Source: Urechidicola croceus
GTDB taxonomy: Bacteria > Bacteroidota > Bacteroidia > Flavobacteriales > Flavobacteriaceae
Direction of reading: 5' to 3'
Assembly (NCBI GenBank): GCA_905181865.1
Contig: CAJIZG010000004.1
Span: 124,001-188,000 of the forward strand
DNA: 64,000 nt
Positions 1-64,000 of this stretch are shown here, in pieces. Both the position numbers and the translations under genes were made by a program. Positions within the stretch are counted from its first letter, which is position 1. Each line of letters begins with the position of its first letter. A model generated the notes under the pieces. That model was not told the DNA's origin. It worked only from the letters and a program-made list of their open reading frames with translations, and did not search any database.

Positions 1-1
1 A

Positions 2-847
2 TTTGGAGAAAAAGAAAAAACTGGAGCACGTATTGAGGTTTTCTTATTGAGAGAATTAAATCAAGAGCAACGTTTATGGGACGTATTGGTAGATCCAGCA
101 AGAAAAATTAGAATTGGAAATAAATTATTTTTCGGTGAGGACGAAAGTTTGGTTGCTGAGGTAATAGACAATACAACATCGAGAGGAAGAACGTTGCGTT
201 TCTTGTATGATGGTTCTTATGAAGAATTTAGAGAGAGATTAAAAATGGAAGGAGAAACGCCACTTCCAAAATATATTAAAAGAGCAACTGAGCCAGAAGA
301 TGAAGAGCGTTATCAAACAATTTATGCGAAGCACGAAGGGTCTGTGGCAGCGCCAACTGCTGGATTACACTTTTCTAAGCATTTGTTGAAAAGATTAGAA
401 ATTAAAGGTGTTGATTTTGCAAATGTAACATTGCACGTTGGTTTAGGTACATTTAACCCAGTAGAGGTAGAAGATTTATCAAAGCATAAAATGGATTCTG
501 AGCAAATTGATATTTCAGTAAAAGCAGCCAAAATCGTTAACGGTGCTATTAATAGTAAGCGAAGAATTTGTGCAGTAGGTACAACAGCAATGAGAACTTT
601 AGAGAGTTCTGTTTCTTCAAATGGTAGATTGAATGAGTTTAATGGTTGGACCAACAAGTTTATTTTCCCTCCCTATGAATTCTCAATTGCAAATTGTATG
701 ATTACAAACTTCCACATGCCAAAATCTACATTAATGATGATGACATCTGCGTTTGCAGGCCATGATTTCTTAAAAGAAGCATATGTAGAAGCGGTAAAAG
801 AGAAATATCGTTTTTACTCTTATGGAGATGCTATGTTGATTTTGTAA
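2..847 (+). CDS. queA: QueA, tRNA ribosyltransferase-isomerase (5' truncated by window)
   Basis: S-adenosylmethionine:tRNA ribosyltransferase-isomerase transfers and isomerises the ribosyl part of SAM onto preQ1 in tRNA, making epoxyqueuosine in the cytoplasm. The reading frame is open from base 2, so the gene begins upstream; about 281 residues are visible of the roughly 350 usual, and the N-terminal ~70 are missing. Family features seen are the [10 protein letters not shown] stretch, [10 protein letters not shown], the [13 protein letters not shown] segment and [13 protein letters not shown] near the C-terminus. An internal TTG at base 47 should not be taken as the start. A strong hairpin terminator follows. 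The preQ0 transporter yhhQ lies about 8 kb downstream, consistent with a working queuosine route. Identification is secure. Confidence 0.95.
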
Positions 848-872
848 ACCCAACAGAGGACCTAAAAATTTA

Positions 873-905
873 AACTGGTACAATAGCGATTGTACCAGTT
901 TTTTT
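873..905 (+). terminator. Rho-independent terminator after queA
   Basis: A perfect 12-bp stem (873-884 with 889-900) with a 4-base AGCG loop is followed directly by a run of T. It lies 26 bases after the queA stop codon. Confidence 0.9.
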
Positions 906-918
906 ATATTTAAATTTG
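890..918 (+). promoter_or_regulatory. Candidate Bacteroidetes-type promoter for rlmN
   Basis: TTG at 890-892 and TAAATTTG at 911-918 are separated by 18 bases. They fit the Bacteroidetes housekeeping sigma pattern of a -33 TTTG-like box and a -7 TAnnTTTG box. The -33 box would overlap the queA terminator stem. The predicted start of transcription leaves a leader of only about 10 bases before the GTG start of rlmN. Confidence 0.4.
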
Positions 919-934
919 TACAAATTTTCTTACA

Positions 935-1981
935 GTGATAAAAAAGAAAGACATACGCACCTTAACAAAAGAACAACTTCGTGATTTTTTTGTGGAGCAT
1001 GGAGATAAGGCCTTTCGCGGTAATCAGGTATATGAATGGCTTTGGCAAAAAGTAGCGCATTCGTTTGAGGACATGACTAGTATTTCTAAGGATACACGTT
1101 TTATGTTAGAGGAGAATTTTGTAATCAATCATATTCGAGTTGATGAAATGCAACGTAGTTCTGATGGGACAATTAAGAATGCGGTGAAATTACATGATGG
1201 TTTGATGGTGGAATCTGTATTGATTCCTACACCAACTAGAACAACGGCCTGTGTTTCTAGTCAGGTTGGATGTAGTTTAGATTGTAAGTTTTGCGCAACA
1301 TCTCGTTTAAAGCGTATGCGAAATCTAAATCCTGATGAAATCTATGATCAAGTAGCAGCGATTAATCAGGAGAGTTTATTATACCATAATAGAAAACTGA
1401 CAAATATTGTTTTTATGGGAATGGGTGAGCCGTTGATGAATTATAACAATGTGATTAAATCGATAGAGAAAATCACTTCTCCCGAAGGGTTGGGTATGTC
1501 ACCTAAGCGAATAACTATTTCTACATCTGGCGTTCCAAAGATTATTAAAAAAATGGCGGACGATGCCGTGAAATTCAATCTAGCCGTTTCTTTGCATTCT
1601 GCTATTGACGAGGTGAGAACGCAGATTATGCCTTTTAATGAGACTTTCCCATTGGCAGATTTACAGGAAGCATTGGAGTATTGGTATGAAAAGACCGAGC
1701 GAATAATTACCTACGAATATATTGTTTGGAATGGCATTAACGATACCCGAAAAGATATTGATGCTTTGGTAAGGTTCTGTAATTATGTACCTTGTAAGGT
1801 CAATATTATAGAATACAATCCTATTGATGATGGTGAATTTCAGCAGGCTAGTTCAAGAGCGGTTTCAGATTATGTTGCCGTTTTAGAAATGAATGATATT
1901 GTAGTAAATGTGCGCCGCAGTCGTGGAAAAGATATCGATGCTGCTTGTGGGCAATTAGCAAATAAATCTAAAGGAGAATAA
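935..1981 (+). CDS. rlmN: RlmN, dual-specificity 23S rRNA/tRNA adenine-C2 methyltransferase
   Basis: Radical-SAM enzyme that methylates C2 of A2503 in 23S rRNA and A37 in some tRNAs. The 348-residue length matches the family. The N-terminal accessory domain spans about residues 1-95. The 4Fe-4S cluster motif CxxxCxxC is at C113, C117 and C120, the GEPL motif follows in MGMGEPLMNY, and the methyl-carrying cysteine is C338 in AACGQL. The chosen start is GTG at 935; no in-frame ATG lies upstream after the queA terminator. It is a single gene between queA and a prenyl synthase, with 40 bases before the latter. All key residues are present. Confidence 0.95.
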   Translation: MIKKKDIRTLTKEQLRDFFVEHGDKAFRGNQVYEWLWQKVAHSFEDMTSISKDTRFMLEENFVINHIRVDEMQRSSDGTIKNAVKLHDGLMVESVLIPTPTRTTACVSSQVGCSLDCKFCATSRLKRMRNLNPDEIYDQVAAINQESLLYHNRKLTNIVFMGMGEPLMNYNNVIKSIEKITSPEGLGMSPKRITISTSGVPKIIKKMADDAVKFNLAVSLHSAIDEVRTQIMPFNETFPLADLQEALEYWYEKTERIITYEYIVWNGINDTRKDIDALVRFCNYVPCKVNIIEYNPIDDGEFQQASSRAVSDYVAVLEMNDIVVNVRRSRGKDIDAACGQLANKSKGE

Positions 1982-2021
1982 TCGATATGCTTTTATTCTT
2001 TTTCTTATTTTTGATTACTAA

Positions 2022-2999
2022 ATGAAAGCGGTAGAGCAAATAAAACAACCCATCATAAAAGAAATGGAACTCTTTGAATCTAAGTTCAGAGAGGCTATGG
2101 TAACCAAGGTTCCACTACTCAACAGAATTACCCATTATATTGTAAGAAGAAAAGGAAAACAAATGCGACCGATGTTTGTTTTTTTGGTGGCTAAGATGGT
2201 ATCAGATGGAGATTTTAACGTACGTACGTACAGAGGCGCTTCCGTTATTGAGTTGATACATACAGCGACTTTAGTGCACGATGATGTGGTAGATGATAGT
2301 AATAGAAGAAGAGGTTTTTTCTCACTCAATGCACTTTGGAAAAATAAAATTGCGGTGTTAGTCGGTGATTTTTTATTATCAAAAGGACTCTTACTTTCAA
2401 TTGATAATGACGATTTCGATATTCTTAAATTGATTTCCGTTGCGGTTCGTGAAATGAGTGAAGGAGAATTATTACAAATTGAAAAAGCGCGAAAGTTAGA
2501 TATTACTGAAGCAATTTATTTTGATATTATTCGTCAGAAAACAGCGAGTCTAATCGCTGCATGCTGCGGAATTGGAGCAGCCTCTGTTGGAGGGAATGAC
2601 GAAGAGGTAAAGAAGATGGGTAAGTTTGGAGAATTAATTGGAATTGCCTTTCAAATAAAAGATGATTTGTTTGATTATTCTGATGCCAAAATTGGTAAGC
2701 CTACTGGTATAGATATCAAAGAGCAAAAAATGACCTTGCCTTTAATTTATGCGTTGAACAATTGTGATAAAAAAGAGCGAATTTGGTTAATAAATTCGAT
2801 TAAAAACTACAATAAGGATAAGAAAAGAGTGAAAGAGGTCATTGCATTTGTAAAAGAGAATGGTGGAATTGAATACACCATAAAAAAAATGAACGATTAC
2901 CAAAGTCAGGCCTTAGAGATACTAAAGACCTATCCAGATTCGGAATACAAGGATTCACTTTCAACGATGGTGAGTTATGTAATTGAACGAAGAATTTAG
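2022..2999 (+). CDS. Polyprenyl diphosphate synthase (IspA/IspB family)
   Basis: Trans-isoprenyl diphosphate synthase that extends allylic diphosphates with isopentenyl diphosphate. The two aspartate-rich motifs are present: DDVVD at residues 87-91 and DDLFD at 214-218. The fifth residue before the first motif is the small Ala82, which in this family is compatible with long-chain (above C20) products, so a role in the menaquinone side chain is likely (inference). Its 325 residues are normal for octaprenyl/heptaprenyl synthases. A TAnnTTTG-like box (2006-2013) precedes the ATG, but no clear -33 box was found. It converges on the GH3-family gene. Confidence 0.9.
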   Translation: MKAVEQIKQPIIKEMELFESKFREAMVTKVPLLNRITHYIVRRKGKQMRPMFVFLVAKMVSDGDFNVRTYRGASVIELIHTATLVHDDVVDDSNRRRGFFSLNALWKNKIAVLVGDFLLSKGLLLSIDNDDFDILKLISVAVREMSEGELLQIEKARKLDITEAIYFDIIRQKTASLIAACCGIGAASVGGNDEEVKKMGKFGELIGIAFQIKDDLFDYSDAKIGKPTGIDIKEQKMTLPLIYALNNCDKKERIWLINSIKNYNKDKKRVKEVIAFVKENGGIEYTIKKMNDYQSQALEILKTYPDSEYKDSLSTMVSYVIERRI

Positions 3000-3028
3000 A
3001 CAAGTTTATAGTTTAGGTTGACTATTCT

Positions 3029-3058
3029 GTCATCCTTAATTATAAAAGTTAGGAAGCC
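3029..3058. repeat. Degenerate REP-like palindrome
   Basis: Begins GTCATCCTTAA and ends AAGTTAGGAAGCC, a weak match to the GTCATTCCT...AGGAATCT palindrome that is clearer at 19443. It lies between two convergent genes. Confidence 0.35.
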
Positions 3059-3070
3059 TCTAGTCGAAAA

Positions 3071-4597
3071 TTAATTGGAAGTCACCATACTTAACTGCAG
3101 CAATTCCTCCATAAACTTTCTTTTGTTAGACAATCGCGGAATCTTATGCTGTCCGCCTAATTTGCCTTTCATTTTTAACCAATCATAAAATAGATTTTTT
3201 CGGGCTATATGGACTATTGGCATAGATAGCGTCATATTATTGTAGCGTTTTGCTTCGTAATCTGAATTGATAGATTTCAAAGCATTGTCAAGTAATTCTG
3301 TGAAGTATTTGATGTTACTTGGAGTTTTGCTAAACTCAATCATCCATTCATGCGAACCGCTTTTTTTTCCTTTCATAAAAATTGGAGCTACAGAGTAATC
3401 AGTGATTGCAGCGTTTGTTTTTTTACAGGCTTCTTTCAAGGCTTCTTCTGCATTTTCAATAATCAATTCTTCGCCAAAAACATTGATAAAATGTTTAGTA
3501 CGACCCGTAATTTTAATGCGATAAGGATTGAGTGAAGTGAATTTTACAGTGTCACCTAAAAGATAGCGCCACAGTCCACCGTTAGTCGTAATTACTAATG
3601 CATAATTTGTATCTTTTTTAACTTCAGATAGCGGGATTACTTTTGAGTCTTCTCCATCATATTTGTCCATAGGAATGAACTCATAGAAAATACCGTAATC
3701 TAGCATCAATAATAGTTCATCAGAATTATTTTGATCTTGAATAGCAAAAAATCCTTCAGAAGCATTGTAAGTCTCATAATATTTAAAATCCTTTTCAGGA
3801 ATTAACTTTTTATATTGTTCGCGGTACGGATTAAAGTTAACGCCTCCATGAAAATAAACTTCCAAATTTGGCCATACTTCTAAGATATTATCTTTTCCCG
3901 TTACCTCTAAAACTTTGTTGAGTAATACAAGCATCCAACTAGGCATACCTGCCAGACTTGTAATGTTTTCATGTATAGTTTCTTCAATAATGGCATCCAT
4001 TTTAGATTCCCATTCGGTCATTAAGGCAACTTCTTGTTTTGGTGCAGAACTAAAATCTGCCCAAAAAGGCATATTTTCTATAATGATGGCAGAAAGATCT
4101 CCAAAGTAAGTATTGTTGTCTTCATAAATGGCTGAACTTCCGCCTAATCGTAAACTTTTTCCAGTGAATAGTTGTGCGTCAGGATTATTGTTAATGTACA
4201 AGCATAACATATCTTTTCCTGCTTTCAGGTGACAGTCTTCAATCGCTTCCTCACTCAACGGAATAAACTTGCTCTTTGCATTGGTTGTGCCACTCGACTT
4301 GGCAAACCATTTAATAGGACTTTCCCAAAAAAGATATTGCTCGCCCTGCCTCGTCCGTTCTATGAATGGAGAGAATGATTCGTATTTCTGAATAGGGATA
4401 CGATCTGAAAACTCTCGATAACTTTTAATTGATGAGAAATCGTATTCACGTCCCATAAGTGTTCGCTTAGACGAATTTATAAGTTTCATCAAGAGTTCAT
4501 CTTGAACATCGATAGGGTATTTTAAAAATAATTGAATTTGATGAATTCGCTTTTTTAAAAACCATGAAATTATCGAATTGACAATTGGCATAGGCAT
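3071..4597 (-). CDS. GH3 auxin-responsive promoter family protein (acyl-adenylating)
   Basis: Member of the GH3 family, relatives of acyl-adenylate-forming enzymes that couple carboxylic acids to amino acids in plants. The substrate of the bacterial proteins is unknown. The ATP-binding signature is seen as FAKSSGTTNAKSKFIPLS around residue 105. The conserved YNASEGFF and the late LGDTVKF and GRTKHFINVFGEEL segments also match. Its 508 residues are full length. Two ATGs two codons apart compete for the start; the outer one is given. It is divergent from the DUF2797 gene with 43 bases between, so the two may share a promoter region. Confidence 0.88.
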   Translation of the reverse strand: MPMPIVNSIISWFLKKRIHQIQLFLKYPIDVQDELLMKLINSSKRTLMGREYDFSSIKSYREFSDRIPIQKYESFSPFIERTRQGEQYLFWESPIKWFAKSSGTTNAKSKFIPLSEEAIEDCHLKAGKDMLCLYINNNPDAQLFTGKSLRLGGSSAIYEDNNTYFGDLSAIIIENMPFWADFSSAPKQEVALMTEWESKMDAIIEETIHENITSLAGMPSWMLVLLNKVLEVTGKDNILEVWPNLEVYFHGGVNFNPYREQYKKLIPEKDFKYYETYNASEGFFAIQDQNNSDELLLMLDYGIFYEFIPMDKYDGEDSKVIPLSEVKKDTNYALVITTNGGLWRYLLGDTVKFTSLNPYRIKITGRTKHFINVFGEELIIENAEEALKEACKKTNAAITDYSVAPIFMKGKKSGSHEWMIEFSKTPSNIKYFTELLDNALKSINSDYEAKRYNNMTLSMPIVHIARKNLFYDWLKMKGKLGGQHKIPRLSNKRKFMEELLQLSMVTSN

Positions 4598-4640
4598 AGT
4601 AAATTAAGTATCTTTATCGAGTTAAAAATAATCAATTCCT

Positions 4641-5435
4641 ATGACGTATCAAGGCGTACTTAAAAAAATGATGACTTCAAATGAAGAAGTGGTTCAGTAT
4701 TATTTAGATATGGAGGCTGATTTCTTAAATATGAATCAGTTACTAGATAAGGAAATTACGCTTTCATTTATGAAATTTGAATGTTTGAATTGTGGTTTGG
4801 AGAAAAAAATTTACCGACAAGGATTTTGTCAGTCTTGCTTTTTTGAAACGCCAAATGCAGGTGATTGGATTATGCGACCAGAATTGAGTAAAGCACATTT
4901 AGGAGTTGAAGATCGTGATTTAGAGTTTGAAAAAAAAATGCAACTGAAGCCACACATCGTATATCTCGCAAATTCTAGTAATGTGAAAGTAGGAGTGACT
5001 CGAAAATCACAAGTGCCAACTCGTTGGATAGATCAAGGAGCGCATGAAGCGATTGAAATTGTTGAAGTACCTAACCGATATTTAGCTGGAATTACTGAGG
5101 TTGCTTTAAAAGAGCATGTTTCCGATAAAACCAATTGGCGTAAAATGCTGGCCAGTAATAATGAAGATATTGATTTGTTGAAGCATAAAGAATTATTAGC
5201 CCAATATATTCCAGAGGAGGCAAAGGAATATTACCTTAAATCGAATACTGATGAATTCAAAATAAACTTTCCAGTAATTCAATTTCCTGATAAAGTAAAG
5301 AGTTTGAATTTGATAAAAACAGCAACATATACAGGCGTTTTAAAAGGTATAAAAGGACAGTATTTAATGTTTCAGGATAGTATTGTTTTTAATGTTCGTG
5401 CAAATGAGGGCTTAGTAGTTTCTATAGAAGTGTAA
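4641..5435 (+). CDS. DUF2797 domain-containing protein
   Basis: 264-residue protein of the DUF2797 family, with no established function. Two CxxC pairs (CLNCG and CQSCF, near residues 48-68) probably form a zinc ribbon. The central part includes IVYLANSSNVKVGVTRKSQVPTRWIDQGA, which resembles a GIY-YIG-like or tRNA-linked fold only loosely. It starts at ATG 4641, facing away from the GH3-family gene. No signal peptide or membrane segment is seen, so it is likely cytoplasmic. Identification is by the overall pattern of the family; the function is open. Confidence 0.8.
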   Translation: MTYQGVLKKMMTSNEEVVQYYLDMEADFLNMNQLLDKEITLSFMKFECLNCGLEKKIYRQGFCQSCFFETPNAGDWIMRPELSKAHLGVEDRDLEFEKKMQLKPHIVYLANSSNVKVGVTRKSQVPTRWIDQGAHEAIEIVEVPNRYLAGITEVALKEHVSDKTNWRKMLASNNEDIDLLKHKELLAQYIPEEAKEYYLKSNTDEFKINFPVIQFPDKVKSLNLIKTATYTGVLKGIKGQYLMFQDSIVFNVRANEGLVVSIEV

Positions 5436-5461
5436 ACTTGCTTTTGCATTACGCATCGGTT

Positions 5462-5486
5462 GTCATACCTGCGTGGATAGGTATCT
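5462..5486. repeat. REP-like palindrome
   Basis: GTCATACCTGCG followed by GGATAGGTATCT: ATACCT pairs with AGGTAT. It is the same family as the copy at 19443 and lies between the convergent DUF2797 and AsmA-like genes. Confidence 0.5.
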
Positions 5487-5545
5487 ATACTATTCTGGGT
5501 TTATTTCTAATTGGCGCGTAATCAAAAGATTCCCCGAAGTCTTTT

Positions 5546-8122
5546 TTATTGATCCTTTTTCTTCTTCTTAAAAAGACTATTTAAAAGAGATTTTGCCGCT
5601 TCCGTCGCGGTGTCAGTTTTGGGGGAATCAATGCTTTTCGAATTTACATGTAATAATTTGTTCAATTCATTTTTGCCTTGTTTGGTAAGTTTATTTTTCT
5701 GTTGTGCTAATAATTGATTTGTTAGGTTACTCACCGCTTCATTCATATTTGTTTTAAGCGTAGGATTGTCAAACGAACCCATAATATTAGCACGTAAGGG
5801 AACTCTTATGTTCTCCGTGTCTTGATCACTTAGATCTGTTAATAAACTAGAAACTTTACTACCCAAGTATTTGGCAGGAATATTAAAATTTAAGTTGTAA
5901 TCCATAGATTTATCGAACCCATGTTTTCCACTAACCTCTATATCAATGTCCTTATATTTTAAGTTGAATGGTTTTACATCGACCTTGCCATCTTCAAATG
6001 AAATTGCTGCTTTTAAAGCGTTTAAGTTTAAATTGTCTAGATCGATAAAATTTAAATTATTGGTTACTAAGGAAAGCGCTTTTGAATTTTTTAAGGAGGC
6101 TTTGATAGGGAAGATTTCGGAAAGGGCGTCGCCACTTACAGAGGTTAAGTTAGGAGTTAAATCTTTATTTAAAAAACCAGCAAGATTGATGTCCATATTA
6201 ATTTTTCCTTGGACCAATTTACCAATTGGTGCCAGTGCGCTAAAGAGTTTGAGTTGTAAAAAAGATTGAAAAATATCGAAATTCGTAATTTCCATTTTTA
6301 ATGCGAATGTTGGTGTTTCTTTTTTTGTGGAGACTGTTCCGTCAATAGATAATTTACCATCAAACAAATTGGAAGATAAATTTTGTAACGTTGCCTTTTC
6401 ATCTTTAATAATCAAAGAACCTTTTACATCTCTCAAATTTAAATTGTCATAGGTAACATTTGTTGCTTCAGCTTCAATGGTGCAATCTAAAAATGAAGGG
6501 ATTTTTAGTTGCTCCGATTCAGGGGGATTCGTGTTGGTTGAATCTGTTGATGTTGACTCCATAAAGTCACTCACATCAAAATTGTTCGAGTTCATTTTAA
6601 AATTACCTTGAACGTTTTCATCGTTAAAAACAAAACCAATTAAGTTGTTGATATCTCCATTTATTTTTAAATCTGAATTTCCTGTTTTTGCTTCAAAATT
6701 ATTCAGTTTTACACGATCATGGTTAAAAGTGACCTGAGCGTTACTAATGCTTATTTGTTTCGCAGATTCATCACCGTCATATTTAAAATTATGTATCGAT
6801 AGGGTGCCAGAATTCTTCGTGTTTTTATAGTTTTTTTGCTCAATGGATTTCATGTCAAATACAGTTTGAAAATCTGCTTTTAGAATTCCTTGTAAATTTT
6901 GAATAGCTTCCATTGGATAGGCATCTCCAATACTTTTTAAATTAATGCTTCCCTTTGCTTGGGTTCTTATTCTTGGGTTGTCTATAGGGTTTGTAATTTG
7001 AGCACTTGAAGTAAAGGAATTTTCGTCAATTTTGAACGAGAGTCTTTCTATGTTTATTTCGGTATCATCGATGATTCCTGTTGTATTTATTAGTGTCGCG
7101 TTCAGGTTTATGTTATGAATGGTATTTGGTAATTCTGGATAGTTAAAACTGGCACTATTCGAGGCCAATTCTATATTAAAAGTAGGTATATGTTTATCGT
7201 CTACAATACCTTTTAGAAATCCTTTTACTTCAAAATCACCTGTAGTTTTTACACCACTAATATCTTTAGAATACACTTCTGGAACCAATGCTAAAAAGTT
7301 TTTGAAATCTGATGAGGGCGTATTAAAATTAATATCCAATGCTTGATTGTTATCATTCAATTTAATAAAACCATCAAAAACTAAGGTCAGTTGATTTATG
7401 ACCGCTTTGTTCTTTAAAAATGAATATTTATTTTCATTTAAATCAACACCAATCAAAGCATCCAATTTAATGGAGTTATGATCTAAATATTTTGTGTGAT
7501 CCATTTCAAAGGAAACATTTGAAGATGTTTCTGTTTTTAATTCAGAAATAGCGGTAGATAAATTTCCGCTTCCAGAATGATTGAAATTGTTTAACGTTAG
7601 AACCATTCCTGATGATTTATCAAGATATTGAATGGTGCTATTGGAAATCCCATAGTTCTTCAGGTTAAGGGTAATGTTGCTTTCGTTTTCTTCTGATATA
7701 GCATTTTTTTTATCGGTTGTCTCTTTACCGATATCGTAATTGACCTTTCCGTTTTTATCTATTAAAATATGTATGCTACTATTTTCAATAGAAAAGGAAA
7801 TGATATTTATTTTCCCTGAATTTATTTTGAATAGACTTGATAATGGAACTTTAAAAGAAATAGTTTGTATGCTCGCCAAAGTGTCCCCTTTAAACGGTTT
7901 GAAAGTGGTAATCAGTAGTTCGTTTATTCCCACTTTCGCGTTCGGAAAATTTGAAATTAGACTGATGTCAAGATCTTTGAAATCAACTGTTGCATTTATA
8001 TTTTTATTGATAGTCTCTTTTAATACAGCAATAATTTTATCCTCAAAAAAGAGTGGAATTATAATGAGTGCTGCTAGTAGTAGGATAAATAGACCAATAA
8101 ATATTTTCAGTACCTTTTTCAT
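5546..8122 (-). CDS. AsmA-like family envelope protein
   Basis: 858-residue protein with one N-terminal membrane anchor (about residues 4-26, LKIFIGLFILLLAALIIIPLFF) followed by a long periplasmic region rich in repeated beta-strand patterns, as in AsmA/TamB/YhdP-type proteins thought to bridge the periplasm and move phospholipid. The opening NINATVDFKDLDISLISNFPNAKV is typical of the Bacteroidetes members. The C-terminus is low in hydrophobicity and ends in a lysine-rich tail (FKKKKKDQ). It stands alone, and no partner gene is adjacent. The family call is firm; the transport role is inferred from relatives. Confidence 0.85.
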   Translation of the reverse strand: MKKVLKIFIGLFILLLAALIIIPLFFEDKIIAVLKETINKNINATVDFKDLDISLISNFPNAKVGINELLITTFKPFKGDTLASIQTISFKVPLSSLFKINSGKINIISFSIENSSIHILIDKNGKVNYDIGKETTDKKNAISEENESNITLNLKNYGISNSTIQYLDKSSGMVLTLNNFNHSGSGNLSTAISELKTETSSNVSFEMDHTKYLDHNSIKLDALIGVDLNENKYSFLKNKAVINQLTLVFDGFIKLNDNNQALDINFNTPSSDFKNFLALVPEVYSKDISGVKTTGDFEVKGFLKGIVDDKHIPTFNIELASNSASFNYPELPNTIHNINLNATLINTTGIIDDTEINIERLSFKIDENSFTSSAQITNPIDNPRIRTQAKGSINLKSIGDAYPMEAIQNLQGILKADFQTVFDMKSIEQKNYKNTKNSGTLSIHNFKYDGDESAKQISISNAQVTFNHDRVKLNNFEAKTGNSDLKINGDINNLIGFVFNDENVQGNFKMNSNNFDVSDFMESTSTDSTNTNPPESEQLKIPSFLDCTIEAEATNVTYDNLNLRDVKGSLIIKDEKATLQNLSSNLFDGKLSIDGTVSTKKETPTFALKMEITNFDIFQSFLQLKLFSALAPIGKLVQGKINMDINLAGFLNKDLTPNLTSVSGDALSEIFPIKASLKNSKALSLVTNNLNFIDLDNLNLNALKAAISFEDGKVDVKPFNLKYKDIDIEVSGKHGFDKSMDYNLNFNIPAKYLGSKVSSLLTDLSDQDTENIRVPLRANIMGSFDNPTLKTNMNEAVSNLTNQLLAQQKNKLTKQGKNELNKLLHVNSKSIDSPKTDTATEAAKSLLNSLFKKKKKDQ

Positions 8123-8223
8123 AATGCATATATTTTAGGGGTCAACGGGGTTCTTTAAAGATAAACAAACGCTACTAATTTTGAGTTGTTGTTTTTAATA
8201 AGAACTTACACTGAATATTCTTC

Positions 8224-8919
8224 CTATTTTTCAAATAAGGCAATTTCTTCACCTACTTTTAGATTAAAAGTTTTTCTAAAAAGATAAACGAGTAAATATA
8301 GAACAGGAGTGTCTAGTGCAGCAATAATTACTTTGAATAGGAATCCACTAATCAATAATCCTCTGAACATTTCCCAAGGTAAAACTTTAAAGATGCAAAG
8401 CAGTCCAACAACGGTAAAAGTGTCGATAAATTGAGAAGTAAATGTCGAAAAATTATTTCGTAACCAAAGGTGTTTTCCCTGTGTTTTGGCTTTCCAATAA
8501 TGAAATAATCGAATGTCTATAAATTGAGCAAATAGATAGGCCATCATTGAGGCGAGAACCCCTATAGGAGATAGACCAAAAACTTGTGTAAAGGTTTCGT
8601 CGTTAATGGGTGAGCCTTCTATAGCAGGCGCAACATTTGCCAAATAAATGATTCCCATTGAAAAGATAGATGCGGCAATACCAGCAATAATAACTTGATT
8701 TGCTTTTTTCTTTCCGTATATTTCTGAAATAATATCGGTAATTAAAAAAGTAATTGGATAAGGAAGGATTCCAACGGAAACTTCAAAGCGAAATAAACCA
8801 AGTGGATTCCAATAAATGAATTTCTGAAAAATTAAATTCGAAGCCACTAGGGAGGCTATAAACATTGCTGCTAAAATTAAATAGATGTTGAATGCTAAGT
8901 TCTTTTTTTGAGAAGTCAT
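8224..8919 (-). CDS. yhhQ: Queuosine precursor transporter (YhhQ/VUT family)
   Basis: 231-residue integral membrane protein with about six hydrophobic segments. The conserved pattern ASNLIFQKF, FPITFLITDIISEIYGKKKA and the late FLFKVIIAALDTPVLYL matches the YhhQ (DUF165) family, which imports queuosine precursors such as preQ0. The final cytoplasmic tail is short. It is transcribed alone, with 101 bases to the AsmA-like gene downstream. QueA at the window's left end acts in the same pathway. I looked upstream for a preQ1 riboswitch and saw none. Confidence 0.88.
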   Translation of the reverse strand: MTSQKKNLAFNIYLILAAMFIASLVASNLIFQKFIYWNPLGLFRFEVSVGILPYPITFLITDIISEIYGKKKANQVIIAGIAASIFSMGIIYLANVAPAIEGSPINDETFTQVFGLSPIGVLASMMAYLFAQFIDIRLFHYWKAKTQGKHLWLRNNFSTFTSQFIDTFTVVGLLCIFKVLPWEMFRGLLISGFLFKVIIAALDTPVLYLLVYLFRKTFNLKVGEEIALFEK

Positions 8920-8961
8920 AGGTGGATGGTTAAAACACGAATGTATTAAAAATTATTCCAA

Positions 8962-8985
8962 GTCATTGCGAACGAAGAGAAGCAT
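8962..8985. repeat. Degenerate REP-like element
   Basis: GTCATTGCGAACGAAG then AGAAGCA, resembling the GTCATTGCGAGCGAAGCGAAGCAATC type of repeated intergenic palindrome. It lies in the 223-base gap between the divergent yhhQ and fabD genes. Confidence 0.4.
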
Positions 8986-9100
8986 TTTTTTAATATCGAG
9001 ATGATTTGTGGTTTATCATTCTTGGACGAGCAAGATGAAGTAAAGAATCTATAGGTATGATATTTCTTTTCGGAAGTAAATAATCCGATTTAAAAATTCT

Positions 9101-9108
9101 TAGTTTTG
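9101..9108 (+). promoter_or_regulatory. Candidate -7 box of the fabD promoter
   Basis: TAGTTTTG fits the TAnnTTTG -7 consensus of Bacteroidetes and sits 34 bases before the fabD ATG. No good -33 TTTG box is visible at the expected distance. Confidence 0.35.
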
Positions 9109-9142
9109 CGTCCAACTTATCAATTAATCAAACATAGAACAT

Positions 9143-10030
9143 ATGAAAGCATATATTTTTCCAGGACAGGGCGCGCAATTTTCAGGAATGGGATTGGACT
9201 TGTATGAAAACTCACCTTTAGCCAAAGATCTTTTTGAAAAAGCAAACAAAGTTCTTGGGTTTTCAATTACAGAGGTCATGTTCAAAGGGACTGCTGATGA
9301 ATTAAAACAAACGAAGGTAACGCAGCCAGCAATTTTTTTACATTCTGTTATTTTAGCAAAAGTTTTGGGTGATGATTTTAAGCCAGAAATGGTAGCAGGG
9401 CATTCTTTAGGAGAGTTTTCCGCTTTGGTGGCAAACGGAGTTGTAACTTTTCATGATGGGCTAACGTTGGTTTCTAAGCGAGCTTTAGCCATGCAAAAAG
9501 CATGTGAGGCTCAGCAATCTACTATGGCTGCAGTTTTGGGATTGGACGATCAAGTAGTAGAAGATGTGTGTCACGAGGTAGCGGGAATAGTAGTAGCAGC
9601 AAATTATAATTGTCCAGGTCAATTAGTGATTTCTGGAGAAGTAGCAGCAATTCATAAAGCGTGTGAATTATTAACTGAAAAAGGAGCAAGACGTGCTTTG
9701 GTATTGCCAGTTGGAGGTGCTTTTCATTCGCCGTTAATGGAGCCTGCTAGAGAAGAGTTATCAGCAGCGATTGCGGCAACGACTTTTAGTGAGCCAACTT
9801 GCCCAGTATATCAAAACGTAGTAGCGAAAGCTGTTACAAGTCCAAATGAGATTAAAGAGAATTTAATTGCTCAATTAACAGCACCTGTAAAATGGACACA
9901 ATGTATACAAGCCATGGTTGCCGATGGTGGAACAGAATTCGTTGAGGTTGGCCCAGGAAAAGTACTTCAAGGATTGATGCGTAAGATTGACCGTTTGGTT
10001 ACCGCAAGTGGCGCTACTTTTGAAGCGTAA
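9143..10030 (+). CDS. fabD: FabD, malonyl-CoA:ACP transacylase
   Basis: Transfers malonyl from CoA to acyl carrier protein, supplying fatty-acid elongation in the cytoplasm. At 295 residues it is normal length. Hallmarks are the N-terminal FPGQGAQ (oxyanion glutamine Q12), the nucleophile S88 in GHSLGEF and the catalytic histidine H195 in GGAFHSPLM. The C-terminal VEVGPGKVLQGLMRKI is also typical. Start ATG 9143 gives the canonical MKAYIFPGQGAQ. It is a single gene, terminated by a shared bidirectional hairpin before galE, and carries no neighbouring fab genes here. Confidence 0.97.
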   Translation: MKAYIFPGQGAQFSGMGLDLYENSPLAKDLFEKANKVLGFSITEVMFKGTADELKQTKVTQPAIFLHSVILAKVLGDDFKPEMVAGHSLGEFSALVANGVVTFHDGLTLVSKRALAMQKACEAQQSTMAAVLGLDDQVVEDVCHEVAGIVVAANYNCPGQLVISGEVAAIHKACELLTEKGARRALVLPVGGAFHSPLMEPAREELSAAIAATTFSEPTCPVYQNVVAKAVTSPNEIKENLIAQLTAPVKWTQCIQAMVADGGTEFVEVGPGKVLQGLMRKIDRLVTASGATFEA

Positions 10031-10038
10031 ATATTTCT

Positions 10039-10049
10039 GTCACTGCGAG
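10039..10049. repeat. Fragment of a REP-like element
   Basis: GTCACTGCGAG just after the fabD stop resembles the left arm of the GTCATTGCGAG family. The right arm is not recognisable. Confidence 0.25.
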
Positions 10050-10133
10050 AATGTTGATCGAATTACCTAGGAGTCTATTTATAATTAAGTGATTACTTTA
10101 TTTGTTCACTATTTCAAAATGACGACAAACTAT

Positions 10134-10175
10134 AAATAATAAATCCCAATCGATAAAGATTGGGATTTATTATTT
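10134..10175. terminator. Bidirectional terminator between fabD and galE
   Basis: A perfect 18-bp stem (10134-10151 with 10158-10175) with a 6-base GATAAA loop, A-rich on the left and T-rich on the right, so it can terminate transcription from both convergent genes. Confidence 0.92.
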
Positions 10176-10195
10176 GTATTTTAAAATTTAGCCGA

Positions 10196-11203
10196 TTATA
10201 AACCCTCTTGCCATTTCCAAGAACTAGCCAACCCTTCTTCTAAACTCATTTCGGTTTTCCATCCCAATTCGGTATTGGCCAAAGTTGTGTCTGCGTACGC
10301 AGTTACTATATCTCCAGCACGTCGTGGCGCAATTTTATAATTAACTTTCTTGCCAGTGGTCTTTTCAAAAGCATGTACAACTTCCAATACAGTACTTCCT
10401 TTTCCGGTTCCAATATTAAAATATTCACAGTTAGCTTTGTTTTTTTTATCTAAAAGTCGGTTTAAAGCAGCAATATGTGCCTTTGCCAAATCAACTACAT
10501 GGATATAGTCCCGAACGGCCGTTCCATCTGGTGTTGGATAATCATCTCCAAAAACAGAAAGTTCTTTTCTAATTCCAGCAGCAGTTTGAAGGACGAACGG
10601 AATTAAATTTTGAGGAACTCCTATGGGTAGTTCTCCAATTTTAGCAGATGGATGTGCTCCTATTGGATTGAAATACCGCAAGGCGATTGCTTTTAGATCG
10701 GTTGCTTTAGTAGTATCGCTAATAATTACTTCACCCATTTTTTTTGTAGCTCCATAAGGAGATTCTGCTTCTTTAGTTGGCGCATTTTCTGTAATTGGCA
10801 TTTCGTCTGCTTGTCCATAAACGGTACAAGAAGAACTGAAAATAAAATTTGATACATTGTTTACCACCATTTCCTTTAAAACATAAGTCAAAGTAGAAAT
10901 GTTATTTTCGTAATACTTTAATGGTTCATGAACACTTTCACCAACCGCTTTGGAAGCAGCGAAATGGATAACACCATCAACAGCATAATATTTAAAGAAG
11001 TGTTTTACGGCCTCTCTATCTTTTAAATCAATTTGCTCGTATCTTGGTTTGATACCAGTAATTGAGGTAATATTGTCTAATACTCCAATTGATGTATTTG
11101 ATAAATCATCGATTATGACAACGTCAAATCCTACGTTTTGTAATTCTACTACCGTATGAGATCCTATATATCCCAATCCACCTGTTACAAGTATTGTTTT
11201 CAT
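10196..11203 (-). CDS. galE: GalE, UDP-glucose 4-epimerase
   Basis: NAD-dependent short-chain dehydrogenase that interconverts UDP-glucose and UDP-galactose (or the N-acetyl forms) for glycan synthesis. Its 335 residues are full length. The Rossmann motif GGLGYIG lies at residues 8-14, and the catalytic pair Y150 and K154 is in SPYGATKK. Serines in FIFSSSCTVYG complete the active site, and RYFNPIGAHPS is the usual substrate-binding loop. It lies 107 bases downstream of a sugar aminotransferase gene on the same strand, suggesting surface-glycan nucleotide-sugar supply. Confidence 0.95.
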   Translation of the reverse strand: MKTILVTGGLGYIGSHTVVELQNVGFDVVIIDDLSNTSIGVLDNITSITGIKPRYEQIDLKDREAVKHFFKYYAVDGVIHFAASKAVGESVHEPLKYYENNISTLTYVLKEMVVNNVSNFIFSSSCTVYGQADEMPITENAPTKEAESPYGATKKMGEVIISDTTKATDLKAIALRYFNPIGAHPSAKIGELPIGVPQNLIPFVLQTAAGIRKELSVFGDDYPTPDGTAVRDYIHVVDLAKAHIAALNRLLDKKNKANCEYFNIGTGKGSTVLEVVHAFEKTTGKKVNYKIAPRRAGDIVTAYADTTLANTELGWKTEMSLEEGLASSWKWQEGL

Positions 11204-11310
11204 AATATTCTTATTTTTAAGATTACTGAGGAAGTCGAAGAGATTGTTAAGTCAATTATATATAGCTTTGACTCCGCTCAGCCAACATTCAATTTTACTC
11301 AGAATATAGT

Positions 11311-12462
11311 TTACTTATTAAAAAAATCTAATATCCTGTTTGTTATAAATGTTAATTGCTCTTCATCAAATTCAGTATGCATCGGTAAAGAGATGACTGT
11401 TTTGATTAGTTTATTTGTTACCTCAAAGTCTTCTTCATTATAGCGTTCATCTGCATATGCTTTTTGACGATGCAAAGCCACAGGATAATAAATAGCATTT
11501 GGAATGCTATTGTCTATTAAGTATTTGTGCAATGCATCCCTTTGTCCATTTGTGATTTTTAAAGTATATTGATGGAAAACATGGCAATTACAATTTTCAC
11601 AAATTGAACGGCAGACTTGGGTGGTTGGCGTAACTATAGAATCGATGCTTTTAAAGGCCTTATTATAGAACCGAGCAGCATTTCTACGCGCTTCACAGTA
11701 AGTATCAAGTAAGGGTAATTTAATTCTTAAAATAGCAGCTTGAACACTATCTAATCTAGAATTTACGCCAACTACATCGTGGTAATATCTTCGATACATT
11801 CCGTGATTTACAATACCTCTTATGGTATGTGCTAGATTATCATCATTTGTAAAAATGGCACCTCCATCACCATAACAGCCTAAGTTTTTAGAAGGGAAGA
11901 AAGAAGTAGTTCCAACAGTTCCCATGGTTCCTGCCTTCTTTACAGTTCCGTCACTAAATGTATAACTTGCTCCGATCGCCTGTGCGGTATCCTCAATTAC
12001 ACTTAGATTGTGCTTTTTAGCAATCTTTAATATGGCTTCCATATCGGCACATTGTCCAAATAAATGTACAGGAACAATTGCTTTTGTTTTTGGAGTAATG
12101 GCTTTTTTCAAAGCATCTAAATCCATATTAAAGGTGTCTTTTTCGACATCAATTAAAACTGGAGTTAATTTTAGCAATGCAATAACTTCCACAGTTGCAG
12201 CAAATGTAAAGTCAACGGTTATGACTTCATCGCCTTGTTCCAGTCCTAACCCCATCATTGCAATTTGCAATGCATCAGTTCCGTTTGCACAGGGAATTAC
12301 ATTTTTAACGTCTAAATAATCTTCTAAATCTTTTTGAAACCCGTGAACCTCCGGTCCATTGATAAAAGCGGTAGATTCAATAACATTAATAATAGAAGAA
12401 TCTACTGCAGATTTTATTTTTTCGTACTGACCTTTGAGGTCAACCATTTGAATTTTTTTCAT
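11311..12462 (-). CDS. DegT/DnrJ/EryC1/StrS-family sugar aminotransferase
   Basis: PLP-dependent aminotransferase of the family that aminates nucleotide-linked keto sugars. At 383 residues it is full length. The PLP lysine is K192 in TTSFFPSKNLGCYGDGGA. CANGTDALQIAMM and VPVHLFGQCADM are family landmarks. The product is probably an amino-deoxy sugar for O-antigen or capsule, but the substrate cannot be read from sequence. An unusual CENCNC cluster around residue 290 occurs in a variable loop. It precedes galE on the same strand. Confidence 0.88.
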   Translation of the reverse strand: MKKIQMVDLKGQYEKIKSAVDSSIINVIESTAFINGPEVHGFQKDLEDYLDVKNVIPCANGTDALQIAMMGLGLEQGDEVITVDFTFAATVEVIALLKLTPVLIDVEKDTFNMDLDALKKAITPKTKAIVPVHLFGQCADMEAILKIAKKHNLSVIEDTAQAIGASYTFSDGTVKKAGTMGTVGTTSFFPSKNLGCYGDGGAIFTNDDNLAHTIRGIVNHGMYRRYYHDVVGVNSRLDSVQAAILRIKLPLLDTYCEARRNAARFYNKAFKSIDSIVTPTTQVCRSICENCNCHVFHQYTLKITNGQRDALHKYLIDNSIPNAIYYPVALHRQKAYADERYNEEDFEVTNKLIKTVISLPMHTEFDEEQLTFITNRILDFFNK

Positions 12463-12657
12463 GCGTCTTTATTTAGTATTTTTTTATGATCACATGCCGT
12501 TTGCTATAAATCATTTCATTGAACGATAACTATTTTAGCAAGCTTGTTTCATAATTGAATTGCATTTTTCCAACTGCAAAAATACGCAATTTAAGCTTGA
12601 GATAAAGTGAAAACGAAGAGTTTTCAGTCCCAATAAGACTCCGAAATAGAATGGAGT

Positions 12658-13545
12658 TTAATCAAATAGATCTGAAGATAAATAGCGATCTCCGCGATCA
12701 CAAATTATTGCAACAACGACTCCTTTTTCTAGTTTTTCTGCAATTTTTATAGCGGTAGCAACAGAGCCTCCACTACTCATTCCACAAAAGACACCCTCTT
12801 CTTTAGTAAGTCTTTTTGCCATAGAACGGGCTTCTTCTTCGCTAACTTCTAATATACGGTCTACTTTTGAACGATTGAATATTTTAGGTAAATATTCAAT
12901 CGGCCATTTTCTTATTCCAGGAATTTTAGAGCCATCTGTGGGTTGAGCTCCGATAATTTGAATATTCGGATTTTGTTCTTTTAAATAGGTAGAGACTCCC
13001 ATAATGGTGCCGGTGGTTCCCATTGCAGAAACAAAATGTGTGATTTCTCCATCTGTATCTCTCCAAATTTCGGGCCCCGTGGTTTTATAGTGCGCTTTCC
13101 AATTATCGTCGTTCGCAAACTGATTCAACATAATATAGCCTTCTTCGCGTACCTTTTTGTCTGCATAATCACGTGAGCCTAAAATGCCAACTTTGGCAGG
13201 TGTTAAAGTTACTTTTGCTCCGTAGGCTCGCATAGTTTGTACACGTTCTTTAGTAGAATTTTCGGGTAAAACCAGTTCGATGTTCAATCCTAACAATTGA
13301 GCAATCATGGCTAGCGCTATTCCGGTATTTCCACTAGTAGCCTCAATTAATTTTGAATTTTGGTCAATTTCTTTTCTGTCTAGGGCAGACTGAATCATAT
13401 TGTGTGCTGCCCGGTCTTTTAAGCTTCCTCCAGGATTATTCCCTTCTAATTTAAATAATAATTGAACACCTTTTTTAGCGAAAACTCGATGCGCTTTAAC
13501 AAGAGGCGTATTTCCAATAATATCTAATAAATTATGCGTGTTCAT
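12658..13545 (-). CDS. cysM: CysM, cysteine synthase
   Basis: PLP enzyme making cysteine from O-acetylserine (or O-phosphoserine) and sulfide or thiosulfate. At 295 residues its length suits the CysM branch. The PLP lysine is K43 in NPGGSLKDRAA, the substrate loop TSGNTG is at residues 70-75, and GTTGTIMGVSTYLK is the phosphate-binding loop. It lies 145 bases downstream of the serine acetyltransferase gene on the same strand, so the pair completes the serine-to-cysteine route. Confidence 0.93.
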   Translation of the reverse strand: MNTHNLLDIIGNTPLVKAHRVFAKKGVQLLFKLEGNNPGGSLKDRAAHNMIQSALDRKEIDQNSKLIEATSGNTGIALAMIAQLLGLNIELVLPENSTKERVQTMRAYGAKVTLTPAKVGILGSRDYADKKVREEGYIMLNQFANDDNWKAHYKTTGPEIWRDTDGEITHFVSAMGTTGTIMGVSTYLKEQNPNIQIIGAQPTDGSKIPGIRKWPIEYLPKIFNRSKVDRILEVSEEEARSMAKRLTKEEGVFCGMSSGGSVATAIKIAEKLEKGVVVAIICDRGDRYLSSDLFD

Positions 13546-13690
13546 TATTTTTATTTTAAAAGGATATGAATTTGTTTTATTACCGCTACTAAAGTACTTC
13601 TCTATCTTAAAAAAATGTATCGAAAATTAAGGATATTTATTCTCTATAAACCGATTGAAATCAGAAAGATGCTCAAACTAACGCGTAAAA

Positions 13691-14476
13691 CTATTTCTTA
13701 GGCTTCATTTTGGTTTCAGGCTTGTGATACACAAAAGAGTTTTCTGGAACAGAACTTGTAATCCATACGTTACCCCCAATAACACTATTTGCTCCGATGG
13801 TCGTTTCTCCGCCTAGAATTGTTGCATTTGCGTAAATAACAACATTTTCTTCAACCGTGGGATGACGTTTGGTGTTTTGCAAACTCTTTTTCACTTGCAA
13901 TGCTCCTAAGGTTACACCTTGGTAAATTTTTACATTGTCTTTAATTATACTGGTTTCTCCAATAACAATTCCAGTGGCATGATCTATAAAAAATGATTCT
14001 CCAATGGTAGCTCCAGGGTGAATATCTACTCCCGTAAGTCGGTGTGCATATTCACTCATTAATCGAGGAATTAGAGGGACATCTAAATTAAATAACTCAT
14101 TGCAAAATCTGTGAATTGCGATTGCAAAAAAACCAGGGTAGGCAATATATACTTCTTCGACACTATTTGAAGCTGGATCAAAATCGACACAAGCTTTTGC
14201 ATCAAAATTTAGTTTTTCTAGCAGTGTAGGTAAAGTTTGAAGAAAAGCATCCCAAACATTGGCACAGGGTATTGATTCGTCAAAACACGCCAAATTGTAC
14301 ATCTCAGAAAATAGAGATTCTAATTTATTAATATTTGTTTCTACGCAAGATTTTGCATCAAATAATGTGTGAAATAAATCATCTGTAAATTGCTCTGTTT
14401 TGTACTTTACGCTAAAATCAAGACGCGGTGTTGCCCTGTTAGAAATAATTTTCTTAATGATAGAGTCTTTGGTCAT
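13691..14476 (-). CDS. cysE: Serine O-acetyltransferase (CysE/EpsC type)
   Basis: Acetylates serine with acetyl-CoA, the first committed step of cysteine synthesis. The 261-residue protein has an alpha-helical N-terminal half and a C-terminal left-handed beta helix built of hexapeptide repeats, seen in [41 protein letters not shown]. The HPGA and [10 protein letters not shown] segments hold the catalytic residues. The C-terminal tail ends [11 protein letters not shown] rather than in the isoleucine typical of tails that bind cysteine synthase. It lies 48 bases after the leuA stop and upstream of cysM. Confidence 0.92.
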
Positions 14477-14524
14477 TAGGTTGGATTTTCAATTTTGTAA
14501 AACTACGAAATGTAGTCGACTAAA

Positions 14525-15682
14525 TTAAAGAACTTTACTTATTTCCATTAACTCATGAATGTCTTGATCAACGACTTCTTTTTTCTGATCGGCATATTTT
14601 AAGAACTCTGGATATAAGGCGTCTAATTGAAATTTCGTCAATTCATATCCTACGTTTTTAGCGCGGTATGCCAATGCTGCTCTACCACTGCGGGCCGTTA
14701 AAACTATAGAAGATTTCGTTACACCTACGTCAGTAGGATCCATGATCTCATAAGTCTCGCGATTTTTAATCACGCCATCTTGATGAATTCCAGAACTATG
14801 AGCGAAGGCGTTATCACCAACAATTGCTTTATTAGGTTGTACATACATACCCATGTGTTCTTGAACCATTTTACTTGTTTCAAATAACATTTGAGTATTA
14901 ATATTAGTGTCTAAATTTAAATGTGGATGTTGCTTCATGATCATCACTACTTCTTCTAAAGCAGTGTTTCCAGCGCGTTCTCCAATTCCATTAATTGTAC
15001 ATTCTATTTGACGAGCACCATTTTGAACTCCTGCAATAGCATTCGCAGTTGCTAACCCTAAATCATTATGGCAATGGCAAGAAAGAGTTACATTTTCAAT
15101 ACCCTTTACATTTTCTTTTAAGTACTTTATTTTTGCTCCATATTCTTCTGGCAAACAATAACCAGTAGTATCTGGGATATTTAAAACAGTAGCACCTGCT
15201 TTAATAACAGCTTCACAAACTCTTGCTAAATATTCGTTATCTGTTCTTCCTGCATCTTCGGCATAAAATTCAACATCTTCAACGAAAGATTTTGCATAAG
15301 AAACTGCGGCAATTGCACGCTCAATAATGATTTCTGGAGTGGTGTTAAATTTAAATTTTATATGCGATTCAGAAGTTCCAATCCCGGTATGAATTCTAGG
15401 TCGCTTTGCATGAACCAGAGCTGCTGCCGCAATTTTTATATCGTTTTTATGAGCACGAGTTAAACCGCAAACAGTAGCGTTTTTAACTAATTTTGAAATC
15501 TCTTCAACAGATTTAAAATCACCAGGACTTGATACCGGAAAACCCGCTTCAATGATGTCAACACCGAGTGAGTCAAGTTGCTCTGCAATTATTAATTTTT
15601 GATCCGTATTTAACTTACAACCTGGAACTTGTTCACCATCTCTAAGAGTAGTGTCAAAAATTTGAACTCGATTTGTACTCAT
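14525..15682 (-). CDS. leuA: 2-isopropylmalate synthase, short form (LeuA)
   Basis: Condenses acetyl-CoA with 2-ketoisovalerate in leucine synthesis. The HMGL-like TIM barrel is complete: DTTLRDGEQ at residues 10-18, [11 protein letters not shown], the metal-binding HxH in [16 protein letters not shown], and [15 protein letters not shown]. At 385 residues it lacks the ~120-residue C-terminal LeuA regulatory domain of the long form, so leucine feedback inhibition is not expected. No leuBCD genes occur in the window. A citramalate or homocitrate synthase is an alternative; motif wording favours LeuA. It is divergent from the gene at 15833 across a gap that holds a palindrome. Confidence 0.8.
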
Positions 15683-15779
15683 TATTTAAATAATTTTATC
15701 ACTTTTGAATATTCAAAAATAGGTATGTATTATGAGATTGATTTCATTTTAATTGATTCTATTACTACATTCAGACAAT

Positions 15780-15802
15780 ACAACAAACTCATAACTTGTT
15801 GT
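15780..15802. promoter_or_regulatory. Palindrome in the leuA divergent intergenic region
   Basis: Perfect 7-bp arms ACAACAA and TTGTTGT separated by 9 bases, placed between the divergent leuA and the gene at 15833. It could be an operator for either gene or a small hairpin. No regulator gene is adjacent. Confidence 0.3.
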
Positions 15803-15832
15803 AAATCATAAATATAAAACGATTTATTTACA

Positions 15833-17380
15833 ATGGCTACAGAAAAAAATGACGCATTATTTACCTTGATAAAGTCTTTGTCAAAATCTGAAAAACGTCA
15901 GTTTAAATTGTATGTAGGAAGGCTGGGAGGAAATGCAGATGCAAATTTTATAGCATTGTTTAACATTTTAGATAAACAAACTTCCTATAACGAGAGACAG
16001 ATTCTTCAAAACACGCATATTAAGAAGCAGCAATTATCAAATTCCAAAGCACATCTGTATAAGCAATTGTTAATTAGTTTGCGTTTGAGCCCTTTACATC
16101 AAAATGTAAAAAGTTATCTTAGAGAGCAAATTGATTTTGCTACGATTTTGTATAATAAGGGATTGTACAAGCAAAGTTTAAAGTTATTAGATAAAGCCAA
16201 GAATATGGCAATTGAAAACGAAGAGAATAATCTGGCTTATGAAATAGTAGAGTTAGAGAAAGTCATTGAATCACAATATATTACAAGGAGTTTGGGGAAT
16301 AGAGCTGATGTGTTGGCTGTCCAAGCAAAGGAATTAAGCATGAGAAATGTAACGATAAGTAAATTATCAAATTTATCGTTACAATTATATAGTTGGATGT
16401 TACAAAAAGGATATGCCAAGAGTAATGATGATATAGAATTAGTGACGGATTATTTTAATTCTAGAATGCCAGAATATAAAATTGCTCAATTGGGATTTAT
16501 GGAGAAAATGTTTCTTTATAAGGCATATTTATGGTATAGTCTGATAACGCAAGATTTTATAAGTAGTTACCGGTATTCCCAAAAATGGATAGATATATTT
16601 AACGATAAACCCAACATGAAAAAGGTAAATCCTATTTTTTATTTAAAAGGGTATAATTATCTGTTAGAGTCCTTGTTTATGATTAAGCATCATAAAAAAT
16701 TCAGATCAACCTTAGAAGATTTGAAATTAGATATGGATACCAAGAAATTTTCAATGAATGATAATACAGAAGTGTTGGCTTCTATTTATTATTATCAGAA
16801 TCGTTTGAATTTATTCTTTTTAGAAGCTGATTTTTCGAAGGGTGTTTTATATGTTCCCGAGGTATTGAAAGAGGTAAATCAATTTAAATTAAAAATTGAT
16901 GAACACCATATCATGGTTTTTTATTACAAAATTGGTTGTATGTATTTTGGTGTTGCAGATTATGAGAACTGTATTTTGTATTTGAATAAAATCATATCGA
17001 ATAAAGAATTGGCGATGAGAGAAGATCTATTGTGTTTTTCGAGGGTGTTGAATTTAGTGGCGCATTATGAAGCGGGTTTAGATGAGAATATTGAAAGTTT
17101 AATAAAGTCCACCTTTAAGTTTTTAATTAAGATGAATGATCTTCACGCTGTTCAAAGGAAAATGATTGAATTTTTGAGGAGTTTGACTGAGATGTATCCT
17201 AGTGAATTAAGGGCTGCATTTAAAAAATTACATGCCGAATTGAAGGTTTATGAAAATCATCCATATGAAAAACGATCTTTTTTATATTTAGATATACTTT
17301 CATGGTTAGAAAGTAATATTGAAGGAATTCCGATACCTGAAATAATCAATAGAAAAAATAAGTTATTAAAGAGTGAATAG
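15833..17380 (+). CDS. Hypothetical helical-repeat protein of Flavobacteria
   Basis: 515-residue protein that I cannot assign. It opens MATEKNDALFTLIKSLSKSEKRQFKLYVGRLG and is predicted by eye to be almost entirely alpha-helical, with irregular TPR-like segments such as LYNKGLYKQSLKLLDKAKNMAIENEE (about residues 105-130) and a second set near residues 355-400. There is no signal peptide, membrane segment or catalytic motif. It stands between leuA and the ilv operon on the ilv strand, but the attenuator-like leader separates it from ilvD. The role is unknown. Confidence 0.7.
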   Translation: MATEKNDALFTLIKSLSKSEKRQFKLYVGRLGGNADANFIALFNILDKQTSYNERQILQNTHIKKQQLSNSKAHLYKQLLISLRLSPLHQNVKSYLREQIDFATILYNKGLYKQSLKLLDKAKNMAIENEENNLAYEIVELEKVIESQYITRSLGNRADVLAVQAKELSMRNVTISKLSNLSLQLYSWMLQKGYAKSNDDIELVTDYFNSRMPEYKIAQLGFMEKMFLYKAYLWYSLITQDFISSYRYSQKWIDIFNDKPNMKKVNPIFYLKGYNYLLESLFMIKHHKKFRSTLEDLKLDMDTKKFSMNDNTEVLASIYYYQNRLNLFFLEADFSKGVLYVPEVLKEVNQFKLKIDEHHIMVFYYKIGCMYFGVADYENCILYLNKIISNKELAMREDLLCFSRVLNLVAHYEAGLDENIESLIKSTFKFLIKMNDLHAVQRKMIEFLRSLTEMYPSELRAAFKKLHAELKVYENHPYEKRSFLYLDILSWLESNIEGIPIPEIINRKNKLLKSE

Positions 17381-17419
17381 GAATCTTTTAAAAAAATGAA
17401 TTTTTCGAAAAAATAGTTA

Positions 17420-17427
17420 TATTTTTG
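17420..17427 (+). promoter_or_regulatory. Candidate -7 box of the ilv leader promoter
   Basis: TATTTTTG matches TAnnTTTG and lies 9 bases before the leader-peptide ATG, so the leader transcript may be almost leaderless. The -33 region is T-rich without a clear TTG. Confidence 0.35.
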
Positions 17428-17436
17428 TCTCCATAA

Positions 17437-17499
17437 ATGAATAAAATAGTTAAAAGTAGTATGTCAATTTTAGTCAACTGCGTGGTTATTACCGCATAA
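17437..17499 (+). CDS. ilv operon leader peptide (candidate)
   Basis: A 20-codon reading frame starting ATG at 17437 and ending TAA at 17497-17499. It reads MNKIVKSSM then SILVNCVVITA. Eight of twenty codons specify isoleucine (3), leucine (1) or valine (4), clustered in ILVNCVVI, exactly the amino acids made by the operon that follows. A T-tailed hairpin lies about 40 bases downstream. By analogy with the E. coli ilvGMEDA leader, ribosome stalling on these codons would report branched-chain aminoacyl-tRNA shortage. There is no Shine-Dalgarno sequence, as is usual in this phylum. Expression is not proven. Confidence 0.65.
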   Translation: MNKIVKSSMSILVNCVVITA

Positions 17500-17537
17500 G
17501 TGATAAAGGAATGATATAATATTGACAGAAAATATAT

Positions 17538-17567
17538 AACCTTCCTTGAAAACGGGAGGTTTTTTTG
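17538..17567 (+). terminator. Attenuator terminator of the ilv leader
   Basis: AACCTTCC (17538-17545) pairs with GGGAGGTT (17554-17561, one G-T pair) around an 8-base loop and is followed by a run of T. An alternative pairing of AAGGAA (17506-17511) with TTCCTT (17542-17547) would break this stem and could serve as the antiterminator. Confidence 0.7.
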
Positions 17568-17753
17568 TGAATTAAATAAAAACATTTTTAATATATAGAT
17601 GTGATTGGTGTAAAATGGAATATAATAACGTATTGAAATTAAGCATGTTGAATGCTTTATTTGAGTTTTGCATATTGTAAAAAAAGTGAATAATTGCAAA
17701 TAAAATAAAAGACTCAAGGTACTTTTGAATAATTATAAAAGAATCAAACTTAG
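17568..17753 (+). other. ilvD 5' untranslated stretch with no visible gene
   Basis: AT-rich sequence between the attenuator hairpin and the ilvD ATG. I see no second hairpin with a T tract, no complete promoter and no coding signal. Confidence 0.4.
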
Positions 17754-19430
17754 ATGGAATTAAATAAATACAGTAAAAGATTAACCCAAGATGAATCTCA
17801 GCCAGCTTCTCAAGCGATGCTATATGCTGTTGGTCTGACCGATGAAGATATGAGCAAAGCTCAGGTCGGTATTGCAAGCACTGGTTATGAAGGGAATCCA
17901 TGTAATATGCATTTAAATAATTTGGCTACAGAAGTCAAAACCGAATGTAATATTGCGGGTCAAGTTGGTTTGGTCTTTAACACTATCGGTGTTAGTGATG
18001 GTATTTCTATGGGAACATCTGGGATGAATTATTCTTTAGCTTCTAGAGATATTATTGCAGATTCTATTGAAACGGTAATGAATGCTCAAAGTTATGATGC
18101 GTTGATTTCTGTTGTTGGATGTGACAAAAATATGCCAGGAGCTGTAATTGCTATGTTGCGTTTAAATCGTCCATCAATTATGATGTATGGAGGAACAATT
18201 GCTTCTGGAAAGTACAAAGGAAAAAAATTAAATATTGTTTCTGCTTTTGAAGCTTTAGGGCAAAAAATGGCAGGAGAAATTGAAGAAGAAGAATATAGAG
18301 AAATTATAAAAAGAGCAATTCCAGGAGCAGGTGCTTGTGGCGGAATGTATACGGCAAATACCATGGCTTCTGCTATAGAATGTATGGGTTTTGCATTGCC
18401 TTATAATTCATCAATTCCGGCAGAAAATCCGAATAAATTATCTGAAGCAGAAAGAACCGCTTTGGCGATAAAAAACGTATTAGAATTAGATTTAAAACCT
18501 TTAGATATTATTTCTAAAAAATCTTTAGAAAATGCCATCGCAATTGTAAATGCTTTGGGAGGATCAACAAATGCAGTTTTGCACTTTTTAGCAATTGCAC
18601 ATGCTGCAGATATCGAATTTACTTTGGAAGATTTTCAAAGAGTAAGTGATAGAACGCCATTAATTGCAGATTTAAAACCATCAGGAAAATACTTAATGGA
18701 AGATGTGCATGGAATTGGAGGTACGCCGGCAATCATGAAATATTTATTAGACAATGGCTATTTACATGGAGATTGTTTAACGGTTACAGGAAAAACATTA
18801 GCAGAAAATTTAGCGAATGTTAAAGCCATGGAATTTGACGAGCAAGATGTTATTTATCCGAAGGATAAAGCATTAAAATCATCAGGAAATATTCAAATAA
18901 TTTACGGAAACCTTGCTACTGAGGGGGCCGTTGCAAAAATATCGGGAAACGAAGGTTTGCTTTTTGAAGGAAAAGCAGTGGTTTATGACGGTGAACAAGC
19001 AGCAAATACAGGAATTGCAAACGGAGAAGTAGAAAGAGGTGATGTCGTCGTCATTCGATATGTGGGGCCAAAAGGAGGTCCAGGAATGCCAGAAATGCTA
19101 AAACCAACTTCGCTAATTATGGGAGCAGGTTTAGGAAAATCGGTCGCTTTAATTACGGATGGTCGTTTTTCTGGAGGAACGCATGGTTTTGTTGTCGGTC
19201 ATATTACCCCAGAAGCACAATCTGGAGGCACAATCGGGATTTTAAAAACGGGTGATAAGATTAGAATAAGTGCAGAAGACAATTCAATAAATGTTTTAAT
19301 TTCTGAGAAAGAAATCGCAGAAAGAAAAACACAATGGGTTGCCCCAGCTCTAAAGCATACAAAAGGAATTTTGTATAAATATGCAAAAACGGTAGCATCA
19401 GCATCTAAAGGATGTGTTACCGATTTATAA
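17754..19430 (+). CDS. ilvD: IlvD, dihydroxy-acid dehydratase
   Basis: Iron-sulfur dehydratase for the third common step of valine and isoleucine synthesis, converting dihydroxy acids to 2-keto acids. At 558 residues it is full length. Cluster cysteines are C50 in GNPCNMH, C123 in [10 protein letters not shown] and the cysteine of [13 protein letters not shown] near residue 195, the pattern of the 2Fe-2S IlvD enzymes. The C-terminal [16 protein letters not shown] is characteristic. It is first of the ilvD-B-N-C order and is preceded by the leader peptide and hairpin, which probably control it. Confidence 0.96.
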
Positions 19431-19442
19431 TAAAAAAAGACG

Positions 19443-19467
19443 GTCATTCCTACGAAGTTAGGAATCT
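19443..19467. repeat. REP-like palindrome within the ilv operon
   Basis: GTCATTCCTACG then AAGTTAGGAATCT: ATTCCTA pairs with TAGGAAT. This is the clearest member of the repeated palindrome family in the window. It lies in the 64-base gap between ilvD and ilvB. Confidence 0.65.
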
Positions 19468-19494
19468 AAAATAAAAAATAATAATAAGAACAAT

Positions 19495-21228
19495 ATGGAA
19501 ACGCAAACCATAGAAAACAAAGAAATAGCAACAAAAGTTACAGAAAAAATTTCTGGTAGCGAGGCAATCGTAAGGTGCTTAATTGCAGAAGGTGTAAAAA
19601 TAATTTATGGATATCCTGGCGGAGCAATTATGCCAGTATATGATGAACTATACAAATATCAAGATAAAATTCATCACGTTTTAGCACGTCACGAACAAGG
19701 TGCAACACATGCTGCACAAGGTTTTGCAAGAATTTCTGGTAAAGTTGGAGTTGCAATTGCAACTTCGGGACCAGGGGCAACAAATTTAGTTACAGGTATC
19801 GCAGATGCACAAATAGATTCTACACCAATGGTCTGTATTACTGGACAAGTTGCGTCTCATTTGTTAGGGAGTGATGCTTTTCAGGAAACAGATATTGTTG
19901 GTATTTCTACACCCGTTACAAAATGGAATTGTCAAGTTACTAGAGCAGCAGACATACCAGCAGTTTTAGCAAAGGCATTTTACATTGCAAAATCTGGAAG
20001 GCCAGGTCCAGTTTTAGTAGATATTACGAAAGATGCACAGTTTGAAGATTTTGATTTTTCCTATGAAAAATGTACTAAAATTAGAAGTTATGTTCCGATT
20101 CCGAAAACCGTAATAGGTTCTTTAGAGGCTGCTGCAAAATTAATAAATACTGCAAAAAAACCTTTCATAGTTTGGGGTCAGGGTATTGTTTTAAGTCAAG
20201 CTGAAGAGCAATTTAAAGCGTTGGTAGAAAAAGCAGGAATTCCTGCGGCTTGGACAATTTTGGGGGCTTCGGCATTGCCAACTTCTCATCCATTAAATGT
20301 TGGTATGTTGGGGATGCATGGTAATTATGCACCGAACAAATTAACGAACGAATGTGATGTTTTAATTGCCATTGGAATGCGTTTTGATGATCGAGTTACT
20401 GGGAAATTAGATGAATATGCTACGCAAGCAAAAGTGATTCATTTTGAAATTGATCCTGCAGAAGTAGATAAAAATGTAAAAACAGATGTGGCTGTTTTAG
20501 GCGACGCAAAAGTAACTTTAGAAGCTATTTTGCCTTTAATTGATGAAAATTCTCATGAAGAATGGCATCAGCAATTTAAAAACTTATATGAAATTGAATA
20601 TGAGAAAGTAATTAAAGGCGATCTCTATCCAACGAAAGAAGGGTTAACAATGGGTGAGGTTATTAAGGAAATTAATATTCAAAGTAAAGGAGATGCTGCA
20701 ATTGTTACCGATGTTGGGCAGCACCAAATGATTGCATGCAGATATGCAGAATTTAATAAAACTAAAAGTAATATCACTTCTGGCGGATTAGGAACCATGG
20801 GTTTCGGATTACCAGCAGCAATTGGTGCAAAAATGGCAGCGCCAGAACGCGAAGTTGTTTCAATTTCTGGCGATGGAGGCTATCAAATGACTATTCAGGA
20901 ATTGGGGACTATTTTTCAGCAAAAAGCAGCGGTTAAAATAGTGGTTTTAAATAATGACTTTTTAGGAATGGTTCGTCAATGGCAGCAGATGTTTTTTGAA
21001 AAAAGATATGCATCCACCGAAATGGTAAATCCAAATTTTGTTGCCATTGCAGAAGGATATTATATAAAAGCAAAGAAAGTTACAAAACGTGAAGAATTAG
21101 CAGCTGCAGTGGCAGAAATGATGGCGAGTAAAGAGGCCTATTTTTTAGAAGTTTGTGTAGAAAAAGAAGGAAATGTGTTTCCAATGGTTCCTTCTGGAGC
21201 CAGTGTTTCAGAAATAAGACTAGAGTAA
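19495..21228 (+). CDS. ilvB: IlvB, acetolactate synthase large subunit
   Basis: ThDP- and FAD-dependent enzyme that condenses pyruvate with pyruvate or 2-ketobutyrate. At 577 residues it is full length. The N-terminal ThDP domain has GYPGGAIMPVYDELY and the catalytic-glutamate segment HEQGATHAAQGFAR. A central FAD/DHAP-type domain follows, and the C-terminal diphosphate-binding motif is ISGDGGYQMTIQELGT through VVLNND. The first ~20 residues (ETQTIENKEIATKVTEK) are a variable extension. It is followed after a single base by the regulatory subunit ilvN, indicating translational coupling. Confidence 0.97.
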   Translation: METQTIENKEIATKVTEKISGSEAIVRCLIAEGVKIIYGYPGGAIMPVYDELYKYQDKIHHVLARHEQGATHAAQGFARISGKVGVAIATSGPGATNLVTGIADAQIDSTPMVCITGQVASHLLGSDAFQETDIVGISTPVTKWNCQVTRAADIPAVLAKAFYIAKSGRPGPVLVDITKDAQFEDFDFSYEKCTKIRSYVPIPKTVIGSLEAAAKLINTAKKPFIVWGQGIVLSQAEEQFKALVEKAGIPAAWTILGASALPTSHPLNVGMLGMHGNYAPNKLTNECDVLIAIGMRFDDRVTGKLDEYATQAKVIHFEIDPAEVDKNVKTDVAVLGDAKVTLEAILPLIDENSHEEWHQQFKNLYEIEYEKVIKGDLYPTKEGLTMGEVIKEINIQSKGDAAIVTDVGQHQMIACRYAEFNKTKSNITSGGLGTMGFGLPAAIGAKMAAPEREVVSISGDGGYQMTIQELGTIFQQKAAVKIVVLNNDFLGMVRQWQQMFFEKRYASTEMVNPNFVAIAEGYYIKAKKVTKREELAAAVAEMMASKEAYFLEVCVEKEGNVFPMVPSGASVSEIRLE

Positions 21229-21229
21229 G

Positions 21230-21751
21230 ATGAATACAGAAAAACAACTATATACCATATCAGTTTACACCGAAAATAATATTGGATTGTTGAATAGAAT
21301 ATCAGCAATATTCCAAAGAAGACATATCAATATTGAGAGTTTAAACATCTCTCCTTCAGAAATTGAGGGTATAGCTAAATTTATAATTGTAGTCAATATG
21401 ACCGAGGTAAACGTAAAGAAGATTATTGGTCAAATAGAAAAACAAGTAGAGGTAATTAAGGCATACTTTCATAATCTTGAAGAAATTATTTATCAGATTT
21501 CTGGATTGTTTAAAATCAAATCAGAATTGTTATTTGAGGAACGTCAAATTCAAAACATCATTAAAGAAAGTAATGCTAGAATTGTTACCGTAAATAAAGA
21601 GTTTTTTGTGCTTGAAAAGTCAGGAAAAAAAGAAGAAATAGCTGAATTATACAATCAGCTAAGTGTATATGGCATTATGCAATACACACGTTCAGGTTTA
21701 ATTGCTGTGACCAAAGAAGCAATGAAAATATCAGAATTATTAAAATATTAA
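21230..21751 (+). CDS. ilvN: IlvN, acetolactate synthase small (regulatory) subunit
   Basis: Regulatory subunit that activates IlvB and confers valine feedback. At 173 residues it is normal length. An N-terminal ACT domain covers about residues 8-80 (YTISVYTENNIGLLNRISAIFQRRHINIESL), and a second ACT-like region follows to the end (MQYTRSGLIAVTKE). The ATG lies one base beyond the ilvB stop and 28 bases before ilvC. Confidence 0.93.
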   Translation: MNTEKQLYTISVYTENNIGLLNRISAIFQRRHINIESLNISPSEIEGIAKFIIVVNMTEVNVKKIIGQIEKQVEVIKAYFHNLEEIIYQISGLFKIKSELLFEERQIQNIIKESNARIVTVNKEFFVLEKSGKKEEIAELYNQLSVYGIMQYTRSGLIAVTKEAMKISELLKY

Positions 21752-21779
21752 TTAGAATTAGAAATTAAATATATAGAAA

Positions 21780-23258
21780 ATGGCAAATTATTTTAATACC
21801 CTTTCGTTGAGAGAGCAACTAGCACAATTAGGTGTTTGTAAGTTTATGGAAACTTCTGAATTCTCAGAAGGCGTTAACGCGTTGAAAGGAAAAAAAATCG
21901 TAATTGTAGGTTGTGGAGCGCAAGGATTGAATCAAGGGTTGAATTTAAGAGATTCAGGTTTAGATGTTTCTTACGCATTGCGTGAAGGTGCTATTACAAG
22001 TAAACGTCAATCATTTTTAAATGCAAGTGAGAATGGATTTACTGTTGGTACTTATAAAGAAGTAATTCCTACAGCTGATTTGGTAAGTAATTTAACTCCA
22101 GACAAACAGCACACTAGTGTTGTAAACGCTGTAATGCCGTTGATGAAAAAAGGAGCAACATTATCGTATTCTCACGGATTTAATATTGTTGAGGAAGGAA
22201 TGCAAGTTCGTAGAGATATTACAGTAATCATGGTTGCGCCTAAGTGTCCAGGATCAGAAGTTAGAGAAGAATATAAAAGAGGGTTTGGTGTACCAACATT
22301 AATTGCTGTACACCCAGAGAATGATCCAGAGGGAAAAGGATTTGATCAAGCAAAAGCCTATGCTGCTGGTACAGGTGGACATAGAGCGGGAGTGTTACAT
22401 TCTTCTTTTGTAGCAGAGGTAAAATCTGATTTAATGGGTGAGCAAACAATTCTATGTGGATTGTTACAAACTGGATCTATCTTATGTTTTGATAAGATGG
22501 TAGAAGAAGGAATTGAGGCAGGTTATGCTTCTAAACTAATCCAATACGGATGGGAAACTATTACAGAAGCAATGAAGTATGGTGGAATTACGAATATGAT
22601 GGATCGTCTCTCTAACCCTGCTAAAATCAAAGCATTTGAATTGTCTGAAGAATTAAAAGGAATCATGCGTCCATTATTCCAAAAGCATATGGATGATATC
22701 ATTCAAGGTCACTTTTCTAAAACAATGATGGAAGATTGGGAGAACGATGATAAAAATTTATTGACTTGGAGAGCGGCTACCGGTGAGACAAATTTTGAGA
22801 AAACGCCTGCTGCAGATATTGAAATTTCTGAGCAAGAATATTTTGATAACGGTGTCTTAATGGTTGCGATGGTAAAAGCTGGTGTAGAGTTGGCTTTCGA
22901 AGCAATGACTGAATCTGGAATCATTGAAGAGTCTGCTTATTATGAATCTTTACACGAAACGCCATTAATTGCGAACACAATTGCTCGTAAAAAATTATTT
23001 GAGATGAATCGTGTTATTTCTGATACTGCTGAATACGGATGTTACTTATTTGACCATGCATGTAAGCCTTTATTAAAAGACTTTATGAAAGGTATTAAAA
23101 CAGATGTTATCGGTACTCAATTTGGAGTAGGTGGAGGAAATGGTGTTGATAACAAAGAATTAATTTTTGTTAACGAAAACATCCAATCTCATCCAATTGA
23201 AGATGTAGGATATGAATTGCGTCTTTCTATGACTTCAATGGCTAAGATTGTATCATAA
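21780..23258 (+). CDS. ilvC: IlvC, ketol-acid reductoisomerase (class II, long form)
   Basis: Isomerises and reduces acetolactate or acetohydroxybutyrate using NADPH and magnesium. The 492-residue length marks the class II form with a duplicated knotted C-terminal domain, in contrast to the ~330-residue class I. The nucleotide-binding motif is [20 protein letters not shown] near residue 42, and [11 protein letters not shown] and [20 protein letters not shown] are typical. Codon use looks less AT-biased and more even than in ilvD/ilvB, as in highly expressed genes. The decayed ilvA begins 24 bases after its stop. Confidence 0.96.
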
Positions 23259-23282
23259 TTGTAGTTATCGAAGAACTTTTAA

Positions 23283-24520
23283 ATGGCAGAACCAAATAAA
23301 ATAGTGTCTTTGGACCTAATTTATAAGGCAAGCAAAAACATCAAAGGTGTTATAAAAGCAACACCTTTGATGTTTGTAAAGTCTTTTTCTGATAGGTATC
23401 ATGCCTCAATTCCTTTTAAAAGATAGGATCTGCAAGTAGTCCATTTTTATAAATTAAGAGGTGCTTATAATAAGATGAAAATACTTTCTTCTAAGGGATT
23501 CAAGGGTGGCGTAGTCTGCGCGAGTGCTGGAAATCATGCGCAAGTGGTTGCTTTTGCTGGTAAGGAATTAAAAGTAAAAGGAGTTATTTTTAGGCCCTTA
23601 ACTACGCCTAGGCAAAAAGTAAATCAAGTTCGTATGTTCGGTGAAAAATTTACCGAAATTAAATTGATTGGAGATACCTGCGATGAAAGTTATCATGCAG
23701 CAAAGTAATTTTGTACATCCTTTTGATGATGTAGAGGTTATTACTGGTCAAGGAACTGTTAGGTCTAAAAATTCTGAACGAAACAGACGCTAAAATTGAT
23801 TATTTAATTTTACCTGTTGGAGGTGGAGGTTTGGCTTCTGGTGTGGGAAGTGTATTTAGGGATTTGAGTCCCGAAACAAAAATTATAGGTGTTGAGCTTA
23901 CTGGTGCGTCATCTTTAACTGTTTCGTTGAGAAACAATAAGAATACAGAACTTGAAAACGTTGAAAATTTTGTTGACGGAGCTTCTGTAAGGCTTATGGG
24001 CGATGGTAATTTTGAATATTGGAAGAATGGTTTAGATGAATTTTTGACCATAGATGAAGGGTTAATTTGTTTAACTATATTGAAAGTTTATAACGAAAAT
24101 GCTTTGGTGGTTGAGCCAGCGGGCGCTCTGAGTATTATAGCATTGGAATTGTTGGAGGAAAAAATTAAAGGTAAAAATATTGTTTGTTTGGTGAGTGGCG
24201 GAAACAACGATATTACCCGTATGGAAGAGATAAAAGAACGCGCTCTTTTGTATGAAGGTTTAAAACATTATTTCTTGGTTAAGTTTCCACAGCGGCCAGG
24301 AGCCTTAAAGGAATTTGTTGTAAGTGTATTGGGAGATACTGATGATATTGTGCATGTTCAATATACAAAGAAAAACCAAAGATCTATGACTACCGCTTTG
24401 GTAGGTATTGTTTTGAAAAGCAAAAGTGATTTTAAGCCATTAATTTCAAGGATGGAGGCGTTTGGGTTCTTAGGTGAGTATCTCAACGATAATGAGCAAT
24501 TATTTGAGTGTATAACCTAA
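23283..24520 (+). pseudogene. ilvA: Decayed ilvA, threonine dehydratase
   Basis: Remains of biosynthetic threonine deaminase, which makes 2-ketobutyrate for isoleucine. The frame opens at ATG 23283 but meets TAG at 23424-23426 where the family has KREDLQ. It then continues in frame until a stop at 23706. There about ten codons of the family sequence are missing and the frame shifts. A further extra base near 23761 (in GTTAGGTCTA) shifts it again before the long intact tail from 23831. Other losses: the PLP-lysine segment reads VVHFYKLRGA with Phe replacing Ser, and SAGNHAQ is followed by V instead of G. The tail keeps SGGNNDITR and the C-terminal regulatory domain. At least three disabling lesions make a sequencing error unlikely. 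Confidence 0.9.
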
Positions 24521-24555
24521 TAAAGAGAATAACAGATTCAAACGAAAGGATCGCT

Positions 24556-24810
24556 ATGAAACGAGCATGTTAAAGTTTTTGTCATCAAAGTAAATAGACG
24601 AATAGCGAATAACATGTGATCTTAAAAAAACAATAAGTATAGACACATGAAACGAGCATGTTAAAGTTTTTGTCATCAAAGTAAATAGACGGATAGCGAA
24701 TAACATGTGATCTTAAAAAAACTATAAATATAGACACATGAGACGAGCATGTTCAAAATTTTATTACTCAAGGGTATGATTCATAGCGAACTACATGTGA
24801 TAAATAAAAA
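24556..24810 (+). repeat. Three-copy 91-bp tandem repeat
   Basis: Copies begin at 24556, 24647 and 24738, giving a period of exactly 91 bases twice. Copies 1 and 2 differ by about three bases by eye; copy 3 is diverged and ends after ACATGTGAT at about 24801. Each unit begins ATGA(A/G)ACGAGCATGTT, and copies 1 and 2 contain the inverted pair CATGTTA and TAACATG around about 44 bases. The array fills most of the 307-base gap between the decayed ilvA and the GapN-like gene. Its function is unknown. Confidence 0.85.
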
Positions 24811-24827
24811 AAAGTAAAGAAAGCTAA

Positions 24828-26423
24828 ATGAAAAATATCTTTAAAGATATTAAAATTCCAGAAATATTTCGGATTGAGGAACTGCATCAGGATACCTTTC
24901 TGTTGAACGGAGAACTTGTTCAATGGACTGGTGAGACTTTAGCCGTACAATCTGCCATTACCATTGAGAACTCTAAAGGTTCAAGTGAGCGCAAAGTACT
25001 GGGGTCTATTCCCAATATGCAACATGAAGATGCTTTAAACGCTTTAGATGCTGCTTATACCGCCTATGAAAATGGAAGCGGTGTTTGGCCCTTGATGAAA
25101 GTCCAAGATAGGATAGATTGTGTTGAAAAATTCGTAGAAATGATGAAGCCTACTCGATTTGAGGTGGTAAAATTAATGATGTGGGAAATAGGGAAATCTT
25201 TCGAAGATTCTTGCAATGAGTTCGATAGAACTATTGAGTATATAGAGGACACCATTTTTACGCTGTATAAGATGAATAAAGAGCAGTCCGTTATTCTATC
25301 GCGTAAAGGAATAGATGGTCAAATAAGGCGTGCGCCGTTGGGCGTTGTTTTCGGTTTGGCACCTTATAACTATCCTTTAAATGAGACTTTTTGTTTGTTA
25401 ATACCCGCATTGCTTTGCGGTAATACTGCGGTATTTAAACCTGGAAGGTATGGAGTGCTATTGCTCTTTCCGTTATTAAAAGTGTTTCAAAAATGTTTTC
25501 CAAAGGGAGTTGTAAATTTTATATATGGAAATGGTCAAGTTTTAGCGAGACCTATTTTAAAAACAGGTAAAGTTGATGTGCTCGCTTTGATAGGGAACAG
25601 TACTTCAGCAAATAGTTTACAAAATTTACACCCTAAGCAGAATAGACTGCGATTGGTTTTAGGTTTAGAGGCTAAAAATCCTGCGATTGTATTGTCAGAT
25701 GCCGATATTGATATCGCTGTAAAGGAATGCGTTTTAGGAGCGTTGGCTTTTAATGGACAACGTTGTACTGCCTTAAAAATACTATTTGTACATGATGATT
25801 TAGTTGAGGAGTTTAACAAGAAGTTTGTTCAACAAGTAGCTTTGTTGAAGTATGGGCTACCTTGGGAGGAAGACGTTCAAATTACACCGCTTCCAGAACT
25901 TGAAAAGCCTCAATATATAAAAGAATTGATTGCAGATGCGTTAAAGTATGGAGGGAATGTAATTAATGAAAATGGCGGACGTACAATTGAAAATTTTGTT
26001 TTTCCAGCGGTAGTTTTTCCAGTAAATGAAAAAATGAAAATATATCACGAAGAGCAATTCGGCCCGATAGTTCCAATTGTGCCTTTTAGTAATGTTTCAA
26101 CTCCACTGGACTATATTGCTGATTCTAACTATGGGCAGCAGGTTAGTTTGTTTAGTCAAAGAGCAAGTTCTTTGGCACCGTTAATCGATGTGTTGGTAAA
26201 TCAGGTAAGTCGAATTAATATCAATGTAAAATGTCAGCGTGGCCCTGATATTTTTCCCTTTACGGGCAGAAAAGATTCAGCGGTAAGTACTTTAAGTGTT
26301 CCCGACGCGCTTCATTCTTTTTCTGTTCCAACCATGGTTTCGATGCGATCTAATGATTTTGATAAAACTATTTTAAAGGAGTTGATAGCGAGTAAACGTT
26401 CGAATTTCTTGAGTGATGATTAG
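24828..26423 (+). CDS. NADP-dependent aldehyde dehydrogenase, GapN-like (non-phosphorylating G3P dehydrogenase)
   Basis: Aldehyde dehydrogenase superfamily member of 531 residues. Catalytic residues are the cysteine C313 in FNGQRCTALK, the general-base glutamate E281 in LGLEAKNP and the oxyanion asparagine N181 in APYNYPLNE. The sequence pattern matches GapN-type enzymes, which oxidise glyceraldehyde 3-phosphate directly to 3-phosphoglycerate and make NADPH. The substrate is inferred. The N-terminal ~40 residues are an extension. It follows the 91-bp repeat array on the ilv strand but has its own start region, so membership of the ilv operon is doubtful. Confidence 0.82.
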   Translation: MKNIFKDIKIPEIFRIEELHQDTFLLNGELVQWTGETLAVQSAITIENSKGSSERKVLGSIPNMQHEDALNALDAAYTAYENGSGVWPLMKVQDRIDCVEKFVEMMKPTRFEVVKLMMWEIGKSFEDSCNEFDRTIEYIEDTIFTLYKMNKEQSVILSRKGIDGQIRRAPLGVVFGLAPYNYPLNETFCLLIPALLCGNTAVFKPGRYGVLLLFPLLKVFQKCFPKGVVNFIYGNGQVLARPILKTGKVDVLALIGNSTSANSLQNLHPKQNRLRLVLGLEAKNPAIVLSDADIDIAVKECVLGALAFNGQRCTALKILFVHDDLVEEFNKKFVQQVALLKYGLPWEEDVQITPLPELEKPQYIKELIADALKYGGNVINENGGRTIENFVFPAVVFPVNEKMKIYHEEQFGPIVPIVPFSNVSTPLDYIADSNYGQQVSLFSQRASSLAPLIDVLVNQVSRININVKCQRGPDIFPFTGRKDSAVSTLSVPDALHSFSVPTMVSMRSNDFDKTILKELIASKRSNFLSDD

Positions 26424-26602
26424 TATGTTTTAGTTTGTATCTTTTGTATGTGACCACAAGACAAACAAGTACTTGGGTAAGAACTCGTTTGCGTTTTGTT
26501 ACTTGGTATAATTATTTTGAATTTACCTTATTTACAGGATGCGCGAACTGAACTATGGAATTTTTATGTTGGATTTAAAGCAGTGGTGGATTCGCGAAAA
26601 AG

Positions 26603-27289
26603 TTACTTACAAGTATCCCAAATAGCTTCTTTTGGAGTTGGAGCTGTTAACGAGATTTCTTCTTTACTCACAGGATGCGTAAATGCGATTTTACGAGCAT
26701 GTAAATGAATACTACCGTCTTTGTTACTTAGATTGAATCCGTATTTTAAATCACCTTTTATTGGGCTGCCAATATTAGAGAGTTGACATCTTATTTGATG
26801 GTGGCGGCCGGTTTCTAAATCTATTTCTAACAAAAAATAAGAGTGAAGCCTTTTGATTATTTTGTAATGTAAGATGGCGTGTTTAGTGCCTTCAGTTTCT
26901 TTGTTGTACGCAGTTGATTTATTGTTTTTCGGATTCTTTCTAAGCCAATTAATCAGCGTATCAAGTTCTTTTTTTGGTTGGCTTTTAACCACCGCCCAAT
27001 ATGTTTTATTAATTTTTTTCTCTCGTAACATTTTATTAAGTCGCTCCAGTGCTTTTGAAGTCTTTGCAAAAATAACTACGCCAGATGTAGGTCTATCTAG
27101 TCTATGAACAACGCCTAAATATACATTGCCTGGTTTGTTATATTTGTCTTTGATGTATTCTTTAACGACTTCGCTTAGCGGTTTGTCACCAGTTTTATCT
27201 CCTTGAGTAATATCGCCAGGTCGCTTGTTAATAATAAGAAGGTGATTGTCTTCAAAAAGAACCTGTAGATTATTTTTAGTAGAGTGCAT
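26603..27289 (-). CDS. RluA-family pseudouridine synthase
   Basis: Isomerises specific uridines of rRNA or tRNA to pseudouridine. The catalytic aspartate is D65 in VVHRLDRPTSGVVIFAKT. The 228-residue protein has the core catalytic domain only and no N-terminal S4 domain, resembling the TruC/RluA-type short members. LETGRHHQIRCQLSNIGSPIKGD is the second conserved block. It converges with the GapN-like gene across 179 bases in which I see no other gene. The exact target nucleotide cannot be told. Confidence 0.9.
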   Translation of the reverse strand: MHSTKNNLQVLFEDNHLLIINKRPGDITQGDKTGDKPLSEVVKEYIKDKYNKPGNVYLGVVHRLDRPTSGVVIFAKTSKALERLNKMLREKKINKTYWAVVKSQPKKELDTLINWLRKNPKNNKSTAYNKETEGTKHAILHYKIIKRLHSYFLLEIDLETGRHHQIRCQLSNIGSPIKGDLKYGFNLSNKDGSIHLHARKIAFTHPVSKEEISLTAPTPKEAIWDTCK

Positions 27290-27392
27290 ACCTTATTTAT
27301 TATCTTGATTGGCTGCGTTAAGTTATTGAGCGGCGTCGAAGTGACTGTTTATTAATGAGTTTATTCAAAGCATAGAAATAGTAGATATCTAA

Positions 27393-28004
27393 TTACTTGA
27401 ATTTATCTGCAACATTTATATTCACCTCATCAATAAATTTTAAAACTTCATCTCTACCCATGTCTGTTTCTGAAGAAGTGATAAAATGAGTTGGAACTTG
27501 CTCCCAGAATTTCAGCAACTCTTTTTTATACTTGGTAATATTCTTGTTTAAGGTAGAACTTCCTAGTTTGTCAGCTTTCGTAAAAATAATTGCAAAAGGA
27601 ATTCCGTTTTCTCCTAAGAATTGCATGAATTCTAAATCTATTTTTTGAGGTAAATGTCTTGAGTCTACTAAAACAAATGAGCAAACTAATTGTTCTCTTT
27701 TTAAAAAATAATCTTTTATGAATGACTGAAATGTCTTGCGCTTGGTTTTAGAAACTTGAGCATAACCATATCCTGGTAAATCAACCAAAAACCAAGAATC
27801 ATTAATTTTAAAATGGTTTATTAACTGAGTTTTCCCAGGTTTTCCAGATGTTTTTGCAAGTTTTTTGTGATTTGTTAATGCATTGATTAGGGATGATTTA
27901 CCCACGTTTGAGCGTCCAATAAAAGCATATTCTTGAATGGTATCTTTAGGACATCTGTCTACATCAGTATTACTGATGATAAAATTGGCTGAATTTATTT
28001 TCAC
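27393..28004 (-). CDS. engB: EngB/YihA/YsxC, ribosome biogenesis GTPase
   Basis: GTPase needed for 50S ribosomal subunit assembly. G motifs are GRSNVGKSSLIN (G1), DLPGYG (G3) and TKADKL (G4). An ATG at 28037 would overlap the upstream hydrolase gene by 29 bases; family members usually begin MKIxSAxF. I therefore chose the GTG at 28004, giving (M)KINSANFIISN, four bases after the hydrolase stop. The last residues VNINVADKFK are a short tail. The order hydrolase-engB is common in flavobacteria. The start is uncertain; the function is secure. Confidence 0.93.
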   Translation of the reverse strand: MKINSANFIISNTDVDRCPKDTIQEYAFIGRSNVGKSSLINALTNHKKLAKTSGKPGKTQLINHFKINDSWFLVDLPGYGYAQVSKTKRKTFQSFIKDYFLKREQLVCSFVLVDSRHLPQKIDLEFMQFLGENGIPFAIIFTKADKLGSSTLNKNITKYKKELLKFWEQVPTHFITSSETDMGRDEVLKFIDEVNINVADKFK

Positions 28005-28008
28005 CGAT

Positions 28009-28773
28009 TTATAGGTTTCGTTTTTTAAGCCAAACATCCAAAGATTTATTGAATTCCTCTGGTCTTTCCATCATTGCTGCATGTCCACATTTGTCTATCC
28101 AAAACAAATCGGAATCAGGGAGTAGTTTGTTAAAATCATGGGCTACTTCAGGAGGCGTCACACCATCTTGTTTTCCCCATATTAGGCAAACAGGAATGTT
28201 CATCTCAGGTAAGTTTTCTGCCATATTATGGCGAATAGCACTTTTAGCAATGGACAATGTTTTTATCGCCTTGATGCGATTGTTTACAATTTCGAAAATA
28301 CCATCTACCAATTCTTTTGTTGCAACTGCTTTATCATAAAAAACGTCTTCAGCTTTCTTTTTGATAAATTCATAATCGCCCCTCTTTGGATAAGAGTCTC
28401 CCATAGAATTTTCATATAACCCAGAACTTCCTGTTAAAACAAGTGCCTTCACTCGATCAATATGATGTTTTGTGAAATAAAGTGCAATATGTCCTCCTAG
28501 TGAATTTCCAAGAAAAACAGATTTTTCTATATTCATATGGTCGATAAAATCTTCTACAAATTTGGAGAGACTTTTAACATTCGTTTGGATAAGTGGTAAC
28601 GTATATAGCGGGAGTTCAGGTATTAAGACGCGATAGCCATTTTTTGAAAAGTACGATATGACTCCGTCAAAATTACTCAATGCACCCATTAATCCGTGAA
28701 GTACTATTATTGGTTCTCCTTCTCCTTCATCTATATATTGAAATTCTCCTTCTTTCTTAAGTATATAACTCAT
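28009..28773 (-). CDS. Alpha/beta hydrolase
   Basis: 254-residue alpha/beta-fold hydrolase with the nucleophile S91 in FLGNSLGGHIALYF, an HGLMG oxyanion loop near residue 26 and a catalytic histidine in DKCGHAAMMERPEEF near residue 231. The acid is probably in IWGKQDGVTPP. There is no signal peptide. The substrate is unknown; annotations of relatives as C-C bond hydrolases or esterases are not specific. It is immediately upstream of engB, likely one transcription unit, and divergent from mraZ. Confidence 0.85.
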   Translation of the reverse strand: MSYILKKEGEFQYIDEGEGEPIIVLHGLMGALSNFDGVISYFSKNGYRVLIPELPLYTLPLIQTNVKSLSKFVEDFIDHMNIEKSVFLGNSLGGHIALYFTKHHIDRVKALVLTGSSGLYENSMGDSYPKRGDYEFIKKKAEDVFYDKAVATKELVDGIFEIVNNRIKAIKTLSIAKSAIRHNMAENLPEMNIPVCLIWGKQDGVTPPEVAHDFNKLLPDSDLFWIDKCGHAAMMERPEEFNKSLDVWLKKRNL

Positions 28774-28934
28774 TCGTTAGTTATCGGTTTAAGCATTTTG
28801 CAAATGTAGCCAATTTAAACGAAAATACGATTTTTTTAGAGATATCAAGTATTTAATTTGAGTAGAATCGGTAGGATTCCCAATAATACCCGTGTAGACT
28901 GATTTTTAATTTTGCGGCAAAAGTTATTAACAAA

Positions 28935-28960
28935 GTGGTAGAATGTGGTATAAAGTGGTT
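28935..28960 (+). promoter_or_regulatory. MraZ operator: three GTGGT repeats at 10-bp spacing
   Basis: GTGGTA, GTGGTA and GTGGTT start at 28935, 28945 and 28955, one helical turn apart. MraZ proteins elsewhere bind tandem TGGGN repeats spaced by 10 bp just before their own gene. Here the repeats end about 10 bases before a TACTTTTG -7 box, so MraZ binding would block RNA polymerase. Confidence 0.75.
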
Positions 28961-28969
28961 TAAATTTTC

Positions 28970-28977
28970 TACTTTTG
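28970..28977 (+). promoter_or_regulatory. -7 box of the mraZ/dcw promoter
   Basis: TACTTTTG matches TAnnTTTG. It lies 22 bases before the ATG of mraZ and just downstream of the operator repeats, which occupy the -33 region. Confidence 0.5.
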
Positions 28978-28998
28978 AAATTAATAATCAAAAAGTTA

Positions 28999-29472
28999 AT
29001 GATCAGTCTAATTGGAACATACGAGTGTAAAGCCGATATAAAAGGTCGCTTAATGTTGTCTTCTGCACTTAAGAAGCAGTTGGCGCCAGTGTTGCAAGAG
29101 GGCTTTGTTTTGAAAAGAGGAGTGTTCCAGTCTTGTTTAGAATTATATCCAATGTCTGAATGGAATGCTATGATGGCTAAAGTGAACAAGTTGAATCGGT
29201 TTGTGAAAAAGAACAATGATTTTATAAGAAGGTTCACGGCTGGAGTGAAGATGGTGGAATTGGATGCTTCTGGTCGATTATTAATTCCGAATGATTTGCA
29301 AAAGTTTGCAGGTATTACAAAAGAAGTGGTTTTATCTTCTGCTGTAAATATTATTGAAGTTTGGGATAAGGAGAAATACGAAATTACTATTGATGCAGCT
29401 GCTGTCGATTTTGGTGAGTTGGCAGAACAAGTGATGGGTAACTTAATGGACGGTGAAGATGGAATATCATAA
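28999..29472 (+). CDS. mraZ: MraZ, transcriptional repressor of the dcw cluster
   Basis: DNA-binding SpoVT/AbrB-like protein that forms a ring of subunits and represses the division and cell wall cluster. Two copies of the domain are seen: GTYECKADIKGRLMLSSALKK (residues ~5-25) and VKMVELDASGRLLIPNDLQKFAGI (~80-105). The ATG at 28999 gives the usual MISLIGTYECK start. A TTG eight codons upstream falls in the -7 box and is rejected. Length is 157 residues. The gene overlaps rsmH by 14 bases. Autoregulation is supported by the repeats at 28935-28960. Confidence 0.93.
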   Translation: MISLIGTYECKADIKGRLMLSSALKKQLAPVLQEGFVLKRGVFQSCLELYPMSEWNAMMAKVNKLNRFVKKNNDFIRRFTAGVKMVELDASGRLLIPNDLQKFAGITKEVVLSSAVNIIEVWDKEKYEITIDAAAVDFGELAEQVMGNLMDGEDGIS

Positions 29473-30355
29473 CCCCGTATTGCTACATGAGAGTGTTGAT
29501 GGTTTAGCGATTAAACCAGAGGGGGTTTATGTAGATGTAACTTTTGGAGGTGGAGGTCATTCAAGAGAGATTCTGAATAGATTGGGAGAGAAAGGAAGGT
29601 TGTTTGGTCTTGATCAAGATGTGGATGCTCAGGCGAATAAAATTGAGGATGAAAGGTTTGTGTTGATCCCAGAAAATTTTAGATATATAAAAAGATTTTT
29701 GCGTTTTTATGGTGTGTCAAAAGTGGATGGAGTGCTGGCTGATTTAGGCGTTTCTTCTCATCAGTTTGACGAAGCAGATAGAGGTTTTTCAACTCGTTTT
29801 GATGCAGAGTTGGATATGCGAATGAATCAGAATGATCGATTGTCGGCATTCGCAGTAGTGAATAAATATGATGAAGAGTCTTTGAGTAAAGTTCTTTTTA
29901 ATTATGGAGAGTTAAGAAATGCGAACGCCATGGCTAAGAAGATAGTTTTGGCTCGTGACGAGGGTAAGATAAAAACGAGCTTTCAATTGAAGGAAATCTT
30001 GAAGCAGTTTTTGCCCAAGGCTAAGGAACATAAGATTTTGGCTCAAATATTTCAAGCGATTCGAATAGAAGTGAATCAAGAGATTGACGTATTGAAAGAG
30101 TTTTTGATGCAGATGCCAGATGTATTGAATGAAAAAGGTCGATTGAGCGTGATTTCATATCATTCTTTAGAAGATCGATTGGTAAAAAGATTTATTAGAA
30201 ACGGGCTTTTTGAAGGAGAGCCAGAAAAAGACTTTTATGGGAATTTTGAAGTTCCCTTAAAAAAGGTGGGAAAAATGATGATTCCTTCAAAAAAAGAGAT
30301 TAAAGTAAATAATAGAGCAAGAAGTGCAAAATTAAGAATCGCAACTAAAATTTAG
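29459..30355 (+). CDS. rsmH: RsmH (MraW), 16S rRNA C1402 N4-methyltransferase
   Basis: SAM-dependent methyltransferase acting on m4Cm1402 of 16S rRNA. The start MEYHNPVLLHESVDGL is canonical, so the ATG at 29459 is preferred over the GTG at 29453. The SAM-binding block is YVDVTFGGGGHSREIL, with GVLADLGVSSHQFD as the second motif, and the C-terminal LSVISYHSLEDRLVKRF matches the family. Length is 299 residues. It overlaps mraZ and is two bases from ftsL. Confidence 0.96.
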   Translation: MEYHNPVLLHESVDGLAIKPEGVYVDVTFGGGGHSREILNRLGEKGRLFGLDQDVDAQANKIEDERFVLIPENFRYIKRFLRFYGVSKVDGVLADLGVSSHQFDEADRGFSTRFDAELDMRMNQNDRLSAFAVVNKYDEESLSKVLFNYGELRNANAMAKKIVLARDEGKIKTSFQLKEILKQFLPKAKEHKILAQIFQAIRIEVNQEIDVLKEFLMQMPDVLNEKGRLSVISYHSLEDRLVKRFIRNGLFEGEPEKDFYGNFEVPLKKVGKMMIPSKKEIKVNNRARSAKLRIATKI

Positions 30356-30356
30356 A

Positions 30357-30686
30357 ATGTCAAAGTTTAAACAAAACATATACGATGTCTTAAAAGGTAA
30401 GTTTCTAGTTAGCGAAGATGCATTTAAAAACTGGAAGATTATTATATATGTAGTACTGTTACTGTTGTTTATGATTTCAAGATCACATTCTACAGATAAA
30501 AAGGTTTTAAAGATTGCAGCGCTGAATAAAGAAATTAGAGAGTTAAAGGCAGAGTTTGTCGATACAAGAACAAAGGTAATGCGTTTAGAATTAGAGTCGT
30601 CTGTCCAAAGAAGAGTAGCTGAGCGAGGATTGCTACCATCAGAAAATCCTCCGAAAAAAATTAAGGTAGTTAAAAAAGTAAATTAA
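30357..30686 (+). CDS. ftsL: FtsL-like cell division protein
   Basis: 109-residue bitopic protein: a short cytoplasmic part, one membrane segment at about residues 25-42 (WKIIIYVVLLLLFMISR), then a periplasmic coiled coil (KIAALNKEIRELKAEFVDTRTKVMRLELESS). This topology and the place between rsmH and ftsI identify it as the FtsL equivalent, although sequence identity to E. coli FtsL is not obvious. FtsL with FtsB and FtsQ activates the FtsWI septal synthase. It is one base from ftsI. Confidence 0.8.
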   Translation: MSKFKQNIYDVLKGKFLVSEDAFKNWKIIIYVVLLLLFMISRSHSTDKKVLKIAALNKEIRELKAEFVDTRTKVMRLELESSVQRRVAERGLLPSENPPKKIKVVKKVN

Positions 30687-30687
30687 A

Positions 30688-32676
30688 TTGGCAACAAACA
30701 AAAAGAGCATATTAAACAGGTTATATATTGTTTTTGTCTTTTCGACCCTGTTTTTTATCACAATTGTCGCCAAATTATTTCATATACAGTATAGTGAAGA
30801 TGGCGATCGCTATCGAAATATCTCAGTAGAAAGAACGATAAAGAATGATACGATTCATGCAAATAGGGGAAATGTGTATGCAGATGATGGCAGTTTGTTG
30901 GCTACATCAATATCGCGCTATGAAATAAGAATGGATGCTTATACTGTTGAAAAAGATGACTTTGAAGAAAATATAAAAGGATTGTCTATAGAGTTGGCGG
31001 GAATGTTTGGAGGGACTTCTTCTTCATACGTTAAAAAGATAAGAACTGCTAGAATAAATAAAAACGGCTATTTATTTATTGCACGAAATATTGGATACTT
31101 AGATTATCAAAAAATCAAAAAATTTCCAATATTTAATTTGGGAGTTTATAAAGGAGGCTTTATAGCAGAGCAGACGACAAGACGGGAACATCCTCTCGGG
31201 AAAATAGCAGAAAGAACTATTGGTTATGATGATTATCGTGGCGCACCCGGAATTGAAGGGGCATATAAAAAACATCTTCGTGGAAAGTCAGGGTGGCGGT
31301 TAAAGCAGCGCATTGCTCAAGGGCAATGGAGGCCAATAAACGATAATAATGAAGTAGAGCCGCAAGACGGACGTGATATCATTACAACTATTAATGTAAA
31401 TATTCAGGATATTGCGCATGATGCTTTATTGGGTCAGTTAGAGAAATTTGAAGCAGAACATGGATCAGTGATTGTGATGGAGACAAAAACTGGGGAGGTT
31501 AAAGCAATTTCAAACTTGGCAAGAACTTCTAAGGGGACTTATTTTGAGAAAAGAAATTATGCGGTTTATGAAAAGCATGAATTAGGATCTACATTTAAAT
31601 TAATGAGTATGGTGGTTGCTCTAGAAGATAGGGTAATTGACACGAGTACGGTGGTAGATACGCAAGATGGAATTTATAAGATTTACGGTCGATCGGTACG
31701 GGACTCTCATAGAGGTGGGTATGGTAAAATTACCGCTGCAAAGGCATTTGAATTGTCATCGAACGTAGGTTTGGTGAAGTTAATTTATGAAAATTATAAA
31801 GATCAGCCAGAAAAGTTTGTTAATAAACTTCGTGAGTTTGGATTGCATAAAAAATTAGGGATTCCAATCAAAGGAGAAGGGCAGCCTATCGTGCCTCATC
31901 CAGATGATAAAAATTGGAGTGGAATATCACTTCCTTGGATGGCCTACGGATATGGTATTGAATTGACACCGCTACAAACGCTAACGTTTTATAACGCTAT
32001 CGCTAATAACGGTGAAATGGTAAAGCCGCGATTTATCAAAGAGATTAGGCTACAAAATAAAACGGAAAAGGAGTTTGAAAAAGAAGTTTTAAATGAACAG
32101 ATATGTTCGCAAGAGACTGTTGACAAGATGAAAGTGATCATGAAGAATGTGGTTAAAAGAGGAACAGCTAAAAATTTATACTCTCCCAACTTTTCTATGG
32201 CAGGTAAAACAGGTACTTGTCAAGTAGATTATGGAGATCCAAATACCCCGACTCAGTACATAGCGTCATTTGCAGGATATTTTCCTGCAGATGATCCTAT
32301 CTACTCTTGTATTGTAGTGATTCATAGACCCAGTAAGAACAAAGGGTACTATGGTAACATCGTTGCCGGCCCTGTATTTCAAAAAATCGCGCACAAAATT
32401 TATAGAGACGCTTTAATTTTAGAAGAGATACAAAACGAAGAGCCTCAATTTGTAAACGTGAATGATGATTATGAAACTTATTTTAAGGTTTCTAAGGAGG
32501 AGAGGGATGATAAAATGCCTGATTTGAAAGGAATGAGTGGTATGGATGCCATTTCTTTATTGGAGAATTTAGGGTTAAAAGTAGAGTTTGTAGGAAATGG
32601 AAAAGTAAAAAAGCAATCAGTAAAATCTGGAAATAATATAGCAAAGGGACTCATAGTAAAATTGGAACTATCATAA
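30688..32676 (+). CDS. ftsI: FtsI/PBP3, septal peptidoglycan transpeptidase with PASTA domain
   Basis: Class B penicillin-binding protein that cross-links septal peptidoglycan. An N-terminal membrane anchor spans about residues 11-31. The dimerisation domain follows, then the transpeptidase domain with active-site S301 in STFK (301-304), SSN at 358-360 and KTGT at 508-511. A single PASTA domain occupies about 605-662 (MPDLKGMSGMDAISLLENLGLKVEF). The start codon is TTG at 30688, one base after the ftsL stop. Length is 662 residues. The murE ATG overlaps the last base of its stop codon. Confidence 0.95.
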   Translation: MATNKKSILNRLYIVFVFSTLFFITIVAKLFHIQYSEDGDRYRNISVERTIKNDTIHANRGNVYADDGSLLATSISRYEIRMDAYTVEKDDFEENIKGLSIELAGMFGGTSSSYVKKIRTARINKNGYLFIARNIGYLDYQKIKKFPIFNLGVYKGGFIAEQTTRREHPLGKIAERTIGYDDYRGAPGIEGAYKKHLRGKSGWRLKQRIAQGQWRPINDNNEVEPQDGRDIITTINVNIQDIAHDALLGQLEKFEAEHGSVIVMETKTGEVKAISNLARTSKGTYFEKRNYAVYEKHELGSTFKLMSMVVALEDRVIDTSTVVDTQDGIYKIYGRSVRDSHRGGYGKITAAKAFELSSNVGLVKLIYENYKDQPEKFVNKLREFGLHKKLGIPIKGEGQPIVPHPDDKNWSGISLPWMAYGYGIELTPLQTLTFYNAIANNGEMVKPRFIKEIRLQNKTEKEFEKEVLNEQICSQETVDKMKVIMKNVVKRGTAKNLYSPNFSMAGKTGTCQVDYGDPNTPTQYIASFAGYFPADDPIYSCIVVIHRPSKNKGYYGNIVAGPVFQKIAHKIYRDALILEEIQNEEPQFVNVNDDYETYFKVSKEERDDKMPDLKGMSGMDAISLLENLGLKVEFVGNGKVKKQSVKSGNNIAKGLIVKLELS

Positions 32677-34139
32677 TGCAACTATTAAAAGATATATTAT
32701 ACAAAGTATCCGTAAACAAGGTTTACGGTAGCACTGATGTTTCTATATCAAACATTAAATTTGATTCTAGAAAAGCAGGAAGGAATGATCTGTTTGTCGC
32801 TCAGAAAGGAGTTTCTGTAGACGGACATATATATATTGAGAAGGCTATTAAGTTAGGTGTTGCCGCAGTAGTTTGCGAGGTGTTACCTCAAAAATTAAAT
32901 GGTATGGTGACATATGTTGAAGTAGAGGATTCAAATAGTGCTTTGGCGATTATTGCCTCTAACTATCACGCAAATCCATCTCAGAAATTAAAATTAATTG
33001 GAATAACTGGAACCAATGGTAAAACGACCATTGCTACCTTATTGTATGATTTATTTAGAAAAGCGGGTTATAAAGTCGGATTGCTTTCTACTGTAAAGAT
33101 TTTGGTTGATGAAACAGAATATGTGGCAACACATACAACCCCTGATTCTGTTTCCATCAATCATTATTTACAGTTAATGAATCAAAGTGGTGTTGCGTAT
33201 TGTTTTATGGAAGTGAGTTCTCATGGAATTCATCAGAAGCGCACTGAAGGATTGTATTTTACGGGTGGAATATTCACCAACCTAACGCATGATCATCTTG
33301 ATTATCATAAGTCTTTCTCTGAGTATAGAGATGTAAAAAAATCATTTTTTGACTCCTTACCTAAATCGGCATTTGCACTAGTGAATAGTGATGATAAAAA
33401 TGGATTGATAATGTTGCAAAATACTAAGGCGAGGAAAGTAACGTATGCTCGTAAATCAATGGCAGATTATAAGGTTAAGATCTTAGAAAATCAATTTTCA
33501 GGATTGTTGTTGAGTGTTGATGGTATGGAGGTTTGGGTGAAATTGATAGGAAGTTTTAATGCTTCTAACATGCTAGCAATTTATGCTACTGCCGATTTGT
33601 TAGGTTTCGATCAAATAGAAACATTGCAGATCCTCAGTCAGTTAGAAAGTGTTGATGGAAGGTTTCAGCAATTTATGTCTGACGGCGGTATAACTGTAAT
33701 TATTGATTATGCACATACTCCAGATGCATTAAAAAATGTTCTGGAAACCATTAATGATATTAGAACTGGAAATGAAAATATAATTACAGTCGTAGGTTGT
33801 GGCGGAGATAGAGACCGAACGAAACGTCCAAAAATCGGGCATATTGCTTCGGCGCTTAGTTCTCAGGTCATTTTTACATCGGATAATCCTAGGCTAGAAG
33901 ATCCACAGTTTATTCTTGAGGAGATTGAGGCTGGCGTAGAGGCACAGAATTATAAAAAAACACTATCGATTTTAGATCGAGAGCAAGCGATAAAAACAGC
34001 GAGTAAATTAGCGGTTAAAGGTGATATTTTATTGGTTGCAGGTAAAGGGCACGAAACATATCAAGAAATAAACGGAGTAAGGTCTGATTTTGACGATTAT
34101 AAAAAAGTAAGAATAATTTTAAAGGAAATGCACAAATAG
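32676..34139 (+). CDS. murE: MurE, UDP-MurNAc-tripeptide synthetase (diaminopimelate-adding)
   Basis: Mur ligase adding the third residue to UDP-MurNAc-Ala-Glu. ATP-binding [10 protein letters not shown] lies at residues 109-118. The DNPR motif in [10 protein letters not shown] identifies meso-diaminopimelate as the amino acid rather than lysine. [14 protein letters not shown] and AGKGHE are also typical. At 487 residues it is full length. It overlaps ftsI by one base and is one base from mraY, indicating tight coupling. Confidence 0.96.
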
Positions 34140-34140
34140 T

Positions 34141-35367
34141 ATGTTGTATTATTTATTTGAATATTTAGGAAATCATCAGGATATCGCAGGAGCAGGATTG
34201 TATAAATACATTTCCTTTCGTGCAGCATTGGCCTTTGTTTTTGCTTTGTTGATTTCTACAGTCTATGGTAAAAAAATCATCGAATATTTAAGAAGAAAAC
34301 AGGTTAGTGAAACTGTGCGTGAATTGGGATTGGAAGGACAAGTTCAAAAATCGGGTACTCCAACGATGGGAGGTATCATTATTATTATGGCAACGATAAT
34401 TCCAGTATTTTTATTTGCGAAGTTAGCCAATATTTATATTATTATATTATTGATTACAACAGTTTGGATGGGTGCAATTGGGTTTGTCGACGACTATCTA
34501 AAAATACTAAAAAAAGATAAAGAAGGTTTAAAAGGTCGTTTCAAAATTTTAGGTCAAGTCGGACTTGGAGTTATTGTCGGTAGTATGTTATATTTCAGTG
34601 AGAATGTTACGATCAAGGAAGAGTTATCACCCCAAGATGTTATACAAATTTCCGAGAGTAAAACCCCAGTTTTCGGTTATGCGCATAAATCAACAAAAAC
34701 TACAATGCCGTTTTTAAAGAATAACGAATTTGATTATTCCAAAGCCCTTGTTTGGTTAGGGGATGGTTATGAAAAATATGCGTGGATTATTTTTATCCCA
34801 TTTGTAATTTTAATTATTGCAGCAGTTTCAAACGGAGCAAATTTAGCCGACGGCATTGATGGTTTGGCAGCAGGTTCATCCGCAATAATTGTAGTTACTC
34901 TTGGAATTTTTGCTTGGGTATCTGGAAATATTGTTTTCTCAGATTATTTAGATGTCATGTATATTCCAAATTCTGGCGAAATGGTAATTTATATTAGTGG
35001 ATTTGCCGGTGCTCTCATAGGGTTTTTGTGGTATAATACATATCCAGCCCAAGTTTTTATGGGTGATACAGGTAGTTTAACAATTGGTGGAGTCATTGCG
35101 GTGCTGGCAATCGCTGTGAGAAAGGAATTGTTGATTCCGGTTTTGGCGGGAATCTTTGTAGCCGAGAATTTATCAGTGATTTTACAGGTAGGGTATTTTA
35201 AGTATACTAAAAAGAAGTTTGGACAAGGAAGGCGGATATTTAAAATGGCTCCATTGCATCATCATTATCAAAAGTCGGGTTATCACGAAAGTAAAATCGT
35301 GACGCGTTTTTGGATTATTGGAATTATGTTGGCCGTAATAACAATTGTTACGTTGAAAATTAGATAA
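34141..35367 (+). CDS. mraY: MraY, phospho-MurNAc-pentapeptide translocase
   Basis: Integral membrane enzyme making lipid I on undecaprenyl phosphate. Aspartate motifs are [21 protein letters not shown] and MGDTGSL, and the cytoplasmic [17 protein letters not shown] block is present. About ten membrane segments are seen. At 408 residues it is longer than E. coli MraY (360) because of an insert around residues 155-200 ([17 protein letters not shown] and following), which is frequent in Bacteroidetes. It is directly joined to murD. Confidence 0.96.
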
Positions 35368-36699
35368 ATGAGGTTAGTTATTCTTGGCGGTGGAGAAAGC
35401 GGAATTGGGACAGCGATTCTTGGATTGAAAAAAGGATATGATGTTTTTGTTTCAGATAATGGAGTAATCGCAAAAAAGTATAAACAAGTTCTTTTAAGTA
35501 ATAAAATAGCATTCGAAGAAGATGGCCATTCGGAAGAAAAGATTTTTTCAGCAGATGTTGTGATGAAGAGTCCAGGGATATCAGATACGGTTTCATTGGC
35601 AGTGAGTTTAAAAGAAAAGGGAGTTAGAGTGATTTCGGAAATTGAATTTGCATCTCAGTTTACGGATGCTAATATTGTTGGAATTACTGGGTCAAACGGG
35701 AAGACAACCACAACAATGTTAACGCATCATATTTTGAAAGAAGGGATGTTGAATGTTGGAATGGCAGGGAATATTGGAGTTAGTTACGCACTTCAAGTTG
35801 CTGAATCAAATTTTAGTGATTATGTTTTAGAATTAAGTAGTTTTCAATTAGATGGAATTGAAAAATTTGCTCCGCATATTGCAATTATAACAAATATTAC
35901 GTCTGATCATTTAGATAGATATGATTATAAAATTGAGAATTATATAGCATCTAAATTTAGGATCACAAAGAATCAAACAAAAGAAGATTTTTTGATTTAT
36001 GACGCCGATGATTTGATTATTGAAGATTGGCTAAAAAAGAATAAAGTACAAGCACAGCTTTTACCATTTTCATTAGAAAAAGAATTTATAAGAGGTGCAT
36101 TTTTAAAAAAAGACGAAATAATAATTAGGACTAATACAGACGAATTTAAGATGGGGATTACATCATTAGCTTTACAAGGAAATCACAACGTAAAAAATGC
36201 GATGGCAGCTTCTATGACTGCACAGTTATTGAGAGTTAGAAAAGAAACGATACGTGAAAGTTTAGAAAGTTTCGAGGGTGCTGAGCATCGATTAGAAAAA
36301 GTTTTGAAAATAAACGGAGTTGAATATATAAATGATTCAAAAGCGACCAATGTGAATGCGACATTTTATGCTTTGGATAGTATGCAAACTCAAACGGTAT
36401 GGATAGTTGGTGGCGTTGATAAGGGGAATGATTATTTTGAGCTAATGCCATTAGTTAGAGAAAAGGTAAAGGCTATTATTTGCTTAGGTTTAGATAATCA
36501 AAAAATCATACAAACGTTTGGAAATGTAATTGATTTAATTGTTGAAACTGCTGGTGCAGAAGAGGCGGTTAAAGTTGCCTATAAAATTGCAGGAAAAGGT
36601 GAGTCGGTGCTCTTGTCGCCTGCATGTGCAAGTTTTGATTTGTTTGATAGTTATGAAGACAGAGGGCGCCAATTTAAACAAGCAGTAAGAGAGTTGTAA
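35368..36699 (+). CDS. murD: MurD, UDP-MurNAc-Ala:D-Glu ligase
   Basis: Adds D-glutamate to UDP-MurNAc-L-alanine in the cytoplasm. The N-terminal nucleotide-binding segment is RLVILGGGESGIGTA. ATP-binding GITGSNGKTTTT is near residue 108, and the ELSSFQLDGI, EHRLEKV and YINDSKATN blocks are intact. At 443 residues it is full length. The ATG follows the mraY stop directly. Product flows to MurE, which is encoded two genes upstream. Confidence 0.96.
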   Translation: MRLVILGGGESGIGTAILGLKKGYDVFVSDNGVIAKKYKQVLLSNKIAFEEDGHSEEKIFSADVVMKSPGISDTVSLAVSLKEKGVRVISEIEFASQFTDANIVGITGSNGKTTTTMLTHHILKEGMLNVGMAGNIGVSYALQVAESNFSDYVLELSSFQLDGIEKFAPHIAIITNITSDHLDRYDYKIENYIASKFRITKNQTKEDFLIYDADDLIIEDWLKKNKVQAQLLPFSLEKEFIRGAFLKKDEIIIRTNTDEFKMGITSLALQGNHNVKNAMAASMTAQLLRVRKETIRESLESFEGAEHRLEKVLKINGVEYINDSKATNVNATFYALDSMQTQTVWIVGGVDKGNDYFELMPLVREKVKAIICLGLDNQKIIQTFGNVIDLIVETAGAEEAVKVAYKIAGKGESVLLSPACASFDLFDSYEDRGRQFKQAVREL

Positions 36700-36703
36700 T
36701 AAT

Positions 36704-37897
36704 ATGAGTAAACACCTAAAGTATATTGAGGGAGATAAAGCGATTTGGTTGGCTATTTCGGTTTTAGCATTTTTCTCCTTTATGCCTATTTATAGTGCCA
36801 GTACGAATTTGGTTTATGTGGTTAAAACCGCAACTAGTCCTAGTGCTATTTTATTTAAGCATGCGGTATTGTTAATTTTAGGGTTTGTTATATTGTACGG
36901 CGTTCATAAAATTCCTTATCGATATTTTAGCGGAGCCTCAGTTTTAATGTTGCCGATTGTTTTTTGTCTATTGTTATACACTTTAACTAGAGGAAGTACT
37001 ATAGGAGGTGCAAATGCAAGTAGATGGATAAATATTCCAATTGTAGGTATTGGTTTTCAAACTTCAACATTAGCGGGATTAGTATTAATGACCTATGTGG
37101 CGCGTTATTTAGCAAGAAATAAGAATAAAAAAATTTTGTTTAAAGAAAGTTTTTGGTATTTGTGGGTACCCGTTGGTGCTGTATTACTACTTATTTTGCC
37201 AGCCAATTTTTCCACGACGGCCATTTTATTCTGTATGATATTAGTGCTCACTTTTATTGGAGGGTATTCAATTAAATATATTGCTTATATCCTAGGAATG
37301 GGGATAGCCGGTTTAGTAGTTTTTATATTATTAGCGATGGCCTTTCCGGATGCTATGCCAAACCGAGTAGATACTTGGAAGAGTCGAATTGAGAATTTTT
37401 CTGATAAGAATGCAGAAGAAGCATATCAGGTAGAAAAAGCAAAAATAGCTATAGCAACAGGTGGGATTATAGGTGTGGGGCCGGGTAAAAGTGTTCAGAA
37501 GAATTTTTTACCACAGTCTTCGTCAGATTTTATTTATGCGATTATTGTTGAAGAATTTGGATTAGTCGGCGGAATCGGGGTTGTTTTAATATATCTGTTC
37601 TTGTTGTTTAGAATTATGATAGTTGCGAAGAAGGCAGAATCTGTTTTTGCAACCTTATTAGTAATTGGTATTGGTGTGCCTATTGTGTTTCAAGCGATGA
37701 TAAATATGGCCGTGGCGATAAACTTGTTTCCAGTTACGGGACAAACACTACCGCTAATTAGTAGTGGAGGAACATCTATTTGGATGACCTGTTTTGCAAT
37801 TGGAATGATACTGAGTGTTAGTTCCGAAAGGAAAGTACATGCACGTAAGTTTGATCAAGAATCTCCTTTAAATATTTTGGATGAAGCAATCAATTAA
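36704..37897 (+). CDS. ftsW: FtsW, septal peptidoglycan glycosyltransferase
   Basis: SEDS-family polymerase that pairs with FtsI at the septum. The 397-residue protein has about ten membrane segments. Family landmarks are [32 protein letters not shown]-like [33 protein letters not shown] and the late [12 protein letters not shown] hydrophilic C-terminal tail ends [12 protein letters not shown]. It overlaps murG by 17 bases. Confidence 0.95.
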
Positions 37898-38984
37898 AAT
37901 ATTACTGAGTGGCGGTGGTACAGGAGGACATATTTACCCTGCTATCGCTATTGCAAATGAATTGAAAAGCCGTTATCCAACCGCTGAATTTTTATTTGTA
38001 GGGGCGAAGGATCGCATGGAGATGGAGAAGGTTCCAGAAAGCGGCTATAGAATTATAGGTTTGTCGATTTCCGGAATACAAAGAAGTTTCACATTGAAGA
38101 ATCTTAGTTTTCCTTTTAAATTAATGAGTAGTCTCTGGAATGCATTTAAGATTGTGAAAAAATTTAAGCCAAATGTGGTGATTGGAACTGGTGGATTTGC
38201 GAGTGGCCCCATACTTTTTATGGCTTCTGTTAGTGGGATCCCAACGTTAATTCAAGAACAAAATTCATATCCAGGGATTACCAATAAATTATTATCGGGT
38301 ACGTCAAATAAAATCTGTGTTGCGTATGATAATTTGGAACGTTTTTTTCCTCAAAATAAAATTATAAAAACAGGGAATCCTGTTAGAGGGGATTTATTGA
38401 CGATATCAAACAAAAGAGAAGAGTCTATAAAGTTTTTTCAATTAGATCCAACAAAAAAAACATTGTTAGTTTTAGGAGGAAGTCTAGGAGCTAGGGCTAT
38501 AAATGCAGTAATAGAAGAAAATATTGAGTGGTTGGTGGAGTTGGGAATACAAGTAATTTGGCAAACAGGAAAATTATATTTTGAAGAATATAAAAAATAT
38601 GATGCCTTAAAGGGTGTTCAAACATTCGCTTATTTGAATAAGATGGATGTAGCTTATGCCGCTGTAGATATTATTATTAGTAGAGCTGGAGCTAGTTCTA
38701 TCTCAGAACTTTGTATTGTGGGAAAGCCAACAATATTTATTCCATCTCCCAACGTTGCTGAAGATCATCAAACCAAAAATGCATTGGCTGTTGTATCGAA
38801 AAATGGGGCAATTTTATTAGAAGAGAAAAATATAGAAATTTTTCAATCTGTTGTTGAAGAATTATTGAATAGCAAAGAGAAACAAAAAATCTTGACTGAA
38901 AACATGAAGAAGTTGGCCTTACCAAATGCCACGGATTCAATTGTTGATGAGATAGAAAAATTAATAAATACTTCGGTAGATTAA
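37881..38984 (+). CDS. murG: MurG, lipid II-forming GlcNAc transferase
   Basis: Peripheral membrane glycosyltransferase that adds GlcNAc to lipid I. The N-terminal glycine-rich loop is [43 protein letters not shown] and [25 protein letters not shown] are the acceptor and UDP-GlcNAc binding blocks. At 367 residues it is normal length. The ATG lies within the end of ftsW. Confidence 0.96.
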
Positions 38985-40331
38985 ATGTATTTAAAAGAAA
39001 CTCAACATATATACTTTATAGGAATCGGTGGAATCGGTATGAGCGCTATTGCTCGGTACTTAATGATGAATAATAAGTGCGTGGCAGGATTTGATAAAGT
39101 AGAAACTGAAATCACCAAAGCTTTAGAAATAGAGGGTGCGGATATTCATTTTATAGATTCTTTAGCATTGATTCCTAGTGATTTTAAAAATTCGAAAACG
39201 ACACTAGTTGTATATACCCCGGCTGTTCAAAAAGATCATGCTGAGTTTAATTATTTTATTGATAACGGTTTTGTGATTTTAAAGAGATCGCAGCTGCTTG
39301 GTGAGATTACTAAGAGTACATTTTGTTTTGCTGTTGCTGGAACTCATGGTAAAACAACTACCTCTACAATTTTAGGTCATATAATGAAAGAAAGTGGTTT
39401 AAATGCCACCTCATTTTTAGGTGGGATTTCAGAAAATTATCATTCAAATTTAATTTTGGGTGGTGATTTAGTTTCGGTAGTGGAAGCAGATGAATTTGAC
39501 AGATCTTTTTTATACCTATCCCCTAATATTGCATGTATTACTTCTATGGATGCAGATCATTTAGATATCTATGGTAAGAAAGATATTTTGGGAAAATCAT
39601 TTGTAGAATTTTCTGAAAAAGTTTCTGATACACTGGTTGTCTGTAAAGGATTGCCTATCGAAGGATTGACCTATGCTGTTGAAGAAGAGGCAGACTATTA
39701 TGCAGAAAACGTAAAAATACAAAATGGCTCTTATGTTTTTGATGTAATGACGCCAACTGAAATTATAAGAGATGTGGCGTTTAACCTCCCTGGAAAGCAC
39801 AACATGCTTAATGCTGTAGCTGCTTTGGCGATGGCCAATATATACGGAGTTTCACTCCAATCTATTGCGAAAGCTTTACTTTCTTTTAAGGGCGTGAGAC
39901 GAAGGTTTTCTTATAGAATAAAAACGAAGAATTTGGTGTTGATTGATGATTATGCACATCACCCAACAGAGATATGTGCAGTTGAAAGCACAGTGAGAGA
40001 AATGTATCCGGGGCAAAAAGTTTTAGCAGTTTTTCAGCCTCATTTGTATAGTAGAACACGTGATTTTGAGGAAGAATTTGCAGCGAGTCTGTCAAAATTT
40101 GATGAGGTTATTTTATTAGATATTTATCCAGCAAGAGAACTTCCTATAGAAGGAGTTACTTCCGAAAGATTATTGAATAAAATAAACTGCTGTAAAAAGA
40201 AGTTAGCGACAAAGAATAATTTAATAGACTTGATTAAAAAGTCTCAAGCATCAATTAAAACTATTTTAGGTGCTGGAGATATAGGTGAATTGGTTGACGA
40301 TATTACAAAACAATTGAAAGGTGAAAATTAA
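38985..40331 (+). CDS. murC: MurC, UDP-MurNAc:L-Ala ligase
   Basis: First Mur ligase, adding L-alanine to UDP-MurNAc. The N-terminal IYFIGIGGIGMSAIARYL block, the ATP loop AGTHGKTTTSTIL near residue 118, EADEFDRSFL, and DDYAHHPTEI are intact. At 448 residues it is full length. It abuts murG directly and overlaps ftsQ by 11 bases. No ddl or murB occurs in this cluster, as is usual in Bacteroidetes. Confidence 0.96.
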   Translation: MYLKETQHIYFIGIGGIGMSAIARYLMMNNKCVAGFDKVETEITKALEIEGADIHFIDSLALIPSDFKNSKTTLVVYTPAVQKDHAEFNYFIDNGFVILKRSQLLGEITKSTFCFAVAGTHGKTTTSTILGHIMKESGLNATSFLGGISENYHSNLILGGDLVSVVEADEFDRSFLYLSPNIACITSMDADHLDIYGKKDILGKSFVEFSEKVSDTLVVCKGLPIEGLTYAVEEEADYYAENVKIQNGSYVFDVMTPTEIIRDVAFNLPGKHNMLNAVAALAMANIYGVSLQSIAKALLSFKGVRRRFSYRIKTKNLVLIDDYAHHPTEICAVESTVREMYPGQKVLAVFQPHLYSRTRDFEEEFAASLSKFDEVILLDIYPARELPIEGVTSERLLNKINCCKKKLATKNNLIDLIKKSQASIKTILGAGDIGELVDDITKQLKGEN

Positions 40332-41043
40332 TCGGAATTACATAAAGGGAACTTTACTAGTTGGGCTGGTTTGTATTTTGGCTAGTTTTTCCAATTTTAA
40401 AAATCAGGACCAGATAATTTCTTCGATAAACGTTCAATTTGAACAAGGAGACAACCTTTTTATGAGTTATGAAATGGTTAATAAGTTGTTAATACAAAAT
40501 GGAACGACGGTACAAAATCAAGCGAAATCATTAATAGATTTGAGTAAGTTAGAAAAACAGGTATTGTCGCACCCTATGGTGGAAGATGCTACTGCCTTTT
40601 TAACGGTAGATGGTCATTTAAAAGCAAACGTAAAACAGCGGACACCAATTGGTAGAATTAATTCGGAATCAGGGTCTTATTATTTGGATAGATTAGGAGA
40701 AATCATGCCGTTGTCAGAAAATTATTCAGCACGAGTACCAATTATTACGGGTGTTATGAGTACTGAAAATTTGGACGATTTATATACGTTGCTAATGTTT
40801 ATTAGAGCAGATAAGTTTCTTGAAAAGCAAATTATAGGAGTTCGTAAGGAAGAAAACGGGCAATATAATTTATTGACAAGAATGGGGAATCAAGAAATAG
40901 AACTTGGTAAAGTAGAGAAATTGCCATTAAAATTTAAAAATTTGAAAGCGTTTTATAATTATATCGGTGCGGATAAAACAATTGAGAATTATAACAGAAT
41001 AAATTTAAAATACAACAACCAAGTTGTGTGCACTAAAAAATAA
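40321..41043 (+). CDS. ftsQ: FtsQ-like cell division protein
   Basis: 240-residue bitopic membrane protein. A GTG start at 40321 gives a short cytoplasmic part, one membrane segment (about residues 9-24, YIKGTLLVGLVCILASF), then a periplasmic region with a POTRA-like part and a beta domain (SHPMVEDATAFLTVDGHLKANVKQRTPIGRI). Its place between murC and ftsA and this topology identify it as FtsQ. It is short compared with E. coli FtsQ (276), as is usual in this phylum. Confidence 0.85.
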   Translation: MKINRNYIKGTLLVGLVCILASFSNFKNQDQIISSINVQFEQGDNLFMSYEMVNKLLIQNGTTVQNQAKSLIDLSKLEKQVLSHPMVEDATAFLTVDGHLKANVKQRTPIGRINSESGSYYLDRLGEIMPLSENYSARVPIITGVMSTENLDDLYTLLMFIRADKFLEKQIIGVRKEENGQYNLLTRMGNQEIELGKVEKLPLKFKNLKAFYNYIGADKTIENYNRINLKYNNQVVCTKK

Positions 41044-41047
41044 GAGT

Positions 41048-42373
41048 ATGGAACTTAATGATATTTCGGTTGGATTAGATATTGGAACAACAAAGATTGT
41101 TGCAATGATTGGTCGTAAGAACGAGTATGGTAAGATTGAGTTGCTTGGTATTGGAAAAGCAAAGAGTTTAGGAGTGCATCGTGGAGTTGTAAATAATATC
41201 ACGCAAACCATTCAATCTATTCAGCAGGCAGTTGATGAAGCAATAGCAGTTTCAGGAGTACAAATATCTGATGCGGTTGTTGGGATTGCAGGTCAGCATA
41301 TAAGAAGTTTACAGCATAGCGATTATATAACAAGACCCAATTCTCAAGAAGTTATTGATCAGTCGGACTTAGAAAAGTTAGAGAGTCAAGTTCATAAGTT
41401 AGTGATGTTGCCGGGAGAAGAAATTATACATGTACTGCCTCAAGAGTTTAAGGTAGACGGACAAGGTGAAATAAAAGAGCCTATAGGGATGTATGGTGGA
41501 AGGTTAGAGGCTAACTTCCATGTAGTTGTTGGTCAAGTTTCATCGATTAGAAATATTGGGCGTTGTATAAAAAGTGCTGGATTGAGTTTAGCAGGAATCA
41601 CTTTAGAGCCGCTAGCATCTGCGGATGCAGTTTTAAGTCAAGAGGAGAAAGAAGCTGGAGTTGTTTTAATTGATATTGGAGGAGGAACTACGGACCTAGC
41701 CATTTTTAAAGATGGAATTATTCGTCATACCGCCGTTATCCCGTTTGGTGGAAATGTAATTACCGAAGATATTAAAGAGGGTTGTTCTATAATTGAAAAG
41801 CAGGCAGAATTACTTAAGACCAAATTTGGTTCGGCGTGGCCAGGAGAAAATAAGGACAATGAAATTGTTTCTATTCCAGGATTAAGAGGACGAGACCCTA
41901 AAGAGATTACCCTGAAGAATTTGTCAAAAATAATTCATGCTAGGGTTGTTGAAATTGTAGAGCAGGCCTTTGTTGAAATAAGAAATTATGGGCACGAGGA
42001 GGCTAAGAAAAAATTAATTGCAGGGATTGTTTTAACTGGTGGTGGTGCTCAATTAAAGCATATTAAGCAATTGGTGGAATATATTACAGGAATGGATACT
42101 AGAATTGGTTATCCGAATGAGCATTTAGCAGGAAGTACTGATGAAAGTATTTCCAGTCCAATGTACGCGACGGCGATTGGTTTATTAATGAAGGGGGTTG
42201 ATGATAAGAATAAAAGACCTAATACAGAAAAATTAGCGTCAGAAGAACTGGCAAATGGAACTAATTTACAAGAAGAAAAAGAAGGAGTACAAGATGCTCC
42301 AACTAGTGATAAAAAATCGTTGTTTGAGAAATGGTCTGATAAGTTCAGAGACTTTTTAGATAATGCAGAATGA
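41048..42373 (+). CDS. ftsA: FtsA, actin-like membrane tether of FtsZ
   Basis: Actin-fold ATPase that attaches FtsZ to the membrane and recruits division proteins. The start MELNDISVGLDIGTTKIVAMIG at ATG 41048 is preferred over a GTG at 41024 inside ftsQ. Phosphate-binding blocks are DIGTTK, LIDIGGGTTDLAIF and VLTGGGAQLKHI. The C-terminus ends in an amphipathic segment (KSLFEKWSDKFRDFLDN), the membrane-targeting helix. Length is 441 residues. It lies five bases after ftsQ and 53 before ftsZ. Confidence 0.95.
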   Translation: MELNDISVGLDIGTTKIVAMIGRKNEYGKIELLGIGKAKSLGVHRGVVNNITQTIQSIQQAVDEAIAVSGVQISDAVVGIAGQHIRSLQHSDYITRPNSQEVIDQSDLEKLESQVHKLVMLPGEEIIHVLPQEFKVDGQGEIKEPIGMYGGRLEANFHVVVGQVSSIRNIGRCIKSAGLSLAGITLEPLASADAVLSQEEKEAGVVLIDIGGGTTDLAIFKDGIIRHTAVIPFGGNVITEDIKEGCSIIEKQAELLKTKFGSAWPGENKDNEIVSIPGLRGRDPKEITLKNLSKIIHARVVEIVEQAFVEIRNYGHEEAKKKLIAGIVLTGGGAQLKHIKQLVEYITGMDTRIGYPNEHLAGSTDESISSPMYATAIGLLMKGVDDKNKRPNTEKLASEELANGTNLQEEKEGVQDAPTSDKKSLFEKWSDKFRDFLDNAE

Positions 42374-42426
42374 AAAAAGAAAAAGAATTAATAAAATTAA
42401 ATAATAGAATATAACCCTAGTAAACT

Positions 42427-44307
42427 ATGGATAATTTTGAGAATATTTCCTTTGATATGCCAAAAAACCAATCTAACGTGATCAAAGTGATTGGAGTTGG
42501 AGGTGGAGGTAGTAATGCTGTAAACCACATGCTGACACTAGGAATCAACGGAGTTGATTTTGTAATCTGTAATACAGATGCCCAAGCGTTAGAGAATAGT
42601 CAAGTGCCTTCGAAGATTCAATTAGGTATGAGTCTTACGGAAGGACTAGGCGCTGGAGCAAACCCAGAGGTTGGTCAACAATCTGCTTTGGAAAGTGAAA
42701 GTGAAATTAAAAAAATGTTAGGGAGTAACACCAAAATGGTTTTTATCAATGCTGGTATGGGGGGCGGCACTGGAACTGGAGCGGCACCGGTAATTGCTAA
42801 ATTTGCGAAAGAAATGGATTTGTTAACGATTGGCATCGTAACAATACCATTTATTTTTGAAGGAAGAACTAGAAATGAACAAGCACAAAAGGGGATTGAA
42901 GAATTAAGAAAACATGTAGATTCTTTAGTTGTAATTAATAATAACAAGTTAAGAGAAGTTTACGGAAACTTAGGATTTAAAGCCGGTTTCTCGAAGGCAG
43001 ATGAAGTATTGGCAACAGCTTCTAGAGGAATTGCAGAAGTAATAACGCATCACTATACTCAAAATATTGATTTAAGAGATGCTAAAACGGTATTAGCGAA
43101 TAGCGGCACAGCAATTATGGGGTCTGCAAAAGCATCTGGTGCCAATAGAGCGGAAGAAGCAATTAGTAGAGCATTGGATTCTCCGTTATTGAATGATAAC
43201 AAAATTGAAGGCGCTCAAAATGTATTATTGTTAATTGTTTCAGGGAATGATGAAATCACAATAGATGAGATTGGAGAAATTAATGATTACATACAAGCAG
43301 AAGCAAAAACTAGCGTAAATATTATTATGGGTGTTGGAGATGATGAAACGCTAGGTGATGCGATTTCTGTTACGGTAGTTGCGACAGGATTTCATAAAGA
43401 TCAACAACACGAAATCTCAAATACAGAGCCTAAAATCATTAGACATACTTTAGAGGAAAGTCAAAAGGCAACGTATGATTTTTCGAAAAAAGAGATAGGA
43501 AAAACGTTTGCTACTGAACCCGCAGTTACACACTCTTTGAAGGATGTTAGTGGGATAGAACCAGAAATAGTAATTCATGACTTAAATGAGCAAATACCGT
43601 TGACTCCACCATCAAAATTAATTAATAATATGGAGGTGAATTATGAAGAAGTCTCTCATGAAAAGATTGATGATTTTATAATTACCGCTGCCGTTAAGGA
43701 TATTGATGTGAACTATGAAGAGGTGAATGCCAAAAAAGATCAATTTGAACTTACGTTTGATTTACATTTAGATAAAGGTCAAAAGAAAACAGGAGAAATT
43801 AATATAAACGAAATTGAGGTAATTGGACACATAGAGGTAAAACCAATTGAGAAAAAAGAAGAGACTGTATACTTTAATCTTGCTGAGTATACGCAGTTGG
43901 AAGATAAGTTAATCAATGCTAAAAAACCAGAAGTTGAAGTAAAAGAAGCGCCAGTTGAAGAAGAATTACGAATGAATGTGCGCACTGAGACGGTTCCTAT
44001 TTCTGAAATTGAAGTAGTAGATGCAAAAGAAGTATCCCCATTACATTTAACAATTTCAGAATTGCAAAAACGTTCTGAGGATAGAAAAGAGAAAATGAAG
44101 CAATTCAATTATAAGTTCTCAAACAATGTTAAGCAAAATATAGATGAGATTGAAAGAGAGCCTGCTTATAAGAGAATGGGAGTAGAATTCGATAAGACGG
44201 GTTCATCATCCGATACGAATCAATCTAAGACAACTTTAAGCGTAGACGGAAATGATGAGTTACAATTAAGAGCAAACAATTCATTTTTACACGATAACGT
44301 AGATTAA
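42427..44307 (+). CDS. ftsZ: FtsZ, tubulin-like division ring protein, with long C-terminal extension
   Basis: GTPase that builds the division ring. The tubulin-like part covers about residues 15-330 with the signature GGGTGTG at 112-118 and the catalytic loop ANSGTAIMGSAKASG. From about residue 335 to 626 there is a long acidic, low-complexity linker, roughly twice the usual tail. It contains repeated VNYEEV elements (EVNYEEVSHEK and DVNYEEVNAKK). A conserved end peptide EPAYKRMGVEFD lies near residue 585, probably the site that binds FtsA. Last gene of the cluster before a terminator. Confidence 0.96.
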   Translation: MDNFENISFDMPKNQSNVIKVIGVGGGGSNAVNHMLTLGINGVDFVICNTDAQALENSQVPSKIQLGMSLTEGLGAGANPEVGQQSALESESEIKKMLGSNTKMVFINAGMGGGTGTGAAPVIAKFAKEMDLLTIGIVTIPFIFEGRTRNEQAQKGIEELRKHVDSLVVINNNKLREVYGNLGFKAGFSKADEVLATASRGIAEVITHHYTQNIDLRDAKTVLANSGTAIMGSAKASGANRAEEAISRALDSPLLNDNKIEGAQNVLLLIVSGNDEITIDEIGEINDYIQAEAKTSVNIIMGVGDDETLGDAISVTVVATGFHKDQQHEISNTEPKIIRHTLEESQKATYDFSKKEIGKTFATEPAVTHSLKDVSGIEPEIVIHDLNEQIPLTPPSKLINNMEVNYEEVSHEKIDDFIITAAVKDIDVNYEEVNAKKDQFELTFDLHLDKGQKKTGEININEIEVIGHIEVKPIEKKEETVYFNLAEYTQLEDKLINAKKPEVEVKEAPVEEELRMNVRTETVPISEIEVVDAKEVSPLHLTISELQKRSEDRKEKMKQFNYKFSNNVKQNIDEIEREPAYKRMGVEFDKTGSSSDTNQSKTTLSVDGNDELQLRANNSFLHDNVD

Positions 44308-44344
44308 CTTTTTACATCGTTACTTAAAAATATAACCCCAATTG

Positions 44345-44389
44345 AACTCGAATTTTTTCATTAAGTTGAATTTAGTTCGAGTTTTTTTT
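44345..44389 (+). terminator. Terminator after ftsZ
   Basis: AACTCGAA (44345-44352) pairs with TTCGAGTT (44376-44383), followed by a run of T to 44389. The 23-base loop is AT-rich. Confidence 0.8.
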
Positions 44390-44414
44390 ATCTTCGCAGT
44401 CAAATTAATATAAT

Positions 44415-44861
44415 ATGAGTTTACAAATTGAATTAATGGTGCAATTGAAAGCGGCAATGAAGTCAAAAGATACGATTGCACTTCAATCATTACGTGCCAT
44501 AAAATCTGAAATTTTATTGGCTCAAACGAAGGGTGGAGAAGTTAGTTTTACAGAGGAGGATGAAATAAAATTATTACAAAAATTAGTAAAGCAACGCAAG
44601 GATAGTGCTGCGCTCTATATTGAGCAGTCTCGACCAGATTTAGCCGAACCAGAATTGGCGCAAGCCATAATTATCTCACAGTTTTTACCGGCTCAAATGA
44701 GTGCCGAAGAATTAAAATCGTTTATTGGTGGCTTAATTGAAAAAGTTGGAGCAATTGGCATGAAAGATATGGGTAAAGTGATGGGAATGGCTTCTAAAGA
44801 ATTATCGGGTAAAGCTGATGGCAAAGCAATCTCTATCCTCGTTAAGGAATTACTTTCTTAA
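44415..44861 (+). CDS. yqeY: GatB/YqeY domain-containing protein
   Basis: 148-residue protein of the YqeY family, related to the tail domain of amidotransferase subunit GatB that contacts tRNA; its own role is unresolved. MSLQIELMVQLKAAMKSKDTIALQSLRAIKSEI opens the protein, and FLPAQMSAEELKSFI and MGKVMGMASKEL are typical. It commonly follows ftsZ in flavobacteria. A terminator separates it from ftsZ. tRNA-Arg begins 21 bases after its stop. Confidence 0.9.
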   Translation: MSLQIELMVQLKAAMKSKDTIALQSLRAIKSEILLAQTKGGEVSFTEEDEIKLLQKLVKQRKDSAALYIEQSRPDLAEPELAQAIIISQFLPAQMSAEELKSFIGGLIEKVGAIGMKDMGKVMGMASKELSGKADGKAISILVKELLS

Positions 44862-44882
44862 CAAGTAAGATTAAAATAATTA

Positions 44883-44956
44883 GGCCCTGTGGCGCAACTG
44901 AATAGCGCACTGGATTTCGGCTCCAGCGGTTGTAGGTTTGAATCCTACCAGGGTCA
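44883..44956 (+). tRNA. tRNA-Arg (anticodon TCG)
   Basis: All arms fold: acceptor GGCCCTG with CAGGGTC (one G-T pair) and discriminator A; D stem GCGC/GCGC; anticodon stem CTGGA/TCCAG with loop TTTCGGC placing TCG at 34-36; T stem GTAGG/CCTAC with loop TTTGAAT. The 3' CCA is not encoded. It marks the end of the conserved core region and the start of accessory DNA. Confidence 0.95.
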
Positions 44957-44971
44957 CTAGAGGAGATAGTT

Positions 44972-45006
44972 AAAAGCCTAAAATGTAATTAGTTAGGCTT
45001 TTTTTA
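44972..45006 (+). terminator. Terminator after tRNA-Arg
   Basis: AAAAGCCTAA (44972-44981) pairs with TTAGGCTTTT (44993-45002), running into a T tract, 16 bases after the tRNA. Confidence 0.85.
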
Positions 45007-45287
45007 TGTCAATATTTTAGAAATTGGTACTATATTTGGCACGATTATGTTTTAAAGAGGGTTTTTTTATAAGGTAAGGTGGAAGCAAAATGACAATGGA
45101 AAGGTTAATGACTTCATTTTTTATTTGTATTTGAAGGGTGTCATTATCAAATTCAATAGTCCCTTTAATCTTAGTTGAAAGTCAACCAACGGCTGTCTGA
45201 ATAATTGTATATTCCTGTGAGTAACTATACGATGCTATTATAAGTTAATAATACCAAAATAATTTCTCTCATATTTTTGTTTGTTAA

Positions 45288-45944
45288 TTATCCCTTACCT
45301 CCTTTTATAATGGGTGAAAGTTCACTTTTAAGTTTGTCATATTCTTGTTGCGACATCATTTCTATTTCCAACAAGTCCTTTGCTTTTTTAAGTTTCGCAA
45401 TAGCCTGAATTCTCGTCATAGGTCTGTTTGGGTTAATAATCTCACCTTTTAAAATTGCTTCTTCTAAGTTTAAAATACTTCCATACTTTCCAATCCCCGT
45501 GTTTGTTCCATCTTTTTTAGTAAAATCAACAACTATTTGAATTGTTTTTTTTGTCCTAAAAACTTTAATGCTTTCAACTACAATTTCTGTTTGTGAAAAA
45601 GAACTACTAAAATAAGTTGCACTCATAGCCCCCATAAGTGAATATTTACCAACCATTAAGAAAGTATAATTTACTAATGTTTCAGAAACTTTGACACCGT
45701 TATAAACATTGTTATTTATGTTTTCAGGATTGGAAGGACTTCCTATAATAAAATCACTGCCCTTTTGGGTTATTGTTCCATCTTTGAGGGTAATAACCTC
45801 AACATCAAACCCATTTTTATATTTTTTTGAAACATCCTCTGCTCTGATTTTATTCAGATCCAGTGTATCAATAGATTTTAATTTTTTTTGAGCATTTATA
45901 AATTGCGTACAGATTAGTCCTAATATTACAAGTGATTTTTTCAT
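45288..45944 (-). CDS. Secreted hypothetical protein with SHOCT-like C-terminus
   Basis: 218-residue protein with a likely signal peptide (MKKSLVILGLICTQFINAQ, cleavage after the alanine or glutamine near residue 18). The C-terminal ~35 residues (MTRIQAIAKLKKAKDLLEIEMMSQQEYDKLKSELSPII) look like a SHOCT domain, a short helical motif often found at protein ends. The middle region is rich in beta-strand patterns and not recognised. It is the first gene after tRNA-Arg, on the opposite strand, with 281 bases between that hold no visible gene. The function is unknown. Confidence 0.65.
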   Translation of the reverse strand: MKKSLVILGLICTQFINAQKKLKSIDTLDLNKIRAEDVSKKYKNGFDVEVITLKDGTITQKGSDFIIGSPSNPENINNNVYNGVKVSETLVNYTFLMVGKYSLMGAMSATYFSSSFSQTEIVVESIKVFRTKKTIQIVVDFTKKDGTNTGIGKYGSILNLEEAILKGEIINPNRPMTRIQAIAKLKKAKDLLEIEMMSQQEYDKLKSELSPIIKGGKG

Positions 45945-46117
45945 ATTTTTTTGAGAAAGACAACTATTAATTGATAAAGATTGAGTTCAAATATCAATAA
46001 GTAATTTATATTACATCTCATTATCCGAATGAAGTAAGGGAGTTTTCTTTTTTACTAAATAAAATTAATTAATCTTTTATATCAGTTGGAATTTTAGCAG
46101 TAATTGAAAAAAGTTGA

Positions 46118-46381
46118 TTAATTAGGTTGATACATCTCTCTAAGCAGTTTCTCAGGCTCTAAATTACCAGTCAATTCCGATAGTTTCCCATTCTCTTTAA
46201 ATATGATAGTTTCATACCTATAAAACTGATTAGTTTCTTTATAAGTCTGTTTGGCTTTGCTCAAATCATTAATAGCACCCTCTACAAAGACTATATTCAT
46301 TAACCGTTGGAATTGTGCCGTAGATAGGTTTAAGCTGCCCTTATCTCTTGTAATTAAGCCAAAGTATTTTGAGTATTTCAT
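46118..46381 (-). CDS. Small hypothetical protein (87 aa)
   Basis: An 87-residue reading frame not recognised as any family. It is soluble in appearance, with lysine and glutamate spread along it (GAINDLSKAKQTYKETNQFYRYETIIFKENGKLSEL). It could be the surviving part of a larger gene. A 13-bp perfect inverted repeat sits one base before its ATG on its 5' side. Coding status is uncertain. Confidence 0.45.
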   Translation of the reverse strand: MKYSKYFGLITRDKGSLNLSTAQFQRLMNIVFVEGAINDLSKAKQTYKETNQFYRYETIIFKENGKLSELTGNLEPEKLLREMYQPN

Positions 46382-46382
46382 A

Positions 46383-46420
46383 AGGCAACAATTAAAAGGT
46401 ATTACTCTTAATTGTTGCCT
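46383..46420. repeat. 13-bp perfect inverted repeat before the 87-aa gene
   Basis: AGGCAACAATTAA (46383-46395) and TTAATTGTTGCCT (46408-46420) are exact reverse complements around a 12-base spacer. The repeat has no T tract on the plus strand and lies immediately upstream of the minus-strand ATG at 46381, so it is not a normal terminator. Confidence 0.7.
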
Positions 46421-46441
46421 ATGGTTTGAACAATAAACAAA

Positions 46442-46471
46442 AGAGCACCACTAATTAAATAATGATGCTCT
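46442..46471 (-). terminator. Possible minus-strand hairpin terminator
   Basis: AGAGCA (46442-46447) and TGCTCT (46466-46471) pair; on the minus strand the stem is followed by TTTGTTT. The 6-bp stem is weak. Confidence 0.3.
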
Positions 46472-46496
46472 AAATTTGCTATGATGAAGAGTTTGA

Positions 46497-46754
46497 CGAC
46501 ATACAAATAGAGTTTTAAAAGCATGTCTAGAATTTTACTATGATTTCTATATTAATGATATTAAAAATCCCGAAAAAGCAATTGCCTTTTTTGAACATGG
46601 CAAAAATAAATTTAAAGACAATCAAATTGAGTTCAGTTATTTTATAGCAAAGGCTTCAATTGAAAACGATACCAGAAAAAGATTAGGAAAGTCAAATTTA
46701 AAATATTGTTTAAAAAACTATAAAAAAACATATATTTTAGAGAAATTGATTTAA
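46497..46754 (+). pseudogene. Start-less TPR-like gene remnant
   Basis: An open frame of about 85 codons between stops at 46494 and 46752, with no usable start codon. Its reading is protein-like: LEFYYDFYINDIKNPEKAIAF then FEHGKNKFKDNQIEFSYF and a lysine-rich end. The PEKAIAFFEHGKNKF segment resembles part of a TPR helix pair. It probably survives from a decayed gene in this accessory region. No parent gene is visible nearby. Confidence 0.4.
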
Positions 46755-46827
46755 AAAATTTAGATAAATTCCTTTAAAAGTTCACTTTTTGCTGACACTA
46801 TACAATACTAGATAATTTTACTTTAAA

Positions 46828-47715
46828 CTATGAATGAGGATTTATAAACTTATTAATCTGCTCTTTTGTTATTTTTGGATTAGCTCCTTCACTTGTAGCT
46901 ACCAATGCTCCAACAGCACATGCAAAATCAATAGCCTCTTGCGGATTTTTATTTTTAAGTAATTTACTAATTAATGAAGCTAAAAAAGAATCACCAGAAC
47001 CAACGGTATCTATTACTTTAACAAGATATCCACTATTGTAATAAAACTTTCCGTCATACATTAAGACTGCTCCATGACGTCCTTTGGTCACACAAATATG
47101 GTTAGTATTGGTTTTCTTTGATATATAACGAATATTTTGTTCTAACGAAAGGTATTTTGACCCCTCTTCTTTGCAAACTTCATATAGTTCATCATCATTG
47201 AATTTCATAAAATCTGCCCTGTTCATTAAATAGTTTAAGACTTCTTTGTTATAATAAGGAGGTCTTAGGTTTAAATCAAAAATTTTAAATTTGGCATGTT
47301 CAATCAATCCATATAATGTTTTTCTTGAAAATTCATCTCTAGCCGCAAGACTTCCAAATACAAAGCCATCAGATTTTTTTACTAAATTAATTGACTCTTG
47401 TGTGATTTTTATATTATCCCATGCTCTTGGATACTTAATATCATAAGAAGCGGAGCGCTTATCATTTAGAATTACTTTTACTTTTCCTGTTTTAAACTTG
47501 TCACTTACTTCTAAACAGCTAACATCTAAACCGTTTTGGATTATATAATCCAATAAGGTTTTTCCGCTTTCATCATTTCCTATACTACTAATTATAGCAA
47601 CTTCATTATCTAATGATTGTAACCTAAGTGCAACGTTCAATGGGGCACCACCTATTTTTTTATGGGCAGGAAACACATCCCATAGTACTTCCCCAAAACA
47701 TGTAATTTTCTTCAT
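46828..47715 (-). CDS. PfkB-family carbohydrate kinase (probable fructokinase)
   Basis: Ribokinase-fold sugar kinase of 295 residues, normal for fructokinases. The N-terminal substrate block is GGAPLNVALRLQSLDNEVAIISSIGND, and the catalytic DTVGSGDSFLASLI (anion hole plus base aspartate) lies near residue 245. ICVTKGRHGAVLMYDG is the ATP-lid region. No signal peptide, so cytoplasmic. It lies at the downstream end of a fructan-degrading locus, so phosphorylation of imported fructose is the likely job (inference). Confidence 0.85.
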   Translation of the reverse strand: MKKITCFGEVLWDVFPAHKKIGGAPLNVALRLQSLDNEVAIISSIGNDESGKTLLDYIIQNGLDVSCLEVSDKFKTGKVKVILNDKRSASYDIKYPRAWDNIKITQESINLVKKSDGFVFGSLAARDEFSRKTLYGLIEHAKFKIFDLNLRPPYYNKEVLNYLMNRADFMKFNDDELYEVCKEEGSKYLSLEQNIRYISKKTNTNHICVTKGRHGAVLMYDGKFYYNSGYLVKVIDTVGSGDSFLASLISKLLKNKNPQEAIDFACAVGALVATSEGANPKITKEQINKFINPHS

Positions 47716-47804
47716 TCGATATTGATTATAGAGCTAAAGTAAGTTTAAAAGCCCAAATTAACTTTTTTCAGTTCACAAAGATCATTACTCTAGTTAGATA
47801 ATAA

Positions 47805-47912
47805 TTAAATACCCATCCTCAAAGGATTGTAATAAATTTTACTTAAGATAACAGTTCCTCCATCATTAGAAAAAATCTAAACAGAACAGTTATCAGCATA
47901 AATGGCAATCTC
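47805..47912 (-). pseudogene. C-terminal fragment of a second GH32 gene
   Basis: On the minus strand, bases 47912 to 47805 read EIAIYADNCSV, a TAG stop, then IFSNDGGTVILSKIYYNPL and a TAA stop. This is the GH32 beta-sandwich end, where family members have a DxSSVEIFxNDG pattern. The upstream part is not recoverable. It lies directly downstream of the intact GH32 gene whose own end reads GQLEVFANKG. The remnant therefore comes from another GH32 copy. Confidence 0.6.
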
Positions 47913-48123
47913 ACGACATACCTTTTAATGAATTCAGACGGCTTATTTTTCTTAAAGGATACTCATTTAATTGAGGAAAAAATTGAATAAAATCGTATTA
48001 GCCACTATTCCTTCCCTCTCCATAATGGTCTTTACCCCCATTTTTGTATCCAAAAATTATTTTATCTAGCCTGAACAAATTATTATCACAAAATCACTCA
48101 TATTTAAATTTTAAGTATAAGCA
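47913..48123. other. Non-coding or decayed stretch downstream of GH32
   Basis: No intact gene. On the minus strand short protein-like pieces such as GYKNGGKDHYGEGRNSG occur near 48000-48050, but no family could be assigned. Probably decayed sequence linked to the GH32 remnant. Confidence 0.3.
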
Positions 48124-49557
48124 CTATTCTTTCCAAGTTCTTGATATTTCGTGGAATTCCATGGACATCAGTTTAATGTCGCCGTCGGTGAATAACGAAA
48201 CGCTCGTCCTATTGTCAGGTGAAAAAGCAAATTGCTCGGAATAAGAAAATATGCCCTTATTTGCAAACACTTCTAGTTGCCCCCAATCAACAAGAATTCT
48301 TACTTTTATACGATTCGATGCGTCAGGTTTAAGACTTTCATTTAGCAACAACTGGCTTTTTACATGATAAGCTATTGTTTTATTGACAATCTGAAAACCA
48401 AACTTGGATGCGGAAGTATTGGTTAAATCAAATTCAGCAATTATTTCAAACTTTTTAGATTTTATATCTTTAAAAAGGTTATTATCTGGTTTAACGATTT
48501 GAGAATCCCATATTTTTTCACTTTCATAAATTTTAGATATTTCTTTGATCGGGCTTCGGGTCAACCGCATTTGCCCTTCATAGGTTTCCAACCCCAGGGA
48601 AACTGGAAAAGTGGCATTTCTTTGCCAAATAGTTTCTCCAAGGCCTCCATTCCAGTGATCCATCCAGGCAATTTGTATTATGCGTTCATCATCATTGGGA
48701 AGATTTCTTGCAGGAAAAGTTTGCGCAGCATAAAAATCATTCCCAACCGTCATAATATGATTTTTCTGACCTTCGTCAGCAATAAATTTTGTACCAGTAA
48801 ACTGACCGACTAAATAAGCGCCATCGGCATCACAAAGAATCCATTTCATATTTTCTTTGTTTCCATCCAATGGTAATTGAAATAAGTCAGGACACTCGAA
48901 ACCAAAATCAATATTACTTAGAAAATTCCAGTTAATCAGATCATCAGAGCCATAAAAAGTAGTGCCGTTCTCATAAAGCGCCATAATCCATCTTTTAGTT
49001 GGTTGATGGTAAAGAACTACAGGATCTCGTGGATACGCTTTTTCAGCGGGGTTTGCTACTGGATTGTTCTTGTAATTATGCCAAGTTTTGCCAGTATCAG
49101 TAGTCCATGCAAGACAGGTTCCAACACCCGTTCCTGTATAAATTGCAATAATTGCTTCCTTTTCTGAACCTGTAATTCGTTTTGACATTTCCCCTGATAC
49201 AACAACTGCGCTGCCTGAATAAACATGTTTCCCAGATACGTTCCGAAGGGCTTCTTTAGGTAGATCTGATCCTTGTGGTATTAGTGCCACGCCTTCATCC
49301 TTCCAATGCAATAAGTCGTTACTAGTTGCATAGCCACCATGCCTAACGGACTTCCCCCATTGATAAATCATATGATATTTTCCTCCCTGATAAACCAACC
49401 CATTAATGTCATTCATCCATCCTGTTTTAGGGCTAAAATGATATTGTCCCCGGAAGTTTTCGGTATAAGCAGCAGTATCAATATTTTGTTGTGCAAAAAC
49501 AATTACATCTATGGTTAAGCAAAGAATCGTGAATATAATTTTTTGTATATTTTTCAT
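48124..49557 (-). CDS. GH32 glycoside hydrolase (levanase/inulinase type)
   Basis: Secreted beta-fructosidase of 477 residues: signal peptide at about residues 1-22 (IIFTILCLTIDVIVFAQQ), five-bladed propeller and C-terminal beta-sandwich. The nucleophile is D50 in GWMNDINGLVY, where the usual WMNDPNG has Ile in place of Pro. The transition-state stabiliser is D178 in YPRDPVVL, and the acid/base glutamate is E221 in FECPDLFQL. The enzyme should release fructose from levan, inulin or sucrose-like chains; the linkage is not readable. It lies 11 bases downstream of the MFS transporter gene. Confidence 0.9.
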   Translation of the reverse strand: MKNIQKIIFTILCLTIDVIVFAQQNIDTAAYTENFRGQYHFSPKTGWMNDINGLVYQGGKYHMIYQWGKSVRHGGYATSNDLLHWKDEGVALIPQGSDLPKEALRNVSGKHVYSGSAVVVSGEMSKRITGSEKEAIIAIYTGTGVGTCLAWTTDTGKTWHNYKNNPVANPAEKAYPRDPVVLYHQPTKRWIMALYENGTTFYGSDDLINWNFLSNIDFGFECPDLFQLPLDGNKENMKWILCDADGAYLVGQFTGTKFIADEGQKNHIMTVGNDFYAAQTFPARNLPNDDERIIQIAWMDHWNGGLGETIWQRNATFPVSLGLETYEGQMRLTRSPIKEISKIYESEKIWDSQIVKPDNNLFKDIKSKKFEIIAEFDLTNTSASKFGFQIVNKTIAYHVKSQLLLNESLKPDASNRIKVRILVDWGQLEVFANKGIFSYSEQFAFSPDNRTSVSLFTDGDIKLMSMEFHEISRTWKE

Positions 49558-49568
49558 TATAAATTCGT

Positions 49569-50903
49569 TTAATTTTTACTTTTAATAAGTTTCTTACTTA
49601 ACTGTTCAAGTGAAACTCCTTTTGTCTCTGGCATCATATAAAACACAAATAATAATTGTAACACCATCATTATAGCGAAAACTAAAAAGACAACACCAGC
49701 ACCTACAGTTGAAAACAAAACAGGAACTAATGAAGGAATTACAGCTGCTAAAACCCAATGGACAGAACTACCAAATGACTGTCCTGAGCCTCTTAAATGA
49801 TTTGGAAATATTTCTGAAATAAACACCCAAATAACTGTGCCCTGACCAATTGCGTGAGCAGCTATAAACATAAATAAGAAACTTGGCATAAAACTGCCTT
49901 CCCAATTTAGAAAAAAGGCTGCAGAAACTAAAGAAAGTGAAATTATATATCCAACAGAACAGATATACATTAGCTGTTTACGCCCTAACCTATCTATTAA
50001 AAAGATTCCCAACAGCGTAAATAACATATTAATAACTCCAACTCCTATACTCCCTAATAAAGCAGTACTTTCCCCTAGCCCTGCTTCTTCTAAAATTCTC
50101 GGTGCATAATATAAAAAAGCATTAATACCTGATAATTGATTGAAAAATGCAATTAATAAAGCTAATATAAGTGGAAATCTATATTTGTTAAGAAAAATGT
50201 TTTCATTAGGAACTGTATTATCCATTTCATCTTTTATTTCCAAAATAAGTTTTTCTGAATCTAAATCAGAGTTAATAAGTTTTAAAACTTCTTTAGCTTC
50301 GTCATTTCTTAATTTTGTTATTAACCATCTTGGGCTTTTAGGAACCGTTAAAACGAGTAAAGTATAAATAATTGCTGGCACTGCTTCTATACCAACCATC
50401 CATCTCCATGAATTCTCACCGATATCATTTAGTACATAATTAGAGAAAAATGCTATTAAAATCCCAAAAACAATATTAAATTGATAAAGCCCCACTAACT
50501 TACCTCTATCTTTTTCGGGAGCAATTTCTGAAATATATGCTGGTACGGCTATTGTAGATGCGCCAACACCTATACCCCCTATAAATCGAAAAATTGCAAA
50601 AGTCAATGGATCATTAGCGAAACCAGAACCGATTGCAGATATCGTAAATAAAACACCAATCCATATTAAAGTTTTTTTTCTACCTAGCTTATTAGTTGGT
50701 ATACTTCCAAAAATAGCACCTATCACTGTACCCCAAAGTGCCATACCTATTACAACAAAACCGTGAAAAAAATCTGTGGTACCCCATAATAGTTGTAATT
50801 TTTTTTCTGCCCCAGAAATTACTACTGTATCAAATCCAAAGAGAAATCCTGCTAATGCCGCAGTTATGGACCATATTAATATTTTTTTACTCATATTGAT
50901 CAA
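49569..50903 (-). CDS. Sugar porter family MFS transporter
   Basis: 444-residue inner-membrane transporter with 12 membrane segments. Sugar-porter signatures are seen: NKLGRKKTLI in loop 2-3, FRFIGGIGVGASTIAVPAYISEIAPEKDRG, PKSPRWL, QLSGINAFLYYAPRIL, the second IDRLGRKQLM and MPETKGVSLEQL at the end. It probably brings fructose (by proton symport) into the cytoplasm. It is 11 bases from the GH32 gene, so the two are co-transcribed. Confidence 0.92.
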   Translation of the reverse strand: MINMSKKILIWSITAALAGFLFGFDTVVISGAEKKLQLLWGTTDFFHGFVVIGMALWGTVIGAIFGSIPTNKLGRKKTLIWIGVLFTISAIGSGFANDPLTFAIFRFIGGIGVGASTIAVPAYISEIAPEKDRGKLVGLYQFNIVFGILIAFFSNYVLNDIGENSWRWMVGIEAVPAIIYTLLVLTVPKSPRWLITKLRNDEAKEVLKLINSDLDSEKLILEIKDEMDNTVPNENIFLNKYRFPLILALLIAFFNQLSGINAFLYYAPRILEEAGLGESTALLGSIGVGVINMLFTLLGIFLIDRLGRKQLMYICSVGYIISLSLVSAAFFLNWEGSFMPSFLFMFIAAHAIGQGTVIWVFISEIFPNHLRGSGQSFGSSVHWVLAAVIPSLVPVLFSTVGAGVVFLVFAIMMVLQLLFVFYMMPETKGVSLEQLSKKLIKSKN

Positions 50904-51134
50904 CTTTAATTAGTTTTATGCTAATTTAAAAAGTAGCTTTCGCCTTATTCTTGTAATAAATTAAATGCAATTTTATTCAACTTTAGATAAACCTCTTATA
51001 AATAATTCTTTATTTAATATATTGTTATTTACACCCTGTTTGATATTTTTTTCATTCTGATAAAATCTGCAAACCATACTATTTCATCTTTCAAAATTTG
51101 TTTATTAATTCACCTTTTTTAAACCGAATATTTT

Positions 51135-52607
51135 TTATTCATCCGGTGTCAAGTCATTTAATGATAGCCTTTTTTTGTAAAATATATTTCCATCCTCTTT
51201 AATTAATCGAAAATCAACGTATTTTTCATCTATTGTATTTTTAAAGGTAAATTCTCCAAATGCAAAAGTTCCATCTATTCCATATAATTGATTTGTCCAT
51301 TCTGGTTTAGTTTTTGGTGGACCAATCCTTGCTCCGAGACTCGCCGCTTCAAATTCATAAAATTCGAAACCAGATTCTCTTTGAATGGTAAACCCTCTCG
51401 CTCCATGCCTATCTCCAGAAATTAACAAAACACCAGAAATATTGCGATCCTCAATCAACTTAAAAATCTCCTCACGTCCTTTAGGATTATTCACACCCCA
51501 TGAATCTTTACCATTTGAGACAAAATCACTCCACATACTGCCACATGATAAGATCAAAAATGGACTCTTACAATTTAGAATCTGCTTCTTTAACCATTCC
51601 ATTTGTTCTTTTCCTAAGAAGGAACTCTTTTCTTCAGAGCCGAAATACCTGTTATCAGTCATTACAACTTCACATAAACCAATTTTTGATTTAAAATAAA
51701 TGCCTTTGTCATTTAGCCCATATGAAGGATTATTCCACGAGTTTTTAAAAATTTGCCTCACATTATCTCTATCTTCGTCTATATAACCATTTGGGATACC
51801 TGATTCATCATTATTAAAGTAATCATGATCATCCCAACTTGCGTAAATAGGCACATTACAGGCGAAATCACTCCAAGCTGACTGAAAGTCACGAAGCAAA
51901 TAATCTGCACGATGCATTCCTAAATGGTTATTTCTATCTTGTACCGCAATGTCACCTAATAATAACATAGCAGAAGGATTTCTTTTTTTTATGGTACTAA
52001 ATAATTGGGTGTTGCCTAACCCCCATCTATGTAGACAAGAACCAAAAACAATTCTAGTAGTTTTTATATCCTCTTTATTTGGTAATGTTTTGAAGAAATA
52101 ATTATCGTCGGATACTTCAATACTATCATTAATAATTACTTTATAAGAATAGGTGTTATCATCGGTCAAACCTTCAATTTTTAATAAACCCATCAAGTCA
52201 TTTTCGCTTTTTGTGTACATAGCATCTGATATGAATATTTTGTCTTTAGAAGACAAGGATATTTGTATTTTAGACGGTATGCTCGTTCTGAGCCAGATAG
52301 AAATTCCATGTTCTCTTATATCGCCTAAAATTGGGCCTCCTAATAGATGTAGTTTATATTTATTGCAGAGTTCTAAATAGCTTTTATCTAACAATAAATC
52401 ACTGTATGAAGCTTCTTTAGATGCCGAAAGAATATTAAATGCTGATTGATAAACCTCTGTTTTCTCAGGGGAGTTCGTTTTCCAGTATTTTAAAACATCC
52501 ATATTAGAAGTGTTTTTGTTCATAGAATGTTCACTTTCACCAAAATGCTGAGCGGTTAATAAGAAAGGAATTGCTACAAAAAATACTACTGAAAATTTTA
52601 TTTTCAT
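51135..52607 (-). CDS. PhoD-like alkaline phosphatase family protein
   Basis: 490-residue secreted protein with a signal peptide (MKIKFSVVFFVAIPFLLTAQ). An N-terminal beta-domain is followed by a metallophosphatase domain: FGSCLHRWG, LLGDIAVQD, WDDHDYFNNDESG, MTDNRYFG, ISGDRHGARGF, in the order found in PhoD. These supply the metal ligands. Relatives cleave phosphodiesters or phosphomonoesters. Its presence in a carbohydrate locus may mean phosphate-bearing glycans, phosphate scavenging, or an unrelated role. 100 bases separate it from the sulfatase gene upstream. Confidence 0.85.
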   Translation of the reverse strand: MKIKFSVVFFVAIPFLLTAQHFGESEHSMNKNTSNMDVLKYWKTNSPEKTEVYQSAFNILSASKEASYSDLLLDKSYLELCNKYKLHLLGGPILGDIREHGISIWLRTSIPSKIQISLSSKDKIFISDAMYTKSENDLMGLLKIEGLTDDNTYSYKVIINDSIEVSDDNYFFKTLPNKEDIKTTRIVFGSCLHRWGLGNTQLFSTIKKRNPSAMLLLGDIAVQDRNNHLGMHRADYLLRDFQSAWSDFACNVPIYASWDDHDYFNNDESGIPNGYIDEDRDNVRQIFKNSWNNPSYGLNDKGIYFKSKIGLCEVVMTDNRYFGSEEKSSFLGKEQMEWLKKQILNCKSPFLILSCGSMWSDFVSNGKDSWGVNNPKGREEIFKLIEDRNISGVLLISGDRHGARGFTIQRESGFEFYEFEAASLGARIGPPKTKPEWTNQLYGIDGTFAFGEFTFKNTIDEKYVDFRLIKEDGNIFYKKRLSLNDLTPDE

Positions 52608-52707
52608 AATTAATCTAGTTATTTGTAATGTGTGATGCTGAATAATATTAATTCCGATCTAATCTGTTTTTTATTTTAGTTTTTAACTCTTTGACCAAAT
52701 CTGGATA

Positions 52708-54081
52708 TTAATTCGCTATATTTTTAGTTTCCTTCTCTAAGGTCCTATGATCATAAAGCTCAACATAATCATCCATATGAAGTGTCATGCGATGTGTCTG
52801 CGTCCGAACCGTCATGGCATTATTAAAATATGAGTAAGCCAAATGGCCTGATGTGCCAAGATTTTCCAATATTGGACGCAATGATACACCTGGAACAAAC
52901 TTTGGTGTTTCAAGGTTAGTCAAATCGCAGAGTGTAGGAAAGATATCCAATGTTTCAACTATTGCATTTGTATTGGAATTTCTGTTTTCCATTTTGGGAT
53001 ATTGAATAATCATAGGAGAGCGAAGGGACTCTTCAAACAAACTATGTTTTCTCCAAATGGCATGTTCTCCCAAATGCCAACCATGATCTCCCCATAGAAT
53101 AATAATGGTATTTTTGTCTGTTCCATTACGTTTTAACTCTCTAATAATTTTCCCTACTTGTGCATCTGCATAACTAACACAAGCTGCATAATGGAGCCGC
53201 ATCTCATCAGCAAAAACCTTATCTGTATTTGGATCTTTCTCCCAGCGATTATATTGTTTAAATTCATTAGAGCCATGCCATGTTATTTTCTCTTCTGGCT
53301 TTTGTGGATGTTCTATTGCAGGAAGTTTAATACCATCATACCTATCTATGTAAGATTTTTGTGCTCCAAAAGGTAAGTGAGGTTTGATGATTCCAACAGC
53401 CAAGAAAAATGGCTTTTTGTCATCCTTAGAAAGTGCTTTTAATTGCTTTACTGCCTCATCTGCTATTATTCCATCTGGATAGCTATTATCATTACCTTCA
53501 ACTGTTTGAAAAACATCCATATCACTAGATTTTATTCGAATTTCACCATGGGCTAATCCATGCATAGCACTGCGTGGATGCTCCCATTCGGAAACTGGCA
53601 TAAGGTGTTTATCCCACGCGTCAGGCATTTCTATTATTGTGCTATCATTCCAATTTTTACCGCCCATTCCTCCCGGATGATGAGATACTTTTCCAACCGA
53701 AACTAATGCATAACCGTGGTCTCTAAACCACTCTGGCATACTCGGGTTCAAAACTGTTCCTTGTGCTACTTTACCTGCTCGTTGGAATAGTGCATCGTTA
53801 CTTGTGGGACCGTATTGCCCCGTTAATAGCGTGTAACGCGATGGCCCACAACTTGGAGCATTGACAAAATGTTTCTGAAATAAAACGCCCTCTGCAGCCA
53901 AAGCGTCAATGTTTGGTGAGCTAATATATTCTGCACCGAAGCTTTTTAATTCTGGACGAAGGTCATCCACGCAAATAAGCAAAATATTAGGCTTTTGAAC
54001 AAATTGTGCTTTATTACAACTGATTATCATCAAGAAGCATAAAATAACAGAAGAAATTATTATTATTTTTTCTATTTTCAT
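52708..54081 (-). CDS. Sulfatase lipoprotein (formylglycine type, iduronate-2-sulfatase-like)
   Basis: 457-residue sulfatase of the S1 family. It has a lipoprotein signal with the lipidation cysteine C22 (MIISCNK). The formylglycine motif is C78-G-P-S-R82 in [15 protein letters not shown], and metal-binding D39/D40 lie in [13 protein letters not shown]. Further blocks are [18 protein letters not shown] and [21 protein letters not shown], as in iduronate-2-sulfatase relatives. It likely removes sulfate esters from a polysaccharide. A maturase for the cysteine is not in the window. It is fifth in the SusC/SusD locus. Confidence 0.92.
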
Positions 54082-54286
54082 TATTATTTTTGGTTAAAAG
54101 CTACTACTTTTTAATTAATGATACACGGTAAAATATTGACCGAATAACCTCAACATGCTCAATTAAATATTTACAACTTATGTTATCATGTCTAAATTAA
54201 TAATTTATAAAGCCTATAAAAGCCATTTAATTAAAAAAACCTTAACCATAAATTTTCAATATAACTTATGCCTTTAAGGCTCGATT

Positions 54287-54329
54287 AAAAAAAAGTGCCC
54301 CTTTTATAATCAAATAAACGAGGACACTT
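54287..54329 (-). terminator. Minus-strand terminator after susD
   Basis: On the minus strand AAGTG-t-CC...GG-g-CACTT pairs imperfectly and is followed by eight T. It lies about 75 bases after the susD stop, in the 321-base gap before the sulfatase gene. It would lower expression of the enzymes relative to SusC and SusD. Nothing else was seen in this gap. Confidence 0.6.
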
Positions 54330-54402
54330 AATAGCAAAATTAACTCATTTTTGAAGGTGTTTTAACAAATTCAGAGTCATAAAGATGTAAAGTATTACGC
54401 TT

Positions 54403-56046
54403 TTAATATCCTGGATTCTGTATTAATTCAGCTTCCAGATTAGCATCAATGACATCCTGTGGAATAGGCCATAGATTATGAAAATCTTGAATACTGGAAG
54501 CAGATATAGGATTATAAAGCCTTACCCGTTCTGCAAGTTTATTCATTCTCGCCAAAGTAAGCCTTCTAGGTTCTTCCGCAACCAATTCTCTTGCCCTTTC
54601 ATCTAAAATATAATCTAACGTAATTGAGCTAGAAGCGACCGGAGTGGCCTGTGCTCTATTCCTAATTATGTTTATATCAGCTGTAGAACTTGCATTATCA
54701 CCCTTTAAAAAATATGCTTCAGCCCTCAATAAGTATGTTTCTGCAAGACGAATAGCATACATATCCGTAAACATTCTTCCAGTAGGATCGTAACCCTGAG
54801 GATACCCCTCTGGAGCAGCTGCTTTTTTCACATAGACATTATGGTTTCTGTACAAATCTGATGCTCTTGGGACCATCATCTGACCATACTCCGGAGATTC
54901 AGGGTTATTATTCGTAAAACGTCTCTGCATATTGTATTTAGAGTTTCTCATATCATTATCAAAATCTGATTCCCATATTGTATATTCCAAATATTCGGTA
55001 GGATGCACAAAACCAACACCCCTGCTTAACGTGTCAATCGATGCCGGAGGAATTATATAGGCTCTATTTCCTTCAGAATCCTTCACCTTTTCTAAACGTG
55101 GTCCCCAACATCTAGTTAATTTATTCTTAGGTTCTCCGTTAAGCGTAGTAAAATCGAGTTGCCACACCCATATAGATTCTGTATTTCCAGAGTTTCCATT
55201 TTGATTATTTACACGAAACAAATCCCAAAACACGTCACCATTTATACCTGTAGAACTGCCAAAACGGCTTTGCATTAAAGCATATTGTGAGTTATCTATA
55301 ACCATTGACGCCGCTTGAATGGCACCCGTATAATCCTTCAAAGAAATTAACGTTTCTGCTAGAATGTGGTCAGCTGCTGCTTTAGAAAGTTGTCCATCAC
55401 CGGGATTTTGGCTTGGTAAATTAGCACTAGCAAATTCTAAATCTTCCTTCATAAAAGCGAGTACGTCATTTACTGGAGCTCTAGTAAAGTCGAACCTTGG
55501 GGTCGTAATTTCTGCAGTTACAAGAGGTACATCGCCATATAAATAGACTAAAAACCGATATGCAAATGCTCTGAAAAACCTTGCGTTACCCTCTATTCTT
55601 AATTTATCTTCCTGGTTCAATTCAGAAACAGTTATATTAGCAACTATAGTGTTTGCATTGGCAATCATCTTATAAAGTATTTTCCAATACACACTCACTA
55701 TAGTATTCGTAGAATTAATCTTTGCATAATCTGTGAATTGATTTTGACTAGTCACTGCAAACCAAGCTATATCTGTACCATTCGCATAAATTGTGGAAAC
55801 GGCTTTATCTGATTGATAATCCTTAGGTGCATATTCATCTACAATTTCACTGGTGCGCAACCCCCTACTTAATCTGTGCAGTTCTGAGATTGCTGCGTTA
55901 TAACTATCTGCATCGACAAAAGCATTTGAAGGCGTTAAAAAACTTTCTGGTTCCTCAACTAAAAGATCATCACTGCAAGAAACTAATAGTAATGCAATTG
56001 ATAATATCTTTATGAATACGTAATTATGTGTAAAATATTTTTTCAT
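54403..56046 (-). CDS. RagB/SusD-family glycan-binding outer membrane lipoprotein
   Basis: 547-residue surface lipoprotein with lipidation cysteine C24 (LLLVSCSDD). SusD proteins are TPR-rich lids that bind glycan over the SusC pore. Conserved parts are NTIVANITVS, the RFFRAFAYRFLVYLYGDVPLV block near residue 160, IRLAETYLLRAEAYFLKGDNASSTADINIIRNRA and the C-terminal LARERARELVAEEPRRLTLARM-like helix (DERARELVAEEPRRL). The end WPIPQDVIDANLEAELIQNPGY is standard. It is 11 bases from susC, forming the usual pair. Confidence 0.94.
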   Translation of the reverse strand: MKKYFTHNYVFIKILSIALLLVSCSDDLLVEEPESFLTPSNAFVDADSYNAAISELHRLSRGLRTSEIVDEYAPKDYQSDKAVSTIYANGTDIAWFAVTSQNQFTDYAKINSTNTIVSVYWKILYKMIANANTIVANITVSELNQEDKLRIEGNARFFRAFAYRFLVYLYGDVPLVTAEITTPRFDFTRAPVNDVLAFMKEDLEFASANLPSQNPGDGQLSKAAADHILAETLISLKDYTGAIQAASMVIDNSQYALMQSRFGSSTGINGDVFWDLFRVNNQNGNSGNTESIWVWQLDFTTLNGEPKNKLTRCWGPRLEKVKDSEGNRAYIIPPASIDTLSRGVGFVHPTEYLEYTIWESDFDNDMRNSKYNMQRRFTNNNPESPEYGQMMVPRASDLYRNHNVYVKKAAAPEGYPQGYDPTGRMFTDMYAIRLAETYLLRAEAYFLKGDNASSTADINIIRNRAQATPVASSSITLDYILDERARELVAEEPRRLTLARMNKLAERVRLYNPISASSIQDFHNLWPIPQDVIDANLEAELIQNPGY

Positions 56047-56057
56047 GGTTTCTATTT

Positions 56058-59000
56058 TTAAAATCCGAAATTAAGTCCAAAAGTATAACTAGATAAAGTA
56101 GGAGAGCCTTTTACAGAAGTTGAAGTTTCTGGATTATAACCTGTCCAATTAGTAAAAGTATGTGCGTTTTTTATTGACGTAAAAAGTTGTAAACTCGTGA
56201 ATCCAATTTTATTCAAAACCTTTTCATTAAAGTTGTAGGATAAACTTATATCTTGAATACGTACAAAGCTCCTATCTTCTATAATGGGATGATCAAATGG
56301 TGCATCATAATCTAATCTTGGATACAAATTGGTAGGGTTGCTAGGTGTCCAATATGGAACATTATGAATATTGAAACGCTCTACGTATGTACTAAAAGAT
56401 CGTGGACTCACACTGCGGGAGGTATAATTATCACCAATATAAGCGTTGTTTTTACCTCCTCCTTGTATGGAATTTATTAAGATATATAAAGAAAACCCTT
56501 TATGACGAATAGTATTACCTAAACTAATAATATAATTTGGGGATGTTCTTCCTAAAATCTGTCTATCATCTGGGGTAATAGTTCCATCATTATTTGTGTC
56601 AACAATACGAAAATCTCCAGGTCCGAAACCGCTAAGAATATCGGTATCATTTAATTGATAAATTCCGTCTGTTTTAAAACCAAAAACAGCATCTATAGGT
56701 TGCCCAATAAACCATCCATTTGCAATATCGTCGTCTTCAATTCCATCTTCATTTGCATCAACTCCACCCAAAGAAATTATTTTATTTTTACTTGACGAAA
56801 AGACAAGATTGGTATCCCAACCAAAATTTGGAGTATCATAATTACTACTATTTATGCTAAATTCAAATCCTTTGTTCTCAACTTCACCAATGTTAGTCAG
56901 TACCTGTTCGAATCCCGTAATTGTAGGGATACTTCTTAATTGCAATAAATCTTTTGTGTTCGATAAGTAAGCATCAAAAGAACCCGAAATTTTATTGTCT
57001 AATATTTGAAAATCCAAACCAATGTTTGTTGACGCGGTGCTCTCCCAACTCAATTCACTATTCGCCATCGTTTCAATATTAAGTGTTGAAACAGAACTTC
57101 CCCCATCTCCAAAAAGATATTGACTTGTATTAATTTTTGATAATGAACTAAATCTATTTATACCTTGGTTCCCGTTCTCTCCAAATGACAACCTTAATTT
57201 TAAATAATTTAACCATTTAGAATCCTCTAAAAAAGCTTCATTACTTGCGGTCCAAGCGAAAGCACCTGCTTGAAAAATAGCATATTTATTATTTTCTGAA
57301 AAAGCAGAAAAACCGTCTCTTCTAGCTGTGTAAGTAAATGCATATTTGCTATCAAAAACATAATTTAATCTCCCCATTTGTGAGAGACTATTTTGTGCTT
57401 CTCGGCGAGAAAAACTTTCCTGAACTGCCCCTAATCCTAAAGCATTAAAACCTAGTGCTTGTGAAACAAAATCGTTTGCTCTCCCTTGTGTTAAATCTTC
57501 CTCTCTAGATTCTCTACTATACAAAAAAGTAAGATCAATTTTATGCTTTTCTCCGATAGTGTTTGTGTAATTTAAAATATTATCGAGCGTCCAATCAAAA
57601 TTTCTTTCGTGTTCCTTTTGAGCAATCCCATTTTGTGCCATTGAACTCGATGTTAGCTGATTATTGGTAAAGCTATTGGTTCTGCCATTTCTTATATTAC
57701 CACCATAGTTCATCGTCCACTTTAAGCCTTCAATAAAAGGAATATCAATTTTGCTACTTGCAACTCCCCTTAAGCTTGTTTGCAAATTTTCTTCATCAAC
57801 CAAAGTATTTATAAAAGGATTAAGACCAAATTGATCCCCAATCGGAAGACGTGCGAAGCCACCAGGACCATTCTCATCAAAAACATTACCATAAGGACTT
57901 TGACTATAAGCATGATACATACTAGCTGGTCTTCCAGATAGATTACGAGTTATATAAGATGAATTAAAAGCTAACGACCACCAATCAGTTAATTTAGTAT
58001 TTAAGTTAAGATTCAAATTAAGACGGCTAAAATTATCATTTTTTACAATCCCTTTCTCATCAAAAACCGAACCTGAAATGTAATAATTTGTTTTAACTGT
58101 TCCTCCAGAAACATTAAGTTGATAATTAGAAATAATACCGCTTCTAGTTATTAAATCTACCCAATTTGTTTCAATACCGTTGGCTTTATTAGCCTCTTCT
58201 ATAGCTGAAAGAGTAATGTTGGACGTTGGATTAGCTGCATTAAAATCTGCAATTTTCTGATCATAACCAGCACCATCCATAAGATCGATTAGTTTATCTG
58301 CTCTTTGAGAACCCACATAGCTATTAAATTTAAATTTAGGCTTACCAAATCGTCCTTTTTTTGTGGTAATCAATAAAACACCATTGGCGGCTCGTGCTCC
58401 GTAGACCGCAGTAGAACTGGCATCTTTTAAGATGTCAACTGACGCTATATCATTCGCATTAAAATCTGAAATACTTCCGTTATAAATAACATCATCAACA
58501 ACTATAAGTGGACTATTACTAGCTGATAGAGAGTTTGCTCCACGTATTAAAACATCGGGACTTGATCCAGCAGAATTGCCAGTAGTTATATTAAGACCTG
58601 GCACTCTACCTTGTATTGCTTGAAGTACATTAGAGTTTGGTAAATTCCCTGTTTTCTCAGTAGTTATACGAACTACTGACCCTGTAATATCCGCTTTCTT
58701 TTGCGAGCCATAACCTACAATCACAACTTCTTCAAGACTTCCCTCGCTTTTTTCAAGAGAAATATTAACCGTATTCTGCCCATTCAATTCAAACTCCTTT
58801 GTTAAAAAACCAAGGTACGAGATTACCAATATTGCATTTTCATCAGTTACAGCTAGTGAGAAATTACCGTCAAAATCTGATTCGGCACCATTGAGTGTGC
58901 CTTTCTCCAAGATACTAGCTCCCGGCAGGGGTCCACCATCGTCATCTAAAACAGTACCAGTGACTTGTTCTTGCACTACTATTTCTATTTCAACTGGCTT

Positions 59001-59360
59001 TTCTTTAATCGTAATCGTATTTTTTTTTGTTAAATTGTAGTCAAGATTACTACTTGATAAACTTTTCTCCAGTAGATTGAAAACCGAAACTTCACCTCTT
59101 CTCAGTTGAATTTCAGGAGTACTATTAAACAGACCTTTAGGATAAATAAATCGAAAGTTTGTTTGTCGTTTAATAATTTTGAATACTTCATCAACTGTTG
59201 CCAATTGATCTTGTTGGATAAATACCTTTTCCTGTGAAAACGAACTTTCAAAGGAAAAACTAAAAACAGTTGAACAAAATAAGAAGATAAATAACTTCAT
59301 ACATCTAGTTAGTAGCCGTTTTAAATAGAGAAAACGGACATTAATTGAATTGATTTCCAT
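56058..59360 (-). CDS. SusC/RagA-family TonB-dependent outer membrane transporter with STN domain
   Basis: 1100-residue outer membrane channel. In order: signal sequence (a second Met at residue 21 may be the true start, MKLFIFLFCSTVFSFSF), STN/secretin-like signalling domain about 50-118, carboxypeptidase-regulatory-like domain about 132-205 (VTGTVLDDDGGPLPGASI), a TonB-box-like EEVVIVGYGSQKK at about 211-222, plug domain about 225-330, then the beta barrel ending in FGLNFGF. The STN domain implies it signals ligand binding to the FecR protein encoded just upstream. It is 93 bases from fecR. Confidence 0.94.
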   Translation of the reverse strand: MEINSINVRFLYLKRLLTRCMKLFIFLFCSTVFSFSFESSFSQEKVFIQQDQLATVDEVFKIIKRQTNFRFIYPKGLFNSTPEIQLRRGEVSVFNLLEKSLSSSNLDYNLTKKNTITIKEKPVEIEIVVQEQVTGTVLDDDGGPLPGASILEKGTLNGAESDFDGNFSLAVTDENAILVISYLGFLTKEFELNGQNTVNISLEKSEGSLEEVVIVGYGSQKKADITGSVVRITTEKTGNLPNSNVLQAIQGRVPGLNITTGNSAGSSPDVLIRGANSLSASNSPLIVVDDVIYNGSISDFNANDIASVDILKDASSTAVYGARAANGVLLITTKKGRFGKPKFKFNSYVGSQRADKLIDLMDGAGYDQKIADFNAANPTSNITLSAIEEANKANGIETNWVDLITRSGIISNYQLNVSGGTVKTNYYISGSVFDEKGIVKNDNFSRLNLNLNLNTKLTDWWSLAFNSSYITRNLSGRPASMYHAYSQSPYGNVFDENGPGGFARLPIGDQFGLNPFINTLVDEENLQTSLRGVASSKIDIPFIEGLKWTMNYGGNIRNGRTNSFTNNQLTSSSMAQNGIAQKEHERNFDWTLDNILNYTNTIGEKHKIDLTFLYSRESREEDLTQGRANDFVSQALGFNALGLGAVQESFSRREAQNSLSQMGRLNYVFDSKYAFTYTARRDGFSAFSENNKYAIFQAGAFAWTASNEAFLEDSKWLNYLKLRLSFGENGNQGINRFSSLSKINTSQYLFGDGGSSVSTLNIETMANSELSWESTASTNIGLDFQILDNKISGSFDAYLSNTKDLLQLRSIPTITGFEQVLTNIGEVENKGFEFSINSSNYDTPNFGWDTNLVFSSSKNKIISLGGVDANEDGIEDDDIANGWFIGQPIDAVFGFKTDGIYQLNDTDILSGFGPGDFRIVDTNNDGTITPDDRQILGRTSPNYIISLGNTIRHKGFSLYILINSIQGGGKNNAYIGDNYTSRSVSPRSFSTYVERFNIHNVPYWTPSNPTNLYPRLDYDAPFDHPIIEDRSFVRIQDISLSYNFNEKVLNKIGFTSLQLFTSIKNAHTFTNWTGYNPETSTSVKGSPTLSSYTFGLNFGF

Positions 59361-59453
59361 AAATTTACATTGTGTTAGTTAAACATTTAATTAATACATA
59401 ATAGAGGGGCGTAGTTCGATACCGCAAAATGTCAAAACTTCGCTCCCTTTTTT

Positions 59454-60596
59454 TTATTCTAATATTATTTCTTTTTCATTTATTTTATATTTTTTTATTA
59501 TACCAAAATTTTTGATACTTATTAATATATCTTCCATGTTTTGATCCTTATCTAAAATTCCAACAAATTCTTGCTCTTCAACTTTTTTATTCTTAACGAC
59601 AAATTCAACATCATACCAACGTGATAAGACCTTTAGTATATTTATAAGTGATTTGTCTTCAAAACTAAACACGCCATCTTTCCATGAAATTTCATTATAA
59701 ACATCTATATTTTTAATTACTGAAACGTCGGTGTTAAGATCTAGAATTATTTGTTGGTTTGGCACTAAACTTTGTTTTCCGTTTTTAGTAGTTACGTCAA
59801 CTCTACCCTCTACAAGCGTAGTATAAATATTAGTTTCGTCTCTATATGCTTTAATATTGAATTCTGTTCCAAGTACGTGAATTTCTTGTCTGTTATTATA
59901 TACTTTAAAATCTGCACCATGATGCTGCGTACTTGGTGATACATCAAAATAAGCCTCTCCGTAAACCAATTCTACCTGTCTCGTTTTACCTTCAATAAAA
60001 TTCACCGGATATTTTAACTGAGACTCAGAATTTAACCAGACCTGAGTACCATCTGAGAGTTCAATAAAATACTGACCTCCTCTAGGTATTGTTAAAACAT
60101 TATATTCTAATTTTTTTGTTTTTTTGTTTCCTTTTTTATATATAATTCCCTCTCCATTACTATTGGCATTTTGCGTTTGGAAGGTATCTCCTTCCTCTAA
60201 TACTACTTGAGAACCATCTCCTAAAGTAAGAGTTGCTTTATCTACACCATGTGGAATTCCAGTGTTCACAAGAATGGGCTCTTTAATTTCTATTTTACTT
60301 CCCTTAACCGAATATGCAGTAAGTGAAACTATTAAAATTATTGACGCCGCAGCGGCATATTTTAAATAATGAACAAAGGGATATCCTTTTTTCTTTTGAT
60401 CATTATTAATTTGAGATTTTATTCTTGCCCAAGAAACTTTTCTAAATGCATCTTCTTTTCCAACTTTCATATCAGACCATGTAGTATTCTTTTCCTGATA
60501 AGAATCCAGAAAAGTATCTAACAACTGAATTTCTTCTTTAGAACATTTATCATTAACGTATTTCGAAAATAACTTTTTTACTTGTTTTGTATTCAT
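59454..60596 (-). CDS. FecR-family anti-sigma factor
   Basis: 380-residue membrane protein: cytoplasmic sigma-binding part (1-75, ending WARIKSQINNDQKKK), one membrane segment about 77-97 (LKYAAAASIILIVSLTAY), periplasmic FecR domain about 165-265 (TIPRGGQYFIELSDGTQVWLNSESQLKYPVNF) and a C-terminal DUF4974-type domain (NILKVLSRWYDVEFVVKNK). It should hold the upstream sigma factor inactive until the STN domain of SusC signals. 216 bases separate it from the sigma gene, with a probable terminator between. Confidence 0.93.
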   Translation of the reverse strand: MNTKQVKKLFSKYVNDKCSKEEIQLLDTFLDSYQEKNTTWSDMKVGKEDAFRKVSWARIKSQINNDQKKKGYPFVHYLKYAAAASIILIVSLTAYSVKGSKIEIKEPILVNTGIPHGVDKATLTLGDGSQVVLEEGDTFQTQNANSNGEGIIYKKGNKKTKKLEYNVLTIPRGGQYFIELSDGTQVWLNSESQLKYPVNFIEGKTRQVELVYGEAYFDVSPSTQHHGADFKVYNNRQEIHVLGTEFNIKAYRDETNIYTTLVEGRVDVTTKNGKQSLVPNQQIILDLNTDVSVIKNIDVYNEISWKDGVFSFEDKSLINILKVLSRWYDVEFVVKNKKVEEQEFVGILDKDQNMEDILISIKNFGIIKKYKINEKEIILE

Positions 60597-60699
60597 TTAA
60601 TTTTATAATAATTGCTTCCAATAATATGACTCACTAATAGTAAGTACCTATACTTTGCGTTTGGTACACGTTAAAAATGGTTTTTTTTTAAGATTATAA

Positions 60700-60754
60700 T
60701 AAAAACTCGTGAAATTGCACCTTCGAACTGGCATAAACAGGAATAAATTCACGA
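60700..60754 (-). terminator. Probable terminator after the ECF sigma gene (minus strand)
   Basis: TCGTGAA (60707-60713) and TTCACGA (60748-60754) pair; on the minus strand the stem leads into GTTTTTATT. The 34-base loop is long, so strength is uncertain. It would make fecR separately transcribed or attenuated. Confidence 0.45.
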
Positions 60755-60812
60755 TTTAGAAGAAGTCGTAAGTATCAACTAAATTCATGATTATTGAGAG
60801 ATCGCTAGTATC

Positions 60813-61403
60813 TTAAATGAAACGATCTAAATTTGATGAAAAGCAAATGAAGTAAAAGAGATGTTCGTCGTTTTTAAGATCTTTTCTGACGAATGCTAGT
60901 GCTTTTGAGATTTGATTTTTAACAGCCTGTATTGAGATCTTTAATTCTATTGAGATTTCTTTGTTGGATTTATGTTCAAACCTACTCAATTCAAAAATAT
61001 ATTTACAACGCTTTGGCAACTTATTCACCGAAGTAAGTATAACTTCTTCAAGTTCATGATATTCCATCTTCTTAGAAGCATCTATAGACATATCAACAAT
61101 GTTAAGTCTAGTAATATCTTCCATTGGGATTTTTCGATCTCTAAAATAATTGAATATCTGATATTTTACCGCTCTAAACAGATAGGACTTTATATCGGCT
61201 ACTTTAACTTCTTTCCGTTTTGACCAAATATTTACAAAAATATTTTGGATGATATCCTCACAAACTTCTTTATTTTTAATAACACTAAAAGCATACAGAA
61301 ACATCTTGCCAGAATATTTTTCATGCAAATATTTAAAGGCTATTGAATCATCCTTTCTAACTAGTTCAACAAGTTCCTTGTCTCTAAAATATTTTGTCTT
61401 CAT
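60813..61403 (-). CDS. ECF sigma-70 factor (FecI-like)
   Basis: 196-residue extracytoplasmic-function sigma factor. Region 2 covers about residues 20-95 (FKYLHEKYSGKMFLYAFSVIKNKEVCEDIIQNIFVNIWSKR, which contains the -10 binding helix) and region 4 about 125-182 (LPKRCKYIFELSRFEHKSNKEISIELKISIQAVKNQISKAL). This is the usual SusC/SusD-linked subtype in Bacteroidetes. It is probably first in the locus and controlled by FecR. An insertion sequence begins 46 bases upstream of its start, so the promoter may have been altered. Confidence 0.93.
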   Translation of the reverse strand: MKTKYFRDKELVELVRKDDSIAFKYLHEKYSGKMFLYAFSVIKNKEVCEDIIQNIFVNIWSKRKEVKVADIKSYLFRAVKYQIFNYFRDRKIPMEDITRLNIVDMSIDASKKMEYHELEEVILTSVNKLPKRCKYIFELSRFEHKSNKEISIELKISIQAVKNQISKALAFVRKDLKNDEHLFYFICFSSNLDRFI

Positions 61404-61449
61404 TAATGGATTATATACTTTACAAAAGTCTTTAAAATTATTAATATGT

Positions 61450-61464
61450 ACCCGTTGTGCATTA
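61450..61464 (+). repeat. Left inverted repeat of the IS982 element
   Basis: ACCCGTTGTGCATTA; its reverse complement is matched at the right end (62964-62978). Confidence 0.85.
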
Positions 61465-61527
61465 TAAATAGTTAAAAAAAGTTATTCATTTGACTATTAA
61501 AAGGCGTATATTTAGTTGATAGTCATT

Positions 61528-62075
61528 CGAGTAAATAATCCTCGGGTCAAGCCCATTAGGCATTTTTATCAGAACAAAGTTAACTGGTGATGTACTTTTA
61601 ACTTTACATACTCAGATTCTTTTCCTTGACATATTGAGAGATCTTATTTTCAGTATCATGTTGACCTACTGTATTCACGAAATATCCTTTCCCAAAGAAT
61701 TCACCTCCCCATAATTGCTTCTTAACTTCTGGACACTGTTTAAAAACTTCACGCGCAATCAAACTTTTTATCATCGTTACCATTTTTGTAATACTATAAG
61801 TCGGTACACTTTGAAGTAAAAAGTGAACGTGATCTTCATCTGTTCCAATCTCTAAAAATTGAATATCATAACGCTTTTCAATCTCTTCACATACATTCAC
61901 TAAAACTTGATCAACATCTTTTATAAAAACTACTCTGCGATACTTCGCGCTTGTTACTAAATGTTATAATAATACTGTAACATTATGACTCTTATGGATA
62001 TATTTACTATTCTGTGACATCGAGTCATAAAATACTAATTAATTACGAGTCAAGCCTCGGGAATTATACCCAGTG
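61528..62075 (-). mobile_element. Nested IS200/IS605-type element (boundaries approximate)
   Basis: Contains a Y1-type transposase gene on the minus strand. Near each edge is a small hairpin with a TCAAG loop: GGGTCAAGCCC at about 61547 on the left and CGAGTCAAGCCTCG at about 62046 on the right. Subterminal hairpins of this kind are recognised by TnpA in this family. No inverted repeats or target duplication are expected. No TnpB gene is present. Confidence 0.6.
61604..62020 (-). pseudogene. tnpA: IS200/IS605 TnpA transposase, interrupted by a stop codon
   Basis: Y1 HUH transposase acting on single-stranded DNA. Read from ATG at 62020 it begins MSQNSKYIHKSHNVTVLL, then TAA at 61964-61966 where the family has Tyr (LLYHLVTSAKYRR). 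It then continues in frame to the end, giving about 138 codons. The HUH histidines are in DEDHVHFLLQ and the catalytic tyrosine is probably in KISQYVKEK. Only the interrupting codon prevents translation of a normal-length protein. Readthrough or reinitiation could still give a C-terminal piece. Confidence 0.8.
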
Positions 62076-62087
62076 AGATTAAATATT

Positions 62088-62965
62088 ATGAATAACTTTA
62101 TTGAAAATTACGATAAAATTTTAGAAGTCTTAGCCACAATTACAGAAAAAAACAATTTTTATGTCAAAACAGGAAACCAAAACTAAAAGACATTGAATTA
62201 ATCGCTATGAATGTAACAGCAGAATATATGGGTATAGACAATGATTGTCAGTTTTTTCGAGATATTCCAGAATATTTGTTTGCTAAAATAGAGCGATCAG
62301 TTTACAATAAACGGAAGGTAAAATTATTTTTTTCCATTGAATTTATAAGAACTCAACTCTTCAATAAGTTCACGGAGTTTGAAAACTATTATGTTGTAGA
62401 TAGGATGCCTTTGGAGATTGTAAAACTCTCAAGAAGCGGGAGAAGTAAAGCTTGTAAGGAGTACTTTTATTCAGCCCCAAATAGAGGTTGTTGCGCTAGT
62501 CAAAACATATATTATTATGGCTATAAAATACATGCTGTTTGTTCTATTAATAGCGTGTTTAAAAGTTTTGATATTAGCAAAGCTTCTGTACATGATATTC
62601 ATTAGTTAAAAGACATTAAAAATCAGTTTAATAACTGTGTGATTTTATGGGACAAAGGATACCTAAGTGCTGACTATCATTTAGATTTATTTGAGAGTAA
62701 ACAAATTAAATTAGAAGTTCCAATGCGTAAAAATCAACAGAATCACAAAAAACAAACGTACATTTTTAGAAAGAAAAGAAAACGAATTGAGACCTTGTTT
62801 TCTCAACTTTGTGACCAGTTTAAAATACGGAATAATTATGCGAAAACTTTTGAAGGTTTTAAGACAAGGATTCTCTCAAAACTAACAGCATTAACAATCA
62901 TTCAATACATTAACAAGTTTGTTTTTAACAGGAATATGAACAATCTAAAAGTCAATATTGTTTAA
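62088..62965 (+). pseudogene. IS982-family transposase, broken by frameshift and stop codon
   Basis: DDE transposase fragments in order. The frame opens at ATG 62088 with MNNFIENYDKILEVLATITEK. It loses one base near 62170 (KTxKPKLKD region) and shifts into the frame of 62207, then runs to a TAG at 62603-62605 where VHDIH should be followed by Tyr-Leu. It then continues in the same frame through VILWDKGYLSADY (catalytic Asp) to KKRKRIETLFSQLCDQF and the end. The total is about 290 codons, normal for IS982. Two lesions make it non-functional. Confidence 0.85.
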
Positions 62966-62978
62966 ATGCACAACGGGT
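62964..62978 (-). repeat. Right inverted repeat of the IS982 element
   Basis: AAATGCACAACGGGT, the reverse complement of the left end apart from the innermost bases. It overlaps the transposase stop codon. Confidence 0.85.
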
Positions 62979-63174
62979 AAAGTTATTCTTTTTTTAGTTA
63001 TGAGAGTATGCCTTTTACTACGTCACCATTTATGACTGTAAGTCAAAAACGTCGTCCTTGGTGTTCGTTAAATGAATCGTTCGTGATTACTCCTAGTAAT
63101 GCATCAGTGGCATTGAAAGTTTCTTTCCTGTTTTCAGCGTTTGGTGCCCAATTCGTCGACAAAAATGGATCATC
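62979..63174. other. Short stretch between the IS and the DUF1501 gene
   Basis: No intact gene. On the minus strand, directly after the DUF1501 stop codon and in the same frame, about 42 codons read through (DPFLSTNWAPNAENRKE...) to another stop. It may be a fragment of a neighbouring gene cut by the IS insertion, or chance. Confidence 0.3.
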
Positions 63175-63999
63175 TTAGGCTAGAATATCTTTGATGACAT
63201 GCCCATGTACGTCGGTCAAGCGGTACCTTCTTCCCTGATGTTTAAAGACCATTTTTTCGTGGTCGATACCCAATTGATGCAACAAAGTAGCTTGAAAATC
63301 ATGTACATGCACCGGATTTTCGGTGATATTGTATCCAAAATCATCGGTCTTTCCATATACGGTACCTCCCTTTATGCCTCCACCGGCCATCCAAGAGCTA
63401 AAACTTCTGGAATGGTGATCACGGCCGTAGTTGTCTTTGGTTAATTTTCCTTGTGAAAAACTGGTTCTGCCAAATTCTCCTCCCCAGATGACCAAAGTAT
63501 CCTCTAGTAATCCACGTTGTTTCAAATCTTTGACCAAAGCTGCGGAAGCCTGGTCGGACGATTTCGCCATTATCTGAATTTGCGAAGGAAGGTTGCCATG
63601 CTGATCCCACCCCATATGATAGAGTTGGATAAAACTGACATCGCGTTCGGCTAATCTTCTGGCCATAAGACAATTGTACGCGTAGGTGCCCGGTATACGT
63701 GAATCAGGGCCGTACATATCGAAGATATAATCTGGCTCATCAGAAAGATCCGATATTTCAGGAACGCTGCTCTGCATGCGATACGCCATTTCATATTGGC
63801 TGATTTTCGAATCAATCTCGGGATCGCCCCAGACTTTTTTCTGTTCGGCCTCTAGTTTCGTCAAATAGTCGAGTTCCGACCTGCGCCGATCACGGTTGAT
63901 TCCATCAGGATTATTGAGATACAAGACGGGATCTACACCCGACCTGAAACGAACGCCTTGATGATGGGAGGGCAAGAAACCACTGTTCCATGCCTGCAT
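63175..63999 (-). CDS. DUF1501 domain-containing protein (5' part beyond window)
   Basis: C-terminal 274 residues of a DUF1501 protein, a family related to sulfatases and alkaline phosphatases, usually exported and often next to a DUF1553/DUF1549 cytochrome-like protein. Visible blocks: [77 protein letters not shown] and [19 protein letters not shown]. The full protein would be about 480 residues. The ATG at 63999 is internal; the gene continues past the edge. Base composition is visibly more GC-rich than the rest of the window. Confidence 0.88.
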
Positions 64000-64000
64000 A

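Follow-up and report, generated by a model that had tools for sequence, protein, structure and literature searches.

A probable near-leaderless leader-peptide attenuator in front of the ilv operon of Urechidicola croceus and related Flavobacteriaceae

The window analyzed here, a 64,000-nt stretch of the Urechidicola croceus genome, contains a cluster of ilv genes preceded by a short open reading frame and a hairpin, which raises the question of whether transcription of these genes is controlled by attenuation. The cluster lies on the forward strand and comprises ilvD (dihydroxy-acid dehydratase; 17754-19430), ilvB (acetolactate synthase large subunit; 19495-21228), ilvN/ilvH (acetolactate synthase small subunit; 21230-21751) and ilvC (ketol-acid reductoisomerase; 21780-23258), followed by a broken ilvA (threonine ammonia-lyase; 23283-24520), of which only the C-terminal half is open, from position 23831. 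The Escherichia coli ilvGMEDA and ilvB operons carry leader-peptide attenuators. An attenuator had also been proposed for the window, and the sequence evidence gathered here supports that original prediction, to which we add a pairing between leader codons and the antiterminator strand, a second candidate promoter (P2) and the broken ilvA. Very probably, the element located 5′ of ilvD-ilvB-ilvN-ilvC controls ilvDBNC transcription by ribosome-mediated (leader-peptide) attenuation.

The element begins with a putative sigma-A −7 box, P1 (TATTTTTG, matching TAnnTTTG; 17420-17427, + strand), ending 9 nt before the leader ATG, as had been noted originally. Because the corresponding box of Flavobacterium psychrophilum spans −12 to −5 (PMC9723704), transcription is predicted to start near 17432, leaving a leader 5′ UTR of approximately 5 nt. 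Thus, of the earlier suggestion that the transcript is leaderless, the very short 5′ end is retained, but a zero-length 5′ UTR is not, and the RNA is better described as near-leaderless. The predicted 5′ UTR would be unusual, since 87% of the predicted transcripts of F. johnsoniae have leaders longer than 10 nt (PMC6847099).

The leader frame (MNKIVKSSMSILVNCVVITA plus stop; 17437-17499, + strand) has counterparts in genus loci and in the family. Its 20 codons include eight for Ile, Leu or Val (positions 4, 5, 11, 12, 13, 16, 17 and 18), in agreement with the earlier count. Codons 11-13 (Ile-Leu-Val) and 16-18 (Val-Val-Ile; together 17467-17490, + strand) are presumed to exert the main control and align with the Ile/Val run of relatives. 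Several RNA segments of the + strand can be distinguished within and behind this frame, and their helices are numbered as in alignment A2, described below. Strand 1 (17456-17471; leader codons 7-12) is the putative anti-antiterminator and pairs with strand 2 (helix 1). A small hairpin over the last leader codons, GUGGU-UAUU-ACCGC (17482-17495; codons 16-20, helix 4), is the candidate pause hairpin. Strand 2, the antiterminator strand (AAGGAA, a bulged U and G; 17506-17517), starts 7 nt past the leader stop, and its AAGGAA (17506-17511) can pair with TTCCTT (17542-17547); this alternative partner belongs to strand 3, the terminator 5′ arm with the loop edge (17541-17547). The intrinsic terminator, AACCUUCC...GGGAGGUU with a T-run (17538-17566, −10.0 kcal/mol, helix 5), consists of a hairpin at 17538-17561 and the T-run at 17560-17566.

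The 181-nt segment 17420-17600 folds with a z score of −3.07, which was equalled by none of 200 shuffles. A detector requiring a frame with at least six Ile/Leu/Val per 10 codons, followed by a terminator within 60 nt, found no match in 1000 dinucleotide shuffles of 17380-17753; this detector is not perfectly specific, and in the real window it gave one match on the + strand (the leader, 17437-17499) and two on the − strand.

For comparison, ilvD loci were collected from three sources: 80 loci from named genomes, among which the nearest were those of Polaribacter and other Flavobacteriaceae, 14 genomes of the genus, and 299 genomes of the family, 244 of them with a match. The 108 family loci outside the genus came from the upper part of the list of 244 matching genomes, and G027, which had no upstream DNA, was left out. 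A leader was accepted if it had an ATG start, at least five Ile/Leu/Val per 10 codons and a terminator within 110 nt, the search extending at most approximately 850-900 nt 5′ of ilvD. Twelve matches were removed by eye (L027 first, L040, L045 first, L048, L050, L099, L115, L121 second, L135, L143, L144 and L154) before 105 curated rows were obtained, in which identical rows were kept once; L115 is a real element, removed because of a wrongly chosen terminator.

A leader with a terminator was found 5′ of ilvD in 60 of the 108 family genomes outside the genus and, besides the window, in nine of 12 genus loci (L083-L087, L090-L092 and L095), with none found 5′ of ilvD in the remaining three (L088, L089 and L093). 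Elements were also present in loci labelled Saprospiraceae (L036, L055 and L024), Ignavibacteriae (L020) and Bacteroidetes (L080). The typical leader of a relative is MKKQILNIISIIVIVIISQR. The 2010 codons of 104 curated leaders include 607 for Ile, 281 for Val and 133 for Leu, a richness that is partly built in, because it served as a selection criterion. An alignment of the region 5′ of ilvD had been named in advance as the check on the attenuator, and in it the Ile/Leu/Val codons recur in relatives, together with compensatory changes in the leader stems and the terminator.

Three terminator types could be distinguished among the 105 curated rows: type A (CCTTCC...GGAAGG and close variants; 71 rows), type B (CCTGTATC...GATACAGG; 22 rows) and type C (TCCCTT; six rows), with six further rows of other types. 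A TTTG or ATTG motif lies 8-12 nt 5′ of the leader ATG in 53 of the 71 type A rows. In eight of the 22 type B rows it is only 4-5 nt from the ATG, and a 5′ UTR of 0-1 nt is predicted for these. Two curated units occur in tandem at ten loci (L009, L020, L029, L037, L092, L095, L148, L168, L187 and L191), in seven of them in the order type A then type B.

Decaying attenuators, in which the leader start, frame or terminator is gone and the remainder is still recognizable, were observed at L088, L004, L112, L118, L133 and L138. Matches to the terminator model R1 (see below) were also recorded at a distance of over 1 kb 5′ of ilvD, two at L057 and one at L011.

In the relatives, leader codons 7-10 (typically AUAUCAUUUC) pair with a strand at or just past the stop codon (GGAAUGGUAU), and a small hairpin (GUGAUUAUUUCAC) is nested inside this long 1:2 stem; the GGAAUGGUAU strand has an alternative partner in the terminator 5′ arm. 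With the pairing of leader codons and post-stop strand, which is new here, the element has the predicted layout of a full four-strand attenuator. Alignment A1 comprised 57 of 70 type A references (13 left out, with the window in place of L082). Model R1 describes the terminator helix only, whereas covariance model R2 describes the full structure; the R2 alignment, A2, contains 71 matches from 70 of 75 sources.

In A2, 25 of the 30 pairs change on both sides and 87.6% of cells are paired, compared with 46-56% in slid controls with partners moved by 1-3 columns, and on all five covariation measures none of 500 shuffles reached the observed value; A2 was fitted to the tested structure and hence favours it. 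Changes on both sides were seen in eight of the 10 pairs of helix 1 (strands 1:2), in three of the four pairs of helix 4 and in eight of the nine pairs of helix 5, where 96.4% of cells are paired. Thus, the T-tailed terminator of the original prediction covaries, and the small hairpin that it had placed over the last leader codons recurs in relatives. Counterparts of the latter are GTGATTATTTCAC and, in L117, GTGGATAATCCAC; in L117 the peptide VDNP replaces VIIS, and the hairpin is preserved through matching changes. The elements, their conservation and these compensatory changes are features of the sequences themselves.

When synonymous codons were randomized in the 71 type A leaders, the fold became weaker in 70 of them (mean z −2.70); the fold is weakened with the peptide unchanged, and therefore the RNA, not the peptide alone, appears to be selected. 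Strand 1 was also paired with permuted instead of its own strand 2, and the number of permutations as good was 0 for type A, 371 for type B and 340 for type C, each of 20000; these permutations, like those of strands 2:3 below, take no account of relatedness.

The same approach, applied free of any alignment to the antiterminator strand, gave −10.70 kcal/mol for the stop-region segments of all 105 rows with their own terminator arms vs −8.05 kcal/mol with permuted ones (0 of 20000 as good). By type, permutations as good numbered 0 of 20000 for A and 90 of 20000 for B, and type C antiterminators (n = 6) were not better than permuted ones (2499 of 20000). In 103 of the 105 rows the antiterminator strand pairs more strongly than the segment just upstream of it. 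The AAGGAA/TTCCTT antiterminator proposed earlier is therefore borne out by the preference for the own terminator arm, but not in the fixed register of A2: there, the 2:3 helix is not above shuffles in its fraction of paired cells (79.4% vs 78.7%; 88 of 500), further pair types were matched in 478 of 500 shuffles, and slid controls reached 46-69% paired, although cells with changes on both sides did exceed shuffles (22 vs 6.2; 10 of 500). We think that the 2:3 register moves between lineages.

The antiterminator strand and the leader stop overlap in 42 of the 71 type A and 16 of the 22 type B rows; the strand starts 0-12 nt past the stop in 19 type A and five type B rows, and lies wholly 5′ of it in 10 of the 71 type A rows and one type B row. 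A ribosome terminating at the stop codon would hide the antiterminator strand. A mini-ORF within this strand (GGAATGGTATATTAA, encoding start-Val-Tyr-stop in some relatives) was considered and rejected, as its AUG is not conserved: it is lost through changes at A2 columns 40/108, and L108, L116, L130 and L191 have ACG or ATC.

The window's own copy is less supported than those of its relatives. Of the 30 consensus pairs 24 are formed, and of the eight antiterminator pairs seven, with the bulged U of the relatives; the energy of its antiterminator duplex is −6.4 kcal/mol. In the alignment register of strands 1:2 (17456-17465 with 17508-17517), eight of 10 positions pair in the window. In the window's minimum-energy fold the register is shifted, 17460-17466 lying opposite 17512-17518 and 17468-17471 opposite 17507-17510; even so, the AGGA of the antiterminator strand stays hidden under codons 11-12. 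The small hairpin (17482-17495) is present in this fold. The mean probability of upstream pairing of strand 2 is 0.58 in the window vs a type A median of 0.85, and synonymous-codon randomization of the window leader was not significant (z −1.51; 17 of 200 as good). An R1 search of the genome gave the element as the sole clear match (E = 1.6e-10; next match 0.24).

We infer start sites, pausing, stalling, termination and the amino-acid response from this layout, and propose the following sequence of events. Transcription would start approximately 5 nt 5′ of the leader AUG. The 1:2 stem enclosing the small hairpin would form behind RNA polymerase and probably pause it, and during this pause a ribosome could load onto the very short 5′ end. 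With Ile, Leu and Val plentiful, the ribosome would reach the stop codon and cover strand 2, so that strands 3:4 form the terminator. In the absence of translation, strand 2 would be sequestered by the 1:2 stem and the terminator would form too. If branched-chain aminoacyl-tRNA were short, the ribosome would stall at codons 11-18, covering strand 1 and leaving strand 2 free; the 2:3 helix would then form, the terminator would be blocked and transcription would enter ilvD. Given the size of a ribosome footprint, codon placement in the window and in relatives fits a stalled ribosome on strand 1 and a stop-codon ribosome over strand 2. P2, located behind the terminator, would supply transcription outside attenuator control.

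The P2 −7 box (TACTTTTG; 17720-17727, + strand) lies 3′ of the terminator, with a predicted start at approximately 17732 and a 5′ UTR of approximately 22 nt. TAnnTTTG is present at its aligned place in the window and in all seven aligned genus mates. An exact TAnnTTTG lies within the 110 nt preceding ilvD at 48 of 121 family and genus loci (window included), vs 8.8 in letter shuffles; for TAnnTT[TC]G and a segment of 220 nt the count is 100, vs 25.6. We read P2, which is new here, as a candidate second, unattenuated promoter with a possible operator; it would bypass the terminator and could carry most of the transcription. The possible operator, GTGATTGGTGTAAAA (17601-17615, + strand), recurs as GTGATTGGTGTA or TGATTGGTGTA in four of the seven aligned genus mates (L083, L084, L087 and L088). 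It is possibly the counterpart of the TTGAACATCATAAAA / TTGAATATGATAAAA block of other relatives, which in the genus is replaced by, or has diverged to, GTGATTGGTGTA.

The noncoding block between the terminator and ilvD (17601-17727 in the window) is conserved in L101, L132, L017, L025, L137, L141 and L145, in the order TTGAACATCATAAAA / TTGAATATGATAAAA, CTGATAATCAG, ATTGAATTTAA and then the TAnnTTTG box. At least 13 of the 17 letters of the longer block motif were found in 76 of the 121 loci, vs 10 in shuffles, and the TTGAACATCATAAAA/TTGAATATGATAAAA block is kept in loci where an attenuator was not found (L137, L141, L145 and L025). Folding of the block upstream of P2 revealed no common structure by eye, and Rfam (E ≤ 5, nine relatives) gave no trusted match in it. 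The possibility that TTGAACATCATAAAA is a regulon-wide operator was examined in four relatives with at most one mismatch and was rejected, the matches being too loose for a regulon (5 to 13 per genome vs 0 to 4 for a reversed control); the exact sequence occurred once each in two of the four, 5′ of ilvD.

The broken ilvA bears on whether the attenuator is still in use. The open frame in the window has 261 residues, compared with 419-458 in the seven genus mates with a match, and it is the only match in the genome, in which a second ilvA was not found. The break is either a real loss, entailing isoleucine auxotrophy or another route to this amino acid, or an assembly fault. The window leader has three Ile codons vs seven to eight in seven genus mates and six in L092 and L095 (first leader of each). 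Among the family genomes, a curated attenuator was found in 55 of 86 ilvA-positive and five of 22 ilvA-negative ones (Fisher p = 0.0007, relatedness ignored), and the 31 ilvA-positive genomes with no curated attenuator include L115, whose real element had been dropped. In L003 and L004, where this type of ilvA is absent, the leader is absent or only a relic. A strict rule of "no ilvA, no attenuator" was rejected, as an attenuator persists in five ilvA-negative genomes and nothing more than a relic is left in some ilvA-positive ones. The leader of L132 is intact and Ile-rich despite the absence of ilvA, whereas L118, where ilvA is present, retains only a relic, and L002, also with ilvA, a shortened leader. 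The window also encodes, at 14525-15682 (− strand), a short LeuA-like 2-isopropylmalate synthase of 385 aa, whose gene diverges from the one preceding the ilv operon; this protein could bear on the source of the isoleucine precursor if ilvA is truly lost.

These data might be taken to mean that the window element is itself a relic, in which, with ilvA broken and the leader drifting, the ilv genes are transcribed mainly from P2 (17720-17727) and the attenuator regulates little. The genome lacks a full-length ilvA frame, the leader retains three Ile codons where nine genus mates have six to eight, relics do exist (L004, L088, L112 and L118), and a P2-like block is also present at loci where no attenuator was found. 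We nevertheless consider this unlikely, as the window keeps the box, open frame, control codons, hairpin, antiterminator strand and terminator, with 24 of 30 consensus and seven of eight antiterminator pairs forming and an R1 E-value of 1.6e-10, and the ilvA-negative L132 (135 bits) and L161 (94 bits) keep strong elements.

It is far less probable that the hairpin simply terminates the same-strand gene lying upstream (15833-17380), the leader being a frame that arose by chance in DNA whose AT richness favours Ile codons. That gene ends approximately 160 nt before the hairpin; however, a −7 box whose distance to the ATG is kept in relatives lies between it and the leader, the leader structure and post-stop strand are conserved and covary, and none of the 1000 shuffles produced such a frame with a terminator. 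Least credible of all is a riboswitch, a leader RNA that binds a metabolite or protein and contains the frame by coincidence: a conserved structured RNA 5′ of a biosynthetic operon would suit it, but at Rfam gathering scores the whole window gave only a tRNA and no known leader family, the conserved stems lie inside the frame and around its stop codon, and Ile/Val richness (by selection) is common to type A, type B and type C leaders despite changes in RNA sequence.

The mechanism of leader-peptide attenuation is already known. The E. coli ilv attenuators, compared by layout, likewise place an Ile/Leu/Val-rich leader and antiterminator/terminator strands before ilv genes. Their leaders have a normal 5′ leader and a ribosome-binding site, unlike the predicted 5′ UTR of approximately 5 nt found here. 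E. coli ilv attenuation is named in PMC10272879, which also describes the ilvB-OMG and ilvB motifs as predicted branched-chain leader RNAs. Among worked-out cases, the leaderless Corynebacterium glutamicum ilvBNC attenuator is the nearest by layout. PMC11857589 and PMC10272879 describe a leaderless mRNA start with branched-chain codons for the Corynebacterium ilvBNC attenuator/ilvB-II motif, and the former lists terminator, antiterminator and anti-antiterminator hairpins, the same three roles as here. Corynebacterium differs in phylum, in a leader usually of 15-17 codons and in ilvB as the first gene.

Attenuation of this classic kind is little described in Bacteroidota, and among the open-licence literature matches listed none concerned, by title or start of abstract, an ilv attenuator in this phylum. 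The transcriptome report on F. psychrophilum, also a flavobacterium, mentions "strong clues" of leader-peptide attenuation before amino-acid operons and conserved 5′ elements for pheA and hisG among others (PMC9723704); "ilv" is absent from its main text. In the same phylum, Bacteroid-trp (RF01692) is a cis-regulatory motif (PMC2864571), and in Bacteroides thetaiotaomicron short ORFs within long 5′ UTRs are called "reminiscent of leader peptides" (PMC7366714), these being suspected leader peptides but not of ilv, with no structure given in the passages on them. As for ilvB-OMG, ilvB and Bacteroid-trp, only a tRNA reached the Rfam gathering score in the window, and Rfam may not hold every motif. 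The tandem units resemble Salmonella mgtCBR, where two attenuators act in series (PMC3641672); the signals of mgtCBR differ, whereas in the tandems found here (e.g. L009, L037, L092 and L187) both leaders are branched-chain-rich.

A wider reading, to which we give somewhat less than even credence, is that the elements form a Bacteroidota class of near-leaderless attenuators (0-8 nt 5′ end) with an antiterminator at the stop codon, tandem units with differing terminators and Ile codons that erode upon ilvA loss; if so, the leader would be a record of the cell's remaining capacity to make particular amino acids. Members of the phylum naturally lack Shine-Dalgarno sequences (PMC6847099), and the present model, with alternative pairings and support from covariation, describes branched-chain attenuation in such a setting and enables a direct test of ribosome-RNA polymerase coupling on near-leaderless RNA. 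The locus suggests ilv control in two layers, an attenuated P1 and an unattenuated P2, and among the relatives attenuators range from intact through eroding to lost, a natural series for comparison with ilvA loss.

Comparison of the leaders of nine relatives with Rfam gave only sub-threshold matches to Thr_leader and Phe_leader. Two loci carry a SAM-II riboswitch (RF01726) above the gathering score, L104 (937-1019, − strand) and L132 (503-592, + strand), in both cases approximately 90 nt upstream of the ilv attenuator and on the other strand.
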